Assembly: GCA_902787715.1 (NCBI GenBank)
Contig: CADAHQ010000001.1
Location: forward strand, 1-64,000
DNA: 64,000 nucleotides
Direction of reading: 5' to 3'
From: an uncultured Lachnospiraceae bacterium
GTDB lineage: Bacteria; Bacillota; Clostridia; Lachnospirales; Lachnospiraceae
The notes beneath the pieces were generated by a model, which was not told where the DNA came from, did no database searches, and worked only from the letters and a program-made list of their open reading frames with translations. The number at the start of each line of letters is the position of its first letter. Within the stretch, counting starts at the first letter, position 1. A program made the position numbers and the translations under genes. This document shows positions 1 through 64,000 of this stretch, piece after piece.

Positions 1-1
1 C

Positions 2-166
2 GGTATTCCGATTCCCGGAACCGGCGCATGGATGGGCTCTTTAATTGCAGCACTTCTGGAGTTTAAACTGAGCCGCGCGGTCATCGCCATCCTTCTCGGC
101 GTATTGATGGCGGCAATCATTATGAACCTTGTATCCTTCGGACTTCTTCCGGCGGCGCTCGGCTGA
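2..166 (+). CDS. Small multidrug-export-type membrane protein, C-terminal end only
   Basis: This is the last 54 codons of a gene that starts before the window. The visible peptide opens with GIPIPGTGAWMGSLIA and continues as a hydrophobic stretch ending in LLPAALG. The PIPGTGAW-type motif followed by hydrophobic helices is typical of the COG2426/Pfam 'putative small multi-drug export protein' family of short integral membrane proteins. Despite the family name, I know of no well-established substrate. The gene is followed by a weak hairpin and T run, so it probably ends its own transcript. Family call from the motif only; the N-terminal half is not visible. Confidence 0.7.
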   Translation, partial: GIPIPGTGAWMGSLIAALLEFKLSRAVIAILLGVLMAAIIMNLVSFGLLPAALG

Positions 167-200
167 CGGGACAGGCAGGAAACGTTCCGAAAAGATTTTT

Positions 201-222
201 AAGAAAACAGTTTTCTTTTTTT
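201..222 (+). terminator. Weak A/T-rich hairpin with T run
   Basis: AAGAAAA and TTTTCTT can pair around a three-base CAG loop, followed by a T run. The stem holds one G-C pair, so it is weak, but it sits just behind the stop of the membrane-protein gene and ahead of a promoter-like element. Confidence 0.35.
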
Positions 223-230
223 GTTCGCTG

Positions 231-239
231 TGGTATGAT
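231..239 (+). promoter_or_regulatory. Extended -10 promoter element upstream of the degV gene
   Basis: TGG-TATGAT matches an extended -10 element (TGn plus a five-of-six match to TATAAT). No good -35 box lies 16-18 bases upstream, only a T-rich run. The start codon follows about 60 bases later. Confidence 0.35.
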
Positions 240-297
240 TCGCAGTGATTGTTGAGGGACGCCGGCGTTGGGTCGGTGAAAACATATTGTTGGGGAA

Positions 298-1182
298 ATG
301 AATATGAACAATTACACATTGATTACGGACGTGACCTGCGATTTGGACGCGGCAACGTACGAATCCCTGGGTGTGGTATGCATTCCGATGGGATTTCGTC
401 TGGGGGAACGGGAATACACCCACTACGCGGATGAGAGGGAGATTTCCGTTACCGAGTTCTACGAACGCCTGAAGGCCGGTGAGATGCCTTCGACGACACA
501 GATCAATCCGATGGTGTACCACGAGTACTTCGAGGAGAGTTTGAAAGAGGGGAAGGATGTCCTTTATCTCTGCTTTTCGTCGGGACTGAGCGGCACCTTT
601 AACACCGCGCGCATGGTGGCCTCGGAACTTTCGGAGGAGTATCCTGCGCGTCGCATCGAAGTTTATGACACCAGAAGCGCTTCCGTCGGGGAAGGATTTG
701 TAATCTGCAAAGCCGGCGCGGCGTACAAAGCTGGTGCAAGCATCGATGAGGTTTTAGAGGTAACGGAGAAAGCGGTCCTGCATGCCTGCCACTGGTTTAT
801 GGTGGACAATCTGATGCACTTAAAGCGCGGCGGACGGCTTTCGTCCATCGAGGCGATTCTCGGAACAGCTCTCAAGATTCAGCCGATTCTCTCCGTAAAC
901 GAGGAGGGCAAGCTTTTGGTGGTGTCGAAGGAACGCGGTGCGAAAAATGCAATCGCCTACCTTGTGAAGCGCCTTAAGCAGGACGCCTACAACCCGCAGG
1001 AGCAGACGGTGTTCCTTGCCCATGCGGGATGCCCGGAGAAAGCGGAGTACTTAAAGCAGGTGCTGCTTTCGGAAGGGCTTGTGAAGGACGCGGTGATCTA
1101 TCAGGTCGGCCCGATTATCGGAAGCCATGTCGGAAACGGCATGTGTGCCATGGTATTTGAAGGGGAGAACTACAAGTTCTGA
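298..1182 (+). CDS. DegV family fatty-acid-binding protein
   Basis: A 294-residue protein of the DegV family. These are two-domain proteins that bind a fatty acid; the family includes FakB, which presents fatty acids to the kinase FakA. The sequence shows TDVTCDLD near the N-terminus (the family's T/S-D-S/T-x-D start), FSSGLSGTFNTA near residue 98, DTRSASVGEG, and LKRGGRLS near residue 180, all family signatures. The start could be codon 1 or the ATG two codons later, since the GGGG ribosome site at about 291 is better spaced for the second. No fakA-like gene is visible beside it. Family assignment is firm; the ligand is inferred. Confidence 0.9.
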   Translation: MNMNNYTLITDVTCDLDAATYESLGVVCIPMGFRLGEREYTHYADEREISVTEFYERLKAGEMPSTTQINPMVYHEYFEESLKEGKDVLYLCFSSGLSGTFNTARMVASELSEEYPARRIEVYDTRSASVGEGFVICKAGAAYKAGASIDEVLEVTEKAVLHACHWFMVDNLMHLKRGGRLSSIEAILGTALKIQPILSVNEEGKLLVVSKERGAKNAIAYLVKRLKQDAYNPQEQTVFLAHAGCPEKAEYLKQVLLSEGLVKDAVIYQVGPIIGSHVGNGMCAMVFEGENYKF

Positions 1183-1224
1183 CCCGCGAATATAGAAACA
1201 AGTTGCGAAAGAAAGGAAATCGCT

Positions 1225-2472
1225 ATGTATTCATTTGACGACGTGAAGATGGCAGATCCGGAGCTTGCACAGAGTATCGAGCTCGAACTTGCCAGACAGA
1301 GAGAGAACATCGAGTTGATTGCCTCCGAGAACCTAGTGAGCAAGGCCGTGATGGCAGCTATGGGAAGCGTTCTTACCAACAAGTACGCAGAAGGTTATCC
1401 CGGAAAGCGCTACTACGGCGGATGCCAGTGCGTGGATATCGCCGAGAACCTTGCAATCGAGCGCGCGAAGAAGCTCTTCGGCTGCGAGTATGTCAACGTT
1501 CAGCCGCACTCCGGTGCACAGGCCAACATGGCGGTTCAGTTCGCATTGTTGAAGCCCGGCGACACCGTGATGGGTATGAACCTTGCCCACGGCGGTCACC
1601 TGACCCACGGAAGCCCGGTTAACTTCTCCGGTACGTACTTCAACATCGTGCCTTACGGCGTCAACGATGACGGTTTCATTGATTACGACGAGGTGGAGCG
1701 CATCGCGAAGGAGTGTCAGCCGAAGCTGATCATCGCAGGTGCCAGCGCCTATGCAAGAAAGATTGATTTCAAGCGCTTCCGCGAGATTGCGGACATGGTC
1801 GGCGCTTACCTGATGGTTGACATGGCCCACATCGCAGGTCTTGTAGCCGGCGGTTACCATGAGAGCCCGATCCCGTATGCGCACGTTGTTACGACGACGA
1901 CCCACAAGACCCTCCGCGGACCGAGAGGCGGTATGATTCTCTGCTCCCAGGCATTTGCCGATGAGCACAAGCTCAACAAGGCCGTGTTCCCGGGCATCCA
2001 GGGCGGCCCTCTGATGCATGTCATCGCTGCGAAGGCTGTCTGCTTCAAGGAGGCTTTGGAGCCGTCCTTTAAGGAGTACGCAGGCAACATCGTAAAGAAC
2101 GCACAGGCCCTTTGCAAGGGACTGCAGAGCCGCGGCTTCAAGATTGTTTCCGACGGTACGGACAACCATCTGATGCTTGTGGATCTTCAGAATATGAACA
2201 TCACCGGCAAGGATGCGGAGAAGCTTCTTGACGAGGTACATATCACCTGCAACAAGAACACGATTCCGAACGATCCGGCATCGCCTTTCGTAACCAGCGG
2301 TATCCGCCTGGGAACGGCTGCCGTAACGTCGCGCGGCATGAATGCGGATGACATGGATAAGATTGCCGAGGCCATCGCTCTGGTTATCAAGAACCCCGGC
2401 GATGAGGCGAAGAAGGCAGAGGCTTACGCCATCGTGAAGTCCTTAACCGACAAGTATCCGCTGTACGAGTAA
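1225..2472 (+). CDS. glyA: Serine hydroxymethyltransferase
   Basis: A full-length 415-residue PLP enzyme that interconverts serine plus tetrahydrofolate with glycine plus 5,10-methylene-tetrahydrofolate, feeding one-carbon metabolism in the cytoplasm. Diagnostic segments are LIASENLVS at the N-terminus, the [10 protein letters not shown] loop, and [15 protein letters not shown], in which Lys228 is the PLP-linked lysine. The start follows AAAGGAAA, and the gene lies 42 bases after the degV stop, so the two may share a transcript. A clear terminator follows. Length and motifs are normal for the family. Confidence 0.98.
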
Positions 2473-2497
2473 ACGACGTATCACAAGTCAATGAAAG

Positions 2498-2530
2498 ATA
2501 CCGCTTCCTGTGACGGAGGCGGTATTTTAT
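2498..2530 (+). terminator. Intrinsic terminator after glyA
   Basis: ATACCGCTTCC pairs with GGAGGCGGTAT (11 pairs, one G-U) around a six-base loop, followed by TTTTATT. It lies 25 bases past the glyA stop codon and closes the degV-glyA unit. Confidence 0.8.
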
Positions 2531-2559
2531 TGCATTTTCCGTTTGGGCTGTGGTACAAT
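2530..2559 (+). promoter_or_regulatory. Promoter upstream of topB
   Basis: TTGCAT, an 18-base spacer and TACAAT, with TGG directly before the -10 giving an extended -10 element. It begins at the tail of the glyA terminator and sits about 30 bases before the topB start. Confidence 0.55.
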
Positions 2560-2591
2560 AGGAGCACTCGGAGAGAGGAAAGGAATTGACT

Positions 2592-4778
2592 ATGAAACAG
2601 TTGTACATCGCGGAGAAACCAAGCGTGGCCCAGGAGTTTGCCAAGGCTTTGCATGAGAATTTTTCGCGGAAGGACGGATATCTGGAGAGCGACGGGAGCG
2701 TGGTGACCTGGTGCGTCGGTCACCTGATTACCATGAGCTATCCGGAGGTTTACGATCCGGCGCTTAAGCAGTGGAAGGCAGAGACGCTGCCGTTTCTTCC
2801 GAAGACCTGGAAGTATGAGGTCATCGGCAATGTGAAGAAGCAGTTCGACATCGTAAAGGGGCTTTTGAACCGGGACGATGTGGAGCGTATTTACGTGTGC
2901 ACCGACTCCGGGCGCGAGGGAGAATACATCTACCGCCTGGTGGATCAGATGGCGAAGGTGCCGGATACGAAAGACAAGAGAAGAGTCTGGATCGACTCCC
3001 AGACCGAGGAGGAGATTCTGCGAGGCATCCGTGAGGCAAAGCCTCTGTCCGCCTACGACAATCTGTCCGACGCCGCGTATCTTCGCGCAAAGGAAGATTA
3101 TCTGATGGGCATCAACTTTTCCCGAGCGCTGACCATCAACTACGGGACGCTTCTTCGGAGCCATATGCAGGTGGAGCGGCTCGGCGCCATCTCCGTGGGA
3201 CGCGTGATGACCTGCGTTCTCGGCATGGTGGTTCGCAGGGAGCAGGAGATTCGCAATTTCGTAAAGACCCCGTTTTACCGCGTCATGGGAACCTATTCCC
3301 TGGGCGGTGAAAACTTCCACGGTGAGTGGCGCGCGGTGAAGGGCTCGAAGTATTTTGAGTCGCCGCTTTTGTATAAGGAGAACGGTTTCCGCAAACGCGA
3401 GGACGCGGAGGCTCTCATTGCCATGCTCGGCGGCGTGAAGGAGGAGATTCCTGCGGAGCCCGATGCAGCCGCGGTAACTTCGGAAGCCGCGGACGGACAG
3501 GGGGCCGATTCATCCGACCCCCGCAGCGATTCCCGCACAAGGTACGGCGTCGACCCCGCGGATGAGTCCTGCCATCAGGCGACGCTTGCCAACATCGAGA
3601 AGAAGAAAGAGAAGAAAAATCCTCCGCTATTGTTCAACCTGGCGGAGCTTCAGAACGAGTGCTCGAGGCTTTTTAAGATAAGCCCCGATGAGACTTTGAA
3701 GATTGTGCAGATGCTCTATGAGCGGAAGCTGGTGACTTACCCGAGAACCGATGCCCGAGTGCTTTCCACGGCGGTTGCCAAGGAGATCACGAAAAACCTG
3801 GGCGGCCTTGCAAAGAACAGCGATTACCTTCCGTATGTTCGCGAGGTGAAGGAATACGGGCTGTACGCAACCATCGCAAAGACAAAGTATGTTAATGATA
3901 AACAGATTACGGACCACTATGCAATCATACCAACCGGCGAGGGAATTTCGGAGCTTCCGTCGGTAGGCGAGCTTGCCCGCAAGGTATACGACCGCATCGT
4001 GCGGCGCTTCTTGGCGATTTTCTACCCGCCTGCGGAGTATGCAAAGGTGTCCATGGAGCTGGTGCTTCGGGACGAGCATTTCTTCAGTAGCTTTAAGGTT
4101 TTGGAGAAGCCCGGGTATCTGGCGCTGTACGGAACGGACGAGGCGAAGTCCGCGGGCTCCGAGGAACCGAAGAACACCAAAGGCGACAAGGACAAAGAGG
4201 ACGGCAAAGAAGACAGCAAGCCCGAGGAGGAGCCGGAGGAGGTTCTGGACACGGCGCTTTTCGACCGCATCAAAGCCCTTAAGAAGGGCGCGATGATTGA
4301 TATCGCCGGGTATGAGCTTCGGGAGGGAGAGACCAAACCGCCGAAGCGGTACACCTCCGGTTCGCTGATTCTGGCCATGGAAAATGCAGGCCAGCTCATC
4401 GAGGATGAGGAGCTTCGGGCACAGATCAAGGGAAGCGGTATCGGAACCAGCGCAACCCGTGCCGAGATTCTCAATAAGCTGATAAAGATCAATTACTTAA
4501 ACCTCAATAAAAAGACCCAGGTGATTACGCCGAAAAAGCTCGGGGAGCTGGTGTTCTACGTTGTCTACGTGTCCATTCGCTCGCTGTTAAACCCGGAGCT
4601 TACGGCAAGCTGGGAGAAGGGCCTTACGCAGGTTGCGGAGGGGGCCACCACGGAAGCGGAGTATCTTGCAAAGCTGGAGGCGTATGTCACGAAGTGGACG
4701 GAGTACGCCAAGACAAAGAAGGACCACGATGTTCTTAAAAACCAGTTCCGCGTGGTGGATTCCTATTACCGCAGGTAG
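2592..4778 (+). CDS. topB: DNA topoisomerase III
   Basis: A 728-residue type IA topoisomerase that passes single strands through a transient break. EKPSVAQ and TDSGREGEYIYR form the TOPRIM metal site; VTYPRTDAR carries the catalytic tyrosine (Tyr383). Two low-complexity charged linkers interrupt the core, at about residues 285-333 (Asp/Ser/Ala-rich) and 513-553 (Lys/Glu/Asp-rich); both look like tolerated insertions. No C-terminal zinc ribbon cysteines are seen, as is common for topo III. I chose the ATG at 2592 over an in-frame TTG six bases earlier because AGGAAAGG is spaced correctly for it. Cytoplasmic; acts in decatenation and recombination. Confidence 0.95.
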   Translation: MKQLYIAEKPSVAQEFAKALHENFSRKDGYLESDGSVVTWCVGHLITMSYPEVYDPALKQWKAETLPFLPKTWKYEVIGNVKKQFDIVKGLLNRDDVERIYVCTDSGREGEYIYRLVDQMAKVPDTKDKRRVWIDSQTEEEILRGIREAKPLSAYDNLSDAAYLRAKEDYLMGINFSRALTINYGTLLRSHMQVERLGAISVGRVMTCVLGMVVRREQEIRNFVKTPFYRVMGTYSLGGENFHGEWRAVKGSKYFESPLLYKENGFRKREDAEALIAMLGGVKEEIPAEPDAAAVTSEAADGQGADSSDPRSDSRTRYGVDPADESCHQATLANIEKKKEKKNPPLLFNLAELQNECSRLFKISPDETLKIVQMLYERKLVTYPRTDARVLSTAVAKEITKNLGGLAKNSDYLPYVREVKEYGLYATIAKTKYVNDKQITDHYAIIPTGEGISELPSVGELARKVYDRIVRRFLAIFYPPAEYAKVSMELVLRDEHFFSSFKVLEKPGYLALYGTDEAKSAGSEEPKNTKGDKDKEDGKEDSKPEEEPEEVLDTALFDRIKALKKGAMIDIAGYELREGETKPPKRYTSGSLILAMENAGQLIEDEELRAQIKGSGIGTSATRAEILNKLIKINYLNLNKKTQVITPKKLGELVFYVVYVSIRSLLNPELTASWEKGLTQVAEGATTEAEYLAKLEAYVTKWTEYAKTKKDHDVLKNQFRVVDSYYRR

Positions 4779-4844
4779 ATTCCTGCGTCGTAAAATGCAC
4801 CGGAATATGCCCGGAGAAATGTGCGAAGTTTGGAAGGAAACAGG

Positions 4845-5546
4845 ATGAGTTACGTAGAGTTTTCAGATGTGACGAAGGTATACCGCGTCGGGGAAGTGAC
4901 AATCCCGGCGCTGAACGGCGTCACCTTCGAGGTGGAAAAAGGGGAAATCTGTGTGGTTGTCGGTGCTTCCGGCGCCGGCAAGACCACGATTCTCAACATC
5001 CTCGGCGGCATGGATTCCGCCACCGACGGCAAGGTCCTTCTGGACGGGATTGAGATTTCCGCATTTAACAAAAAACAATTGACGGAATACCGCAGGGCGG
5101 ACATCGGGTTTGTGTTTCAGTTTTATAACCTGGTGCAGAATCTGACGGCGCTTGAGAACGTGGAGCTTGCTTCGCAGATTTGCCGCGATTCGCTGCCCGC
5201 TGCGGAAGTGCTTTCGGCGGTAGGACTTGCGGAGCGGATGCAGAATTTTCCGGCGCAGCTCTCCGGCGGTGAGCAGCAGCGCGTGGCCATCGCAAGAGCC
5301 CTGGCGAAGAAGCCGAAGCTCCTTCTGTGCGACGAGCCCACGGGAGCCCTGGATTACAAGACCGGAAAGGCGATCCTTGCCCTCCTGGCGGAAACCGCGC
5401 GGAAGTATGATATGACCGTCATTATCATCACCCACAACCAGGCCATTGCGAAGATGGCGGACCGCGTCATCGAGGTTGGCAGCGGCAGAATCAAGAATAT
5501 GTATAAAAACGCGATCGTTACACCGATCGAGCAGATAGAGTGGTAG
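4845..5546 (+). CDS. ABC transporter ATP-binding protein (LolD/MacB type)
   Basis: A 233-residue ATPase with Walker [10 protein letters not shown] near residue 42, signature [15 protein letters not shown], Walker [13 protein letters not shown] and a switch His in IIITHNQ. It belongs to the group whose partners are FtsX-fold permeases (LolD, MacB, BceA). The start at 4845 follows GGAAGG with good spacing; an in-frame GTG 24 bases upstream is less likely. It overlaps or abuts the large permease gene that follows, so the two almost certainly make one transporter. The substrate is unknown; no sensor kinase or regulator is adjacent. Confidence 0.93.
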
Positions 5547-5551
5547 AAATC

Positions 5552-8098
5552 ATGACCAAAGGAATGCGAACAACCACACGGCGGGAAATCCGCCAAAGTC
5601 TCGGCAGATATCTGGCGATCGCGGCGATTATTGCCCTCGGGGTGGGATTTTTCGCAGGTCTGCGAAACACCACGGCGGATATGCTTGCCACGGCGGACCG
5701 GTATCTTGCGGATCTTTCCATGTTCGACTACCGGCTGGTTTCCACCGTCGGCTTCACGGAGCAGGAGCTTGCGGAGCTTCGGAAAGACACGAACGTGGTG
5801 GCCGCCGACGGCGAGATGCAGAAGATGGTTTTGTATCACGACGATAACTACGGCGATGACCGGGTGCTCGTGGTGCACTCCGTGACCGAGGGCGTCAACA
5901 CCATAAAGATTACCGAGGGCAGACTTCCGCAGGCGCCGGATGAGTGCGTGATGGACGCGAGAAACTACGGCCCCGACCGAATCGGTTCGGTGGTGCGGAT
6001 TGCCGAGGAGTTTGTGAAGGACGTAGACGATGCCGACAGCAGCGAAATTCTCCTGCGGTACCGGGAATACCGCGTCGTGGGCCTTGCATTTTCCCCGCTG
6101 TATTTGAACTATGAGCGCGGGACCACGGAGCTCGGGGACGGCACCGTCGGAGGGTTTTTGTATATTCCGAGGGAAGGATTTGCCGGGGAGATTTACACCT
6201 CGCTGTATGCGGTGGTAAACCACGGCGAGACCGCGTACTCGGAGGAGTACGACGAGTTGCTTGACAAGACTGAGAAGTCCATGGACGCTCTCTGCGAGCG
6301 GCTCTGCGAGATGCGAAAGGAAAGCCTGCAGGAAGAGATTCATGCGCAGGTTCGGGATACGGTTGCGGCGGAGTTCGCCAAATACGGCATGACGGTGCCG
6401 GAAGGGTACGACTATCCCTATGCGGACTACGACAACATCGAGTATGTGCGCTATACGGTGGACCGCAACACGAATATCGGCTATGTGTGCTTTGACAATG
6501 ACGCGCATATTGTGGAAGGTATCGCCACGGTGTTTCCGGCGTTCTTTATTTTGGTGGCGGCGCTTGTGTGCATGACCACCATGAGCCGTATGATCGATGA
6601 GCAGCGCACCCAGATTGGTGTGATGAAGGCTTTGGGATACACCGGTCCTTCCATTGCGATGAAGTATGTCATCTACTCGGGAAGCGCCGCGCTTGTGGGC
6701 GGCGTCATCGGGTATTTTGTGGGCTGCAGGGCGTTGCCTGCGGCAATCTGGCAAGTCTATGACATCATGTACGGCTTTACGGACAAGCTGGTGTATGTCC
6801 AAACGCCGGGTCTGTTTGCCTTCTGCATGGCGGTGGCCGTGTTGTGTCCGGTGGGTGTTACGGTTGTGAGCATTGCGCGGGTAATGCGCGAGGTGCCCGC
6901 GGAATTAATCCGCCCGAGAGCCCCGAAGTCCGGCAAGCGCATCTTCCTCGAGAAGGTAGGTATTATCTGGAACCGGTTGTCCTTCCTTGCCAAGGTTTCG
7001 GTTCGAAACGTCGTAAGATACAAACGACGCTTCTTTATGATGGTCATCGGTATCGCCGGCTGCATGGCGCTGCTGATTGCGGGCCACGGCATCCGCGATT
7101 CCATCACCACCATCACCTCCGTACAATACGGCTCCATCGAGCATTACGATTTCACCGTGCGCCTTGCGGACGGGGCGAGAGAGGATTTCCTTCGCGACTC
7201 CGCAGCGCTTGTGTCGAAAACCGCATTTTTAACCGATACCTCTGTGACGGTGATTGCCGGCGGGCGCAACAAAGATATTTATCTTTACGTGCCGGAGGAT
7301 ACGGATGGATTTGCCGGGTTTGTCACGTTTTCGGACGTGAAGGGAGACCCGATGGAAGCACCGTCCCTCGGCGAATGCTACATAAACGATGATTTCGCCG
7401 GCCGCCTGGAGATTTCGGCGGGAGACACCGTCACACTGCGGCGGGAAGGGAAGCGCGACGTCACCGTGAAGGTGGGGGGTATCATCCGCAACTACGTCGG
7501 AAACTGCATGTATATGACAAGGGAGACCTACCGCGGAATCTTCGGCGAAGAGCCTGCCTTCGACACGGTTTTTGCCATGCGAAACGACGGGGACGACGCC
7601 TATGCGGTGGGCGCGCAACTCGCAAAGCTTCCGGGGGTCACCTCGGTGAGCATCGTGGAGGAGTTTGAGGAGCGGATTGCGAACATGCTGGACCGCCTCG
7701 ACATCATCGTCGTGATTGTCATTGTATGCTCGGCGGCTCTGGCGGGTATCGTTCTGTACAACCTGACAAACATCACCATCACGGAGCGCATCCGCGAGAT
7801 TGCGACCATCAAGGTGCTCGGCTTCCGCAGCATGGAGACGGCGATTTACGTATTCCGCGAAAACCTGATGCTCACGGCGGTGGGCGCGATCGTGGGCGTG
7901 CCGCTCGGGCAGCTTCTTTTGGAATTTGTCATGTCGAAGATCCATGTGGATCTCGTGTCCTTCCGGTCCTTTGTGGGGTGGAAGAGTTATGTCATGTGTT
8001 TCGTCTATACATTCCTGTTTGCCCTGATTGTGGACGTGATTATGTACCGCCGGCTCGATTCCGTGGATATGGCGGAATCCTTGAAGAGCATCGAGTGA
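5552..8098 (+). CDS. FtsX-domain ABC transporter permease with two large ectodomains
   Basis: About 848 residues. It has one helix near the N-terminus (LAIAAIIALGVGFFAG), an extracytoplasmic domain of about 270 residues, a group of helices around residues 325-440, another helix near 500 (MVIGIAGCMALLIAG), a second ectodomain and three C-terminal helices. MKALGYTG and IKVLGFRS are the paired FtsX-type cytoplasmic loops that contact the ATPase. This is the duplicated-FtsX layout of Gram-positive 'ABC transporter permease' proteins. ATG 5552 lies six bases after the ATPase stop; an in-frame GTG at 5540 would overlap the ATPase gene instead. Substrate unknown. Confidence 0.9.
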   Translation: MTKGMRTTTRREIRQSLGRYLAIAAIIALGVGFFAGLRNTTADMLATADRYLADLSMFDYRLVSTVGFTEQELAELRKDTNVVAADGEMQKMVLYHDDNYGDDRVLVVHSVTEGVNTIKITEGRLPQAPDECVMDARNYGPDRIGSVVRIAEEFVKDVDDADSSEILLRYREYRVVGLAFSPLYLNYERGTTELGDGTVGGFLYIPREGFAGEIYTSLYAVVNHGETAYSEEYDELLDKTEKSMDALCERLCEMRKESLQEEIHAQVRDTVAAEFAKYGMTVPEGYDYPYADYDNIEYVRYTVDRNTNIGYVCFDNDAHIVEGIATVFPAFFILVAALVCMTTMSRMIDEQRTQIGVMKALGYTGPSIAMKYVIYSGSAALVGGVIGYFVGCRALPAAIWQVYDIMYGFTDKLVYVQTPGLFAFCMAVAVLCPVGVTVVSIARVMREVPAELIRPRAPKSGKRIFLEKVGIIWNRLSFLAKVSVRNVVRYKRRFFMMVIGIAGCMALLIAGHGIRDSITTITSVQYGSIEHYDFTVRLADGAREDFLRDSAALVSKTAFLTDTSVTVIAGGRNKDIYLYVPEDTDGFAGFVTFSDVKGDPMEAPSLGECYINDDFAGRLEISAGDTVTLRREGKRDVTVKVGGIIRNYVGNCMYMTRETYRGIFGEEPAFDTVFAMRNDGDDAYAVGAQLAKLPGVTSVSIVEEFEERIANMLDRLDIIVVIVIVCSAALAGIVLYNLTNITITERIREIATIKVLGFRSMETAIYVFRENLMLTAVGAIVGVPLGQLLLEFVMSKIHVDLVSFRSFVGWKSYVMCFVYTFLFALIVDVIMYRRLDSVDMAESLKSIE

Positions 8099-8100
8099 CG

Positions 8101-8162
8101 GCAAATTCATCCGCCTTCGTCGGGAGGTGTATGCCTTCCGACAGGCGATGCAAGGAATTTGC
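8101..8162. repeat. Long imperfect inverted repeat abutting the yicC promoter
   Basis: GCAAATTC (8101-8108) pairs with GAATTTGC (8155-8162); inside it AT-CGCCT pairs with AGGCG-AT, and inside that GTCGGGAGG pairs with CCTTCCGAC around a six-base loop. About 24 pairs form with small bulges. There is no T run, so it is not an ordinary terminator. The outer arm ends exactly where the -35 box TTGACA begins. Confidence 0.7.
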
Positions 8163-8191
8163 TTGACAATCGGTGAGCGGGGCGATATAAT
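8163..8191 (+). promoter_or_regulatory. Consensus promoter upstream of yicC
   Basis: TTGACA, a 17-base spacer and TATAAT: both hexamers match the housekeeping consensus exactly. It should drive yicC and rpoZ. A perfect promoter at this modest locus suggests that something, perhaps the adjoining inverted repeat, limits it. Confidence 0.88.
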
Positions 8192-8253
8192 CTTTTGTTA
8201 GTGTGACGTAGTATGCGATTTCGACGATTACGTCCGGAAAGGATGACGTTCGC

Positions 8254-9132
8254 ATGGTCAGGAGCATGACGGGGTTCGGCCGGTTTGAACTGAATGAGGA
8301 CGGGAAGAAGCTTACAGTGGAGATGAAGTCCGTAAACCATCGCTACTGTGAGATCGGAATTCGTCTTCCGAAGAAGTTGAACTTCTTTGAGACAGCAATC
8401 CGGAACATAGTGAAGAAATACGCATCGCGCGGTAAGATTGACATGTATCTGTACTACGAGGAGGAGTCCGACAGTACGGAGAGCGTGCATTACAACAAGG
8501 CGATCGCGGAGGAATACATCCGTTACATGAAGCAGATGGCTGAGGAGTTCGACCTCTCGTCGGACATTTCCGTCACCAGCTTGGCACGCATGCAGGACGT
8601 TTTGGTAGCGGAAGAGGCGGAGCCCGACGAGGACGCGCTGATGCCGTTTGTGGAGCGAGCCGTAAAGGGCGCATGCGAGCGCTTCGTAGCCACGAGAACC
8701 GCCGAGGGAGCAGAGCTTCGCAGCGATGTGGAGAGTAAGCTCGACGCCATCTTAGCAGGGGTTGACGACATCGTCGCCCGGTCCCCGGAGATTGTTTCCG
8801 CGTACCGCGCCAAATTGCTTGCAAAGGTGCAGGAGGTCATGGGTGACACCCAGGTGGACCCGCAGGCCCTCGCCACGGAGATTGTGTCCTATGCGGACAA
8901 GATCTGCACGGACGAGGAGACGGTTCGTCTTCGCGCCCATGTAAAGAGCATGCGCGACACCCTCGATGCCACGGACAATGTGGGCCGGAAGCTTGACTTC
9001 ATCGCGCAGGAGATGAACCGCGAGGCCAACACGATTCTTTCGAAGGCCAACGACCTGGTGGTATCCGATATTGCAATCAATCTGAAGACGGACATCGAGA
9101 AGATCCGTGAACAGATTCAGAATATTGAATAA
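8254..9132 (+). CDS. yicC: YicC/YloC family endoribonuclease
   Basis: A 292-residue protein starting MVRSMTGFGRFE, the hallmark of the YicC/YloC family (MTGFG), with the conserved C-terminal segment GRKLDFIAQEMNREANT and NLKTDIEKIREQIQNIE. Family members are reported to be RNA endonucleases acting in RNA turnover. In most Firmicutes yicC is followed by remA and gmk before rpoZ; here rpoZ comes directly after, so those two genes have been moved or lost from the cluster. The start has AAAGGA upstream. Family call is secure. Confidence 0.93.
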   Translation: MVRSMTGFGRFELNEDGKKLTVEMKSVNHRYCEIGIRLPKKLNFFETAIRNIVKKYASRGKIDMYLYYEEESDSTESVHYNKAIAEEYIRYMKQMAEEFDLSSDISVTSLARMQDVLVAEEAEPDEDALMPFVERAVKGACERFVATRTAEGAELRSDVESKLDAILAGVDDIVARSPEIVSAYRAKLLAKVQEVMGDTQVDPQALATEIVSYADKICTDEETVRLRAHVKSMRDTLDATDNVGRKLDFIAQEMNREANTILSKANDLVVSDIAINLKTDIEKIREQIQNIE

Positions 9133-9161
9133 GCATTCATGATGAAAAGGAGAAAGATACT

Positions 9162-9497
9162 ATGATTCATCCGTCTTACAAAGATTTGCTTGCGGTTGTC
9201 AATTCCGGAGCGGAAGAGGGCGATCCCGCGGTGACCAGCCGCTATTCCATCGTGCTCGCTACGGCGAAGCGCGCAAGACAGATTATCAACGGGTCCGCAC
9301 CGCTTGTGACGCCGAAGTGCGAGAAGCCTCTGTCCATCGCCGTACAGGAAGTATGGGAGGGCAAGGTGAAGATTCTCGGCAAGGACGAGGAGATTCCGGA
9401 GCGCGCCGATGACGCATCCGTGCCGGACTGGGAAGCTGCACTTGCGGCAGCCGAGAACGGGGAGGAGCTCCCTGAGGAAACCGAAGAGAAAGAGTGA
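9162..9497 (+). CDS. rpoZ: DNA-directed RNA polymerase omega subunit
   Basis: A 111-residue protein with the omega signature TSRYSIVLATAKRARQI at residues 24-40 and KPLSIAVQEVWEGKVKI further on. Omega binds the beta-prime subunit and helps assemble RNA polymerase. The last 30 residues are acidic (Glu-rich) and variable. The start has AAAGGAG upstream. It follows yicC by 29 bases, probably on the same transcript, and a terminator closes the unit. Confidence 0.93.
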   Translation: MIHPSYKDLLAVVNSGAEEGDPAVTSRYSIVLATAKRARQIINGSAPLVTPKCEKPLSIAVQEVWEGKVKILGKDEEIPERADDASVPDWEAALAAAENGEELPEETEEKE

Positions 9498-9517
9498 TAC
9501 GGTTACACAACCGTTAC

Positions 9518-9553
9518 GGCAGGCTGCAAAGGGATGCGACCTGCCTCTTTTTT
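9518..9553 (+). terminator. Intrinsic terminator after rpoZ
   Basis: GGCAGG pairs with CCTGCC across a 16-base loop and is followed by TCTTTTTT. A second small hairpin, ACGGTT-ACAC-AACCGT, lies just upstream at 9499-9514. Confidence 0.75.
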
Positions 9554-9657
9554 GCGGTGAATTTGCCGTTGTCAATGTACAAATGAACAAAAAAAACCAT
9601 CATTTTTGCGGTGTTTTATGGAAAATGCCGTTATGCGCAAAAAAGGCGAAATTGGAC

Positions 9658-9686
9658 TTGCATTTTTCACAATCTTTCAGTACAAT
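9658..9686 (+). promoter_or_regulatory. Promoter upstream of gap
   Basis: TTGCAT, 17-base spacer, TACAAT, placed 62 bases before the gap start codon. It is the only good hexamer pair in the 250-base gap between rpoZ and gap, which otherwise holds the rpoZ terminator and no gene. Confidence 0.6.
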
Positions 9687-9748
9687 GGTTAAGGATTTTT
9701 AGAAACCACAAACAATCTAAAAATAAAATTCACAGGAGGAACAAAATC

Positions 9749-10777
9749 ATGGCAGTAAAAGTAGCTATCAATGGTTTTGGACGTATCGGTCGTCTGGCTT
9801 TCAGACAGATGTTTGGTGCGGAAGGATATGAGATCGTTGCAATCAACGACCTTACGACCCCTTCCATGCTCGCTCACCTTTTGAAGTATGACTCTTCGCA
9901 GGGTCGTTACATCGGTCTCGGTGAGGAGAATACCGTAACCGCTAACGATGAGGAAGGTACCATCACCGTTAAGGGCAAGACGATCAAGATTTATAAAGAG
10001 CCCGATGCAAACAATTGCCCTTGGGGTCAGCTCGATGTAGACGTAGTTCTCGAGTGCTCCGGCTTCTATGCATCCAAGGCAAAGGCACAGGCACACATCA
10101 ATGCCGGCGCTAAGAAGGTTGTTATTTCCGCTCCTGCTGGAAATGATCTTCCTACCATCGTTTACAACGTTAACCACAAGACGCTGACGAAGGATGACAC
10201 CATCATCTCCGCAGCTTCCTGCACCACGAACTGCCTCGCTCCTATGGCTAAGGCTCTCAACGACCTTGCTCCGATCGAGTCCGGTATCATGTGCACGATT
10301 CACGCTTACACCGGCGACCAGATGATTCTTGACGGTCCGCAGAGAAAGGGCGACAAGAGACGCAGCCGTGCAGGCGCTGTCAACATCGTTCCGAACTCCA
10401 CCGGTGCTGCTAAGGCTATCGGCCTTGTTATCCCTGAGCTCAACGGCAAGCTCATCGGTGCTGCTCAGCGTGTTCCTACGCCGACCGGTTCCACGACGCT
10501 TCTGTTCGCAGTAGTTGACAAGGAAGTTACCAAGGATGAGATCAACGCAGCTATGAAGGCTGCTGCTAACGAGTCCTTCGGTTACAACACCGAGGAGATT
10601 GTTTCCTCCGATATCATCGGCATGAAGTTCGGTTCCCTGTTCGATGCTACCCAGACCATGGTTAGCCCTCTTCCGGACGGCAAGACCCAGGTTGAGGTTG
10701 TTTCCTGGTATGACAACGAGAACTCCTACACCAGCCAGATGGTTCGTACGATCAAGTACTTCGCAGAGTTGAAGTAA
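9749..10777 (+). CDS. gap: Glyceraldehyde-3-phosphate dehydrogenase, type I
   Basis: A 342-residue enzyme that converts glyceraldehyde 3-phosphate, NAD and phosphate to 1,3-bisphosphoglycerate. The N-terminus has the nucleotide-binding [15 protein letters not shown], and [15 protein letters not shown] carries the catalytic Cys158. The ATG at 9749 follows AGGAGGA at ideal spacing; an in-frame ATG 138 bases upstream would bury the promoter and is rejected. Codon use (GCT, GTT, CTC) differs from the neighbouring housekeeping genes, as expected for a very highly expressed gene. First gene of the lower-glycolysis cluster. Confidence 0.98.
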
Positions 10778-10812
10778 TTATCGTTTCAAACGAATATTCC
10801 GAATGGATGATG

Positions 10813-10850
10813 AGGTCCGGTCCACAATTTGGACCGGACCTTTGTTCTTT
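10813..10850 (+). terminator. Strong hairpin between gap and pgk
   Basis: AGGTCCGGTCCA and TGGACCGGACCT form a perfect 12-bp stem around a five-base loop, followed by TTGTTCTTT. The T run is interrupted, so it may be a partial terminator or an RNA stabiliser that makes gap mRNA more abundant than the downstream genes. Confidence 0.7.
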
Positions 10851-10878
10851 ACAACAAACAAGAAAGGAAGCAAAAATC

Positions 10879-12102
10879 ATGTCTTTAAACAAGAAATCCG
10901 TTGACGATTTTAATGCAGCAGGCAAGAGAGTACTGGTTCGCTGCGATTTCAACGTTCCGCTCAAGAACGGTGTCATCACCGACGAGACCCGTATCGTTGC
11001 AGCTCTTCCTACCATCAACAAGCTTTTGAACGACGGTGCAAAGGTTATCCTCTGCTCCCACCTGGGCAAGGTAAAGAACGGCCCCAACGAGGGTGAGAGC
11101 CTTGCTCCCGTTGCAGAGCGTCTCTCCGAGAAGCTCGGCAAGAAGGTAACCTTCGTTGCCGATTACAATGTTACGGGCGCTGACGCTACGGCTGCCGTAG
11201 CTGCCATGAAGCCCGGCGATGTAGTACTTCTTCAGAACACGCGTTTCCGCGGTTCCGAGGAGACCAAGAACGGCGAGGCTTTCAGCAAGGAGCTCGCTGA
11301 CCTTTGCGACGATTATGTATGCGACGCTTTCGGTTCCTCCCACAGAGCACACGCTTCCGTAGCAGGTGTTACGGATTTTGTACGCGCTAAGGGCGGCAAC
11401 TGCGCTGTAGGTTACCTGATGCAGAAGGAGATTAACTTCCTCGGCAATGCCGTAGAGAATCCGGTTCGTCCTTTCGTAGCAATCCTCGGCGGCGCTAAGG
11501 TTGCAGACAAGCTCAACGTTATCAACAACCTTCTCGAGAAGTGCGATACGCTCATCATCGGCGGCGGTATGGCTTATACCTTCCTTAAGGCTAAGGGCTA
11601 CGAGATTGGTACGTCCCTTTGCGACAACGAGAAGATTGACTACTGCAAGGAGATGATGGACAAGGCTGAGGCTCTCGGCAAGAAGCTTCTCCTTCCTGTG
11701 GATACCGTTGTTACGGCTTCCTTCCCGGATCCGATCGACGCTCCCATCGAGACCGAAGTTTTCGATTCCGACAAGCTTCCTTCGGACAAGATGGGCATGG
11801 ATATCGGCCCGAAGACCCAGGCTTTGTACGCAGAGGCTGTAAAGACCGCTAAGACCGTTGTTTGGAACGGACCGATGGGCGTTTTCGAGAACCCGATTCT
11901 TGCAAAGGGTACCATCGCCGTTGCAGCAGCTTTGGCTGAGACCGACGCTACCACCATCATCGGCGGCGGCGACTCCGCAGCAGCTGTTAACCAGCTTGGC
12001 TTCGCTGACAAGATGTCCCACATCTCCACGGGCGGCGGCGCTTCCCTTGAGTTCCTTGAGGGTAAGGAGCTTCCGGGCGTTGCAGCAGCAGACGAGCTTT
12101 AA
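10879..12102 (+). CDS. pgk: Phosphoglycerate kinase
   Basis: A 407-residue kinase making ATP from 1,3-bisphosphoglycerate. Typical segments are [15 protein letters not shown] near the N-terminus, LCSHLGKVK, and the nucleotide-binding GGGDSAAAV with [13 protein letters not shown] at the C-terminus. The start at 10879 follows AAAGGAAG; an in-frame ATG 72 bases upstream lies inside the hairpin and is rejected. Same biased codon use as gap. Second gene of the glycolytic unit. Confidence 0.98.
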
Positions 12103-12121
12103 TTCCGAAACGATTGACGCT

Positions 12122-12145
12122 CCCGCAGGTCCTACGGCCTGCGGG
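12122..12145 (+). other. Hairpin between pgk and tpiA without a T run
   Basis: CCCGCAGG pairs with CCTGCGGG around an eight-base loop. No T run follows, so it is more likely a processing or stability element of the polycistronic mRNA than a terminator. Confidence 0.55.
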
Positions 12146-12179
12146 GCGCATGCGTAAAATACCTATGGAGGCTATGACA

Positions 12180-12932
12180 ATGGCTAGAAGAAAGATTATT
12201 GCCGGCAACTGGAAGATGAACATGACTCCCTCCCAGGCTGTCGAGCTCTGCGGGACCCTCAAGGACCTCGTAAAGAATGATGATGTTGATGTAGTATATT
12301 GCGTACCCGCAATCGATATCGTACCGGTAGTTGCAGCCGTTAAGGGCAGCAATGTAAAGGTCGGTGCGGAGAACTTCTACATCGAGGACAAGGGTGCATT
12401 TACCGGCGAGATTTCCGCTCCGATGCTCCTTGACGCAGGTGTTGAGTATGTAATCATCGGTCACTCCGAGAGAAGAGACATCTTCGGCGAGAACGATATT
12501 CTGATTAACGCAAAGGTTAAGAAGGCATTTGCCGCAGGTCTTAAGCCCATCCTTTGCTGCGGTGAGTCCCTTGCGCTTCGCAAGAACGGCACCTACAAGG
12601 ATTGGATTTGCCGTCAGATCAAGTGGGATCTGAGCGGCTTGACTGCAGAGCAGGTTAAGACCCTGGTTATCGCTTACGAGCCTATCTGGGCTATCGGAAC
12701 CGGTGAGACGGCAACGGCTGAGCAGGCTGAGGAAGTTTGCAAGCTCATCCGCGACTACATCGCTGAGCTCTACGATGCAGCAACGGCTGAGGCGGTTCGC
12801 ATCCAGTACGGCGGATCGATGAACGCAGGCAATGCGGCAGAGCTTTTGGCTATGCCCGATATCGACGGCGGTCTCATCGGCGGCGCTTCCCTGAAGCCCG
12901 ACTTCGGTAAGATCGTAAACTACAACAAGTAA
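12180..12932 (+). CDS. tpiA: Triose-phosphate isomerase
   Basis: A 250-residue TIM-barrel enzyme interconverting dihydroxyacetone phosphate and glyceraldehyde 3-phosphate. AGNWKMN carries the active-site Asn and Lys, IIGHSERR the catalytic His, and [13 protein letters not shown] the catalytic Glu; [10 protein letters not shown] and [10 protein letters not shown] bind phosphate. The ATG at 12180 is preceded by GGAGG. Length and motifs are normal. It lies between pgk and gpmI, the usual order in Clostridia. Confidence 0.98.
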
Positions 12933-12952
12933 TTGAAACCAATCTGCCGTAT

Positions 12953-12996
12953 CGTACGGTCCGGGGACATGTGCCCCGGGCCGGAGGTACGGTTTT
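12953..12996 (+). other. Hairpin between tpiA and gpmI
   Basis: GGTCCGGGG pairs with CCCCGGGCC (nine pairs, one G-U), with an outer CGTAC/GTACG extension across a four-base bulge. Only four Ts follow, so it is at best a leaky terminator; it may regulate or stabilise the mRNA upstream of gpmI. Confidence 0.5.
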
Positions 12997-13077
12997 GCAT
13001 GTGTAATGACCCGGATTTCCGGGCGATACGGACTGACGAATCACAGCGGGAACTGCCCGCGCAGGAGGATGAAGAGT

Positions 13078-14646
13078 ATGGCAAAGAAGCCGGTAGTATT
13101 GTTGATTTTGGACGGATACGGCTTGAATGACAAAACCGAAGGAAATGCGGTTGCACAGGCGAAGACGCCGGTGATGGACCGCTTGATGAAAGAGTGCCCT
13201 TTTGTGAAGGGCAATGCGTCCGGCATGGCAGTCGGCCTTCCGGACGGACAGATGGGCAACTCCGAGGTCGGACACCTCAACATGGGCGCCGGCCGCATCG
13301 TATATCAGGAGCTTACCCGCATCACGAAGGAGATTATGGACGGCGATTTCTTCAAGAATGAAGAACTCCTTGCAGCCGTTGAGAACTGCAAGAAGAACGA
13401 CAGTGCGCTGCATCTGTACGGACTCCTTTCAGACGGCGGCGTACACAGCCACAACACCCATCTGTATGCGCTCCTTGAGCTTGCAAAAAAGAACGGCCTC
13501 TCCAAGGTGTACGTTCACTGCTTCCTGGACGGACGTGACACGCCTCCGGCCAGCGGTGGAGACTTTGTTGCAGCCCTTGAGGAGGAGATGAAGAAGATCG
13601 GTGTCGGCGAGGTGGCAACCATCAGCGGTCGTTACTACGCAATGGACCGTGACAAGAACTGGGACCGCGTCGAGAAGGCATACGCCGCACTCGTATACGG
13701 CGAGGGCAACACGGCGGACTCCGCTGCACAGGCTATGAAGGACACCTATGCAAACGGTGTTACCGACGAGTTCATGATCCCCACCGTCATCCTCAAAAAC
13801 GGCGCTCCGACGGCGAAGATTGCGGCAAACGATTCCGTCATTTTCTTCAACTTCCGTCCCGACCGTGCAAGAGAGATTACCCGCGCGTTCTGCTGCGAGG
13901 ATTTTGAGAGCTACGGCTTCGCGAGAAGAAACGGTTTCTTCCCGGTGAAGTATGTCTGCTTCTCCGAGTACGATGTGACGATTCCGAACAAGACCATCGC
14001 TTTCAAGAAGGTCGAGGTTACCAACACCTTCGGCGAGTGGCTTGCTTCCAAGGGACTGCGTCAGGCGCGTATCGCCGAGACCGAAAAATACGCCCACGTA
14101 ACGTTCTTCTTCAACGGCGGTGTGGAGGCTCCCAACGCGGGAGAGGACAGAATCCTCGTGGATTCGCCGAAGTACGTTCCCACCTACGACAAGAAGCCTC
14201 GTATGAGTGCTTATACGGTATGCGACCGTTTGAGCGAAGCCATCACCAAGAAGGATGAGGACGGCAGCGCTTACTACGATGTCATCATCTGCAACTTCGC
14301 AAACCCTGACATGGTGGGCCACACCGGTGTCCTTGCTGCGGCAACCGAAGCAATCGAAGTGATTGACAAGTGCCTCGGCGAGATCGAAGGCTTGATCAAG
14401 GAAGTGGGCGGCGTGATGTTCGTCTGCGCAGACCACGGCAATGCCGAGCAGCTGGTGGATTACGAGACCGGCGCACCGTTCACGGCACACACCACGAATC
14501 CGGTACCGTTCATCCTGGTTAATGCTGAGCCCGGAACGAAGCTTCGCGAGGGCGGATGCCTTGCGGATATCATTCCGACGCTCATCCAGCTGATGGGTAT
14601 GGAGCAGCCGAAGGAAATGACCGGAAAGAGCCTGATTCTTGCGTAA
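13078..14646 (+). CDS. gpmI: 2,3-bisphosphoglycerate-independent phosphoglycerate mutase
   Basis: A 522-residue metalloenzyme of the alkaline-phosphatase fold that converts 3-phosphoglycerate to 2-phosphoglycerate. LILDGYGLND holds the first metal ligand, GQMGNSEVGHLNMGAGR the catalytic Ser62, and CADHGNAEQ late metal ligands. The ATG at 13078 follows GGAGGA; two earlier in-frame ATGs lack spacing. The family is manganese-dependent. It ends the glycolytic group; an own promoter for secG follows. Confidence 0.97.
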   Translation: MAKKPVVLLILDGYGLNDKTEGNAVAQAKTPVMDRLMKECPFVKGNASGMAVGLPDGQMGNSEVGHLNMGAGRIVYQELTRITKEIMDGDFFKNEELLAAVENCKKNDSALHLYGLLSDGGVHSHNTHLYALLELAKKNGLSKVYVHCFLDGRDTPPASGGDFVAALEEEMKKIGVGEVATISGRYYAMDRDKNWDRVEKAYAALVYGEGNTADSAAQAMKDTYANGVTDEFMIPTVILKNGAPTAKIAANDSVIFFNFRPDRAREITRAFCCEDFESYGFARRNGFFPVKYVCFSEYDVTIPNKTIAFKKVEVTNTFGEWLASKGLRQARIAETEKYAHVTFFFNGGVEAPNAGEDRILVDSPKYVPTYDKKPRMSAYTVCDRLSEAITKKDEDGSAYYDVIICNFANPDMVGHTGVLAAATEAIEVIDKCLGEIEGLIKEVGGVMFVCADHGNAEQLVDYETGAPFTAHTTNPVPFILVNAEPGTKLREGGCLADIIPTLIQLMGMEQPKEMTGKSLILA

Positions 14647-14677
14647 AAAAACATTTCCGGATGCTTGAAAATAGTGC

Positions 14678-14706
14678 TTGCAATAGCGGGCGTTTTGTGT
14701 TAGAAT
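14678..14706 (+). promoter_or_regulatory. Promoter upstream of secG
   Basis: TTGCAA, 17-base spacer, TAGAAT, 62 bases ahead of the secG start and 32 bases behind the gpmI stop. Confidence 0.6.
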
Positions 14707-14768
14707 CATCGTGCTGTGTTGCGAACAGGGGTTCGTAACATCGGCAAATGGACGATTCGGAGGTTCCT

Positions 14769-15017
14769 ATGGGTACATTACACACGATTACAATGGTGTT
14801 TTACATTTTAGTTTGTGTCGTTTTGACAGTGATTGTTTTGATGCAGGAAGGCAAGAACGCCGGTCTGAGCGGTTCCATCAGCGGAGCAGCCGAGACCTAC
14901 TGGGGAAAGAACAAGGCACGCTCGATGGAAGGTAAGCTGGTGATTCTCACCCGCATCCTTGTAGCGGTCTTTATCATTCTTTCCGTCGTATTGAACATGC
15001 CGTTCTGGACGAAATAA
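14769..15017 (+). CDS. secG: Preprotein translocase subunit SecG
   Basis: An 82-residue membrane protein with two hydrophobic helices (LHTITMVFYILVCVVLTVIVLMQ and LVILTRILVAVFIILSVVL) joined by the SecG-typical loop EGKNAGLSGSISGAAETYWGK. SecG assists the SecYE channel. The start at 14769 follows CGGAGG; an in-frame upstream ATG gives a charged extension and is rejected. The secG-rnr-smpB order is widely conserved in Firmicutes. Confidence 0.93.
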   Translation: MGTLHTITMVFYILVCVVLTVIVLMQEGKNAGLSGSISGAAETYWGKNKARSMEGKLVILTRILVAVFIILSVVLNMPFWTK

Positions 15018-15032
15018 GAAACATGATTTACG

Positions 15033-15064
15033 CGGCACTCTGCTACAGAGTGCCGTTTCTTTTT
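15033..15064 (+). terminator. Intrinsic terminator between secG and rnr
   Basis: CGGCACTCTG pairs perfectly with CAGAGTGCCG around a three-base loop, followed by TTTCTTTTT. rnr starts 12 bases later, so rnr expression depends on read-through or on a promoter I cannot see. Confidence 0.88.
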
Positions 15065-15075
15065 ACGGAGTAACC

Positions 15076-17265
15076 ATGACAGATGAGACACTTACATCGA
15101 GACGGAGAGACTTGGTGCTCGCGCTTCTTCGGGACAATCGGTATCAGCCGATGCGCCCGCGGGAGATGGCGGGCCTTTTAGGCGTTCCCAAGTCGGAGCG
15201 CGGCGAGCTCGGTGCAATTCTCGATTCCCTGTGCGCGGAGGGACTTGCCTCTGTGGACGGTTACGGCCGGTACAGCAAGGCATCGCGGCAGACCGCGGAG
15301 GGCATCTTCACGGCAAATGAGCGGGGTTTCGGCTTTGTGACCGTGGACGGGGAGGACGCGGACTGGTTCATTCCTGCGGAGGAGACCGCAGACGCCATCG
15401 ACGGGGACCGCGTGCGTGTAATCAAAGTGCGGGACGGCGGGGACTCCCACGGAAAGAGCTTTCGCACGGAAGCCCGCATTGTCTCGGTGCTTCAGAGAAA
15501 CACCGTAAGCGTTGTCGGCTTCTTTAAGAAAAATGCACGGGGCGGCCGGGTGATTCCCGACCGGAGCCGCTTTACCTTTGATATCCGCATCCCTGCGGAC
15601 GGGACCCACGGTGCCGTAAGCGGGCAGAAGGTATGTGCCAAGATCGTCCGCTACGGCCGGGAGCCGGAGGGGCGGATTACCGAGATTTTAGGGCATGTCA
15701 ATGACCCCGGCGTCGACGTTTTGTCGGTTGTGAAAGCCTTCGGACTTCCGACGGAATTTTCCGAGGAAGTGACGGCGCAGGTTGCGGGCATTCCCCAGGA
15801 AGTATCCGCAGCACAGACCGAGGGACGTGAGGACTTCCGTAATCTGCTCACCGTGACCATCGACGGCGAGGAGGCGAAGGACCTCGACGACGCCATCTCC
15901 TTTACGGAGGAGGACGGAAGACTGTTTTTGGGGGTCCACATTGCGGATGTGAGCAATTATGTACGGGAGGACACGCCGCTTGATAAAGAGGCGGTTAATC
16001 GCGGCACCAGCGTGTATCTTGCGGACCGCGTGATTCCCATGCTTCCCCACGAGCTTTCGGACGGTATCTGCTCCCTGAATCAGGGGGAGGACCGGCTGGC
16101 CCTTTCCTGCATCATGGAGATTGATGAGAAGGGTGCTGTGGCTTCGCACCGAATCTGCGAGAGTGTGATTAACGTAAATCACCGTCTTTCGTACACGCAG
16201 GTGCAGAAGGTTTTCGATGCATATGATGCTGCGGCGGAAAGCAATGCGGCGGATGCAGAAGCACGGGATAGTGCTGCAGGAGTTGCCCTTATGGATGAAT
16301 TTGCCGGGATTGCGGACTGTATCCCCATGCTTATACGCATGCGGGAGGCGGCAGACCGGATTCGGGGCCGGAGAGAGGCCAGAGGTGCTATCGATTTTGA
16401 CTTCCCGGAGAGCAAGATTCTTTTGGACGAGCGCGGGAAGGTCGTCTCGGTGGAGCCCCATGAGCGGAACCGGGCCACGGCCCTCATTGAAGATTTCATG
16501 GTGGCGGCAAATGAGACCGTTGCGGAGGAATTTTCCTGGATGTCGCTGCCGTTTGTGTACCGCGTACACGAGGAGCCGTCCATCGAGAAGATGCGGGAGC
16601 TGGCCGGGTATATCGCCCATTTCGGCTACCGGCTGCACGTGACGGACAAGGTGCACTCAAAGGAGCTGCAGAGGTTCCTTTCGACACTCCGCGGGAAGCC
16701 CGAGGAGGCGCTTTTATCAAGACTTACGCTTCGTTCCATGAAGCAGGCGCGGTATGCCACGGAGTGCTTCGGGCATTTCGGGCTGGCATCCCGGTTCTAC
16801 TGCCATTTTACGTCGCCGATCCGGCGATATCCGGATCTGCAGATTCACCGCATCATCAAGGAGTATCTTCACGGAAAGCTTTCGGGAGCGCGGATTGCGC
16901 ACTATGAGGATATTCTTCCGGACCGTGCCGCCCGCTCCAGCATGACCGAACGCCGCAGCGAAGAGGCGGAGCGCGAGGTGGAGAAGATGAAGAAGGCGGA
17001 GTATATGCGAGGAAAGCTCGGGGAGGAGTACGACGGCGTGGTTTCCGGCGTGACTTCCTGGGGCGTGTATGTGGAACTGCCGAACACCGTGGAAGGACTG
17101 TGCAGGCTTACGGATCTGCGCGGCGATTACTATATCTATGACGCGAGAACCATGTCCCTTGTGGGCGAGCGGTCCGGACACCGGATTACCATCGGTCAGC
17201 CGATGCGGGTGATGGTGGCAGCAGCGGACAAGGCTTCGCGATCGGTGGATTTTGTGCCGGCTTAG
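15076..17265 (+). CDS. rnr: Ribonuclease R
   Basis: A 729-residue 3'-5' exoribonuclease able to degrade structured RNA. It has an N-terminal winged-helix region, cold-shock-like OB folds (TANERGFGFVTVDGEDADWFIP), the RNB catalytic domain with DLDDAISF, and a C-terminal S1 domain (YDGVVSGVTSWGVYVEL). An Ala/Asp-rich insertion of roughly 20 residues sits in the RNB domain near residue 390. RNase R works with tmRNA-SmpB in trans-translation, and smpB follows 56 bases downstream. The start has GGAG seven bases upstream. Confidence 0.96.
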   Translation: MTDETLTSRRRDLVLALLRDNRYQPMRPREMAGLLGVPKSERGELGAILDSLCAEGLASVDGYGRYSKASRQTAEGIFTANERGFGFVTVDGEDADWFIPAEETADAIDGDRVRVIKVRDGGDSHGKSFRTEARIVSVLQRNTVSVVGFFKKNARGGRVIPDRSRFTFDIRIPADGTHGAVSGQKVCAKIVRYGREPEGRITEILGHVNDPGVDVLSVVKAFGLPTEFSEEVTAQVAGIPQEVSAAQTEGREDFRNLLTVTIDGEEAKDLDDAISFTEEDGRLFLGVHIADVSNYVREDTPLDKEAVNRGTSVYLADRVIPMLPHELSDGICSLNQGEDRLALSCIMEIDEKGAVASHRICESVINVNHRLSYTQVQKVFDAYDAAAESNAADAEARDSAAGVALMDEFAGIADCIPMLIRMREAADRIRGRREARGAIDFDFPESKILLDERGKVVSVEPHERNRATALIEDFMVAANETVAEEFSWMSLPFVYRVHEEPSIEKMRELAGYIAHFGYRLHVTDKVHSKELQRFLSTLRGKPEEALLSRLTLRSMKQARYATECFGHFGLASRFYCHFTSPIRRYPDLQIHRIIKEYLHGKLSGARIAHYEDILPDRAARSSMTERRSEEAEREVEKMKKAEYMRGKLGEEYDGVVSGVTSWGVYVELPNTVEGLCRLTDLRGDYYIYDARTMSLVGERSGHRITIGQPMRVMVAAADKASRSVDFVPA

Positions 17266-17274
17266 GTGTATAAT
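17246..17274 (+). promoter_or_regulatory. Possible promoter upstream of smpB
   Basis: A perfect TATAAT lies just past the rnr stop with TGGATT 17 bases upstream inside the rnr gene. The -35 is poor, so this is tentative. Confidence 0.35.
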
Positions 17275-17321
17275 GACGATGAGCGCGGAGCAAAACCGGG
17301 GGAGCCAGTGAAAGGATAACT

Positions 17322-17789
17322 ATGGGAAACGATTCGATACGGCAGGTAGCCAACAATAAAAAGGCATTTCACGACTATTTCATCGAGGAGCAGTACGAGG
17401 CGGGCATCGCTTTGCACGGCACCGAAGTCAAATCCATCCGCATGGGCCATTGCTCCATCAAGGAGGCCTATGTGAGGATTGAGAAGGGCGAGGCGCTGAT
17501 TTACGGCATGCACATCTCACCGTACGAAAAGGGCAACCTTTTCAACCGCGATCCCCTTCGCGTGCGCAAACTTCTCTTAAATCGCCATGAGATCAACAAA
17601 ATCGGCGGGAAGATGCAGGAGAAGGGCTACACGCTGGTGCCGATTTCGGTGTATCTCAAGGGAAACCTCGTAAAGCTCACCATCGGTGTTGCAAAGGGTA
17701 AAAAGCTCTATGACAAGCGCGAGACCATTGCCAAGAAGGATATGCAACGCGAGGCGGAGCGGGATTTCAAGATTCGGAATCTGTCCTGA
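17322..17789 (+). CDS. smpB: SsrA-binding protein
   Basis: A 155-residue RNA-binding protein that delivers tmRNA to stalled ribosomes. [27 protein letters not shown] and HISPYEKGN are highly conserved SmpB segments; the basic C-terminal tail ([17 protein letters not shown]) is the part that enters the decoding centre. The start follows AAAGGA. No ssrA gene is present in this window. It ends the rnr-smpB unit; a terminator follows. Confidence 0.97.
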
Positions 17790-17841
17790 CAACATTTTTT
17801 TTCGGCAAATTCGCTTAAAATTGCAAACAAAGATGTCAAAT

Positions 17842-17871
17842 GGCGGGAAATGCAAGGTTTTCCGCCTTTTT
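17842..17871 (+). terminator. Intrinsic terminator after smpB
   Basis: GGCGGGAAA pairs with TTTTCCGCC (nine pairs, one G-U) around a seven-base loop, followed by TTTTT. It lies 52 bases past smpB and before the gntR promoter. Confidence 0.78.
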
Positions 17872-17902
17872 CCGCGTCAGTGAAAAACGGCAAATTCCCC
17901 GT

Positions 17903-17931
17903 TTGACAAATGCTTCCGCGATTGTTATACT
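17903..17931 (+). promoter_or_regulatory. Promoter of the gntR-clpC unit
   Basis: TTGACA, a 17-base spacer and TATACT. The -35 is perfect and the -10 matches five of six. The -10 box lies at the inner edge of a palindrome (17921-17945). Confidence 0.82.
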
Positions 17932-17945
17932 GTTCCTATAACAAT
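17921..17945. promoter_or_regulatory. Palindromic operator covering the gntR -10 box
   Basis: ATTGTTATA and TATAACAAT are perfect 9-bp inverted arms with a seven-base spacer. They cover the -10 hexamer and the expected start point of the promoter upstream of the GntR gene. The position predicts repression, most simply by the GntR protein itself. Operators of short YtrA-type GntR regulators are often A/T-rich palindromes of this kind. Confidence 0.72.
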
Positions 17946-17986
17946 TATAACGTCGTCTTGCCCCTTTCGGGCAGTGAGGTAGAAGT

Positions 17987-18355
17987 ATGCTGATCAGCAT
18001 CGATTTTAACAGTGACGAAGCATTTTACATGCAGCTTCGGAACCAGATTATCATGGGGATTGCCACGTCGGAGATTCGCGACGGGGAAAATCTGCCCAGC
18101 GTTCGGGATCTTGCGGACACGGTGGGTATTAATATGCATACCGTGAACAAGGCGTACACGATTCTGAAACAGGAAGGGTATCTGAAACTGGACCGCCGCC
18201 ACGGGGCGGTGGTTTCCGTCGATGTTGACCGTCAGCGCGCGATTGAAGAACTCCGTACGCAGCTGCGTGAGGCTGTGGCACGCGCCGTATGCCGGAACGT
18301 TTCGGAGAAGGACATCAATGCGATTCTTAACGAGGTTGTGGAGGAGTTTCGATGA
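17987..18355 (+). CDS. GntR family regulator, short YtrA-type
   Basis: A 122-residue repressor-like protein. Residues about 10-75 form a winged helix (AFYMQLRNQIIMGIA, LPSVRDLADTVGINMHTVNKAYTILKQEGYL), the GntR DNA-binding signature; the remaining 45 residues form a short helical tail, too small for a FadR or UTRA ligand domain. That is the YtrA subgroup, usually linked to ABC transporter genes. Here it overlaps by four bases (ATGA) with a clpC-type gene, so the two are translationally coupled. An operator over its promoter implies autoregulation. Confidence 0.9.
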   Translation: MLISIDFNSDEAFYMQLRNQIIMGIATSEIRDGENLPSVRDLADTVGINMHTVNKAYTILKQEGYLKLDRRHGAVVSVDVDRQRAIEELRTQLREAVARAVCRNVSEKDINAILNEVVEEFR

Positions 18356-20763
18356 AACCGGAATATACAGATGAGGCAAAGCGCGTCTTAGAAGAGGCGC
18401 GGAAGATTGCCGCTTCCCTCGGTTGCCGATACATCGGCACGGAGCATTTGGGATATGCTTTGATTACCGTTGCGGAAGTGATTAAGCAGCTCTTTAACGA
18501 GGAACAGATTGCAGAGTATAAGCAGTTGCTTTCCCGGATGCAGACGGGAGAACAGAAGAAAACAAAGGCGGCGCCCAAGGAAACCCCGAGACTTCGCCTT
18601 GTGATGGAGAATGCCGAGGGTGCAGTGCGCATGCTCGGCGATAACCGCGTGGGAACGGGGCATCTGATGCTCGGACTTCTGCGGGAGAAGGATTGTACGG
18701 GATGCCGGCTGATCTGCCGCGTAGCCCAGGCGACACCTGTGAAGCTGTACCCGGAAGTACTGTACGTCATGGGCCTTCCTGGAGACGTTGTGAAAGAACA
18801 GACCGAGATGCTTCGGGACGGGAAGGGAGCTGCCGGCGGGACGCTGGAGAGCTTCTGCCGCTGCATTTCCTTCGACGCGGAGGACGGCCTTCTGGAGCCG
18901 GTCATCGGCCGCGAGGAGGAGACCGAGCACCTGATCCGCATCCTTTGCCGCCGCACGAAGAACAATCCCTGTCTGGTGGGTGAGCCCGGCGTCGGCAAGA
19001 CCGCCGTGGTGGAAGGGCTTGCACAGCGTATCGCTGCGGGCAAAGTGCCGGCGGAGATGAAGGGCAAGCTGGTGTTTGAGTTGAATGTCACATCGCTGGT
19101 GGCCGGTTCGCGCTATCGCGGTGATTTTGAGGAGCGCATGAAGCAGCTTCTCGCGGATGCCGCCCAGGGCAACAACGTGATTCTTTTTATCGACGAGCTT
19201 CACACGGTGGTGGGAGCCGGCAATGCGGAAGGATCCCTGGACGTTGCCAACATGTTAAAGCCTGCGCTGGCCCGCGGGGAGATCCGCATCATCGGCGCGA
19301 CTACGGCGGAGGAGTACCGCCGCTACATTGAGAAGGATCCCGCCCTTGAACGGCGGTTTGCGCCGGTGACGGTGGAAGAGCCCGGAACGGAGGAGGCATT
19401 TGCCATCTTAAAGGGCATCTGCGACCGCTATGAAACCCATCATCATGTAAGATACACCGATGAAGCATTGCGCGCCTGCGTCACGCTGTCCGCGCGGTAT
19501 CTCGGGGACCGGAGACTTCCGGATAAGGCAATCGATCTGATGGACGAGGCGGGAAGCCGCGTGCATCTTGCGGAATACAAAACTGCGGAAGCGGACAAAA
19601 GTGCAAAGCAGGCGAAGCTTGCGGAGGAATGCGATGCCGCACTTCGCGCGGGAAACCGCGAGGAGGCTGCAAAGCTTTTGCGGAAGCTTCGGAAGAGCAA
19701 GGTTTCGACCGATACGGTGACGGAAGAACCCCGCACCGTGGATGCGGATGTCATCTCCCAGATTATCGCGCAGAAAACCGGCATCCCGGCGGCACAGATC
19801 TCCCAGTCGGAGAGCTCCCGTCTGCTGCATCTGGAGAGCGAGCTCCACGAGATGGTGATCGGGCAGGAGGAGGCGGTGTCCGCCCTTGCGAAGGCGATTC
19901 GCCGCGGGCGCGTGGGCCTCAAGGACCCGAACCGTCCCATCGGTTCCTTCCTTTTCTTGGGACCTACCGGCGTCGGAAAAACGGAGCTGTGCAAGGCTTT
20001 GGCGAAGTGTCTCTTCGGAGATCCCGACGCGATGATCCGCATTGATATGTCAGAGTATATGGAAGCGCACAGCGTGTCGAAAATGATCGGCAGCCCGCCC
20101 GGATACGTTGGCTTTGAGGCCGGCGGACAGCTTTCCGAGCGTGTGCGCAGAAAGCCCTATTCGGTGCTTCTGTTCGACGAGATTGAGAAGGCCCATCCGG
20201 ATGTATTCAACATCCTTTTGCAGATGCTTGACGACGGACGAATCACGGATTCCAGCGGCCGTCTTGTGAATATGAAGAATACGGTGATTATCATGACGTC
20301 CAATGCAGGCGCCGAGCGCATCATGAATCCGAAGCTTCTCGGATTTACCTCCTCGGAGGATGCGACTGCGGACTACCGTCGCATGAAGGACGGCGTCATG
20401 GAGGAAGTGAAGAGAATCTTCAAGCCGGAGTTTTTGAACCGCATCGACGACATTGTGGTGTTCCACTCGTTAACACGGGAGGAGATTCTCGGAATTTCGA
20501 AGCTTCTGCTGGCGCGGTTTGCGGACCGTTGCAGGGAGATGCACGGGCTTAAGGTGAATTTTACGGATGCCTGCACGGCGATGGTGGCCGAGAAGGGCTA
20601 TGTGCCCCAGTACGGCGCGCGTCCCGTAAAGCGTGTGATTGCCGAGACGATTGAAGATTCCATGGCGGAGAAGCTTTTGTCGGGAGAGATTCCGGAGGGC
20701 AGTTCCGTGACGGTGGACTGGGTGAACGATAAGACTGTCTTCCGGTGTCGGAGAAGGAGATAG
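18352..20763 (+). CDS. clpC: ClpC-type AAA+ unfoldase
   Basis: An 803-residue Hsp100 protein that unfolds substrates for the ClpP protease. It has an N-terminal Clp_N region (residues 1-145), a first AAA domain with Walker A GEPGVGKT near residue 210, a short middle segment with a weak UVR-like helix ([20 protein letters not shown]), and a second AAA domain with GPTGVGKT near residue 537. [10 protein letters not shown] matches the ClpP-docking loop (LGF). In most Firmicutes clpC sits with ctsR-mcsA-mcsB; those are absent and a GntR regulator takes their place. The gene symbol is a best match; ClpE- or ClpA-like naming is possible. Confidence 0.9.
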
Positions 20764-20768
20764 AAGGA

Positions 20769-22133
20769 ATGGCAAGGGAGAAAACCATCTTTTTCTGTAA
20801 AGAGTGCGGGACGGAGTATCCGAAGTGGCTAGGCCAATGCCCTGCCTGCAAATCCTGGGACTCCCTTGTGGAGGCCCCGAAGACCAAGGCGCCTTCGGGC
20901 AGAACTTCGGCAGACCCGTTTCGCCGACAGAGCGCAACGCCCGTGACGCTTCGGGAGGTTCCGGTGCAGGAGGAACCCCGCACCACCACCCGCATGGAGG
21001 AGCTTGACCGGGTTCTCGGCGGCGGTATCGTTGCAGGGTCTTTAGTTTTGACTTCGGGTGACCCGGGCATCGGCAAGTCCACGTTGTTACTTCAGATGTG
21101 CCGCAATCTTGCGGAGGGCGGTACCAAAGTTTTGTATGTTTCCGGTGAGGAATCCTTAACGCAGATTAAGCTTCGCGCCATGCGTATCGGCGAATGCGGG
21201 GAGAATCTTTTGTTCCTCTCCGAAACCGATTTAGGCATCATTTCCGAGCAGATTCTTTCGGTGCGGCCGCAGGTGGTGATCATCGATTCGGTGCAGACGA
21301 TGATGATGCCCGACAGCTCCGGCGCGCCGGGAGGACCGATGCAGATTCGCGAGATTACCGCGTATCTGATGCGGATCGCAAAGGAGGAGAGCATCACGGT
21401 GTTCCTTGTGGGACACGTGACGAAGGACGGCATGGTGGCCGGCCCGAAGATGTTGGAGCATATGGTGGATACAGTGCTTTACTTTGAGGGCGACAGCACA
21501 ACATCGTACCGCATTTTACGCGCGGTGAAGAACCGTTTCGGTTCCACCAATGAAATCGGCGTGTTTGAGATGCGCGGAGACGGTCTGCAGGAGGTTTTGA
21601 ATCCGTCGGAGCATATGCTTCGCGGCATGCCTGAGGGTGAGCCTGGCTCCGTGGTTGCCGTGACCATGGAAGGGACGCGACCGCTTCTTGTGGAGGTGCA
21701 GGCCCTTGTGTGCAAAACCACATTCAGTCAGCCGCGCCGCACAACGGCCGGCACGGACCTAAACCGCTTAAATCTTTTAACCGCCGTGATGCAGAGACGC
21801 ACCGGGGTCGAGGTTTCCCAGTGCGACACCTACGTAAATATCGCCGGCGGCATGCGGGTTACGGAACCGGCGCTGGATCTGCCTATCATCCTTGCGCTGT
21901 GGTCTTCCTACCGGAATAAGCCGTTGGAGCCGCATACGGTTGCATTTGGCGAGGTGGGCCTGACCGGGGAATTACGGTCGGTTACACAGCCGCTTCTGCG
22001 GGTTCGCGAAGCCATGAAACTCGGGTATCGCGCCTGCATTTTGTCGCAATCCGACTGCGAGAGCATCCGGGACAAGGTGCCTTCGGATGTGAAGTTGTAC
22101 GGACTGCGGAATATCGGAGAGTTGAAGAAATAA
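20769..22133 (+). CDS. radA: DNA repair protein RadA
   Basis: A 454-residue RecA-like branch-migration helicase. It carries a four-cysteine zinc motif (CKECG...CPAC), Walker A GDPGIGKST, the RadA-specific KNRFG motif within AVKNRFGSTNEIGVFEM, and a C-terminal Lon-like domain. The ATG at 20769 follows AAGGAG at nine bases and lies five bases after the clpC stop; a GTG 24 bases upstream is in frame but inside clpC. clpC-radA adjacency is common in Firmicutes. A small hairpin (AAGACGC/GCGTCTT, 22160-22177) lies downstream. Confidence 0.96.
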   Translation: MAREKTIFFCKECGTEYPKWLGQCPACKSWDSLVEAPKTKAPSGRTSADPFRRQSATPVTLREVPVQEEPRTTTRMEELDRVLGGGIVAGSLVLTSGDPGIGKSTLLLQMCRNLAEGGTKVLYVSGEESLTQIKLRAMRIGECGENLLFLSETDLGIISEQILSVRPQVVIIDSVQTMMMPDSSGAPGGPMQIREITAYLMRIAKEESITVFLVGHVTKDGMVAGPKMLEHMVDTVLYFEGDSTTSYRILRAVKNRFGSTNEIGVFEMRGDGLQEVLNPSEHMLRGMPEGEPGSVVAVTMEGTRPLLVEVQALVCKTTFSQPRRTTAGTDLNRLNLLTAVMQRRTGVEVSQCDTYVNIAGGMRVTEPALDLPIILALWSSYRNKPLEPHTVAFGEVGLTGELRSVTQPLLRVREAMKLGYRACILSQSDCESIRDKVPSDVKLYGLRNIGELKK

Positions 22134-22191
22134 CAAAGCCTGGAATCGGAGTTCGGAGTAAGACGCTTAGGCGTCTTCGGATCGGGGGATT

Positions 22192-23574
22192 ATGAAGAGA
22201 ACGATTGTTGCGGTGATTTTGGTGGTTGTGCTTCTTGCCGGGTGCGGTAATAAGAAGCCGAAGTCCAATGTCACCCTGACGGACATGACAAAGTACGAGC
22301 ATTCGGTTACGGTTGCGGCGGATCCCGGAAAGCAGGACAACAAGATTGTGAAGGATGCCGACGGGTACACGGTGGTTTCCGACACGGTCTATGTGACCTC
22401 GAACACCTTAAATATCCGCGTGCAGCCCGGGACAGACACCGACGTGCTGAAAACCGTTCCCTACGGGACGCCTTTGCAGAGAACCGGAAAAGGGGATTTC
22501 GGCTGGGACCGCATCTATTTCGAAAATACGACGGCCTATGTCAGCAACGACTACATCACCAGCCTTACGATTCTCGAGAACCGCACCTTTGAGTACTCCA
22601 ACGCCATGCTCTCCATCGTGGACACGTCCCGCCAGATTTACGACTATCGTTCCATGTGCGAGGACCTTGCGGAGCTGCGGGAACGCTACGGGGACCATAT
22701 GAAGCTCAATTGCATCGGCACCACGAAGGATGACCGCAGCATTTTCGAGATTGTCATCGGCGATCCGGAGAAGGCGAAAAAGCATGTGTTCTTCTGCGGC
22801 GGCATCTGCGGTGCGGAGTATATGACATCGCTTCTTTGCATGAAGCAGGCGGAGTACTGCTTATGTTACTACGACTCCGGAAACTATAACGGATTTGCCT
22901 ACCGCGAGCTCTGTGAAAATGCAGTGATTCACGTGATTCCGATGCTGAACCCCGACGGTATCGCCATCAGCCAGCAGTATCTCTCCGGAGTTCACAGCGA
23001 GGCGATTATCACCGACTTAAAGAAATGGTTTGAGAGGGATTCCGTAAAGGGAGGAACCAGCCTTTCACTTGATAATTATCTCATGTTTTTCTACGCCAAT
23101 GCAAACGGCGTGGACCTGCGCCGGAATTTCCGCTATCTGTGGGAAAACAGCAATACCGGCGTGACGGAGCCGTCCTCCGAGGGTTACCCCGGAGCGGAGC
23201 CGGAGAGCGAGCCGGAGACCCTGGCGCTGATTCGCCAGCTCACCGGTACGAAGCCCGATCTGATTGTTGCTTATCACACGACGGGCTCCAACATCTCTTA
23301 CAACTACGGGCAGTCCGAGCCGCGGCTCTCCCAGGCAAAGCGCTACGCGGAGGCCGCCGCAGAAGTTATGAATTATGACGTAAACAAGGAAAATGCAGGA
23401 TTCCGCAGCTACGGATCCTACGAAGGGTATTGTTGTCTGGAGAGAGGAATTCCCACGCTGGGAATCGCTCTCGGAAGCGGAGCAACACCGCTTTCTCTGA
23501 ATGAATTTAATGCAATATGGAACGCATGTCGGGAGTCCTGGGCAGTGCTTCAGCTTCAGGTGATTGATTATTGA
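22192..23574 (+). CDS. Lipoprotein with SH3-like domain and degenerate M14 carboxypeptidase fold
   Basis: A 460-residue exported protein. A signal with lipobox LLAGC puts the lipid-modified Cys near residue 19. Residues about 65-125 look like a bacterial SH3 domain (NTLNIRVQPGTDTDVLKTVPYG). The rest resembles zinc carboxypeptidase family M14: GGICGAEY aligns with the usual GG-x-H-x-x-E motif but has Cys206 in place of His, with Glu209 kept; VDLRRNF aligns with the DLNRNF substrate motif; His362 in AYHTTGS fits the third zinc ligand; GIALG (Ala426) aligns where the catalytic Glu is expected. It may be an inactive wall-peptide binder or use altered metal chemistry. The alignment is by eye. Confidence 0.75.
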   Translation: MKRTIVAVILVVVLLAGCGNKKPKSNVTLTDMTKYEHSVTVAADPGKQDNKIVKDADGYTVVSDTVYVTSNTLNIRVQPGTDTDVLKTVPYGTPLQRTGKGDFGWDRIYFENTTAYVSNDYITSLTILENRTFEYSNAMLSIVDTSRQIYDYRSMCEDLAELRERYGDHMKLNCIGTTKDDRSIFEIVIGDPEKAKKHVFFCGGICGAEYMTSLLCMKQAEYCLCYYDSGNYNGFAYRELCENAVIHVIPMLNPDGIAISQQYLSGVHSEAIITDLKKWFERDSVKGGTSLSLDNYLMFFYANANGVDLRRNFRYLWENSNTGVTEPSSEGYPGAEPESEPETLALIRQLTGTKPDLIVAYHTTGSNISYNYGQSEPRLSQAKRYAEAAAEVMNYDVNKENAGFRSYGSYEGYCCLERGIPTLGIALGSGATPLSLNEFNAIWNACRESWAVLQLQVIDY

Positions 23575-23626
23575 TTTCCACACCCCGATGCAACCCGTAA
23601 GGCTTTGTAACCATAAGGAGTGCGCT

Positions 23627-24781
23627 ATGAAGATTGTTTTGTTAATGATCGTGGTTCTGATCTCATTCCTCGTGACCCGGTGGTACTACAAGAAAAACTG
23701 GCAGAAGAAGCTGCAGGTGTTCCTGCAGTTCAGCCAGGAGACCGCCCACGAGGGAGAGTGGGTATCGCTTGAGGAGGTGATTACCAACAACAAGTCGTTG
23801 CCTCTGCCGGCGTTGAAGGTTAAATTCCAGCTCTCCCGGTTCATGGTCATCGAGAATCAGGATATGAAGAAGGTCACGGACCACTACTACCGCAACGATT
23901 TGTTTTCCATCGGCGGGTACAAGCAGGTAACCCGGCGCATCCCCGTGATGGCGACACGCCGCGGACCGTACCGCGTCGACGGTGTGCAGGTTGTCGGAAG
24001 CGACTTCTTCTTCTCCAAGCAACACGCATGGATTCTGGATTCCTCCACGCAGGTTCTGGTGACGCCGAAGAATTATTCCATCGGCACGGGGGACCTTCCG
24101 TTCCGCACTATGTGGGGCGATGTGGTATCCAAGTTGAAGCTGTACGAGGATTTTTCGGCATTTGCCGGACTGCGCGATTATCAGCCGGGTGACCCGATTC
24201 AGAAGATTAACTGGAAGGCTTCCGCGAAATCGGGCGACTGGCAGGTCAATTACTATGACACCACCATGGACAAGCGTCTCCACATTGTTCTGCATGCGGA
24301 GCGCGGTCCCATGTCCCACGAGGAGGAGCTTCGCGAGGAGCTGTTGCGCCTCGGCGTAAGCTTTACATCCTCGGCTCTTGCCATCGGGCAGAGCGTATCC
24401 ATGGAATGCAACGTCTCCGGAAGCGACGGCGGAACGCCTTTGATGATTCCCGAGGGAAGCTCCATGGGCCATCTGAGCACCATCGAAATCGGCCTGGCCG
24501 GTATCGATTACGAAACCATCTTCGATGCCAAGCGCATGCAGCAGGCGATGCGCGAGCGCATGGAACTGGGCGACGGTAACGATTTTTCAGCGGAGGAGGA
24601 GAACTACAACACCAGTGTTCTCTACATCACCTATTCGCTGCGTCCGGAGTTTGAGAAGCGCGTGAGAGCGCGCATCCGCACCGGTGCACCGTGTTGCCTG
24701 GTTATCATCGGAGAGAAACTGCCGACGCTCCCGCAGGAGCTCTTAGGCTGCACGGCACTTTGGACGCCGAGAAATCTGTAG
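23627..24781 (+). CDS. DUF58 domain protein, membrane anchored
   Basis: A 384-residue protein with one N-terminal helix (IVLLMIVVLISFLVTRWYY), a beta-rich stretch and the DUF58 signature RDYQPGDPIQKINWKASAKSGDWQVNYYD near residues 185-215. DUF58 proteins usually sit in operons with a MoxR AAA ATPase and a transglutaminase-like membrane protein; neither is seen nearby. The ATG at 23627 follows AAGGAG; a more upstream in-frame start overlaps the previous gene. Function unknown, though many relatives have a von Willebrand A-like fold. Probably co-transcribed with the next gene (nine-base gap). Confidence 0.88.
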   Translation: MKIVLLMIVVLISFLVTRWYYKKNWQKKLQVFLQFSQETAHEGEWVSLEEVITNNKSLPLPALKVKFQLSRFMVIENQDMKKVTDHYYRNDLFSIGGYKQVTRRIPVMATRRGPYRVDGVQVVGSDFFFSKQHAWILDSSTQVLVTPKNYSIGTGDLPFRTMWGDVVSKLKLYEDFSAFAGLRDYQPGDPIQKINWKASAKSGDWQVNYYDTTMDKRLHIVLHAERGPMSHEEELREELLRLGVSFTSSALAIGQSVSMECNVSGSDGGTPLMIPEGSSMGHLSTIEIGLAGIDYETIFDAKRMQQAMRERMELGDGNDFSAEEENYNTSVLYITYSLRPEFEKRVRARIRTGAPCCLVIIGEKLPTLPQELLGCTALWTPRNL

Positions 24782-24790
24782 GAGGCAACC

Positions 24791-25870
24791 ATGAAAGATC
24801 AATTTCGCGTCGATCGATATGAGATGCAGCTGTTGCGCATCCGCTATCTCTCTGTCGGAATGACCCTGTACGCGCTTGCCGCCCTCGGTCTCCGCATTCC
24901 GATGAAGGATCGCATGTGGATGCTCTTCGGCGGCCTGTTCCTGACGATTCTTCTGTTCTGGATCCTGTCCGGCATGGTGGGCAACACCGTGGGAAAGAAG
25001 AGCAAATACGGCAAGGAGATGACCTTCCTTCCCATCGGTGTCGGAATTCTCATCGCCCTGATTGTGGCTGAGTATCTCAAGCATACCGAGCTTGTCTGGA
25101 TGGAATCCCTTACGCTGATTCTGTTCCTTGCTATGAACGTGTACGCCATCTATCTGACCAACTATGTGCGTTTTGTCTATGCAAACCGCGATGCGGATTA
25201 CATGGCCGTATACCACGTCACTCTCGGTAACACCCGAGCCTATCGCCTCTGGTATATGATTACGGTGCTCGCGGTGCTCTGCGTGGCGATTCTTCCAATC
25301 TGGCACATCTTCGACAACGCTTGGAGCCGCATTCTGGAGCCCAAGGAGCCGACAGAGCAGGTGGAAACCCCGCCGCCGGGAAGCAGCATTACGGATACTC
25401 CGGAGGAGGAAGAACAGCAGCAAACCGCCAAACCGGTAAATTCATCCAAAGACCTTTCCTGGATTGGTGTCGCCATCAAGTGTTTTCTTGCTGTTATGCT
25501 TTTGCTTGCGATGATTGTCTTGGCGAAGAGCATGTCCTCGAGAATCACGGATGCGAAAACCAGTATGGAGACCGACCGGGTCATCGACCTGAAACGGATT
25601 CTTGTCCCGATTCAGGATGAGACCGTGCGGCTTCGCGACGACAACGTCTATGACGAGAACACGTATGCGCGTCGTATCCGCCGTACCTTCAAACGCACGG
25701 TATTTGACCGCTACGGCGATCGGGAGATCCCCGAGCTTACCCCTACGGACCTTTTGGGGCACACGGCGGAAAACCGCGAGGTGCTTCTCGAAAAATACGA
25801 GAAGGCCCGCTACTCCGAAATCCCTTGTACGCCGGAAGACGTCCGCGCGGTGCGGGAGCCGAAGAAATGA
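24791..25870 (+). CDS. Multi-helix membrane protein with DUF4129-like C-terminus
   Basis: A 359-residue membrane protein: hydrophobic segments at about residues 20-40, 42-65, 80-95, 103-125 and 150-175, a Pro/Glu-rich loop (residues 180-215), a further helix near 225-245, and a cytosolic C-terminus RRIRRTFKRTVFDRYG...LTPTDLLGHT that resembles DUF4129 tails of transglutaminase operons. It follows the DUF58 gene by nine bases with GGAGG upstream. The full partner set (MoxR, transglutaminase) is not in this window. The DUF4129 label is tentative; membrane location is firm. Confidence 0.7.
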   Translation: MKDQFRVDRYEMQLLRIRYLSVGMTLYALAALGLRIPMKDRMWMLFGGLFLTILLFWILSGMVGNTVGKKSKYGKEMTFLPIGVGILIALIVAEYLKHTELVWMESLTLILFLAMNVYAIYLTNYVRFVYANRDADYMAVYHVTLGNTRAYRLWYMITVLAVLCVAILPIWHIFDNAWSRILEPKEPTEQVETPPPGSSITDTPEEEEQQQTAKPVNSSKDLSWIGVAIKCFLAVMLLLAMIVLAKSMSSRITDAKTSMETDRVIDLKRILVPIQDETVRLRDDNVYDENTYARRIRRTFKRTVFDRYGDREIPELTPTDLLGHTAENREVLLEKYEKARYSEIPCTPEDVRAVREPKK

Positions 25871-25899
25871 TTATTTAATGAAATAAATTAGGGATTATA

Positions 25900-25928
25900 T
25901 TGACAAAACTCTGAGAAAGTAATATCAT
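25900..25928 (+). promoter_or_regulatory. Promoter of the A+T-rich island
   Basis: TTGACA, 17-base spacer, TATCAT. A 13-bp palindrome begins immediately downstream and would include the transcription start. Confidence 0.65.
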
Positions 25929-25937
25929 GTTGTAACA
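25928..25937. repeat. Left copy of 10-bp direct repeat flanking the island
   Basis: TGTTGTAACA, identical to the copy at 29921-29930. It is also part of the left arm of the palindrome. Confidence 0.45.
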
Positions 25938-25968
25938 AGGCGATCTGCCTTGTTACAACTTATTTTTT
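25929..25968 (+). terminator. 13-bp palindrome with T run: terminator, attenuator or operator
   Basis: GTTGTAACAAGGC and GCCTTGTTACAAC pair perfectly around a five-base loop, followed by TTATTTTTT. It can end the upstream DUF58 transcript. Because the island promoter lies directly before it, the predicted start point falls inside the left arm, so it could also be a DNA operator. The ribosome site GGGGAGG follows the T run. Confidence 0.75.
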
Positions 25969-25984
25969 GGGGAGGTATTATACG

Positions 25985-26893
25985 ATGAGATGTAAAAGAA
26001 TGAGATGTAATGTTGCTTTATTAGCCTGTATCATTTTGTTGGTGTCTGCTTTGCAGCTACACGTTTCAGCAGCTGCCGAAGATAGTTCTACAACGAACCC
26101 TGTATACTATTCCGGAGTTCGTGTTAAGTTATATAAAAACATTGTTCTTTCGTCAAACGTCAATGTTAACTGGAAGCCCGTTGGCGAGTCAGGCTACGGG
26201 CTTGTTACTATTCCTAAGGGAACACAATGCGGTAGAATTGAGTATTATGCCGGACGATTTCAGGGCATAAAGATGGAAGGCTTATACCATCATGGCTTTT
26301 CTATGAAATTCAGGATGATTCCAAATTTGACTATATACGGAACGAATCAGAGGACCGGCGCAAGGATACGTCTTTATGGCGCAAATGAGCTTCTTGAAGT
26401 AATATCTTCTATTCCTACCACAGATCGTGCTTGGTCGCATGAAATGGCTGCAACGGACATAATGTATCGAGGAGGCGATATACAAAGCATGCTTCCTTCA
26501 CGTACTACATCGGGGTCAACAAGCTACAAAATCCCGACATCTCTTAGCTCTCTGTATGGTGCGGTTGCCGATGCGATTTCCCCGGACGTTTCGTATTGTG
26601 CTATCACTCAAAAAGGGAGAGAGAGCAAAGGGAAATTTGATGCTGTTTATCAGTTCAAAAAATCGGATGCTCTTGGTTTGTGTACATCAGGTAGACACAG
26701 TGTAGTCTTTGATGAAAGTATTCTTTATGCTCAGTGTTTTTGGTTTTGCTTGGATAATATTTATACCCAAAGAGTAACAATTAAATGTCAATTCACAATT
26801 TGTCCATCGGATACTTTCCCCGGTAATTATGATGACGTTACTTTTCATACGGAGACAAAACAGTTTAATGTCGATTTCAAGTATAATCAATAA
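25985..26893 (+). CDS. Secreted protein of unknown function
   Basis: A 302-residue protein I do not recognise. It has a basic start (MRCKRMRC), a hydrophobic core (VALLACIILLVSALQL) and an Ala-rich likely cleavage site (HVSAAAEDS), so it should be exported. The mature part is rich in Tyr, Ser, Thr and Val and looks like a beta-strand protein, with five or more Cys. The ATG at 25985 follows GGGGAGG. First gene of the A+T-rich island, 13 bases before the anchored-protein gene and in the same unit as the ABC fusion, so it might be the exporter's substrate, partner or immunity factor. No function can be assigned. Confidence 0.8.
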   Translation: MRCKRMRCNVALLACIILLVSALQLHVSAAAEDSSTTNPVYYSGVRVKLYKNIVLSSNVNVNWKPVGESGYGLVTIPKGTQCGRIEYYAGRFQGIKMEGLYHHGFSMKFRMIPNLTIYGTNQRTGARIRLYGANELLEVISSIPTTDRAWSHEMAATDIMYRGGDIQSMLPSRTTSGSTSYKIPTSLSSLYGAVADAISPDVSYCAITQKGRESKGKFDAVYQFKKSDALGLCTSGRHSVVFDESILYAQCFWFCLDNIYTQRVTIKCQFTICPSDTFPGNYDDVTFHTETKQFNVDFKYNQ

Positions 26894-26906
26894 AAACGGA
26901 GTGTGT

Positions 26907-27530
26907 ATGATGAAGCGGATAATAATCCCATTATTATCAATTGTAATAATAGCTGTTATTGTTGCTGTATGTATTGTGTTGCATAAAAAGGAAATACCTC
27001 AAAATAAAGTTGGGGTAACTGTAAAAGAATACTTAACATCAATTCATCCAACAGATGTTGTTTGGGTAGGCAGAGAAATACAATGGTATACTGACGATAT
27101 CCCTTCACTCCGAAGAGTATCTGATTTAAAGGGAATAACCAAGGATAAGGGGAAACAATATATTTGTGTTGTTATAAATGACCTTGATGATTCAGTAGCT
27201 ATTGATGACGATGAATGGAAATCGCTGATGGAATTGTACACAACCGACCCTTATTCAATTGTGATGTATTATGGAAATAAAGAAACAATGCGATTGTTTC
27301 AGTATGGCTTTCTTTCCGAAGAAGAGGCAACAGAAGTTGCAAAGGGATTATGCTGGGAGTTGTCACATTGCAAGGACGGCGATAACAGTTTTTATAACGA
27401 GGTTGCTATTGGGGACATTCCGCAGGATGAACGGTTTAACGAGCTTTTGATTTCCCAGAATATAGTTTTTAGTTGCATTGATATTATTGCTCAAAATCAT
27501 GGTGATAGACAACTGTTTTCCGGGGAATGA
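26907..27530 (+). CDS. Membrane-anchored protein of unknown function
   Basis: A 207-residue protein with a single N-terminal helix (IIIPLLSIVIIAVIVAVCIVL) and an acidic extracytoplasmic domain (many Asp and Glu). There are two adjacent ATG codons (26907 and 26910) behind CGGAG; either may serve. I do not recognise the domain. It lies between the secreted protein and the ABC fusion of the island, so an accessory or immunity-like role at the membrane is possible but unproven. Confidence 0.78.
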   Translation: MMKRIIIPLLSIVIIAVIVAVCIVLHKKEIPQNKVGVTVKEYLTSIHPTDVVWVGREIQWYTDDIPSLRRVSDLKGITKDKGKQYICVVINDLDDSVAIDDDEWKSLMELYTTDPYSIVMYYGNKETMRLFQYGFLSEEEATEVAKGLCWELSHCKDGDNSFYNEVAIGDIPQDERFNELLISQNIVFSCIDIIAQNHGDRQLFSGE

Positions 27531-27564
27531 ACGTTGAATCTTACTAGTCAGGGGGAGAAGAAAA

Positions 27565-29898
27565 GTGATATTGTTGCGTAATGTTTCAAAGACATATCAT
27601 ACCGGGAACAGCGAAAGTGTAGTTGCGATTAATGATGTTTCCATCGAACTACCGAGCCAGGGACTGGTTTCGATTATCGGTGAAAGCGGCTCGGGAAAAA
27701 CCACTTTATTAAACATTCTCAGTGGTTTAGATGCTCCGGATAACGGTCGCGTGGTTGCGCAATTTGGTGAAACAAATATAGAATTGTCTTCTGCTACTGA
27801 AGATGAGATGGAAGTGTTCAGGAATCTTTTCATGGGTTATGTCTTTCAAGACTACAACCTTTTGGACGATTTCAATGTGAATGATAATGTTGGGATTGTT
27901 ATTGAACAACAAGAGCGTTTAGACTATGAAGGTGGGGCCCTGACTGAACGCATCCGAGATGCTTTGGAAACCGTTGGACTACCAGAGTGCGGTGCACGTA
28001 GAATAACAGAATTGTCCGGCGGTCAGCAACAGCGAATAGCAATTGCAAGATGTATCGTAAAGAAACCTAAGGTGATATTTGCTGATGAACCGACAGGGAA
28101 TCTTGACTCCGAAAATGCAGAAAAGATAATGGGATTGTTCCGAAAAATATCGGTGGAGTGCCTTGTCGTGATTGTTACGCACAATAATACTCTTGCCAAA
28201 AAATATTCAAATAGGATAATTAAGCTTGCTGACGGAGCAATTGTCGAAGATTTTGAGATAGAGCCATGTAATAATGGGGTAGAAAACGGTAATCAAAGTG
28301 TGAAAGAAAAACCATTGCCGTTAAAAACGCTTCTCCGACTAACTAAGGACTCTTTGAAGGTACGGAAGGCACGGTTGATTGTCTTTTCGCTTTTGTTCTG
28401 TATTCTTTCTTTTGGCGTTTTTTCGATTTCTTTGTTTGTTAATCGGAGCGTGGCTCGTACAATTTGCACATTTGCGTCAGATGAGGGAATTACTAGGTGG
28501 CGGCCTTATATTGAAGAATCAATTACCACGCCCAATGGTTATTCTGCAATTCTGCAGGTTGGGAGAAGTGACTCGCTGATGAGTGTACTAAATAGATGCT
28601 TTGCACCAGAGACTATAAAATTTGCGAGAAATAATGCAAAGATCTTAGAGGGAAATAAAAAAATTTGGCTAGACTATTCGATCGTTGAAGACAATTCTTT
28701 GGGTAATGGAACACTTCTATATGGCAGATTACCGATGGATGAAGCTGAAGTTGCTGTGCCTGAGCTGTTTTGCAACGAATACGGCTTGGGAAGCAATGCA
28801 GTTGGAAAGACAATTACTATTGATGAGGTGCCGCTGACTATATGCGGCGTGATTAAATCTGACATCCGCGATTATTCAGAGTCTTCCAGCTTTGACAAGC
28901 AAATCAGCCACCGTTTTTTGGTTTCGAAAGGCTTTTTGAATTACATTGAAAGAAATGCAGACGTAATTTGGTTGCCGTATTCTTCCGTTGGACTATGGTC
29001 GTTTTCTTTGGATAAAAAAAGCCAGGCTTCTTTTGCAGCAATTGATGAACAGATGAAACCAGAGTATCTTAGTGAAGGCGCAATGCCCGATAATACAAAG
29101 GATATTATTGTTTCAGAAAACTACGCAATTGTGAATGATTTTTCCGTAGATGATTTTGACGGACTAACTACTCTTGGCGGTGGATTTACTGATTTGTCAA
29201 AATTAAGTGGCAACATGTTTACTAACACGATTAATTTACATGAAATACTTCCGGAGATTCATGTAGCTGGTATTGTATTTGATGTGTTTGCAAGAGCTGA
29301 TGTAAGTTTAGACTCATCGCTGTTTCTTAAGTTGAAAAGTGAATATTTTACGCGCTGTTATTATGATTCTGTTGAGTTGGCCACTGACAATGGGATAACA
29401 GAAAAACAGGTAAATTGTCTTTTGGAATCCGGAATATTACTGGATAATCAAGAGGTTCAGAGTATAATCGATGCAGATAATATGCTCAAAAACCTCGACG
29501 CTGTTTTTTTACCTGCCTTACTCCTGATTTTTTCAGCACTGTTTTTTGCATTGTGCCTGTTCTTTTCGTGTAATATCAAAGATAATGAAAGTAAAATCGG
29601 GGTAATGAGGGCATTGGGAGTTCGGAAGAAAGATGTGCGAAAAATGTTTGCGCTTGAGGCATATATGATCGGTGGAGTCATGTCTGTATTGGGGTGCTTA
29701 CTGGCATTAATGGCGATTGCTGTGATTAACCGCAGAATGCATTTAAAAGGATGTGTGGCAACTTCTCAAATCAGCATTAGCTTTGTGACATGTTTAATTG
29801 TATTTGTTGTCATATTTGTGACGACTGTGTTGACGGTGTGGGTGCCGTTGCATCTTTTTTTAAAAAAACGTCCAATCGATTTGATTCGTCGAAAATAA
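27565..29898 (+). CDS. ABC transporter ATPase-permease fusion (MacB-like), island copy
   Basis: A 777-residue protein. Residues 1-225 are an ATPase: Walker A GESGSGKTT near residue 39, signature [13 protein letters not shown], Walker [12 protein letters not shown] helix follows near residue 275 (LIVFSLLFCILSFGVF), then an ectodomain of about 350 residues and three helices from residue 645 on, with the FtsX-type loop VMRALGVRKKDV. The layout matches the four-helix MacB family that pumps peptides or toxins. It starts with GTG behind GGGGGAG. It is related in layout, not in close sequence, to the four fusions at 53.6-63.9 kb. Confidence 0.9.
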   Translation: MILLRNVSKTYHTGNSESVVAINDVSIELPSQGLVSIIGESGSGKTTLLNILSGLDAPDNGRVVAQFGETNIELSSATEDEMEVFRNLFMGYVFQDYNLLDDFNVNDNVGIVIEQQERLDYEGGALTERIRDALETVGLPECGARRITELSGGQQQRIAIARCIVKKPKVIFADEPTGNLDSENAEKIMGLFRKISVECLVVIVTHNNTLAKKYSNRIIKLADGAIVEDFEIEPCNNGVENGNQSVKEKPLPLKTLLRLTKDSLKVRKARLIVFSLLFCILSFGVFSISLFVNRSVARTICTFASDEGITRWRPYIEESITTPNGYSAILQVGRSDSLMSVLNRCFAPETIKFARNNAKILEGNKKIWLDYSIVEDNSLGNGTLLYGRLPMDEAEVAVPELFCNEYGLGSNAVGKTITIDEVPLTICGVIKSDIRDYSESSSFDKQISHRFLVSKGFLNYIERNADVIWLPYSSVGLWSFSLDKKSQASFAAIDEQMKPEYLSEGAMPDNTKDIIVSENYAIVNDFSVDDFDGLTTLGGGFTDLSKLSGNMFTNTINLHEILPEIHVAGIVFDVFARADVSLDSSLFLKLKSEYFTRCYYDSVELATDNGITEKQVNCLLESGILLDNQEVQSIIDADNMLKNLDAVFLPALLLIFSALFFALCLFFSCNIKDNESKIGVMRALGVRKKDVRKMFALEAYMIGGVMSVLGCLLALMAIAVINRRMHLKGCVATSQISISFVTCLIVFVVIFVTTVLTVWVPLHLFLKKRPIDLIRRK

Positions 29899-29902
29899 AC
29901 AC

Positions 29903-29931
29903 TTGACATTTGCCGAATTGTGTTGTAACAT
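29903..29931 (+). promoter_or_regulatory. Promoter of the T-box leader
   Basis: TTGACA, 17-base spacer, TAACAT. It starts five bases after the ABC fusion stop and would begin transcription near 29938, at the start of the T-box RNA. Confidence 0.65.
29921..29930. repeat. Right copy of 10-bp direct repeat flanking the island
   Basis: TGTTGTAACA, identical to 25928-25937. It overlaps the -10 region of the T-box promoter. Confidence 0.45.
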
Positions 29932-29937
29932 TTCGAC

Positions 29938-30222
29938 CAACGGAGTTTTATAGTCAGAAAAGCGTGGAAGAGGACCAGTACTTTTGTTTCGGGTTCAGAA
30001 AGCTGCCGGGGGATGCGAGGCAGTCGAAGAAACAATGGGAACTCACCTCGGAGCTGCCGATTGAAGGCCGAAAGGTTGTGTAGATTGTGCCGGTTTCCTA
30101 CCGTTACCGTAAGGAAGAGTATCGACTTATTGTCCGTGCTTGCTGAGTGCATGAGAAATCATGAAGTAGAGTGGTACCACGTATTTTACGCCTCTATCGT
30201 TTCGACGATAGAGGCGTTTTCT
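29938..30222 (+). promoter_or_regulatory. T-box riboswitch, leucine-type specifier
   Basis: A tRNA-sensing leader filling the 384-base gap ahead of the fusion gene. The T-box core AGAGTGGTACCACG is at 30168-30181, pairing partner for the uncharged tRNA end in the antiterminator. The terminator is CGCCTCTATCGT/ACGATAGAGGCG with a TTCG loop and TTTT (30189-30222). Stem I shows the early GGAAGAGGACCAGTA element, a CTGCC...GGCAG terminal arm (about 30003-30023) and the specifier stretch GAA-CTC-ACC at 30039-30047. CTC (30042-30044) is a leucine codon. Low charged tRNA-Leu would therefore switch the downstream gene on. Specifier choice is by pattern, not by a computed fold. Confidence 0.88.
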
Positions 30223-30282
30223 AATGCGAACAAAACTCGCAAGCCTGCCTTGCTGAATTAATAAGAGAAAGGGAACAGAAAC

Positions 30283-32808
30283 ATGAAAATCAGCTTCTCC
30301 ACATTGGGATGCCCGGATTATTCCTGGACCGACATTTACACGATGGCGAAAGATCTCGGCTATCACGGCATTGAGATTCGCGGACTCGGCAATGATATTC
30401 TTGCGACACGCGCGAAACCGTTTTCGGAGGAACAGCTTCCGAACACAGTAGCGAAGCTGCGGGAGATCGGCATTGAGGTTTCCTGCCTTTCCTCGGGAAT
30501 TGCCCTGAAATATCAGGCAAAGCTTCCGAAGATCATGGAAGAGCTGACGGCTTACGCGAAGCTTGCCAATGCTCTGGGAACCGCGTACATCCGTGTGCTT
30601 GCCGACGAGCATCCGGCACCGGAGGGCGAGGTGGACGATGAGGCCATCATCGCAACGCTTAAACAGCTGGTTCCGATTGCGGAGCAGTACAATGTGACCA
30701 TGCTTGTGGAGACCAACGGTGTGTATTCCGAGACGGCGCGCTTGAAGAAGATTCTCGACGAAGTGGGAAGCCGGAAGATTGCCGCTTTGTGGGATATTCA
30801 TCATCCGTTCCGCAACTTCGGGGAGACCCCGGAGCAGACGGTGGCAACCCTCGGCGAATACATCAAATACGTCCACGTAAAGGACTCCGTATGCCGCGAC
30901 GGCAAGATTTCCTATCGCTTGATGGGCGACGGCGACATGCCTTTGAAGGAAGCATTTGCCGCACTTATGAGCATGCACTACACCGGCTACGTTTCGTTAG
31001 AATGGGTGAAGCGCTGGTCCGCAGAGCTTGCCGACGCGTGGGTTGTGTTCCCGCAGTTCGCAAACTATATGCGGCCGTACAAGACAAAGCATAAGCACGC
31101 GCTGCAGACGGACAACCGCGGTACGGGCAATTATATCTGGCCGAAGGAGCGTTTGATCGACTACACGTTCCCGGATATTCTGGACCGCATCTGCGAGGCT
31201 TTTCCGACGCAGTACGCATTCCGCTATACGGAGCTTGATTACACGAGAACTTATCCGGAGTTCCGTGACGACGTGGACAATTTCGCCCGCGCGTTGATTG
31301 CCATGGACGTTAAGAAGGGCGATCACGTAGCCATCTGGGCGACCAATGTTCCCGCATGGTACATCACCTTCTGGGCCACCACGAAGATCGGTGCCGTTTT
31401 GGTTACGGTAAATACCGCCTACAAGATTCACGAGATTGAATATTTGCTTCGTCAGTCCGACACGCATACCCTTGTCATGATTGACGGCTTCAAGGATTGC
31501 GATTACATCGGAACCATGAAGGAGTTGTGTCCGGAGCTTGCAACCTGCGAGCCGGGCAAGCTGGAGAGCGAGAGACTGCCGTACCTGAAGAATATCATCA
31601 CAGTTGACAGCCGTCAGCCGGGTTGCTTTACCTGGGATGAGGCCGTTAAGCTCGGCGAGACCGTGCCGCTTACGGAAGTGGAGAAGCGCCGCGCCGCAGT
31701 TGACAAGAACGACGTGTGCAACATGCAGTACACCTCCGGAACCACCGGTTTCCCGAAGGGTGTTATGCTCACGCACTACAATGTTGTCAACAACGGTAAG
31801 GCCATCGGCGACTGCATGGATCTTTCCACGGCGGACCGCATGATGATCCAGGTACCCATGTTCCATTGCTTCGGCATGGTGCTTGCCATGACGGCTTCCG
31901 TGACCCACGGTGTCACCATGTCCCCGATTCCGGCATTCTCGCCGAGAAAGAGCTTAAACTGCATCAACCAGGAGAAGATTACCTGCTTCCACGGTGTGCC
32001 GACGATGTTTATCGCGATGCTGGGACATGAGAATTTCCCGAAGACCGATTTCTCCCATATGAGAACCGGTATCATGGCGGGATCGCCGTGCCCGATCAAG
32101 ACCATGGAAGAGGTCATCGAGAAGATGCATATGCCCGAGATCGTTATCACCTACGGTCAGACAGAGGCTTCGCCTGCGACGACCATGAGCAAGACCAGCG
32201 ATACCATCGAGCAGCGTGTCAATACGGTAGGACCTTCCATCTTCGGCGTTGAGACCAAGATTGTGGATCCCGAGACCGGCGAGGAGCTTCCGGACGGCGT
32301 TCCGGGCGAGTTCTGCGCACGCGGTTACAATATCATGAAGGGCTACTACAAGATGCCCGAGGCAACGGCCGCAGCCATCGATGAGGACGGCTGGCTTCAC
32401 TCGGGAGACCTTGCACTGCGTCGCCCGGAGGACGGTTACTACAAGATTACGGGCCGCATCAAGGATATGATTATCCGCGGCGGTGAGAATATCTATCCGA
32501 AGGAGATTGAGGACTTCCTTTACACCTACGAAAAGGTGAAGGACGTTCAGGTCATCGGTGTTCCGGATGCCGACTACGGCGAGGAGATTATGGCCTGCAT
32601 CATTCTGCAGGACGGCGTAGAGTGCACCGAGGACGAGATCAAGGATTACGTCCGCACCCATATGGCAAAGCACAAGGTGCCGAAATATGTGGATTTCGTG
32701 AAGGAATTCCCGATGAATGCCGCAGGTAAGATCCTGAAGTACAAGATGCGTGAAGAGGCGGTGGAGAGACATGATCTGCACCGTGCAAACCGCATTGAGA
32801 CGGCGTAA
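30283..32808 (+). CDS. TIM-barrel isomerase-like domain fused to an acyl-CoA synthetase
   Basis: An 841-residue fusion. Residues 1-275 resemble xylose-isomerase-like TIM-barrel proteins (LGYHGIEIRGLG, LVETNGVYS, ALWDIHHPFR, YVHVKDS, YVSLEW). From about residue 295 it is an AMP-forming ligase: YTSGTTGFPKGVMLTH near residue 483, YGQTEASP, DGWLHSGDLA, GRIKDMIIRGGENIYP and a C-terminal NAAGKILKYKMRE lysine. The ligase half resembles medium- or short-chain fatty acyl-CoA ligases. No stop or ribosome site separates the halves. It lies directly behind a T-box, so it is probably induced by amino-acid starvation; substrate not known. Confidence 0.9.
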   Translation: MKISFSTLGCPDYSWTDIYTMAKDLGYHGIEIRGLGNDILATRAKPFSEEQLPNTVAKLREIGIEVSCLSSGIALKYQAKLPKIMEELTAYAKLANALGTAYIRVLADEHPAPEGEVDDEAIIATLKQLVPIAEQYNVTMLVETNGVYSETARLKKILDEVGSRKIAALWDIHHPFRNFGETPEQTVATLGEYIKYVHVKDSVCRDGKISYRLMGDGDMPLKEAFAALMSMHYTGYVSLEWVKRWSAELADAWVVFPQFANYMRPYKTKHKHALQTDNRGTGNYIWPKERLIDYTFPDILDRICEAFPTQYAFRYTELDYTRTYPEFRDDVDNFARALIAMDVKKGDHVAIWATNVPAWYITFWATTKIGAVLVTVNTAYKIHEIEYLLRQSDTHTLVMIDGFKDCDYIGTMKELCPELATCEPGKLESERLPYLKNIITVDSRQPGCFTWDEAVKLGETVPLTEVEKRRAAVDKNDVCNMQYTSGTTGFPKGVMLTHYNVVNNGKAIGDCMDLSTADRMMIQVPMFHCFGMVLAMTASVTHGVTMSPIPAFSPRKSLNCINQEKITCFHGVPTMFIAMLGHENFPKTDFSHMRTGIMAGSPCPIKTMEEVIEKMHMPEIVITYGQTEASPATTMSKTSDTIEQRVNTVGPSIFGVETKIVDPETGEELPDGVPGEFCARGYNIMKGYYKMPEATAAAIDEDGWLHSGDLALRRPEDGYYKITGRIKDMIIRGGENIYPKEIEDFLYTYEKVKDVQVIGVPDADYGEEIMACIILQDGVECTEDEIKDYVRTHMAKHKVPKYVDFVKEFPMNAAGKILKYKMREEAVERHDLHRANRIETA

Positions 32809-32879
32809 AGGGCAGCTTCCGTACAGGAGCTTGTCCGTTTGGTCAGCACAACTTTTCTTATGCAATCGAAGTTTAGTTG

Positions 32880-32908
32880 TTGACAATTTTGTTTTCGTGT
32901 AGTAATAT
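32880..32908 (+). promoter_or_regulatory. Promoter of tRNA-Trp
   Basis: TTGACA, 17-base spacer, TAATAT, 33 bases before the tRNA gene. Both hexamers are strong, as usual for stable RNA genes. Confidence 0.82.
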
Positions 32909-32940
32909 GTGTTAGCGGTTCGCAAGAGCCACACACATAT

Positions 32941-33013
32941 AGGGGTATAGTTCAGCTGGTAGAATAACGGTCTCCAAAACCGCAGGTCGTGGGTTCGAAT
33001 CCTACTGCCCCTG
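32941..33013 (+). tRNA. tRNA-Trp (anticodon CCA)
   Basis: A 73-base cloverleaf. The acceptor AGGGGTA pairs with TGCCCCT (one G-U), the anticodon loop is CTCCAAA with anticodon CCA, and the T arm is GTGGG-TTCGAAT-CCTAC. The discriminator base is G. The 3' CCA is not encoded. It is a single tRNA with its own promoter and terminator. Confidence 0.96.
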
Positions 33014-33015
33014 AT

Positions 33016-33053
33016 AAGGCCAATGCGCAGGCATTGGCCTTTCTTGCTTTTTT
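33016..33053 (+). terminator. Intrinsic terminator after tRNA-Trp
   Basis: AAGGCCAATGC pairs perfectly with GCATTGGCCTT (11 pairs) around a four-base loop, followed by TTCTTGCTTTTTT. Confidence 0.85.
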
Positions 33054-33098
33054 CGGAAGAAAAATGCAGGAACTAAAGCAAGAAAGAGAGACGGAAAT

Positions 33099-34229
33099 AT
33101 GAAGAAAAGATGTGCGCTTTTCGCAGTTTGTCTGCTCCTCGCATTGACAGTGCTTACAGCCTGCGGAAAAAAGAAAAATGAGACGAATAATCAGACCGTG
33201 ACAGCGACTCCGACGGAGACCGCAACGCCGGCGCCTACAGCTACCGATACACCGACGCCGACGCCCACGTTGTCCCCGACACCGACGCCGTCACCCATTC
33301 CCGAGAATATGACAAGAAGCGATGTTACGAACGAGTGGATTACGAAGGATCTCGCAGCCTCCCGTCCCATCGCCATCATGCTTAACAACAAGGAGGAGGC
33401 GGTTCCGCAGAGCGGTATCAGCCGCGCCGGTCTTGTTTACGAGGCACCTACCGAGGTTGATATCCAGAGATTCATGGCCATCATCGAGGATTACACCGAC
33501 CTCGAGAAGATCGGTTCCGTGCGAAGCAGCCGTCACTACTACATCGACTGGATGCTCGAGTGGGATCCGATTTACTGCCACTTCGGCGGTTCCACCTATG
33601 CGGATAAGATTCTGAAGCGCAGTGATATCCACAATATCGACGGTATGGCTTCCGACGGAACATACTACCGTACCACAGACCGTGTTGCACCGCACAATGC
33701 CTATACCGCTGGAGATCGCATCTTAAAGACCTGCCAACGCAAAGGATATCCACTTACTCACACGGATAACTACGTAAAGAACCATTTCAAGTTCGCTGCG
33801 GACGACGCACCGAACATGCTGGAGGGCGGATTTACCGCCAACTACGCAGCGCCCGGATACACGCTCAACAAGCCTTACTTTGAGTACAATGAGGCCGACG
33901 GTCTCTACTATCGTTACCAGTACGGCGGCAAGCACATCGACGAGATGAACGGCGAGCAGTTAGCGTACAAGAATGTCATCTTCCAGTACTGCAAATGGAA
34001 GCTGATGAACGACGGCACGAGCCGTATCGACATGACCACCATCGACTCCGGCAAGAGCGGCTACTATATCACCAACGGCAAGGCGATTCCGATTACCTGG
34101 ACGAAGAAGTCCCAGTACGAGCCCACCCGTTACTATGATATGGACGGCAACGAGATTACGCTGAACACCGGAAAGACGTGGATTTGCATTATCAAGGATA
34201 CCTACGCAAGCAGCACGGATATCCACTGA
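33099..34229 (+). CDS. DUF3048 (YerB-like) lipoprotein
   Basis: A 376-residue exported lipoprotein. The lipobox LTAC follows a hydrophobic signal (residues 5-22), then a Thr/Pro-rich linker with TPTPTP-type repeats (residues 34-68) that probably spans the wall. The body carries DUF3048 motifs: SRPIAIMLNNKEEAVPQSGIS, VYEAPTEVDIQRFMAI, IGSVRSSRHYYIDW and CHFGGS. YerB relatives are surface proteins of unclear role. The start follows AAGAGAG. It heads a short unit with the next gene (22-base gap). Confidence 0.9.
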   Translation: MKKRCALFAVCLLLALTVLTACGKKKNETNNQTVTATPTETATPAPTATDTPTPTPTLSPTPTPSPIPENMTRSDVTNEWITKDLAASRPIAIMLNNKEEAVPQSGISRAGLVYEAPTEVDIQRFMAIIEDYTDLEKIGSVRSSRHYYIDWMLEWDPIYCHFGGSTYADKILKRSDIHNIDGMASDGTYYRTTDRVAPHNAYTAGDRILKTCQRKGYPLTHTDNYVKNHFKFAADDAPNMLEGGFTANYAAPGYTLNKPYFEYNEADGLYYRYQYGGKHIDEMNGEQLAYKNVIFQYCKWKLMNDGTSRIDMTTIDSGKSGYYITNGKAIPITWTKKSQYEPTRYYDMDGNEITLNTGKTWICIIKDTYASSTDIH

Positions 34230-34251
34230 TAACGGGGAGGAAGGTATTATT

Positions 34252-34881
34252 ATGGGAGGCTATGAGGTATTTAACAAGGTGAAGCAGTACGGCGATTTGT
34301 ACAGTGACTGCATGGCCGCAAAGGGGCATTACGAAGGGGGTTCGGCAGAAGAAGGGTATCCTTATGTCTGCAAGGCATTTGCCAAGATGAAGCGGATTCT
34401 CGCGGAGACCATCGGAGGGAACGCGCAGGATCTTTTGGACGGAACGCTTCTTACGGACCTCAGCAAGCGAAACTATGAGATGTACAAATGGGAGACCATA
34501 GAGAAGCAGGGCGTTGACATCTTTAAGCAGAGCGAAGAGGCAACGGAATTTGACGAGATGAAGAAGCGGATGGATCCGTACTATGCCCTTTTGGAAGAGG
34601 TCGGCAAATTCGCCGACTACTATCTGCGCGGCGTCAACCCGAACTCCATTGCCGAGATTTGCTCGACCAGCACGGACCGCGGTCATACGACGCGAGGAGG
34701 AAGAAACATGTTGGATACCGTGGCTTCCTTTATCCTGATCGGCCTTGTGAATCTGCTGGGTATCGTGCTTCTTTTGCTCTCCACGAGCAGCAAATACAGC
34801 TATCTCTTCCCGAGCGGTCTTGTGGTTATGTTCTTTGCCGTGGCCCTTCTCTGGATGAGGCTGAGAGTCCACAAGGATTAA
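34252..34881 (+). CDS. Unknown protein with two C-terminal membrane helices
   Basis: A 209-residue protein I do not recognise. The first 140 residues are soluble, charged and mostly helical; residues about 155-178 and 184-202 are hydrophobic (TVASFILIGLVNLLGIVLLLL and PSGLVVMFFAVALLWMRL), giving a tail-anchored hairpin. It starts with ATG behind GGGAGGAAGG, so translation is probably efficient. It lies 22 bases after the DUF3048 gene and 47 bases before tgt. No domain or function can be assigned. Confidence 0.78.
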   Translation: MGGYEVFNKVKQYGDLYSDCMAAKGHYEGGSAEEGYPYVCKAFAKMKRILAETIGGNAQDLLDGTLLTDLSKRNYEMYKWETIEKQGVDIFKQSEEATEFDEMKKRMDPYYALLEEVGKFADYYLRGVNPNSIAEICSTSTDRGHTTRGGRNMLDTVASFILIGLVNLLGIVLLLLSTSSKYSYLFPSGLVVMFFAVALLWMRLRVHKD

Positions 34882-34928
34882 ACAAAAGCACAGACGAAGA
34901 TTGCGATATCAATGAAAGTGAGCTGACT

Positions 34929-36065
34929 ATGTATCGAGTGTTGCACCGCGACGGAATGGCGAAGCGCGGAGAATTGGTGACAGTCCACGGAACCGTGCAG
35001 ACGCCGGTCTTCATGAATGTGGGGACGGTTGCCGCCATCAAGGGAGCGGTTTCCTCTGTGGATCTTGCCGGAATCGGCACGCAGGTAGAGCTGTGCAACA
35101 CGTATCATCTGCATGTGCGGCCCGGAGACACCGTCGTAAAACAGATGGGCGGTCTGCAGAAGTTTATGCACTGGGACAAGCCCATTCTCACGGATTCCGG
35201 CGGATTCCAGGTGTTCTCCTTAGCGAAACTTCGCAAGATTAAGGAGGAGGGCGTTTCCTTCAACTCCCATGTGGACGGTCGCAAGATCTTCATGGGGCCG
35301 GAGGAAAGCATGCAGATTCAGTCGAATCTCGGCTCCACAATCGCGATGGCATTTGACGAATGCCCGCCGAGCACGGCTGAGAAGGACTACATCCGGCAGT
35401 CGGTGGAGCGAACCACGCGGTGGCTTCTGCGCTGCAAGGACGAGATGGCGAGACTGAACAGTCTTCCCGATACGGTAAATCCATCCCAGATGCTCTTCGG
35501 TATCAACCAGGGCGGCATCTACGAGGATATCCGAATCGAACATGCAAAGCAGATTGCGGAGCTGGACCTTCCGGGGTATGCTGTGGGAGGCCTTGCGGTG
35601 GGAGAGTCCCACGAGGAGATGTACCGCATTTTGGATGCGGTGGTGCCGTATCTGCCGCTGGAGAAACCGGTGTATCTGATGGGCGTCGGAACGCCTGCCA
35701 ACATCCTTGAGGGAGTAGCGCGGGGCGTGGATTTCTTCGACTGCGTCTACCCCACCAGAAACGGGCGGCACGGCCATGCGTACACTAACCGCGGACGGCT
35801 GAACTTAAAGAACGAACGATATAAAACCGATGACCGTCCCATTGAGGAAGGGTGCGATTGTCCGGCGTGCAGGAATCATTCCCGCGCCTATATCCGCCAT
35901 CTTCTTGTGGCGGGAGAAATGCTGGGACTTCGACTTATGGTCTTGCATAATCTGCGGTTTTATAATAGAATGATGGAAGAGATCCGTGAGGCGATCGAAC
36001 AGAATCGCTATGCTGCCTATATGAGGGAGAAATTAGACGGATTTGCCCGGGGGCCGGAGGAGTGA
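34929..36065 (+). CDS. tgt: Queuine tRNA-ribosyltransferase (tRNA-guanine transglycosylase)
   Basis: A 378-residue enzyme that swaps guanine 34 of GUN-anticodon tRNAs for preQ1 in queuosine synthesis. Key segments are TDSGGFQVFSL, GINQGGIYEDIR, YAVGGLAVGE, FDCVYPTRNGRHG (nucleophile Asp region) and the zinc site CDCPACR...H. The ATG at 34929 starts MYRVLHRDG, in line with family N-termini; the frame is open further upstream into the preceding gene but lacks a ribosome site. yajC follows, as in many bacteria. Confidence 0.97.
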   Translation: MYRVLHRDGMAKRGELVTVHGTVQTPVFMNVGTVAAIKGAVSSVDLAGIGTQVELCNTYHLHVRPGDTVVKQMGGLQKFMHWDKPILTDSGGFQVFSLAKLRKIKEEGVSFNSHVDGRKIFMGPEESMQIQSNLGSTIAMAFDECPPSTAEKDYIRQSVERTTRWLLRCKDEMARLNSLPDTVNPSQMLFGINQGGIYEDIRIEHAKQIAELDLPGYAVGGLAVGESHEEMYRILDAVVPYLPLEKPVYLMGVGTPANILEGVARGVDFFDCVYPTRNGRHGHAYTNRGRLNLKNERYKTDDRPIEEGCDCPACRNHSRAYIRHLLVAGEMLGLRLMVLHNLRFYNRMMEEIREAIEQNRYAAYMREKLDGFARGPEE

Positions 36066-36118
36066 TTGCTCACGCCGGGACCGGGAAGAAAAGAAATAAA
36101 GAAAACGAGGTACATTGA

Positions 36119-36454
36119 ATGATTCGGAATTGGATTGCGGTATTGACGCAGGGAACGGATGCTTCCGCAGGATCGACGTTGATTCCCTTCGTCATCATGC
36201 TGGTGGTATTTGCGGCAGTATTTTACTTCATGATTTACCGTCCGCAGGCAAACCAGGAGAAGAAGCAGAAGGCGCTTCTTTCCTCGCTGGCAATCGGGGA
36301 CAGCGTCCTCACCACGGGCGGATTTTACGGTGTTATCATTGATATGGTGGAAGACCAGGATATCATCATTGTGGAGTTCGGTAACAACAAGAACTGCCGC
36401 ATTCCGATGAAGAAGGCCGCCGTCATCGAAGTCGAGAAGGCGGACGCAAAGTAG
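36119..36454 (+). CDS. yajC: Preprotein translocase subunit YajC
   Basis: A 111-residue protein with one membrane helix (LIPFVIMLVVFAAVFYFMIYRPQ) and the YajC signature RPQANQEKKQKALLSSLAIGDSVLTTGGFYGVI. YajC associates with SecDF at the translocon. secD and secF do not follow; a 6S RNA and addBA do. The N-terminus carries a short polar extracytoplasmic segment. The start has GAGG upstream. Confidence 0.94.
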   Translation: MIRNWIAVLTQGTDASAGSTLIPFVIMLVVFAAVFYFMIYRPQANQEKKQKALLSSLAIGDSVLTTGGFYGVIIDMVEDQDIIIVEFGNNKNCRIPMKKAAVIEVEKADAK

Positions 36455-36455
36455 A

Positions 36456-36640
36456 AACTTTCCTGGGATGTTCGACACCTCCGTAATTTTTGAACCTACG
36501 AAACTGAATAAGGGATTCCTATATCTGTATGTGGATGTCAGGCCTCCTTGCAGTGGAAGGCAGAAGCATACGTGCGGTCACCCACCTGGCTACATGCTGG
36601 GAGTCAAAAAGCGGAGCCGGCATCTTGGGAACTATGGAAA
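36456..36640 (+). ncRNA. ssrS: 6S RNA
   Basis: The region starts two bases past the yajC stop and has no gene. TTCCTGGGATG (36460-36470) pairs with CATCTTGGGAA (36621-36631) in 11 pairs with three G-U, closing a long hairpin with a purine/pyrimidine-rich central bubble. The ends GGGATGTTCG and GCCGGCATC match the conserved 6S closing stem known from E. coli and Firmicutes. 6S RNA mimics an open promoter and holds sigma-70-type RNA polymerase in stationary phase. A terminator follows directly. Ends are approximate; I see no clear promoter, so it may be cut from the yajC transcript. Confidence 0.82.
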
Positions 36641-36644
36641 ATAT

Positions 36645-36680
36645 GGCAAACATTTATACGACAAATGTTTGCCTTTTCTT
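36645..36680 (+). terminator. Intrinsic terminator after 6S RNA
   Basis: GGCAAACATTT pairs perfectly with AAATGTTTGCC around a seven-base loop, followed by TTTTCTT. addB starts 15 bases later with its own GGAGGAGG site. Confidence 0.85.
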
Positions 36681-36694
36681 GTAAGGAGGAGGAA

Positions 36695-39600
36695 ATGAAA
36701 GGAAACCTATGGCTGATCTTAGGCAGCTCGGCGCAACAGAACCGGGAAATGCTGCTGAAAACCATGCTTCACACAAGCAGGGAGTCTGCCGGTGAGGTTT
36801 TTTTCTTCGTGCCCGAGCAGGCGAACCTGGATGCCGAGCGGGATCTGTGCGCGATGCAGTCCGATGACCCCCGCGGCGGATGCGTGATGAACATCGACAT
36901 CGTGAGTTTCCGAAGACTGGCGTACCGGCTTGTGGATGAGCTGGGAGACCGGATTCCTCCGGTTCTGGACGAGGTGGGGAAAAGCCTCCTTCTTAAGAAA
37001 GTTATGACCGAGCATGGCAGTGAGATGCCGTTGTTCGGCGGAAAAATCAATAAACCGGGATTTGTTGAGGAAGTCAAATCCCTTCTCTCGGAGCTGGTGT
37101 CCTATGAGATCACCGCGGAAGCCCTGCAAAATGCCGCCGCGGCATCGGAGGGTGAGGATGCCCTTCTTGCCAGGAAACTTCGGGAAGTCTCGGATATCTA
37201 CGAGTGGTTCCGGGAGCGCTGCGGCGGGACGCAGATCACCGAGGTGGATATCTACCGTGCCATGATGCCCCTTGCGGAGGAGTCGGAGCGGCTTCACGGG
37301 AGCACACTGTTCTTCGACGGTTACACCGGCTTTACCCCGACGCAGCAGAGCCTCCTTACAAGGCTGTTCCGCCGGGCAAAGGATGTGTATGTGACGGTGA
37401 CCGTGGACCCTTCCGAGGCGGAAGGAAACGACGGCTCGTCGTGCTTCCGTTTAAGCCGGGAGATGATCGGGTCCCTGCGGCGCCTTGCCGCGGAGACGGA
37501 CAAAGCCGTGAGCATTCTTAACGCAGAAGAGAAGAGCGAAAGCCCCGCGAAGGATCCGGAGCTTGCGCACCTGTGCCGTTCGCTGTTCCGAAAGAGAGCC
37601 AAAGTTTACACCGGTGCCCCCACGGGAGCAGTGCGCCTTGTGCAGGCGAGCGACCGCCGTGCGGAGGTCACAAACTGTGTCCGCACCATCGCAAGAATGA
37701 TCCGCAAGGAAGGCGTGCGCTACGGGGAAATCGGAATCGTATGCGGGGATGTGCCCTCGTATGCGGAGCTTTTGCGCACGGAGATGACGACTGCGGGAAT
37801 TCCGTTCTTCATCGACGTCACGTCGGAAGTCGCGGACAATGCCTTGATCGATTATATCCGAAGCCTTCTTCGCATGATCTGCACGGACATGCGCACCGAC
37901 TGGGTGATGCGGTGGCTTCGAAACCCCATCAACACTTATGATGCGGATCGGTTGTCGTATCTGGAGAATTTTCTGATTGCGCGGGGAATCCGCGGAAGAT
38001 CCATGTGGGAGAAGGGCTTCTACGGGGATTACGGCGGGAAGCATGAGACCCACGCGGGGGACTGCATTGCCCTTGCAAAGGAGATTTATGCAAAGATTGC
38101 AGGGGTGTCGGAGGCCATCCGGAGCAAGGATACGGATGTGCGGGGAAAGACCGTTGCGTTGTACCGGTTCCTTGCGGAGGAGAAGGTGTATCTGCGGACT
38201 GAGGCTCTCTCGGAGGAGCTTATGAACGAGAGCGTGCCCTGGCACGGGAGACGTGCGAGGGAGTACGGTTCCGTGTATCGCGCGGTTACGGATTTGTTCT
38301 CGCGGATGTATGATTTGATGCCCGACCAAAGCATCAGCATGAAGGAGTATGCCGACCTGTGCGATGCGGGATTTGCAGGGCTGCGCCTCGGAGTGATTCC
38401 GCCGGAGCCGGATTGTGTCGTCATCGGCGACCGGAAGCGTTCGCGAATCGGTGCCGTGAAGCACCTGTTCTTCCTCGGAATGAACGAGGGGCTGGTTCCC
38501 GGTTCAAAGAGAAGCAGCCTTCTCTTAAGCGAAGGGGAGCGGCAGCTTCTGAAGGAATCCTACGGTATCGTTCTCTCCGACACCGAGAAGGAAGCGGTGG
38601 ATACGGAGGAATTCTATATCCTCCTTACGATTCAAAAGCCGACGGAATCCCTGACCATCTCCTGGAGTGAGGAGGCGGAAGGCGGAAAGAAGGCGTCGGC
38701 CTCCTATATCGTGCGCAGAATCAAAAAGGTGTTCCGCGACCGGGAGGCAGCCGTTGCCAACGGAAATGCCGCCGATTTCTTTGAGCGGATTGCCATTGAC
38801 GGCGGTCTGGAGGAATTGATGCAGAATTACGCTGCTGCTTCGGGCGGTGACACGGTGACGCCGCTAAGTTCCGAGGCGCTTTCCGACTGCCGCGCTCTGT
38901 ACCGCTGGTATTTCGGCGGCGAAAGCGGGGAGGAGGCTCCGGTTTCTTCGGAGCTGCTCTCGGAAGCAGCGAACGGATTCGTGCGGGAGCAAAAGCTACT
39001 GCCGGAGCTTGCTGCGGCATTGCATCCGGCGGGGACGGTATTTTCCGTTTCGAGAATGCAGAGATATGCGGAATGCCCGTACCGGCATTTCCTGGAGTAT
39101 GACCTGGGAATCGAGGACCGACAGGCGTTTGCGCCCACGCAGATTGAAAACGGTAATGTATACCATGCCATGACGGAGTTTATCGAGAACCGCCTGGATG
39201 AGATGGCAGCAGAGGGCACTGTCGTGACGGAGAGCGTTCTTGATAAACTGGTGGCGGAGGCCGAGGAGCAGATTAAAAACGACCCGGCAAATGAGGCGTT
39301 TCTTGTGGACGGCCGCAGCCGGTATCTGTTGCATACCCTCACGGAGAATCTGCATTTTACGCTGCCCCGCATGGTGAAGCGGCAGGCTATGGGAACGTAC
39401 CGCTTCGGCGGCGCGGAGGAGCCCTTTGAGCGGCCCATCGGGGAGTATACGTTAAAGGGGAAGATTGACCGCGTGGAGTATGCGGAGGAGGACGGAACCC
39501 GATATATCAAGGTCGTGGACTTCAAATCCTCCCAGCGAAAGTTTGATAAAAAGGCGGTTGCCGACGGTATGAACCTGCAGCTGCCGATCTACCTTCGGGA

Positions 39601-40114
39601 GAAGGAGAGACAGCTGTCGGAGGCCGGAATAAAAGCTGTGCCTGCGGCGGGATTTTATCAGTCCTTTACCCAGAGACCCGTGGAGGGCCTTCCCGGGGAG
39701 GAAAGCGAGCGGATGGTGGAAGCAAACACGCGTCCGGTCGGCTTCTTTGCGTGCGAAAATAAGACGCTCGCAGCGGAATCCCCGTACCAGAGCGACCGGT
39801 ATCTGAAGAAGCTGGACAAGGGGCTTTCCGGCGGCGAGTACGTCTCGGACGCCGTGAATCTCTCGGTAAATGCCAAGGGTAAATTGTCCGGTGACGGCAT
39901 CACCGAGGCGGAACTGAAAGACATTCTTGACACGGCGGATGAGACGCTTAGCAGGGAGGCTTCCGAGATTGCCGGCGGAAACATCGCCGTGTTGCCGTAT
40001 GTCAACGACACCTGCAAGTATTGCGACAAGGCGGGCACCTGCCGGCGAAAGGCGATGGAATATGCGGCGTGCCGGAAAGGGTCGACTTCGGAGGACGGAG
40101 GTGAGGACGAATGA
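36695..40114 (+). CDS. addB: ATP-dependent nuclease subunit B (AddB)
   Basis: A 1139-residue partner of AddA in double-strand-break resection. The C-terminal RecB-like nuclease has VVDFKSS and an iron-sulphur cluster set: Cys794 (YAECPYRH) plus Cys1107, Cys1110 and Cys1116 (CKYCDKAGTC), the AddB pattern. The N-terminus reads LWLILGSSAQQN where other AddB proteins keep a Walker A such as GRxGSGKT, so nucleotide binding at that site seems lost. The ATG at 36695 follows AAGGAGGAGG; a longer in-frame start would lie inside the 6S RNA. It overlaps addA by four bases (ATGA). Confidence 0.93.
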   Translation: MKGNLWLILGSSAQQNREMLLKTMLHTSRESAGEVFFFVPEQANLDAERDLCAMQSDDPRGGCVMNIDIVSFRRLAYRLVDELGDRIPPVLDEVGKSLLLKKVMTEHGSEMPLFGGKINKPGFVEEVKSLLSELVSYEITAEALQNAAAASEGEDALLARKLREVSDIYEWFRERCGGTQITEVDIYRAMMPLAEESERLHGSTLFFDGYTGFTPTQQSLLTRLFRRAKDVYVTVTVDPSEAEGNDGSSCFRLSREMIGSLRRLAAETDKAVSILNAEEKSESPAKDPELAHLCRSLFRKRAKVYTGAPTGAVRLVQASDRRAEVTNCVRTIARMIRKEGVRYGEIGIVCGDVPSYAELLRTEMTTAGIPFFIDVTSEVADNALIDYIRSLLRMICTDMRTDWVMRWLRNPINTYDADRLSYLENFLIARGIRGRSMWEKGFYGDYGGKHETHAGDCIALAKEIYAKIAGVSEAIRSKDTDVRGKTVALYRFLAEEKVYLRTEALSEELMNESVPWHGRRAREYGSVYRAVTDLFSRMYDLMPDQSISMKEYADLCDAGFAGLRLGVIPPEPDCVVIGDRKRSRIGAVKHLFFLGMNEGLVPGSKRSSLLLSEGERQLLKESYGIVLSDTEKEAVDTEEFYILLTIQKPTESLTISWSEEAEGGKKASASYIVRRIKKVFRDREAAVANGNAADFFERIAIDGGLEELMQNYAAASGGDTVTPLSSEALSDCRALYRWYFGGESGEEAPVSSELLSEAANGFVREQKLLPELAAALHPAGTVFSVSRMQRYAECPYRHFLEYDLGIEDRQAFAPTQIENGNVYHAMTEFIENRLDEMAAEGTVVTESVLDKLVAEAEEQIKNDPANEAFLVDGRSRYLLHTLTENLHFTLPRMVKRQAMGTYRFGGAEEPFERPIGEYTLKGKIDRVEYAEEDGTRYIKVVDFKSSQRKFDKKAVADGMNLQLPIYLREKERQLSEAGIKAVPAAGFYQSFTQRPVEGLPGEESERMVEANTRPVGFFACENKTLAAESPYQSDRYLKKLDKGLSGGEYVSDAVNLSVNAKGKLSGDGITEAELKDILDTADETLSREASEIAGGNIAVLPYVNDTCKYCDKAGTCRRKAMEYAACRKGSTSEDGGEDE

Positions 40115-43100
40115 GCTACACAGAGCAGCAGTTAGCGGCCATTCAGGCGGATGTGGGCAATGTCCTGGTTTCCGCCGCAGCGGGCTCCGGCAAGACCAAG
40201 GTCCTCGTGGAGCGCATCATGCAGGCGATCACCCGGGAGAAAGATCCCGTGGACATCGATAAGATTTTGATTGTTACCTTTACGCGCAATGCGGCAAATG
40301 AGTTGAAAAACCGCATCGCGGATAATATCGAACAGGCGCTGGAGGCGGACCCCGAGAACGAGCGGCTGCAGACCCAGGCGCGGAATGTGCATTTTGCGAA
40401 GATTTCAACGATTGACAGTTTCTGCCAGACCGTTGTACGTCGATATTTTCATAAAGCGGATATCGACCCGTCCTTCCGGCTTCTCGATGACAGCGAAGGG
40501 GCGTTGATTGCGGAGCAGTCCCTCGACGAGGTGATGGCGGCAGCGTACGAGCGCGGGGATCCGGTGTTTGCAGATCTCGTGGCGGCTTACGGCGGCGTCA
40601 CCGGAGACGGCGATCTTGTGAAGCTGATCCGGGAGATTGCCGACAAAAGCGAGAGCAACCCCTTCCCCGAAGCCTGGCTTTCGGCGATGTTTTCGCGGTA
40701 CGAGGAGTCTGTGAATGCCGACGGCGGCATCTATTATTCCGGAATCATCGCAGAATTTCGAAAGAAGCTCGAGTCGGTTCTTCCCGCGGTGAAACTTCAC
40801 CTTGCGCGCATTCACGAGGATTACATGCCTGCCGTTTACGAGGATGCATTTGCCGCGGACCTTGCGTATATGCAGGGAATTGCGGAGACGGAGGACGACG
40901 GGGAGTTTTTGCGAAAGCTTGCAGAGCCCGCGGCATGGGCGCGGCTTTCGACGGCGAAATCCGACGCGGACCCGGTGTGGAAGGAAAACTATAAAGAGGC
41001 CAGAGAAAACTATAAAAAGATTGTCGGAAAGCTCTCCGAGAAGGCTCGGAAGGTGACGGCGGAGGTGATTGCCCTGCAGAAGGAATGCGTGCCGCTTCTT
41101 CGGTGCCTCTGCGGTCTTGTGCAAAACTACCGCAACACACGGATGGAGAAACAGAAGGAGGCAAATGCCTACGACTTTTCGGCCATCGCCCACATTGCGC
41201 TTACGATTTTGGTGGGTGAGAACGGCAATCCCACCGAGGAGGCGGTCTCCATGAGCCGGGAGTTTGCGGAGATCATGATCGATGAGTACCAGGACTCCAA
41301 TTTGCTGCAGGAGAGACTTCTGACGGCGGTTGCAAGTGTCAAAAACGGACGCGAGAACCTCTTCATGGTGGGTGATGTCAAGCAGAGCATCTACAAGTTC
41401 CGTGAAGCCTGTCCGGAGCTTTTCCTCGGCAAATGCGACCGCTATGCGACGGATCCCGCGGCGGGAACGCGGATCGATCTGCAGATGAATTTCCGGAGCA
41501 ACAAGAAGGTTATTGATTCGGTCAACAGCGTCTTCGCAAGGCTGATGCACAAAGAGGTCGGCGGCATCGACTACGACGAGCGGGCAAAGCTTTACTACAG
41601 CGGAAGCTATGACGGAAGCGGCGAGACCGACAATCCGGCGTACACAAGCGAATTGCTTTTGCTGCACGCTTCGGAAAATCCCGTTGCCGAAGAGTGCACC
41701 ATGATCGCGCGAAAGATTCGGGAACTTACCGACCCCAAAACCGGTCTGATTGTCGGCGGAAACAAGAATCCCCACCGCGCAGGCTACGGGGATGTGGCGG
41801 TTTTGTTCCGCTCCAAGTCCGCCATTTCGGCACCGCTTTTGCGGACCCTTCGGAAGGCCGGGATTCCCGCCACGGTTGCGGATGCCAGGGGTTACTATGA
41901 TGCGCCGGAGGTGGATGCGGTGGTGTCCATGCTGCGGCTTTTGGACAACCCGTTCCAGGAGATTCCGATGTCGGTTGTTTTGACATCACCGGCCTTCGGC
42001 TATACCGCAGATGATCTGGCGAAGCTGCGCCTTTCTGCCCGTAAAAACGCAGAAGAGCGGCGGCTGCCCTACACCTATACAACACTTCGCAAGGTCGCGG
42101 CGGAAGGTGCCGATTCCGCGCTTTCGGGGCGTGCAAAGGCGTTCCTGTCGGTATATGACCGGCTTAAGAAGCACGCGGCTTACACGGATGCCGCGGAATT
42201 GATTGAAGAATATCTGGATCTTACCAAATTGCGGGGGTATTGTGCTGCGATGCCCGGCGGGGAGACTGCCGTACGGAATCTGACGCAGCTTATTTCCCGT
42301 GCCCGCGCATATCAGGCTTCGGCGACCGGAAATCTGCGCGCGTTCCTCGATTATGTGGAAAACATCAAAAAGTGGGAGATTCCCGTGAATGACGTGTCCG
42401 GTGACGCCGGCACCAACAGCGTGCGTCTCATGACAATCCACGCAAGCAAGGGAATGGAGTTCCCCATTGTGATTCTCGCGGACACCAGCCATTCCTTCAA
42501 CACCATGGATCTGCAGAGTACCATGGTTTTGCACGAGGAGCTGGGGTTCGGGCCCACGCTGTTCTTCCCGAAGGACCACTTAAAGTACGGTACACTTGCG
42601 GGGGATGCCATCCGAAACCGCCTGCAGAGGGATCTCTACGGCGAGGAGCTGCGACTTCTCTATGTGGCCATGACCCGCGCGGAGGACAAGCTGATTGTCG
42701 CCGGAAGACTGGGGAAGAAGGAAAAACTGTCCTCCCAGTTCTCCGTGGGATTCCATATCGACCGCGACGCCGACCGGCTTCCCTATGCGTTTGTGATGCG
42801 GGATCCCCAAAGCTTTTTGCGGCTGATGTTGAACGCGGTGCTTGCGGATGTCCCGGAGGCTGTTGTGGCCCGGTTGTGCGAGTCTGCGAAAAATGCAGAC
42901 GAGGATTCCGCGGATACGGCTGATTGGCATTTTGCGATTGTGAACCCGGCAGAGCCCCTGCTGCAAACGGCGAAGGTTACGGAGCAAGCGGAGGATTCCG
43001 ATTGGGATGCAAGGAAGCAGGAATTGACGGAGTACCGGGACTTTGCGTATGCCGCAAGAAGGGCCGACATGCCCGTGAAGGTCTCTGTTTCGTATCTGAA

Positions 43101-43806
43101 AAAGCTTGCGTACCTCGAGAAGGAAGCCGCTGAGGAAGCCAGAGAGCGGGCGGATGCCACGGTTGTGTATACCGCGGACGAGCAGGGCGCATTCCGGATG
43201 CAGTCTGCGGAGCCGGAGGTTCCGACGCCGACCTTTGCCAAGGAAGCCGAGGAGCCCGCAGCGCGAAGCGGCGCCGATTTCGGTACCCTGTGCCATAGGG
43301 TGTTGCAGCTCCATGATTACTCGCTTCCGGATACTGAGGAAGCATGCATCGCGGAGTGGGAGGAGATGGCACGGAAGCGGCAGATTCTTGAGTCCGATTT
43401 GCCACTCCTTGCACCGAAGCGGTTTGTTGCATTTTACGAGAGTGACCTCGGAAAGCGCATGAAGAAAGCTTATGCGGCAAATGCATTGTTCCGCGAGCGG
43501 CCCTTTGTCATGACGATTCCGGCGAACACCGTGCGTGAGGATTACCCGGAGAACGCCACTGTCCTTTTGCAGGGTGTCATCGATGCGTATTTTACGGAGG
43601 ACGGCGAGGTTGTTTTGGTGGACTACAAGACGGACCGCGTGGACCCGGCAAACGGCGAAGCGGAGCTTATCCGCAGGTACGAAAAGCAGCTGACGCTGTA
43701 CGCGGAGGCCATCGAGCGCGGAACCGGACTTTCTGTCCGGGAACGGATAATCTACTCCTTCGCTCTTAACAAATCGATTGTTATCGGGTATAATAGCAAG
43801 CAGTGA
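40111..43806 (+). CDS. addA: ATP-dependent helicase-nuclease subunit A (AddA)
   Basis: A 1231-residue UvrD-like helicase with a C-terminal nuclease. Walker A SAAAGSGKTKVL holds Lys28; IMIDEYQDSN is motif II; IDLQMNFRSN, VRLMTIHASKGMEFPIVIL and LYVAMTRAEDKL are late helicase motifs; VVLVDYKTDRVD is the nuclease site. AddAB degrades both strands from a break until it meets Chi. Start codon overlaps the addB stop, giving coupled synthesis in a 1:1 complex. Length and motifs are normal. Confidence 0.97.
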   Translation: MSYTEQQLAAIQADVGNVLVSAAAGSGKTKVLVERIMQAITREKDPVDIDKILIVTFTRNAANELKNRIADNIEQALEADPENERLQTQARNVHFAKISTIDSFCQTVVRRYFHKADIDPSFRLLDDSEGALIAEQSLDEVMAAAYERGDPVFADLVAAYGGVTGDGDLVKLIREIADKSESNPFPEAWLSAMFSRYEESVNADGGIYYSGIIAEFRKKLESVLPAVKLHLARIHEDYMPAVYEDAFAADLAYMQGIAETEDDGEFLRKLAEPAAWARLSTAKSDADPVWKENYKEARENYKKIVGKLSEKARKVTAEVIALQKECVPLLRCLCGLVQNYRNTRMEKQKEANAYDFSAIAHIALTILVGENGNPTEEAVSMSREFAEIMIDEYQDSNLLQERLLTAVASVKNGRENLFMVGDVKQSIYKFREACPELFLGKCDRYATDPAAGTRIDLQMNFRSNKKVIDSVNSVFARLMHKEVGGIDYDERAKLYYSGSYDGSGETDNPAYTSELLLLHASENPVAEECTMIARKIRELTDPKTGLIVGGNKNPHRAGYGDVAVLFRSKSAISAPLLRTLRKAGIPATVADARGYYDAPEVDAVVSMLRLLDNPFQEIPMSVVLTSPAFGYTADDLAKLRLSARKNAEERRLPYTYTTLRKVAAEGADSALSGRAKAFLSVYDRLKKHAAYTDAAELIEEYLDLTKLRGYCAAMPGGETAVRNLTQLISRARAYQASATGNLRAFLDYVENIKKWEIPVNDVSGDAGTNSVRLMTIHASKGMEFPIVILADTSHSFNTMDLQSTMVLHEELGFGPTLFFPKDHLKYGTLAGDAIRNRLQRDLYGEELRLLYVAMTRAEDKLIVAGRLGKKEKLSSQFSVGFHIDRDADRLPYAFVMRDPQSFLRLMLNAVLADVPEAVVARLCESAKNADEDSADTADWHFAIVNPAEPLLQTAKVTEQAEDSDWDARKQELTEYRDFAYAARRADMPVKVSVSYLKKLAYLEKEAAEEARERADATVVYTADEQGAFRMQSAEPEVPTPTFAKEAEEPAARSGADFGTLCHRVLQLHDYSLPDTEEACIAEWEEMARKRQILESDLPLLAPKRFVAFYESDLGKRMKKAYAANALFRERPFVMTIPANTVREDYPENATVLLQGVIDAYFTEDGEVVLVDYKTDRVDPANGEAELIRRYEKQLTLYAEAIERGTGLSVRERIIYSFALNKSIVIGYNSKQ

Positions 43807-43857
43807 ACGGGAAAGGACGCCGGGCGTGTGCGGGTTTCGGCGGGAGAGTGAGTTACC

Positions 43858-44787
43858 TTGAGAGATAAGATTTTGTTTACGTATAACCCGAATGCGGGGA
43901 CCAAGAAAATCGTCGGAAAGCTCAACGACGTGGTCTACGAACTTTTGGACGAGCAATGCGATCTGGTGCTTTCACCGACGCGGAAGCGAAACGACGCGAA
44001 GGAGGCGGTTTCGGCATACCTTCGCGAGGGAAACTGCGTCAAAGTCGTCTGCTCCGGCGGCGACGGAACGCTGCATGAGGTTGTGGAGGGCCTGATGGAG
44101 AGCGAGCCCGAGAAGCGGGTGCCCATCGTGTATCTTCCCGCAGGAAGCACCAACGACTTCGGTTATTCCATGTGCCTTCCCAAGGACGTTGTAGAGGCGG
44201 CGAAGCTGTCGAAGACGGGAATTCCGTACTCCTGTGACATCGGATGCTTTAACGGCAAATACGTGGTCTACACGGCGGCCTTCGGCCTCTTCTCCGACGT
44301 TTCCTACGCGACGTCCCAGTCGTTAAAGAATGTTTTGGGCCACGCGGCGTATCTTTTAAACGGAGCCGGCGCTCTTGCGAACATCGAGCGGGTGAACGCC
44401 ACCATCACACTGCCGGATGAGACCATCGAGGGCACATTTATCATGGGAATGGTGGTGAGCTCGTCCTCCATCGGAGGCTTCCGCGGCATCACCGGCCCTG
44501 ATGTGCGTCTTAACGACGGCAAATTCGAGCTTTTCTTAATCCGGGAGCCTTCTCCTTTGCAGGTGGCAGGGCTTTTGAACGACATCCGGAAGCGCAACTT
44601 CGACAATCCTTTGATAGTCTTCCGGCACATCACGGAGGCGGCCTTTGAGTTCGAGGAGGAAGTCGCCTGGACCATCGACGGCGAGTACGGCGGAGCCTGC
44701 CTGCAGGCCCACATGTCGGTGAAAAAACACGCGGTTACTTTCATGGTTCCGCGGGAGACCATGGGGCTTTTGGCGATCGACGATTGA
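43858..44787 (+). CDS. Diacylglycerol kinase family (YegS/BmrU-type) lipid kinase
   Basis: A 309-residue protein with the DAGK catalytic signature: FTYNPNAGTKK at the N-terminus, VVCSGGDGTLHEVVEGL near residues 63-80, and LPAGSTNDFGYSM around residue 99. Such enzymes phosphorylate diacylglycerol or related lipids with ATP. It begins with TTG behind GGGAG; no ATG gives the conserved N-terminus. It lies about 50 bases after addA. The lipid substrate is not shown by the sequence. Confidence 0.88.
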   Translation: MRDKILFTYNPNAGTKKIVGKLNDVVYELLDEQCDLVLSPTRKRNDAKEAVSAYLREGNCVKVVCSGGDGTLHEVVEGLMESEPEKRVPIVYLPAGSTNDFGYSMCLPKDVVEAAKLSKTGIPYSCDIGCFNGKYVVYTAAFGLFSDVSYATSQSLKNVLGHAAYLLNGAGALANIERVNATITLPDETIEGTFIMGMVVSSSSIGGFRGITGPDVRLNDGKFELFLIREPSPLQVAGLLNDIRKRNFDNPLIVFRHITEAAFEFEEEVAWTIDGEYGGACLQAHMSVKKHAVTFMVPRETMGLLAIDD

Positions 44788-44857
44788 GCTCGTCGGGAGT
44801 TCCTTTTAAAAGCGGAGGAAAAAGAGGGCGGAAGCCCTTCGGAAACGCTTGAAATAC

Positions 44858-44886
44858 TTGACAGAAACCCATCTTTTGGGTAAGAT
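44858..44886 (+). promoter_or_regulatory. Promoter upstream of xylB with inverted repeat in the spacer
   Basis: TTGACA, 17-base spacer, TAAGAT. The spacer contains ACCCA-TCTTT-TGGGT, a 5-bp inverted repeat that a repressor could use. A small AGGGC-GGAA-GCCCT hairpin lies just upstream (44825-44838). Confidence 0.75.
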
Positions 44887-44957
44887 AGAACTTGGTGGTT
44901 TTTGCGTTGCAGGACCATGAAAAAGTATCCTATAACGGAACACGGGAGGACTGTTTT

Positions 44958-46439
44958 ATGTACTATATCGGTGTTGATTTGGGGACCTCTTCCGTCAAGC
45001 TTTTGCTGATGGACGGCGAGGGTACAATCAAGAATATTGTTTCCAAGGAGTATCCGCTGTATTTTCCGAAGACGGGCTGGTCGGAGCAGAAGCCGGAGGA
45101 CTGGTGGACGCAGATGAAGGCCGGTGTCAAGGAGCTGATTTCGGTTGTTGACGCTTCGCAGGTTGCGGGCATCAGCTTCGGCGGCCAGATGCACGGTCTT
45201 GTAATTCTCGATGAGAACGACAACGTGCTTCGCCCCGCAATTCTTTGGAACGACGGACGTACCCAGGAAGAGTGTGATTACTTAAACAATGTTATCGGAC
45301 GTGAGAAGATCAGTGCTTACACTGCCAACATGGCGCTTACGGGCTTCACCGCTCCGAAGCTTCTGTGGGTAAAGAAGCATGAACCGGAGATCTTCGCTAA
45401 GATCTGCAAGATCATGCTTCCGAAGGATTATCTTGCTTACCTTCTTTCGGGCGTTCACTGCACGGATGTATCGGATGCTTCCGGAATGCTTCTGTTCGAC
45501 GTAAAGAACAAGTGCTGGTCCAAGGAGATGATCGACATCGTCGGCATCAAGGAAGAGCAGCTTGCCAAGATTTTCGAGAGCTACGAGGTTGTCGGAACGA
45601 TTCTTCCTACAGTTGCAGAGGAACTCGGACTTCCGAAGACCGTGAAGATTATCGCAGGCGCAGGCGACAACGCTGCAGGCGCTGTGGGAACCGGTACCTT
45701 GGAGCACGGCATGTGCTCGGTATCCCTGGGAACCTCGGGTACGGTATTCATCTCTACGGATGAATTTGCCGTGGATGACGCCAACGCGATGCACTCCTTC
45801 GCACATGCGAACGGCAAATACCACTTCTTAGGCTGCATGCTTTCCGCTGCTTCCTCCAACAAGTGGTGGATGGACGACATCATCGGAACGAAGGATTATG
45901 CGGCAGAGCAGAAGAACATCAAGGAGATCGGCAAGAACAACGTGTTCTACCTTCCGTACCTGATGGGCGAGCGCACACCGCACAACAACCCGGATGCAAG
46001 AGGCTGCTTCATCGGTATGTCCATGGACACCAAGAGAGAGGATATGACGCTTGCGGTTATGGAGGGCGTTACCTACGCACTTCGCGATGCCCTTGAGATT
46101 GCCCGCTCCTTCGGAGTTAAGATTGAAAGAATCCGCGCCATCGGCGGCGGCGCAAAGAGCCCGCTGTGGTGCAAGGTGCTTGCCAACATCATGAACGTGA
46201 AGGTTGACAAGATCAACTGCGAGGAAGGCCCGGGATACGGCGCTGCCATTCTTGCGGCTGTGGGCTGCGGCGAGTACGCTTCCGTTGAGGAGGCTGCAGG
46301 CAAGCTGATCCGCGTTGTGGATACCATTGAGCAGGATCCTGCCATCGTTGCAGAGTATGAGAAGCGCTACCAGATCTTCCGCTCCCTGTATCCGGCTTTG
46401 AAGCCTTGCTTTGCACAGATTGCGGAACTCAATCGTTAA
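44958..46439 (+). CDS. xylB: Xylulokinase
   Basis: A 493-residue FGGY sugar kinase that phosphorylates D-xylulose for the pentose phosphate pathway. YYIGVDLGTSSVKLLLMD binds ATP phosphates, ISFGGQMHGLV and WNDGRTQEEC are xylulokinase-like substrate segments, and GDNAAGAVGTG and GGGAKSPLW complete the fold. The ATG at 44958 follows GGGAGG; an in-frame GTG 66 bases upstream lies in the leader. No xylA or xylose regulator is nearby, so it is a stand-alone gene with its own promoter. Confidence 0.93.
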   Translation: MYYIGVDLGTSSVKLLLMDGEGTIKNIVSKEYPLYFPKTGWSEQKPEDWWTQMKAGVKELISVVDASQVAGISFGGQMHGLVILDENDNVLRPAILWNDGRTQEECDYLNNVIGREKISAYTANMALTGFTAPKLLWVKKHEPEIFAKICKIMLPKDYLAYLLSGVHCTDVSDASGMLLFDVKNKCWSKEMIDIVGIKEEQLAKIFESYEVVGTILPTVAEELGLPKTVKIIAGAGDNAAGAVGTGTLEHGMCSVSLGTSGTVFISTDEFAVDDANAMHSFAHANGKYHFLGCMLSAASSNKWWMDDIIGTKDYAAEQKNIKEIGKNNVFYLPYLMGERTPHNNPDARGCFIGMSMDTKREDMTLAVMEGVTYALRDALEIARSFGVKIERIRAIGGGAKSPLWCKVLANIMNVKVDKINCEEGPGYGAAILAAVGCGEYASVEEAAGKLIRVVDTIEQDPAIVAEYEKRYQIFRSLYPALKPCFAQIAELNR

Positions 46440-46465
46440 TTCGAAAACCGAACTGCACACTATCG

Positions 46466-46505
46466 GAGTTGCCTTCCGTCACGGGAGGCAACTCTTATGC
46501 ACTTT
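46466..46505 (+). terminator. Probable terminator after xylB
   Basis: GAGTTGCCTTCCG pairs with CGGGAGGCAACTC (13 pairs, one G-U) around a TCA loop. The following TTATGCACTTTT is a poor T run, so termination may be partial. Confidence 0.6.
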
Positions 46506-46526
46506 TAAACGGATGGGAGGCCTGTC

Positions 46527-47429
46527 ATGAAAGCGTATTCCGCATTTTCCGGAATCTATGACTGCTGTATGGACAACGTGCCATACGATGAATGGGCGGC
46601 AGCGATTGTGCGGCTCTTAAGCGATGCGGGAATCGCTCCCGGAAGCCTCGTCTGCGACCTTGGCTGCGGCACGGGGGAGATGACGGAGCGGCTTCGCCGG
46701 GCAGGCTTCGACATGATCGGAATCGACGCTTCCGAGGAGATGCTTGCCATTGCCCAGGAGAAGGAGTACGACCGGATTGACGCGCTTTTGACGGAAGCCG
46801 AGGCGACGTCCGATGACATCTCAGCCGTGGAGGAAGAGGCAATCGCGCAGATGATCCGGTACCTTCACCAGGACATCCGGGAGATGGAGCTGTACGGCAC
46901 GGTTTCCGCCTTTGTCTGCGTGTGCGACACCATGAATTATCTGCTTAAGGAGGAGGACCTCACGACGGTCTTCCGGCTCGCAAACAATTACCTTGAGCGC
47001 GGGGGATTGTTTCTGTTTGACATGAAGACGGCGCATTACTACCGGGATGTGCTGGGTGACCGGACCCGCATGGAGGACTACGGCGACGCGGTTTTGCTCT
47101 GGGACAATGCGTACAGCGAGAAAAACGGAATCAATGAGTACCGTTTGACCATGTTCCTTCGGGAGAACGGCGACTCCGAAGAAGGCGCCGCGTCCGAGGG
47201 GAAGAGCGCATCCGAAGACAGCGAGGGTGACGCCCGCTACATCCGCGAGGACGAGCTTCACACCCAGAGGGCGTATTCGATTTCGAAGGTGAAGGAATTG
47301 CTGGAAGCGGCCGGCATGGAGTATGTGGCCGCCATGGACGGTTATACGGGAAAGCCCGCCACCGAAGCTTCGGAGCGCGTGCTGTTCCTTGCAAAAGAAA
47401 AGTTTCAGGAAAAGAAGTATTATGAGTGA
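46527..47429 (+). CDS. Class I SAM-dependent methyltransferase
   Basis: A 300-residue protein with the SAM-binding motif VCDLGCGTGEMTERL near residues 43-57 and IGIDASEEMLAIA after it. An insertion of about 25 acidic residues (EAEATSDDISAVEEEA) interrupts the core, and a second Ser/Glu-rich stretch sits near residue 220. The substrate cannot be named. It overlaps hslO by eight bases, so the two are coupled. The start follows GGGAGG. Confidence 0.9.
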   Translation: MKAYSAFSGIYDCCMDNVPYDEWAAAIVRLLSDAGIAPGSLVCDLGCGTGEMTERLRRAGFDMIGIDASEEMLAIAQEKEYDRIDALLTEAEATSDDISAVEEEAIAQMIRYLHQDIREMELYGTVSAFVCVCDTMNYLLKEEDLTTVFRLANNYLERGGLFLFDMKTAHYYRDVLGDRTRMEDYGDAVLLWDNAYSEKNGINEYRLTMFLRENGDSEEGAASEGKSASEDSEGDARYIREDELHTQRAYSISKVKELLEAAGMEYVAAMDGYTGKPATEASERVLFLAKEKFQEKKYYE

Positions 47430-48306
47430 TCGGGATTATATCGTCCGCGCTACGGCGGCGAATGAATTTATCAGGGCATTTGCCATCACGTCGCGCGGAA
47501 TTGCCGAGAAAGCCAGAGTTGCGCACAACCTTACACCGGTGGCGACAGCGGCGCTCGGACGCCTATTAAGCGGCGCGGCGATGATGGGAATCATGATGAA
47601 GGGCGATAAGGACATGCTGACGGTCCGCATCGATGCCTCGGGGCCTCTGCAGGGACTTTTAGTGACTGCGGATTCCCACGGGCGGGTGAAGGGCTACGTC
47701 GGAAATCCGGATGCGGAAGCACCGGACCGGCCGGACGGGCATCTCGGCGTAGGCGCCGCGGTAGGAATCGGTGTTCTCAGTGTCATCAAGGACCTGGGAC
47801 TGAAGGACCCTTATATCGGCGATATCGCATTGCAGACCGGCGAGATTGCAGAGGACCTCACATATTATTTTGCGGCATCGGAACAGACGCCCTCGAGTGT
47901 CGGCCTGGGAGTTTTGGTGGACCGCGATGGAAGCGTACTGCAGTCCGGCGGCTTCATCGTTCAGCTGATGCCCGATGTTCCGGATGAGGTGATTACCAAG
48001 CTTGAGGAGAATCTAAAGGGGCTTCCCACGGTGACGGAGATGCTCTCCGCAGGCGACACGCCGGAAGACATGCTTTCCCGTGTGTTAGCCGGCCTTTCCC
48101 CGGAGATGACCGGCACCAACGATGCCGAATTCTTCTGCAACTGCTCGAGAGACCGCTATGCCCAGGGGCTCATAAGCCTCGGGAAAAAGGAGCTTGGTAA
48201 CCTTCCCGATGAAAACGGGGAGATTGAGGTTCGCTGCCGGTTTTGCAACAAGGCATACAGGTTCGACCGAAACGATATCGATGAGATGTTGAAAATTGCC
48301 AGATGA
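47422..48306 (+). CDS. hslO: Redox-regulated chaperone Hsp33
   Basis: A 294-residue holdase activated by oxidation. The zinc motif is split: CNC in FFCNCSRDR and CRFC in VRCRFCNKAY, the four cysteines that bind zinc when reduced and form disulphides under oxidative stress. LLSGAAMMGIMMKG and HGRVKGYVGNP are core family segments. The ATG at 47422 lies inside the end of the methyltransferase gene and gives the conserved N-terminus DYIVRATAANEFIRAF. Cytoplasmic. Confidence 0.96.
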   Translation: MSDRDYIVRATAANEFIRAFAITSRGIAEKARVAHNLTPVATAALGRLLSGAAMMGIMMKGDKDMLTVRIDASGPLQGLLVTADSHGRVKGYVGNPDAEAPDRPDGHLGVGAAVGIGVLSVIKDLGLKDPYIGDIALQTGEIAEDLTYYFAASEQTPSSVGLGVLVDRDGSVLQSGGFIVQLMPDVPDEVITKLEENLKGLPTVTEMLSAGDTPEDMLSRVLAGLSPEMTGTNDAEFFCNCSRDRYAQGLISLGKKELGNLPDENGEIEVRCRFCNKAYRFDRNDIDEMLKIAR

Positions 48307-48385
48307 CATGAAAATGTGTGATCGTGGATATATTTTGGATATATAAATTGCGTATAACGGAAAATGATACAGCGGAGGCTTATTT

Positions 48386-49771
48386 ATGAAAAAAAACAGC
48401 ACAGCCGGGCTGAAGGACGCCTGGCTCAAGTACGATGAGGCAGGTCTTGCGAAGATTGAGGCATTTGCCGAGGGGTATAAGAAGTTTATCTCCGAAAACA
48501 AGACCGAGCGGGAATGCGCGGACGCCGTTGTGGCGGCTGCAAAGAAGCACGGCTACCGGAATCTCACGGAATGTGAGAGCCTGAAGGCCGGAGATAAGGT
48601 GTATTTTCAGATGATGGGCAAGGCCGTTGCTTTGTTTGTCATCGGCACGAAGCCTTTGTCCGAGGGTATGAATATCCTCGGCGCACATATCGATTCGCCG
48701 CGCCTCGACGTCAAGCAGAATCCTCTCTATGAGGACAACGGGATAGCACTTTTAGACACCCACTATTACGGCGGCGTCAAGAAGTATCAATGGGTGACCC
48801 TTCCCATGGCCGTTCACGGCGTTGTGGTGAAGAAGGATGGAACCGTTGTAAAAATTGCCATCGGCGAGAAGGAGAGCGACCCCATCTTCGGCGTAAGCGA
48901 CCTTTTGATTCACCTTGCGGCGGACCAGATTGCGAAGAAGGGCGCTACGGTTGTTGAGGGCGAGGATCTGGATGTGACCTTCGCTTCCCGCCCGCTGTCC
49001 GGTGATGAGAAGGATGCGGTGAAGGCCAATGCACTCCGACTTTTGAAGGAGCAGTACGATATTACGGCGGAGGATTTTCTGTCGGCAGAACTGGAGATTG
49101 TTCCTGCCGGCGCCGCAAGAGACTACGGCATCGACCGCAGCATGATTGCGGGCTACGGCCAGGACGACCGTGTCTGCGCCTATCCTTCTGCGGAAGCATT
49201 GTTCGCCGTTAAGAAGACGGCGCGTACCCTGGTTTGCCTTCTTGTCGACAAGGAAGAGATCGGAAGCGTCGGCGCCACCGGCATGAAGTCGCGGTTCTTT
49301 GAGAACTGTGTAGCGGAGATCGCCGACCGGTTAGGGCAGTACAGCGAGCTCACGGTGCGCAGGGCACTGCAGAACTCCTACATGCTTTCCTCCGATGTGA
49401 GCGCGGCATTTGACCCGCTTTATCCCGAGGCCTTTGAGAAGAAAAATTCAGCCTTCTTCGGGCGGGGACTTGTGTTCAACAAATACACCGGCTCCCGCGG
49501 TAAGCGCGAATCCAACGACGCAAACCCCGAGTATATGGCGATGCTTCGGAAGATTTTGGACGATGCCGGCGTTTCGTATCAGACGGCGGAGCTCGGCAAG
49601 GTTGACCAGGGCGGCGGCGGAACCATTGCTTATATCATGGCGAATTACGGCATGAACGTCATCGATAGCGGCGTTGCGGTTTTGTCCATGCATGCGCCGT
49701 GGGAAATCACAAGCAAGGTCGATATCTACGAAGCGTATCTCGGGTACGTGGCATTCCTCAAGGGAATCTGA
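48386..49771 (+). CDS. M18 family aminopeptidase
   Basis: A 461-residue cytosolic metallopeptidase. GAHIDSPRLDVKQ, LLVDKEEIGSVGATGM and LSMHAPWEI carry the dinuclear zinc ligands and catalytic Glu of M18 (aspartyl aminopeptidase-like) enzymes. It removes N-terminal, usually acidic, residues from peptides. The start follows GCGGAGG. It lies 79 bases after hslO in an A/T-rich spacer with only poor promoter-like hexamers. Length and motifs are normal. Confidence 0.94.
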   Translation: MKKNSTAGLKDAWLKYDEAGLAKIEAFAEGYKKFISENKTERECADAVVAAAKKHGYRNLTECESLKAGDKVYFQMMGKAVALFVIGTKPLSEGMNILGAHIDSPRLDVKQNPLYEDNGIALLDTHYYGGVKKYQWVTLPMAVHGVVVKKDGTVVKIAIGEKESDPIFGVSDLLIHLAADQIAKKGATVVEGEDLDVTFASRPLSGDEKDAVKANALRLLKEQYDITAEDFLSAELEIVPAGAARDYGIDRSMIAGYGQDDRVCAYPSAEALFAVKKTARTLVCLLVDKEEIGSVGATGMKSRFFENCVAEIADRLGQYSELTVRRALQNSYMLSSDVSAAFDPLYPEAFEKKNSAFFGRGLVFNKYTGSRGKRESNDANPEYMAMLRKILDDAGVSYQTAELGKVDQGGGGTIAYIMANYGMNVIDSGVAVLSMHAPWEITSKVDIYEAYLGYVAFLKGI

Positions 49772-49781
49772 TAGGAGCACT

Positions 49782-50216
49782 ATGATTGAGTTAAAGATTC
49801 GATACATCAGCAAGGAGATTGAGAAGCTTCGCTACATCGACGGCGTGTCCGACTGGATCGACCTTCGAAGCGCGGAGAACGTTTCCTTAAAAGCCGGCGA
49901 ATCGCGGCTGATTCGATTGGGAATTGCGGTGGAGCTGCCGGAAGGATACGAGGCACACATCGTTCCGAGAAGTTCCACGTACAAAAACTTCGGCATCCTT
50001 CAGACAAACCACTTCGGCGTCGTCGACCACAGCTACTGCGGCGATGAGGACGAGTGGAAATACCCCGTGCTGGCCATGCGGGATACGGAGATTCATGTGA
50101 ACGACCGAATCTGCCAGTTCCGCATCATGAAAAACCAGCCAAAGCTTGTATTTACCGAGGTTGAACACTTGACGGGCGCGTCCCGCGGAGGGTTCGGCAC
50201 CACCGGTGTAAAATAG
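49782..50216 (+). CDS. dut: dUTP diphosphatase
   Basis: A 144-residue trimeric enzyme that hydrolyses dUTP to dUMP and pyrophosphate, keeping uracil out of DNA. VPRSSTYKNFGI holds the phosphate-binding motif, GVVDHSYCGDEDEW the catalytic Asp motif with a short insertion common in Clostridia, CQFRIM motif 4, and RGGFGTTG the C-terminal glycine-rich lid. The ATG at 49782 follows AGGAG and lies 10 bases past the aminopeptidase stop. Confidence 0.94.
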   Translation: MIELKIRYISKEIEKLRYIDGVSDWIDLRSAENVSLKAGESRLIRLGIAVELPEGYEAHIVPRSSTYKNFGILQTNHFGVVDHSYCGDEDEWKYPVLAMRDTEIHVNDRICQFRIMKNQPKLVFTEVEHLTGASRGGFGTTGVK

Positions 50217-50269
50217 TTACCGAACCGTGTAAACGGTATCAAAAATGTATATAAGAAAGTGTGAGTATT

Positions 50270-51412
50270 ATGATTAAAATCACTGTGTTTTCAGGATTCT
50301 TGGGCGCGGGTAAAACGACGCTCATCAAAAAGCTCCTTGCCGACGGCTACAGAGGAGAAAAGGTTGTTCTCATTGAGAACGAGTTCGGCGAGATCGGCAT
50401 CGACGGCGGATTCCTTAAGGACGCCGGCATCGAGATTACCGAGATGAACTCGGGTTGCATCTGCTGCTCGCTGGTCGGTGATTTCGGCAAGGCACTTGTG
50501 AAAGTAAAGGAGCAGTTCCATCCGGACCGCATCCTCATCGAGCCCTCGGGCGTCGGCAAGCTCTCCGATGTGGTGCGGGCCATCGAGAAGATTGAGGACC
50601 CCGAGATGGTTGTCACCGGCCTTGTGACGGTGGTTGACGCCGGCAAATGCCGCATCTACATGAAGAACTTCGGCGAATTTTTCAACAACCAGGTGGAGTG
50701 CGCGCACACGATTCTTCTTAGCCGCAGCCAGTTTGTCTCGGAAGAGAAGCTGCAGGCCTGCGTGAAGCTTCTCCGCGAGAAGAATCCCGAGGCCACCATC
50801 GTGACGACACCTTGGGATTCGTTGACGGGTGCCCAGATTCTCGCTGCCATGGAGACGAAGGTCGACCTTGCTAAGCAGCTCTTGGAAGAGGCTGAGCATC
50901 ACCATCATCACGACGACGATGACGATGAGGAATGCGACAATCCGAACTGCTCGTGCCATCACCACCACGACGATGATGACGACGATGAACATGAGCACGA
51001 GCATCATCACCACCATCATCACCATGATGACGACGAGGAGTGCGATGATCCCGAGTGTGAGTGCCACCATCATCACGACGATGATGACGACGATGACGAG
51101 CATGAGCATCATCACCATCATCACCATCATGCGGATGAGGTGTTCACAAGCTTCGGCCGTGAGACCGTAAAGCGGTACGAGGAAGACACGCTTCATGATA
51201 TCCTCGAAAAGCTTGCCAACTCCGAGGATTACGGCATGATCCTTCGCGCGAAGGGAATGCTTCCCGACGGCGACGGAAAATGGCATTACTTCGATTTGAC
51301 TCCCGGTGAGTACGAGATTCGCGAGGGTTCGCCCGATATCATCGGCAGAATCTGCGTCATCGGAAGCAAGATGAACGAGGATGCCATCCGCGAGCTGTTT
51401 GAGCTTGACTAA
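50270..51412 (+). CDS. COG0523 (CobW/ZNG-type) GTPase with long His/Asp tract
   Basis: About 380 residues. FSGFLGAGKTTLIKKLL is Walker A, NEFGEIGIDG switch I, and NSGCICCSL the CxCC metal motif (Cys63, Cys65, Cys66) of metal-insertion GTPases. Residues about 209-288 are alternating His, Asp and Glu blocks with interspersed CDNPNCSC- and CDDPECEC-type cysteine pairs, likely a metal store. A CobW C-terminal domain follows. Zinc or nickel delivery is the usual role. ATG 50270 is preferred to the GTG at 50261; the ribosome site is weak. Next gene encodes a second COG0523 protein. Confidence 0.92.
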   Translation: MIKITVFSGFLGAGKTTLIKKLLADGYRGEKVVLIENEFGEIGIDGGFLKDAGIEITEMNSGCICCSLVGDFGKALVKVKEQFHPDRILIEPSGVGKLSDVVRAIEKIEDPEMVVTGLVTVVDAGKCRIYMKNFGEFFNNQVECAHTILLSRSQFVSEEKLQACVKLLREKNPEATIVTTPWDSLTGAQILAAMETKVDLAKQLLEEAEHHHHHDDDDDEECDNPNCSCHHHHDDDDDDEHEHEHHHHHHHHDDDEECDDPECECHHHHDDDDDDDEHEHHHHHHHHADEVFTSFGRETVKRYEEDTLHDILEKLANSEDYGMILRAKGMLPDGDGKWHYFDLTPGEYEIREGSPDIIGRICVIGSKMNEDAIRELFELD

Positions 51413-51457
51413 TCGGCGGCCGGAGAGTATTCCGGCGTGACAGAAAGGAAGAAGACC

Positions 51458-52408
51458 ATGGAAAAGCCGGTATTTGTCATCAATGGCTTTTTGGACAGCG
51501 GAAAGACATCCTTTATCCGCGATACATTAAACGATCCGCAGTTTTTAGCCTCCGGAAAGGTCCTCTTAATCCTCTGCGAGGAGGGGGAGGAAGAGTACGA
51601 TGAGGTGGAACTGTCGAAGAAGGGCGTCAGCATCATCTCCGTGGAGGAGCAGGAGCAGCTGACCACCGAGTTTTTGTCGGGCCTTGAGAAATTCTACAAG
51701 CCGAACATGATTATGATCGAGTGGAACGGTGTGTGGAAGCTTGTGGACCTGTTGGATCTGGACATGCCGAAGGAGTGGGCAATCACGCAGATTATCACGA
51801 TGCTGGATTCCACGACCTTCCCCATGTATATCAACAATATGCGCGCCATGATTCTCGATGAGGTGCGTTACTCCGATGTGGTGATTGTCAATCGCTGTGA
51901 CGATGCGACCGACCGCTCGGCCATCCGCAGAAACATCAAGGCGGTCAACCGCAAGGCGATGATTTCCTACGAGCGCGCCGACGGCAAGGAAGCGGGAGAA
52001 TTTGAAGAAGAGCTTCCGTACGATATCAACGCGAAGGAGATTGAAATCTCCGATGCGGACTACGGCATCTGGTTCATGGACGCCACGGAAAATTTCAAGA
52101 ACTATGACGGAAAAGTAGTAAAATTCCTCGCGATGCTCTACGTTTCGCCGCGCCTTCCCAAGGGCTATATCGTTCCGGGAAGAATGGTTATGACGTGCTG
52201 TGCGGAAGATACACAGTTTTCCGGGTTCCTGGCAAAGCTTCCCGCGGCAGTGGACCCCGACTCCCTTAAGAGCCGGATGTGGTTCGATATCACTGCGGAG
52301 ATTCGCATCCAGAACATGCGGGAGTACCGCGGCAAGGGAGTCGTTCTTTACATCACGAGCATGATTCCCGCGAAGGAACCTGCAGATCCCCTTATCTATT
52401 TTTCGTAA
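51458..52408 (+). CDS. COG0523-like GTPase fused to a DUF1980-like domain
   Basis: A 316-residue protein. NGFLDSGKTS (residues 9-18) is Walker A, and EWNGVWKL, MLDSTTF and VIVNRCDD fit later G-protein motifs. The CxCC metal motif of the family is absent. From about residue 220 the sequence (LYVSPRLPKGYIVPGRMVMTCCAEDTQ...PLIYFS, read in parts) resembles DUF1980, otherwise found at the end of YcgQ-type proteins, with a Cys-Cys pair near residues 247-248. ATG 51458 follows AGAAAGGAAG. Probably works with the His-rich GTPase upstream. Confidence 0.82.
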   Translation: MEKPVFVINGFLDSGKTSFIRDTLNDPQFLASGKVLLILCEEGEEEYDEVELSKKGVSIISVEEQEQLTTEFLSGLEKFYKPNMIMIEWNGVWKLVDLLDLDMPKEWAITQIITMLDSTTFPMYINNMRAMILDEVRYSDVVIVNRCDDATDRSAIRRNIKAVNRKAMISYERADGKEAGEFEEELPYDINAKEIEISDADYGIWFMDATENFKNYDGKVVKFLAMLYVSPRLPKGYIVPGRMVMTCCAEDTQFSGFLAKLPAAVDPDSLKSRMWFDITAEIRIQNMREYRGKGVVLYITSMIPAKEPADPLIYFS

Positions 52409-52441
52409 ATTCATCCGGTAAAGCCGGTATCAGGAGGCAAT

Positions 52442-53533
52442 ATGGCAAAGTTTCCCGCCGAAGTGAAGATTCTCGGAAGAACCTCAAAGGAGGCGCCGGA
52501 CGTGTTGTTCTGGACCGGAAGCCGCTATGAGATGAATGTGAAGGCGTCGTACCTCACGGTTCACATCGAGGCTGCCTACGGCGGGCAGGAGCAGTGGATT
52601 GCCGTTTTGGTGAACAAGGCTCTTATTTGCCGCATGCCTCTTTTGCGTGGAGAGAATGAGATTCTCATTTTCCGTAACCGAAATGCCGAAGAGGTGAAAA
52701 ATGTCCGCATCCTGAAGGAAGTTCAGCCCATGGGCGGCGACGGAGCGAATTACATCCGGCTCACCGCAGTTGATACGGACGGAGAGCTTCTTCCCGTGGA
52801 GGAGCCGAAGCTTCGTCTTGCATTCGTCGGGGATTCCATCACCTCCGGTGAGGGGGCTTTCGGCGCGCGATGCGAGATGGACTGGGTTGCGGAGCTTTTT
52901 TCGGGATATGACAACTATACCTATAAAACCGCCGAGGCTCTCGATGCGGACTATCAGGTGGTTTCCCAGAGCGGATGGGGAGTTTATTGCGGATACAACA
53001 ACGATATTCACATGAATGTTCCCGGAATCTACGACAGCGTCTGCTCCATTGTAACCGAGAACGGGAAGAGTGTATGCGGATCCTCGGAACCGTATGATTT
53101 CACGTCCTTTTCACCGGATTATGTCATCCTCAACCTGGGAACCAACGACGGCGGCGCGGCCGACACGGAAGCGTATACCGACCCGGAGACCGGAGCTGTT
53201 TTCAAGATGGCAAAGGGAGAGGACGGAGCGCTTGATGCTGCAAGCAGGGAGCATTTTACGAAAGCAGCGAAGAAGTTCCTTGCAAGACTTCGCGAGGTTT
53301 ATCCGAAGGCAAGAATCCTTTGGGTGTACGGCATGCTCGGAAGCCTGATGGAGGACCCGATCCGCGAAGCGATTGCGGCCTACGAGGGCGAGAGCGGCGA
53401 TTCTCTTGTGAGTTATGTGCGTCTTCCGGACACAACCGAGGAGGCGTTCGGCTCGCGGTGGCACCCGGGACATCTGTCCCACGAACGCGCCGCGTGTGTG
53501 ATTGCTGAGAAGATACGAAGCGAACTCGGCTGA
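52442..53533 (+). CDS. SGNH/GDSL esterase, CE2-like
   Basis: A 363-residue hydrolase. The first 115 residues look like the beta-sandwich of carbohydrate esterase family 2; then FVGDSITSGEG (Ser132 nucleophile), NLGTNDGG (block III Asn) and HPGHLSH (catalytic His). CE2 enzymes remove acetyl groups from sugars. No signal peptide is visible, so it should act on oligosaccharides inside the cell. The start follows AGGAGG, 33 bases after the DUF1980 fusion; co-transcription with the metal genes may be incidental. Confidence 0.85.
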   Translation: MAKFPAEVKILGRTSKEAPDVLFWTGSRYEMNVKASYLTVHIEAAYGGQEQWIAVLVNKALICRMPLLRGENEILIFRNRNAEEVKNVRILKEVQPMGGDGANYIRLTAVDTDGELLPVEEPKLRLAFVGDSITSGEGAFGARCEMDWVAELFSGYDNYTYKTAEALDADYQVVSQSGWGVYCGYNNDIHMNVPGIYDSVCSIVTENGKSVCGSSEPYDFTSFSPDYVILNLGTNDGGAADTEAYTDPETGAVFKMAKGEDGALDAASREHFTKAAKKFLARLREVYPKARILWVYGMLGSLMEDPIREAIAAYEGESGDSLVSYVRLPDTTEEAFGSRWHPGHLSHERAACVIAEKIRSELG

Positions 53534-53605
53534 CCGGGATTGTCATGACGGTCAACGCAGGTTTGGTATATCAACAGAACAGAATGTTGAATTGTGGGGG
53601 GCACA

Positions 53606-55918
53606 ATGAGTTTTTTACAGTTGAAGGACATAGGCAAAATCTATGTTTCCGAGAACAATGTCGCGGTCGGAGTACGCGGCGTCAATCTATCGTTTGAACT
53701 GGGGGAATTTGTCGCAATCACCGGTGCATCCGGCTCCGGCAAATCCACCCTGTTAAACGTCTTAAGCGGCATGGATTCCTACGAGGAGGGAGAGCTTTTC
53801 ATCGAAGGCAAATCCACCTCGCACTATCTGCAGGCAGACTGGGAGCAGTACCGGCAGAAATATATCTCGTTTATTTTCCAGGATTACAATATCATCGACA
53901 GCTTCACGGTTTTGCAAAATGTGGAGCTTGCTTTGATGTCCATCACCGATCCGCTTGAACGCAGGAAACGCGCCATCGATCTCATCGACAGAGTTGGGCT
54001 TCGCAAGCATATGAAGCACAAGGGAAGCCATCTCTCGGGCGGACAGAAGCAGCGCACGGTTATTGCGCGGGCACTTGCAAAAGACAGCCCGATTATTCTT
54101 GCGGATGAGCCGAAGGGAAATCTCGATTCCGAGACTTCCAAGGAGATTATCGAACTACTCCGTGAGGTTTCCCGGGACAAACTTCTTATCATGGTCACGC
54201 ATAACTACGACCAGGTGGAAAATGTTGCAACGAGACATATCCGCGTCTATGACGGCGCCATCGAGTCGGACCGCGTGCTTCGAACGGCACAGGAGGTTAC
54301 GGCACCTTCCTTGGAAGGAGAGGTGACGCCCGGAAAGCAAAGGCGTCGCACGCTTTCCAACGGGATTCTTCTGGGGCGCTCCGTGTTCGTTGCGAAACCG
54401 CATCTGAGTCTGTATCTCTGCCTTTTGATGATTGTCGGCGCCGTCGCCATGTTTTTTGTCACGGCTTTTTGCGGCGACTTCCTGAATGTGTTCCGAAAGC
54501 ATCATTTCTTCCGCTACGAAGAGGGACGCGTCGTCATTGTGCATTATGATGACACGCCCGTCACCGAGGAGGAGTTAGAGACCCTCGGGAAAACGATGGG
54601 AGCGAAGAGGACAATCCGGTACGATTATCTCTTTGACTGCAGGCTTAAGGGACTTAAGGCCGATCCGGAAGCAGCGGAGGAAAAACCGGGCACGGCAACG
54701 GATTACAGCACCGATAAGGGCGTGTTTTCGTGCACCTTTGACCGCGATTTCGGGGAGCCGGACATCGGACATTACCCGCAGAGCGAGAGTGAAGTGCTTT
54801 TGTATATGCCGATCTATTACAAAACGGTGTACGACGAGGAGTATATCCGCAAGAACCGGCTCTATGTCGGTGCAACCATCTTTGAGATTGTCGGGGTTGT
54901 ATTTACTGCGGATAACAGCGAGCCCGCGACGGCCCTGATGACCGAGGAGGGCTTCCGAAGGGCGACCTGCGGGTACGCGCTCGATATGGGCATCGAATAT
55001 ATCATCACGGATTACGATGACCCGCAAAAAGTGTTTCCGTACTCCTACGACCGTTTCTTCGGCCAGTCGACGATGCATTTCTACGTCGGCGACCACATGC
55101 CGGAGCACTCCGTGTTCGTTGATTCCCGTGCAGCCATGAGTTTGATTCGAAAACTCAACAATTACGCTGTTCAGATGCGAAGCTTTATGGCACTGCAGAC
55201 GGCGAACCGGTATCTGAACCAGCAACATGACCACAAGGGAGAGCGCGCAAAAGAGCTTTTGCTTGAAAATAACCTGCTTTCTCAGTATGACGGTCTGACG
55301 GAACCGTCTTACGATGCGCGCTATGTGAATATTTACGTGAGTCCCGACCTCGCGTGGGATATGCTTCTCGCGTGCGGGAACAAGAACTACAATCAGGGAA
55401 GCCTCTTTTTTGAAAACCGGAAGGAGGCCGCAGAGGCAGCGAAAAAACTGAATGATATGAAATATGTAGCGCTCACCGCCGATGACACCTATGACCCCGA
55501 TGTGGAAAACCTTGTGTCGGAGTTTTTGACAGCTGCATTGAAAGCTCTTGTGTGGATTGTCGCCATCGCGTTTCTCGCATTTTTCATAAATCTCTGCAGC
55601 CACAGGGCAATCGCCGCATTTCGCGCGGATATGGCAATAATGCGATCCATGGGAATTCCCGCGAAGGTCATTCGCATCGGTATCTATGTGCGCATGTTTC
55701 TCTCGCTTCTGCCTGCATTTGTCGTGATTCCCGTGCTTGCGTATGTGGTTTACCACATTCCGAAGATGAATGCGAAGCTGATGTATCTGCAGCCGGGGCA
55801 CTATGTCCTTTTGTACGTCGGGCTTTTCCTTCTGATGCTGCGGGTTACCGGAGCGCAGGTGGGAAAACTGTTCTCCCAGAGTGTTAAGAGAACGCTGCGG
55901 GGAGGTGAGGAAGCATGA
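53606..55918 (+). CDS. ABC ATPase-permease fusion, type A, copy 1
   Basis: A 770-residue protein. The ATPase (residues 1-225) has Walker A GASGSGKST near residue 40, LSGGQKQRTVIAR near 143, and Walker B with ADEPKGNLD, where the usual Thr of DEPTGNLD is Lys. A helix at about 272-293 is followed by an ectodomain of about 340 residues and three helices from residue 645; SMGIPAKVIRIGIYVRMF is the FtsX-type loop. It starts behind GGGGGG. It overlaps the type B gene by four bases, so the two probably form a heterodimer. Substrate unknown. Confidence 0.92.
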   Translation: MSFLQLKDIGKIYVSENNVAVGVRGVNLSFELGEFVAITGASGSGKSTLLNVLSGMDSYEEGELFIEGKSTSHYLQADWEQYRQKYISFIFQDYNIIDSFTVLQNVELALMSITDPLERRKRAIDLIDRVGLRKHMKHKGSHLSGGQKQRTVIARALAKDSPIILADEPKGNLDSETSKEIIELLREVSRDKLLIMVTHNYDQVENVATRHIRVYDGAIESDRVLRTAQEVTAPSLEGEVTPGKQRRRTLSNGILLGRSVFVAKPHLSLYLCLLMIVGAVAMFFVTAFCGDFLNVFRKHHFFRYEEGRVVIVHYDDTPVTEEELETLGKTMGAKRTIRYDYLFDCRLKGLKADPEAAEEKPGTATDYSTDKGVFSCTFDRDFGEPDIGHYPQSESEVLLYMPIYYKTVYDEEYIRKNRLYVGATIFEIVGVVFTADNSEPATALMTEEGFRRATCGYALDMGIEYIITDYDDPQKVFPYSYDRFFGQSTMHFYVGDHMPEHSVFVDSRAAMSLIRKLNNYAVQMRSFMALQTANRYLNQQHDHKGERAKELLLENNLLSQYDGLTEPSYDARYVNIYVSPDLAWDMLLACGNKNYNQGSLFFENRKEAAEAAKKLNDMKYVALTADDTYDPDVENLVSEFLTAALKALVWIVAIAFLAFFINLCSHRAIAAFRADMAIMRSMGIPAKVIRIGIYVRMFLSLLPAFVVIPVLAYVVYHIPKMNAKLMYLQPGHYVLLYVGLFLLMLRVTGAQVGKLFSQSVKRTLRGGEEA

Positions 55919-58758
55919 TTAGGATTGATCATCTCGACAAATACTATAACCGCGGGGCGGAGAATGAAATCCATGTGTTAAACGACGTCTCGCTGGAGCT
56001 TCCCGACAAGGGAATGATTGCCGTCTTCGGCCAAAGCGGCTGCGGTAAGACAACGCTTCTTAGCGTGATCGGAGGCCTTGACCGCGCGAACAGCGGAACC
56101 GTGGAGATCGACGGTGCCGTGATGAGCGTGGACGATCCGGTCATCCGAAACAAGGAGATCGGCGTCATCTTCCAAAACTACAGCTTAAACCGCGAGGAGA
56201 CCGTCGCGGAAAATGTTGCCGATGCGCTCCGCCTGTGCGGAATGGATGATGCAACGGAAATCGAAGAGCGCGTGGAGGCTGCTCTTGCCGGCGTCGGTAT
56301 GAGCATGTACAGGGACCGTCTTCCGGACACCTTGTCCGGCGGTCAGCAGCAACGCGTCGCCATTGCGCGCGCCATTGTCAAGAATCCTCCGGTTCTTTTG
56401 GCCGATGAACCAACCGGCAATCTCGACGAGACAAACACCATCCTTGTGATGGACATCCTAAAGGCCATGTCAAAGGACCGTCTTGTCGTGATCGTCACGC
56501 ACGAGGCCAATCTTGTGGACTGTTACTGCGATATGGTGGTGGAACTCAAGGACGGGGCTGTCACGGACATCCGCACCAACGAAAACGCCGGCGGGTATTC
56601 CGCAAAAAGGCGGAATGAAATCTTCCTCGGGGAACTCCCCCGGGAAGTGACCGAGAATACTAAGCTCTCCGTGGAATACTACGGAGAGGAGCCCGGAGAC
56701 CCGGTTAAGATCACCGTGGTCAACCACGGCGGAAGGCTGTTTTTAAAGATACACAACGATAAGGTGACAATCCTTGATGAGAGCAGCGAAGTGAAGCTTC
56801 GGGAGGGAGTTTTCAACGCCAAGGAGGAGCTGGCTGCCAAAGAGAAGAACATCGACATGTCGAAGCTCACACCGGTGGAAGGGAAGGAATACGGCCGGCT
56901 GTTCCGCTTCGGACAGACGGTAAAAAACGGTTTCCACTCCGGCTTTCGCCGCATGATGAAGAAAAAGAGCAAGCAACGACTCCGCGCATGTCTGGCGCTG
57001 TTCGGGGCGGTATTTGTCTTCCTGAGCGCTGCCTGCAGTGTCGGTATACGCGAAAGAATCGAGCTTCGCAGACAATTGAACGAGAATGTGTTTTTGGTGT
57101 GTGCCGGCAAGGAAGACATCTCTGCGCAGATGTGGGAGGCGTTGTCGGACCCGGATTCCGGAATTGTTGATTTCTACACAAGAGGTGAGATAAGATCCAC
57201 AAACACCGGAGAGACGAAGGTTTTGTTCCGCATGGTGGAGTATGACAGTGCGGGTACCTTCGAGGGCGGATTTGACGCCTCGGAAGACCTTGAATATCCG
57301 ACGACCTTCCTTCCCTCGGAGGAAGCGAAGGGACGAAAACTTCTCGCCGGGAAAAATGCAGACCTTACGGACGCCGAGGTTGTAATTACCTCCGAGCTAG
57401 CCGACAGAATCCTTAGGGATGTCCCGTTTCGGTTTATGAAGGATTACTCGAATCTGCGGGGGATGCAGTGTATCTACCGGATCGAGGATAAAACGTTTAC
57501 ATTCATCGTTGCCGGCGTCGTCGATGCCGATGAGCCTGCTGCGTTTGTCACGTCCCGCGCGCTCGATTACATCTCACTGTACGGGATGTTCGGTGCTTTT
57601 GACAATGTTTTTGACGACCGGTCGGGAGAGTTCGGAGTAAAGCCCGGAGAGTGCATTGTCGTTCGCGCGAACAAAGGGCAATTCGACTATGATTATATTG
57701 ATTTCTACGGATATCCGTACGCGGAAGCCAGCCCCGACGAGGACGACGGCGAGTATGCTCCGGGAGATTTAATCACCTATAACGGGGTGCCGCTTAAGGT
57801 CGTATCGTATGTGGACGCGAAACTCCCCAAGGAGGAGGATATCCTGAACCAGTTGGGATATGATTCCTGGGCGGCGGTAGCTTCCGACAAATCCTTGGAA
57901 GTCATGATTCAGTTTTCGGAAGTGATGGAAAGACAGAACACACTTCGTCAGGAGATGGCGGATAAGATGAAGGATAATTTTGCGTTTGCGCAGAATAAAC
58001 CGATTCTTTCCTACTTCGAAAACAACAGGAAACTGATAATCGTACATCCGGAGGATTTTCACAAGATAAGCCGTGCGGTCGGGCTTACCGACCGGAAAGC
58101 CATGAGTCACTACGAGGTCGGAAGAGGTCCCGAACCGTTTGAGAAGCTCATGAAGTTCTCCCGGCACATGTATGAGTACGGTTCGGTATACTATCAGGTG
58201 TATTCCGAGGACCCGGAGAAGACGGAGAAGTATCTGGCGGAGCATTTTGCGAACCTTCCCGTGCCGAACAACAGTTTAACCGGCGCGGAGGATACGGGGT
58301 CGAAGGCGTATTATACGCCCGAGGACCGCTTTGACCGTTCGTATGTGACCATAGGAAGCCATGTGAAACAGTTCTTGTTCATCTGGGTGGGAGTGCTTGT
58401 CCTCATGTGCATCTGCATGTATTTCATCATGAAATCCACGGTCATGGGACGTATGCGCGAGATCGGAATCTACCGCGCGATCGGTACTTCCTCGAAAAAT
58501 GTGGTGTTCCGCTTCGCCGTGGAAACCGGCGTTGTGGTGACGATGAGCGTGATTTTGGGGTATCTTGCGGCCTCTGCCGTTGTCTGGTACATCCTAAACA
58601 ACAGCGGTATGGCCGGGCGACTGCTATACTATCCGCTGTGGATCGCGGTGCTTGTCGGACTTTTGCTCTACGCCGTATGCATTCCGTGTGGAATTCTGCC
58701 GGTTTTGCGGCTCACCAAAAAGACGCCGAGCGAGATCTTGGCCAAATATGATATTTAA
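55915..58758 (+). CDS. ABC ATPase-permease fusion, type B, copy 1
   Basis: A 947-residue protein. Walker [12 protein letters not shown] lies near residue 39, [15 protein letters not shown] follows, and Walker B has ADEPTGNLD. Between the ATPase and the first helix sits an extra cytosolic stretch (about residues 230-345) with KITVVNHGGRLFLKIHND and [11 protein letters not shown], absent from type A and from usual MacB proteins. A helix near 365, a large ectodomain and three C-terminal helices follow, with [15 protein letters not shown] and the tail [12 protein letters not shown]. Pairs with the type A protein. Confidence 0.92.
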   Translation: MIRIDHLDKYYNRGAENEIHVLNDVSLELPDKGMIAVFGQSGCGKTTLLSVIGGLDRANSGTVEIDGAVMSVDDPVIRNKEIGVIFQNYSLNREETVAENVADALRLCGMDDATEIEERVEAALAGVGMSMYRDRLPDTLSGGQQQRVAIARAIVKNPPVLLADEPTGNLDETNTILVMDILKAMSKDRLVVIVTHEANLVDCYCDMVVELKDGAVTDIRTNENAGGYSAKRRNEIFLGELPREVTENTKLSVEYYGEEPGDPVKITVVNHGGRLFLKIHNDKVTILDESSEVKLREGVFNAKEELAAKEKNIDMSKLTPVEGKEYGRLFRFGQTVKNGFHSGFRRMMKKKSKQRLRACLALFGAVFVFLSAACSVGIRERIELRRQLNENVFLVCAGKEDISAQMWEALSDPDSGIVDFYTRGEIRSTNTGETKVLFRMVEYDSAGTFEGGFDASEDLEYPTTFLPSEEAKGRKLLAGKNADLTDAEVVITSELADRILRDVPFRFMKDYSNLRGMQCIYRIEDKTFTFIVAGVVDADEPAAFVTSRALDYISLYGMFGAFDNVFDDRSGEFGVKPGECIVVRANKGQFDYDYIDFYGYPYAEASPDEDDGEYAPGDLITYNGVPLKVVSYVDAKLPKEEDILNQLGYDSWAAVASDKSLEVMIQFSEVMERQNTLRQEMADKMKDNFAFAQNKPILSYFENNRKLIIVHPEDFHKISRAVGLTDRKAMSHYEVGRGPEPFEKLMKFSRHMYEYGSVYYQVYSEDPEKTEKYLAEHFANLPVPNNSLTGAEDTGSKAYYTPEDRFDRSYVTIGSHVKQFLFIWVGVLVLMCICMYFIMKSTVMGRMREIGIYRAIGTSSKNVVFRFAVETGVVVTMSVILGYLAASAVVWYILNNSGMAGRLLYYPLWIAVLVGLLLYAVCIPCGILPVLRLTKKTPSEILAKYDI

Positions 58759-58794
58759 TGATGCAAAAATAATATGTGAACGGAGGAGAAGAGA

Positions 58795-61110
58795 ATGGGC
58801 TTTTTGAAACTTTCCAACATCGGAAAGATTTATGTGTCCGAAGGCAATGTCACCGTGGGTATCCGCGGTGTCAATCTCGAGTTTGAACTCGGGGAATTTG
58901 TCGCCATCACCGGTGCGTCCGGCTCCGGCAAATCCACCCTCTTAAACGTTTTAAGCGGTATGGATTCCTACGAGGAGGGCGAGCTCTTCATCGAGGGAAA
59001 GCCGACGTCGCACTATCTGCAGACCGACTGGGAGGAGTACCGGGAGAAGTATATCTCTTTTATCTTCCAGGATTACAACATTATCGACAGCTTTACGGTT
59101 TTACAAAACGTGGAGCTTGCTCTTATGACCATCACCGATCCGCTGGAGCGCCGCAAGCGCGCAATCGAGCTGATTGAACGTGTCGGCTTAAAGAGCCACA
59201 TGAAGCACAAGGGCAGCCAGCTCTCCGGCGGTCAGAAGCAGCGTACGGTTATCGCCCGGGCGCTGGCCAAGGACAGCCCGATTATCCTTGCCGATGAGCC
59301 CACCGGCAATCTGGACTCGGAGACTTCGAAGGAGATAGTTGCACTCCTGCGGGAGGTTTCCAAGGACAAGCTCTTAATCATGGTTACTCACAATTTTGAG
59401 CAGGTGGAGGATGTGGCAACGAGACACGTCCGCGTCTTCGACGGCGCCATCGAATCGGACCGCGTGCTTCGAAAGACAAATCCTATGGAACTGACGGAGA
59501 CCGGGGAGGAGATTGTCACACCCGGAAAGGAGCGTCTGCGCACGCTTTCCAACGGCTTTTTACTCGGCCGCTCCATCTTTTTTTCCAAGCCGCAGCTCAG
59601 CATTTTTCTTTGTTTGTTGCTGTTAATCGGCTCCTTTGCAGTGTTCTTCGCAACAACGTTCTGCGGGGATTTTACGAAGATGTTTAAATCCTTCTATCTG
59701 TTCCGCAGGGAGCCCGGGCGATTGATTGTCGTCCATCAGGAGGAGGCTGCATTTACCGACGACGAGATTGAAAAGCTTGTTTCGTCCACCGGGGCGGAAG
59801 GGTATTGCCGTTACGATTATCTTTACGACACGAGGATGTCGGGCGGGGCGCCTTTACGGACGAACCAGCTGGATCTTATCACGGATGAGGAGATCGGACA
59901 CTATATCTGTGTGCCCATGAAGGATGTGGGAAGCCCCGACATCGGGCGATATCCGCAGACCAAGACAGAAGTGATGTTGATTCTGCCGATCTTTTATAAA
60001 GTGGAGTACGGCGATACGGCAATCGCCGTTGATACGCTGGATTTCTACGACGTGCCCTTCCAAATCGTGGGAATTAAGTACTATGCGGACAAGTCCGTTG
60101 AACCGAGAGCCATGTTCACACAGGAAGGCTTTGACCTGGTGACAACCATCTACGGCTTTGACGGCGCGGTTTCCGTTTCGGAATATCTCCGAAACGGAAA
60201 GGAGGCCGAGCTTACACTCTCGAAGAAAGGGTCGTCCTTGTTCTTTGTTGTAAGTCCCGAGCTGCCGGAAAATGCAATCTACATTCAGGATGATGAGCTG
60301 AACGAAGAGTTTAGGCAATGTGACTCGATTTCCCTGAGTGTCAGCACGAAGGCGAATTACGAAAGAAACGCCTGGTCACAGGGACGGCAGATGCTGGATA
60401 TCTATGAGGAATTATTCAATTCGGTAAAAGAAAAGAAGAAGGGCATAACCCTCACAAAAGAACAGATGCTTTTTGACAAGCCCAATGTCTATCTGCCGCA
60501 TATGACGTCCCGCTACACGCTGGTTTTAATCGGTGAAGGCGTGGCGAAGGAGCTTTTGGACAACACCATCAAAGACTCCTACAAACAGCTCAGTTTGTTC
60601 TTCCCTTCGGACCGGGCTGCAAAAAAAGCGGCGAAGGAACTGAAGAAGCAGGATTATGTGGCGGTAACCACGAAGGAGACCTACAAGGCCGATTTCATGA
60701 CCATGTTTGAGTTGATTCTGTCGTCGTTCATGCAGGCGGTTGTGTGGTTCTTAATCGTTGTATTTGTTGCATTTTTCGTCAATCTCTGCAGCCATAAGAG
60801 CGTGGAGGCATTCAAGGATGACCTCTCCATCATGCGTTCCATGGGTATCCCGGTTAAGGTAATCCGCACCGGTATCTATGTGCGTATGTTCTTAGCGTTG
60901 CTTCCGGCGTTTGTTCTGATTCCGGTTGTGGCATATTTCCTGTATCACGATCCGCAGTGGAATCTGAATCTGTACTATATCAAACCCTGGAATTACCTGA
61001 TTCTGTATCTGGGTATGATTTTGCTAACGCTCCGGGTAACGAGAAAACAGATTAAGTCGTTGTTCTCGGAAAGCGTCAAGAAATCGCTGAAGGGGGGTGA
61101 GGATGTATGA
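58795..61110 (+). CDS. ABC ATPase-permease fusion, type A, copy 2
   Basis: A 771-residue paralogue of the protein at 53606. The ATPase part is nearly the same, with a normal ADEPTGNLD in place of ADEPKGNLD. The first helix is ISIFLCLLLLIGSFAVFFATTF-like near residue 275; the ectodomain has diverged, so ligand choice may differ. Three C-terminal helices and SMGIPVKVIRTGIYVRMF close it. The start follows GGAGGAG, 36 bases after copy 1 of type B. It overlaps the next gene by four bases. Confidence 0.92.
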   Translation: MGFLKLSNIGKIYVSEGNVTVGIRGVNLEFELGEFVAITGASGSGKSTLLNVLSGMDSYEEGELFIEGKPTSHYLQTDWEEYREKYISFIFQDYNIIDSFTVLQNVELALMTITDPLERRKRAIELIERVGLKSHMKHKGSQLSGGQKQRTVIARALAKDSPIILADEPTGNLDSETSKEIVALLREVSKDKLLIMVTHNFEQVEDVATRHVRVFDGAIESDRVLRKTNPMELTETGEEIVTPGKERLRTLSNGFLLGRSIFFSKPQLSIFLCLLLLIGSFAVFFATTFCGDFTKMFKSFYLFRREPGRLIVVHQEEAAFTDDEIEKLVSSTGAEGYCRYDYLYDTRMSGGAPLRTNQLDLITDEEIGHYICVPMKDVGSPDIGRYPQTKTEVMLILPIFYKVEYGDTAIAVDTLDFYDVPFQIVGIKYYADKSVEPRAMFTQEGFDLVTTIYGFDGAVSVSEYLRNGKEAELTLSKKGSSLFFVVSPELPENAIYIQDDELNEEFRQCDSISLSVSTKANYERNAWSQGRQMLDIYEELFNSVKEKKKGITLTKEQMLFDKPNVYLPHMTSRYTLVLIGEGVAKELLDNTIKDSYKQLSLFFPSDRAAKKAAKELKKQDYVAVTTKETYKADFMTMFELILSSFMQAVVWFLIVVFVAFFVNLCSHKSVEAFKDDLSIMRSMGIPVKVIRTGIYVRMFLALLPAFVLIPVVAYFLYHDPQWNLNLYYIKPWNYLILYLGMILLTLRVTRKQIKSLFSESVKKSLKGGEDV

Positions 61111-63851
61111 TTCGGTTGAATCTTCTGAACAAGTTTTACAACCGCGGAAAACAAAATGAGATTCATGTGCTGAATGACATCAACTTAGAGCTCCCCGACA
61201 AGGGAATGTGGGCGATTTTCGGCCCAAGCGGCTGCGGTAAGACCACGCTCCTCAACGTTATCGGCGGTATGGATGAACTAAGCGGCGGCGAGGTGGTTTT
61301 GGAGGACACTGTGATGTCTTCGGACAATTCGGTCGTTCGCAACCGGGATGTCGGAATTATCTTCCAAAACTACAACTTGAATCGCGATGAGACCGTGTAT
61401 GAAAACGTGGCGGATGCACTCCGCCTGTGCGGCATGCGCGATGAGGAGACCATCAAAACAAGAGTGGAGGCTGCCCTTCGCAATGTCGGTATGGAGATGT
61501 TCGCAAAGCGCCTTCCGGACACCCTCTCCGGCGGTCAGCAGCAGCGCGTTGCCATCGCCCGGGCGATTGTGAAGAACCCCAAGGTTATCCTGGCGGATGA
61601 GCCTACCGGCAATCTCGATGAGGCAAATACAATTCTCGTCATGGATATCCTCAAGGAGATGTCGAAGGAACATCTGGTTTTGTTGGTTACCCACGAGGCA
61701 AACCTTGTGGATTACTATTGCGATACCGTGGTGGAGCTTAAGGACGGGCAGATTGTCGGCATCCGGAATAACGAATCCGCTAACGGCTATGTTGCAAGAG
61801 ATAAGAATGAAATTTTCCTCGGGGAACTGAATAAAAAGGATTGTGCGGACGAAAATATCGACGTTGCATTTTACGGGGAAAAGCCTTCTGAGCCTTTGAA
61901 AATCACGGTTGTGAACCACAACGGCCGGATGTTCCTCCGGGTTGACACGCCTAAGGTGACGGTTTTGGACAGCGCCAGCGAGGTGAAGCTTCGCGAGGGC
62001 GTATACACGGAAACCGAGGCAGTGGAGCGCAAGGAGAGTAACGTCGACATGACGGACCTGCCGCCCTTTGAGGGGACAGAGTACGGAAAGCTGTTCGGCT
62101 TCAAATCCTCCGTTGTCAACGGTTACCGGCAGAATTACCGCTCCATGATGAAAAAGAAGAGCAAAAAGCGCCTCGGCTTTTGCCTCGGCTTGTTCGGTGC
62201 CGTGATTGTATTCCTCACTGCGGTGTTCAGTCGCGGAATCAAGGAATTCTTCAAGGTGAAGGAAGAATTTAACGAGAATGTCATTTTGGTTGCGGCGACG
62301 TCGGAAGATATTTCCGAGAAAATCATCGCTGCCTTAAACGACCCGGAGTCCGGAATCGATGATGTTTCGCTTCGGTACAACGGTGACGTCAACATGTCGG
62401 ACGGCGAGCTTCGGGCGTATTTTGTGAGCTTTGAAACGGCAGGTTTTTACGATGTCGGATACGCCGAGGAAAACAGCATGAGTGTCAATGCTTCCGTGCT
62501 GTCGGACAAACTTCTTTCCAACATGAAATGTCTGACCGGAAGAAAAGACGGGCTCACGGAGATGGAGGCGGTGATTACCAAGCACGTAGCCGACCTGTTC
62601 CTCGAGAAGTCGCCCTATCCGTACATCAGTGACTATTCCGACCTTCTTTCCATGCGGTGCGGACTGCCGTACAACGCAGAATTAGTGAAGATCGTCGGTA
62701 TCGTGGATTCCGATGAGATGGCAGTCTATATTTCGGATATGGATCTGGACCGTCTGAGTATGCGCTACGGAATGTTCCGAAGTGTTCTCTGCGATGAGAA
62801 CGATGATTATCATCTTGCGCCGGGAGAGTGCATGGTAGTGCGCAACAGGCATCTCGAGCAGTATAACAACGACGATTTGGCCCACCTGGCAGAAACGGAA
62901 CTGAAGGTCGGAGATCCTCTCATGCTGAACGGGCTTCCTCTTACAGTGGCAAAGTATTATGACATATCTCTTTACGATTTTTCGCAGAGACCCAGAAGTC
63001 AGGATGAAATGACGCCGGAGCAGAAGGAAGCGCTTCAGAAGCAAAACGAGGAACGCGAGCCGCTTCGGGATGAAATCTTCTCGAGAATCCGAAGAATCGA
63101 TACGGTGAAACCTAGCATTATTATCGTGAATGCGGAGGATTTCCACAAGGTGGCCCGTATCATCGGCGTGACGTCGTTGAACATTATCGATAGCGAAAAG
63201 TCGGCGGGCGAGATGAAGTTTGACGGGAAGGGAACGCAGAGTTCTTACAACGCACAGGGGTATTACACCTCCTTAGCCTATTACCAACTGCACTCCAATG
63301 ATTTGAAGAAAACTAAAGAGTATGTCAACCGGGTGTTCGGCGGGCTGGAAAATCCTGTGGAGGCGTCGGACGGCAGAATCACCTCCAGAGGCGAGGGCGC
63401 CATCATCACTCCGGAGTACCGCTTCCAGGAATTATTCAAATCCGTCCGGAGAACAGTTTGGAAACTGTTCATCGCTTGGGCCGTAGTTCTTGGTCTGATG
63501 TGTGTTTGCATGCTCTTTATCATGAAATCGAACATCATGAATCGCACCAGAGAAATCGGAATCTACCGCGCCATCGGCGTATCCGGGAAGAATATCCTGT
63601 TCCGGTTTGCCGTGGAAATCGGCGTTGTGGTGACCTTCAGCGTATTTATCGGGTATCTGCTTTCGTCCGTAATCGTGCGCTTCATCCTAAAGCACGGCGG
63701 GATGGCGGAGAGCCTGTTGTACTACCCGTGGTGGCTTGCTCTGCTGGTGCTGGGATTTTTGTATGCGGTTTGCATCGTATTCGGCATCTTCCCGGTTTGG
63801 CGCATCCTTCGCAAAACGCCCAGCGAGATTTTGGCGAAGTACGACATTTAA
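61107..63851 (+). CDS. ABC ATPase-permease fusion, type B, copy 2
   Basis: A 914-residue paralogue of the protein at 55915. Walker [27 protein letters not shown] and ADEPTGNLD are intact. The same extra cytosolic stretch is present ([16 protein letters not shown] and [11 protein letters not shown]), then [10 protein letters not shown] before the first helix. The ectodomain differs from copy 1 and is shorter. It ends [12 protein letters not shown] like copy 1. The gene closes the array; a terminator lies about 50 bases downstream. Confidence 0.92.
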
Positions 63852-63903
63852 TTCGCCTTCGCGGCAAATCCACCCGGCATCGGAACAAACGTATTCTAAT
63901 CAA

Positions 63904-63945
63904 AAACAGCACGGAACCGTTGCGGCTTCGTGCTGTTTGTTTTTT
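63904..63945 (+). terminator. Intrinsic terminator after the ABC array
   Basis: AAACAGCACG pairs perfectly with CGTGCTGTTT (10 pairs); the loop contains a further CCG/CGG pairing. TGTTTTTT follows. No gene is seen from here to the end of the window. Confidence 0.85.
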
Positions 63946-64000
63946 GTGATATCGTGTGTGTTTGATTGTTGCCGAGACAAAAGCGAACTTACGCAAGCTT

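Follow-up and report, generated by a model that had tools for sequence, protein, structure and literature searches.

Among described systems, the closest regulatory counterparts of the locus reported here are the leucine (CUC) T-boxes, such as that of the Bacillus subtilis ilv-leu operon, whose CUC specifier was reportedly the subject of work by Marta et al. in 1996. CUC is the leucine codon read by tRNA-Leu with anticodon GAG, and the T-box bulge pairs with the acceptor end of the tRNA. On the metabolic side, branched-chain volatile fatty acids serve rumen bacteria as growth factors, and Allison and others are said to have followed isovalerate into leucine in such bacteria in 1962 and 1966. 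Carboxylation of isovalerate to leucine by rumen microbes is also described in the excerpted text of PMC7356843; among the papers listed on isovalerate or reductive carboxylation, no gene was found for the step. A third point of comparison is MbcS (methylbutyryl-CoA synthetase), whose Staphylococcus aureus form uses isovalerate poorly according to an excerpt of PMC10026030; leucine salvage would therefore need another ligase.

The window, the 64,000-nucleotide stretch of DNA from an uncultured Lachnospiraceae bacterium analyzed here, holds a leader with the same Stem I, CUC specifier, UGGN bulge and antiterminator/terminator switch as the leucine T-boxes, but its target is a fusion of a TIM barrel to an acyl-CoA ligase rather than an aminoacyl-tRNA synthetase, a transporter or ilv-leu genes (Table 1). 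The preliminary description of this DNA knew of no T-box target of this architecture, and no report of one was found in the papers searched, a set to which the 2008 T-box survey of Vitreschak et al. does not belong. The ligase is predicted to share with MbcS the ATP-dependent activation of short branched acids, but differs from it in carrying the TIM barrel and, if our reading holds, in favoring an acid that the S. aureus enzyme handles poorly. The chemistry we propose is that of the rumen isovalerate pathway, and Ruminococcus flavefaciens is among the carriers of the fusion; what is offered here, from sequence, is a candidate gene and a leucine switch. We consider it likely that the locus represents a leucine-specific T-box acting on an isovalerate-CoA ligase that would feed reductive carboxylation to leucine. 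Computation establishes the T-box with its CUC specifier and the fusion itself, as well as the sister operons and the family pattern of gene loss described below.

Table 1. Features of the leader and fusion gene, in window coordinates.
Feature	Position	Strand	Basis
Putative sigma-70-like promoter	29903..29931	+	TTGACA (29903-29908), 17-base gap, TAACAT (29926-29931); read by eye from sequence
T-box leader (RF00230), from Stem I through the antiterminator	29956..30198	+	cmscan; matched again in genome search
Specifier codon CUC (Leu)	30042..30044	+	covariance alignment GAA-CUC-ACC
T-box core AGAGTGGTACCACG (AGAGUGGUACCACG with UGGU bulge)	30168..30181	+	sequence read and covariance alignment
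Intrinsic terminator hairpin, then U run	30188..30217	+	fold -21.9 kcal/mol
TIM barrel/acyl-CoA ligase fusion gene, 841 aa	30283..32808	+	ORF; Pfam PF01261, PF00501, PF13193
N-terminal xylose-isomerase-like TIM barrel, residues 1-276	30283..31110	+	Pfam, AlphaFold model, Foldseek
Acyl-CoA ligase part, residues 296-841, with TSGTTGFPKG motif	31168..32805	+	PF00501, PF13193

Regulation of the fusion gene by a leucine T-box is well supported. Rfam cmscan of the window matched RF00230 over the full model (1-219) at 101.5 bits (E 3.1e-21; gathering threshold 93 bits). The preliminary description began its feature at 29938, 18 bases upstream of this match. It had proposed that a covariance model be used to read the specifier, and the RF00230 alignment does place CUC there, with GAA (30039-30041) before CTC (30042-30044) and ACC (30045-30047) after it; GAGG/CCUC pairing in lower Stem I leaves one base (A) following CUC. 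The frames ACU, UCA and CAC were rejected because they misfit the GAA anchor and the single base left before the lower stem, and because the CUC column is constant across leaders. The terminator hairpin with its U run (z -7.6) was equaled by none of 200 shuffles. The antiterminator (30165-30199) folds at -6.5 kcal/mol (z -1.0), a value that is not significant alone because 37 of 200 shuffles were as good; it lies within the covariance alignment, and it shares bases with the terminator, making the two folds mutually exclusive. The T-box core, competing terminator and GAA-CTC-ACC stretch noted at first reading were thus recovered by cmscan, folding and the sequence itself, as was, by cmscan, ORF and Pfam analysis, the claim that the leader reads straight into a TIM-barrel/AMP-ligase fusion.

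Within that fusion, matches above Pfam cut-offs comprise the PF01261 TIM barrel (residues 22-245), PF00501 AMP-binding domain (302-689; 314 bits, 1.4e-93) and PF13193 (741-816; 65 bits, 1.2e-17). The AMP-binding and C-terminal domains, with TSGTTGFPKG in the translation, identify an acyl-CoA ligase of the ANL superfamily. Its best NCBIfam match is the fatty acid CoA ligase subfamily PRK12583 (NF009233; residues 289-829), yet the 702.4 bits fall short of the curated cut-off of 832 and the protein is fused to a TIM barrel; identity to the MbcS-like protein of the same genome is 25%. The TIM barrel was modeled by AlphaFold with a pLDDT of 91.6 from 53 sequences, and sugar epimerases, AsbF and IolI are among the Foldseek matches listed (query TM 0.66-0.79). 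The full-length model has a mean pLDDT of 62, and among the PDB matches listed it merely restated the ligase family. An alignment of 71 fusion proteins of at least 830 aa (64 drawn from the 80 loci and 7 from the family, the window's among them) conserves E143 and D171 in 71/71 and E240 in 70/71, with position 198 being H in 44, Q in 26 and R in 1. The 70 other proteins average 82% identity to the window protein after residue 275 and 60% before it. Plasmid-scan proteins with the TIM domain are isomerase-like and less than 60% identical.

The fusion is also present in other Lachnospiraceae, in R. flavefaciens and in their kin, and the genome search suggested in the preliminary description found the same pairing of leader and gene to recur among gut and rumen clostridia. 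The specifier column is CUC in 26 distinct fusion-gene leaders, the window's included and one (L122) ambiguous, and is invariant in the 18 that were aligned; the 25 others are 43-78% identical to the window leader, with L134 and L041, which are the same contig, counted once. Together with the covariance-placed codon, this recurrence lends strong support to the regulatory half of the original proposal, a leucine-type T-box. The L122 leader precedes a DAHP-synthase-like ORF, and because of that ORF its specifier could also read UUC; it was counted as CUC, with the ambiguity noted, because other NNN-CCUUC(N)-GAG leaders fit the register. In 21 of the 80 named loci a T-box was detected ahead of the fusion, and in the other 59 none; three of the 80 (L084, L087, L132) have fewer than 350 bases upstream. 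The loci in which none was detected include those of three R. flavefaciens strains. A leucine-rich leader peptide, considered as the control where no T-box was seen, was rejected after screening of seven loci: L088, L124 and the three R. flavefaciens strains had none, and the short leucine-containing ORFs of L104 and L113 look like chance.

Gene content provides a second line of evidence. Across all 150 family genomes, LeuB falls below cut-off in 10/10 of those with the fusion versus 7/140 of the others. In G097 LeuB is split across two frames, and G115 has an intermediate homolog (E 6e-41); without these the contrast is 8/10 versus 7/140 (Fisher 5e-8, such values overstating independence because the compared genomes are related). 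A LeuC-length aconitase homolog, length of frame being the sole means of telling LeuC from aconitase, occurs in 1/10 fusion genomes against 10/10 controls, which were hand-chosen rather than random here and in the LeuA, IlvC and POR comparisons. G000, for instance, has neither LeuB over cut-off nor a LeuC-length protein. In the named collection, LeuB is present in 40 of the 50 genomes taken from the 80 named loci (that of L134 and the three R. flavefaciens strains among them), or 39 of 45 with five labeled Lachnospiraceae set aside, and the fusion therefore often coexists with LeuB. G081 and G115 have IlvC but neither LeuB over cut-off nor a LeuC-length protein, so the need there is leucine-specific. 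The seven fusion genomes without IlvC are exactly those with a full HTH-cupin-MbcS protein, of which there is no full-length match in the 140 other family genomes; MbcS-like ligases without the HTH-cupin part occur in 17/140 family genomes lacking the fusion.

Sister operons extend the pattern to other amino acids. The same genome carries an isoleucine T-box (AUC; 88.7 bits, below the Rfam threshold) before the gene of an HTH-cupin-MbcS-like ligase, after which come VorB and a POR-gamma gene, and a probable phenylalanine T-box before genes for a phenylacetate-CoA ligase (PaaK) and an ACT protein. The probable UUC of this PaaK leader (L001) is a judgement, in that covariance columns alone give UCC and lower-stem pairing gives UUC. 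L147 has its two ligases behind divergent leucine and isoleucine T-boxes set back to back. In L080, L083, L089 and L100 the fusion has an MbcS-like ORF immediately upstream, which in L080 and L083 is itself preceded by a separate HTH-type ORF. In L119 the fusion is immediately followed by PaaK and ACT, and in both G081 and G115 its downstream neighbor is a PFOR-type gene. The fusion of the window's own genome has no oxidoreductase beside it. Three POR matches in G000 attest to a 2-oxoacid:ferredoxin oxidoreductase, a presence that does not discriminate because 10/10 control genomes also have POR-family genes.

Comparative genomics favors leucine supply as the probable role of the fusion. Weighing against this reading are the frequent coexistence of the fusion with LeuB in the named loci, the 59 of 80 loci in which no T-box was detected, the lack of an adjoining oxidoreductase in the window's own genome, the MbcS-like ligases of family genomes that have no fusion, the PRK12583 score below cut-off and the intact-looking LeuA that four fusion genomes keep. 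Uncharged tRNA-Leu(GAG) would pair with both specifier (CUC) and bulge (UGGU), stabilizing the antiterminator and allowing transcription to proceed into the fusion gene. The ligase domain would most likely turn free isovalerate, its presumptive substrate, into isovaleryl-CoA; a 2-oxoacid:ferredoxin oxidoreductase of PFOR or VOR type could then form 2-oxoisocaproate by reductive carboxylation, and a transaminase would convert this to leucine. We infer the tRNA response, the carboxylation step and any part the TIM barrel may play in the same pathway. Such a path from isovalerate through isovaleryl-CoA to leucine would fit the family's lack of LeuB and LeuC, the isoleucine and phenylalanine salvage operons and the PFOR neighbors. 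The locus belongs to a set in which an isoleucine T-box would govern an MbcS-like ligase with VOR, and a probable phenylalanine T-box a phenylacetate-CoA ligase with an ACT protein.

The same CoA product could instead serve mainly as a primer for iso-branched fatty acids when leucine, the usual primer source, is short. A leucine T-box would also fit this use, and S. aureus MbcS activates branched acids for it (excerpt of PMC10026030). We nevertheless regard it as unlikely: within the family the fusion goes with a lack of LeuB and LeuC, a PFOR-type gene adjoins it in two genomes, and in L119 it sits beside a phenylacetate-CoA ligase, whose product is no usual membrane primer.

A quite improbable alternative is that the ligase activates isobutyrate, carboxylation of which would give 2-oxoisovalerate for LeuA to extend to leucine. 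LeuA-family genes do lie in the fusion operons of G120, G096, G081, G075, G115 and L077. RDGxQ and HxH are the catalytic and metal motifs of 2-isopropylmalate synthase, and against solved LeuA alignments both are absent in 6/6 aligned LeuA-like proteins, namely those of the first five operons and L064. Those of the five operons keep the leucine-binding domain (LeuA_dimer PF08502, 98.8-109.1 bits in the five scanned), and isopropylmalate production by them was rejected on the loss of the motifs. Not only do five of the six operons thus encode a protein without catalytic motifs, but LeuB over cut-off is missing from 10/10 family fusion genomes (with the split and intermediate cases above) and a LeuC-length protein from 9/10. 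Moreover, seven genomes already have an MbcS-like ligase, the S. aureus relative of which takes isobutyrate (excerpt of PMC10026030).

It is very improbable that TIM barrel, ligase and LeuA together stand in for LeuBCD, converting 2-isopropylmalate to leucine by a new route with CoA-bound intermediates. The conserved acidic residues of the barrel would suit such a route, as would L077, where a LeuA with motifs lies between the leucine T-box and the fusion, and the intact-looking LeuA kept in four fusion genomes, three of them (G000, G039, G134) without LeuB and LeuC. Against it, there is no known chemistry for the TIM step, and the motifs are lost from the LeuA relative in six fusion genomes, so that no isopropylmalate is expected from this protein. 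Equally hard to credit is the use of another acid, such as a TIM barrel product, under indirect leucine control: in its favor are the barrel's likeness to sugar epimerases and the AsbF dehydratase and the 59/80 loci that show no T-box, but the CUC column across all 26 leaders (L122 ambiguous) and the leucine-domain protein of five operons oppose it.

Returning to isovalerate salvage, we tentatively suggest a wider arrangement, somewhat doubtful as a whole, in which a T-box regulon makes amino acids from waste acids, with leucine, isoleucine and phenylalanine switches each turning on an acid ligase of its own. Several relatives would sense leucine twice, through the T-box RNA and through a dead isopropylmalate synthase that is retained solely on account of its leucine-binding domain and would restrain the TIM-ligase enzyme; such a pseudo-enzyme would constitute a new form of feedback control. 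If the proposal is true, acid salvage joins synthesis and uptake genes among the targets of T-boxes. The locus offers a candidate gene with its own leucine sensor, which names the product, and a genome marker for possible users, and would, if the reading is correct, supply a candidate gene for the rumen isovalerate-to-leucine step known since the 1960s.

The preliminary description had proposed a leucine-type T-box with a competing terminator ahead of a gene joining a TIM barrel to an acyl-CoA ligase, and this arrangement is borne out: the leader clears the Rfam threshold, and the specifier, taken from the covariance alignment, reads CUC (Leu). The barrel is of the xylose-isomerase-like type, and among curated families PRK12583 fits the ligase part best, at 702 bits and under its cut-off of 832. 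The antiterminator that competes with the terminator folds at -6.5 kcal/mol, which by itself is not above shuffles. Downstream of the fusion lies a tRNA-Trp, and a 6S RNA (RF00013, 77.9 bits) is found immediately 3' of a yajC gene.

Coordinates of features in the window and in related loci (L, individual loci; C, contigs; G, Lachnospiraceae genomes, G000 being the window's own)
Feature	Position	Detail
T-box leader	window 29956-30198	Rfam match, 101.5 bits (threshold 93); full model covered
Specifier codon CUC, within GAA-CUC-ACC	window 30042-30044	alignment compared with sequence
T-box core	window 30168-30181	alignment compared with sequence
Terminator hairpin	window 30188-30217	fold -21.9 kcal/mol, z -7.6
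TIM barrel/acyl-CoA ligase fusion gene	window 30283-32808	841 aa; first gene after the leader
6S RNA	window 36457-36635	
HTH-cupin-ligase	L054:2858-5221	own genome, contig C2
Phenylacetate-CoA ligase homolog and ACT-domain protein, L052	5395-6795 and 4885-5328	own genome, contig C4; minus strand
Amidohydrolase-like genes	L147:9456-10265, L048:6862-7662, L054:2-490	by eye, from translations
T-box ahead of DAHP-synthase-like gene	L122:4709-6159	
Intact-looking LeuA genes	L060:8343-10049, L061:8024-9712, L062:6340-8013	
LeuB match in two reading frames	G097, contig C89, 40610-41655	

Our best reading is that leucine starvation drives isovalerate activation and its carboxylation to a leucine precursor. 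Leucine shortage would open the T-box, the fusion ligase would activate isovalerate, and a ferredoxin-dependent oxidoreductase would carboxylate the product to the precursor. The T-box and the isovalerate pathway are each of a known kind; the relevant passages of one source describe leucine as obtainable in the rumen by direct isovalerate carboxylation, citing Allison 1962 and 1966 (PMC7356843). Passages of another report that the methylbutyryl-CoA synthetase (MbcS) of S. aureus uses isovalerate poorly (PMC10026030), which would account for the need for a further ligase dedicated to leucine. The main rival holds that the ligase serves fatty acid priming. The TIM barrel may itself be catalytic. 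Its model, which draws on 53 sequences, has high confidence (pLDDT 91.6); sugar epimerases, IolI and AsbF are among the 50 structural matches listed (query TM 0.66-0.79). Among 71 aligned proteins, E143 and D171 are conserved in all and E240 in 70; residue 198 is histidine in 44, glutamine in 26 and arginine in one.

Ten of 150 same-family genomes, the window's own included, carry the fusion (G000, G039, G134, G120, G092, G096, G081, G097, G075 and G115), which lies at or is truncated by contig ends in G134, G092, G097 and G115. When the barrel-ligase junction was used to scan a collection of named species, at least 590 relatives were recovered, not all of them necessarily fusions; the best 80 come mainly from Lachnospiraceae, Ruminococcus, Oscillospiraceae and Saccharofermentans and include R. 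flavefaciens 007c, SAb67 and ATCC 19208. Herbivore guts are named in many of the record titles for these 80, and 64 of the loci contain a reading frame of 830 aa or more.

The proposed leader-gene pairing recurs in part. A T-box precedes the fusion or its operon in six of eight testable family genomes (G000, G039, G120, G096, G081 and G115) and was not seen ahead of it in G075 or G097; G134 and G092 were left out because the contig edge was reached. An HMM trained on 15 T-boxes was then run on the best 80 named loci. It found an upstream T-box in 21 (19 within 760 bases, two farther off with an intervening ORF) and none in 59; these 59 include each of the three named strains of R. flavefaciens, as well as L084, L087 and L132, which have less than 350 bases of upstream sequence. 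When cmscan was applied to ten of the 21, the gathering score was reached at the leaders of L147, L077, L070, L112 and L071 and not at those of L122, L126, L131, L081 and L094. Every aligned leader (26 distinct, window included) has CUC in the specifier column, only that of L122 being also readable as UUC, and the other 25 are 43-78% identical to the window leader; the column is likewise invariant in a separate alignment of 18 leaders. In G120, G096, G081 and G115 a variant specifier loop lacks the usual GAA, with CUC still in register. Because CUC is constant in the leaders but no T-box is seen in 59 of the 80 loci, the pairing is specific, yet far from universal. Separately, the Leu leaders of L042, L043, L044 and L051 carry UAUG with CAGU or CAAU in place of the usual AGUA/GAA loop motif, and at L122 the T-box, its specifier CUC or UUC, stands ahead of a DAHP-synthase-like gene that is itself upstream of the fusion.

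The genome of origin has ten T-box matches, three above the Rfam threshold. Seven precede apparent aminoacyl-tRNA synthetase or trp genes, judged by eye from protein starts; besides the window T-box, two do not. One, reading AUC (Ile) at 88.7 bits and thus under threshold, stands ahead of a 787-aa protein in which a ligase is joined to an HTH-cupin part, an unusual architecture; its top family is MbcS, scored under the cut-off, and VorB and POR-gamma (2-oxoacid:ferredoxin oxidoreductase) genes follow. The other (101.5 bits, best read as UUC, Phe) precedes a phenylacetate-CoA ligase (PaaK) homolog that scores below the equivalog cut-off and is paired with an ACT-domain protein, a locus that likely serves phenylalanine salvage from phenylacetate. 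Linked loci in other genomes tie the Leu, Ile and Phe switches together. In L147, for example, Leu and Ile T-boxes, both above threshold, lie back to back, with the fusion behind one and an HTH-cupin-MbcS gene behind the other. An MbcS-like gene is immediately 5' of the fusion in L080, L083, L089 and L100, preceded in the first two by a separate HTH-type ORF; in L119 the nearest downstream neighbours of the fusion are PaaK and ACT, about 300 bases away; and a pyruvate:ferredoxin-oxidoreductase-type gene lies 3' of it in G081 and G115. Amidohydrolase-like genes were also seen near three different acid-ligase loci. Literature searches that included TBDB and comparative papers, with Vitreschak et al. 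2008 outside their scope, returned no description of the combination of this T-box and pathway, the fusion or the three-switch set, which is not proof of absence.

Upstream of the fusion in G120, G096, G081, G075 and G115 is an isopropylmalate synthase (LeuA) relative of 463-482 aa; G092 has a similar protein on a separate contig. All six lack the RDGxQ and HxH enzyme motifs and share a C-terminal domain, which is LeuA_dimer in all five scanned, and we read them as putative leucine sensors. In G000, G039, G134 and G097 the LeuA is instead 557-568 aa long, has both motifs and adjoins apparent CdaA and YbbR genes (by eye), and in L077 a motif-bearing LeuA sits between T-box and fusion. Of 50 genomes of named loci, 48 encode a LeuA_dimer protein. 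The intact-looking LeuA genes of L060, L061 and L062, beside CdaA-type genes, stand in genomes with neither LeuB above cut-off nor a LeuC-length protein.

LeuB scores above cut-off in 133 of 150 family genomes and below it in all ten fusion genomes versus seven of 140 others, three of those seven being less than 85% complete. The homolog in G115 is of intermediate strength (E 6e-41) and adjoins a citrate-synthase-like gene, so that it is perhaps an isocitrate dehydrogenase; G097 retains LeuC, IlvC and the fusion, and its split LeuB match may reflect decay or a sequencing error. With both set aside, the comparison is 8/10 versus 7/140 (Fisher 5e-8), although the gene-loss tests overstate independence because the genomes are mutually related. 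Against ten controls of our choosing, all with both proteins, one of the ten fusion genomes (G097) has a LeuC-length protein and three have IlvC. The full HTH-cupin-MbcS protein occurs in seven of ten fusion genomes, exactly those without IlvC, versus none of 140 others, 17 of which have the MbcS ligase part alone. LeuB is kept in 40 of 50 genomes of named loci (39 of 45 minus five labelled Lachnospiraceae), so LeuB and the salvage gene coexist in those lineages, which counts against replacement. G081 and G115 retain IlvC and have neither LeuB above cut-off nor a LeuC-length protein; there, therefore, the fusion would replace leucine supply alone.
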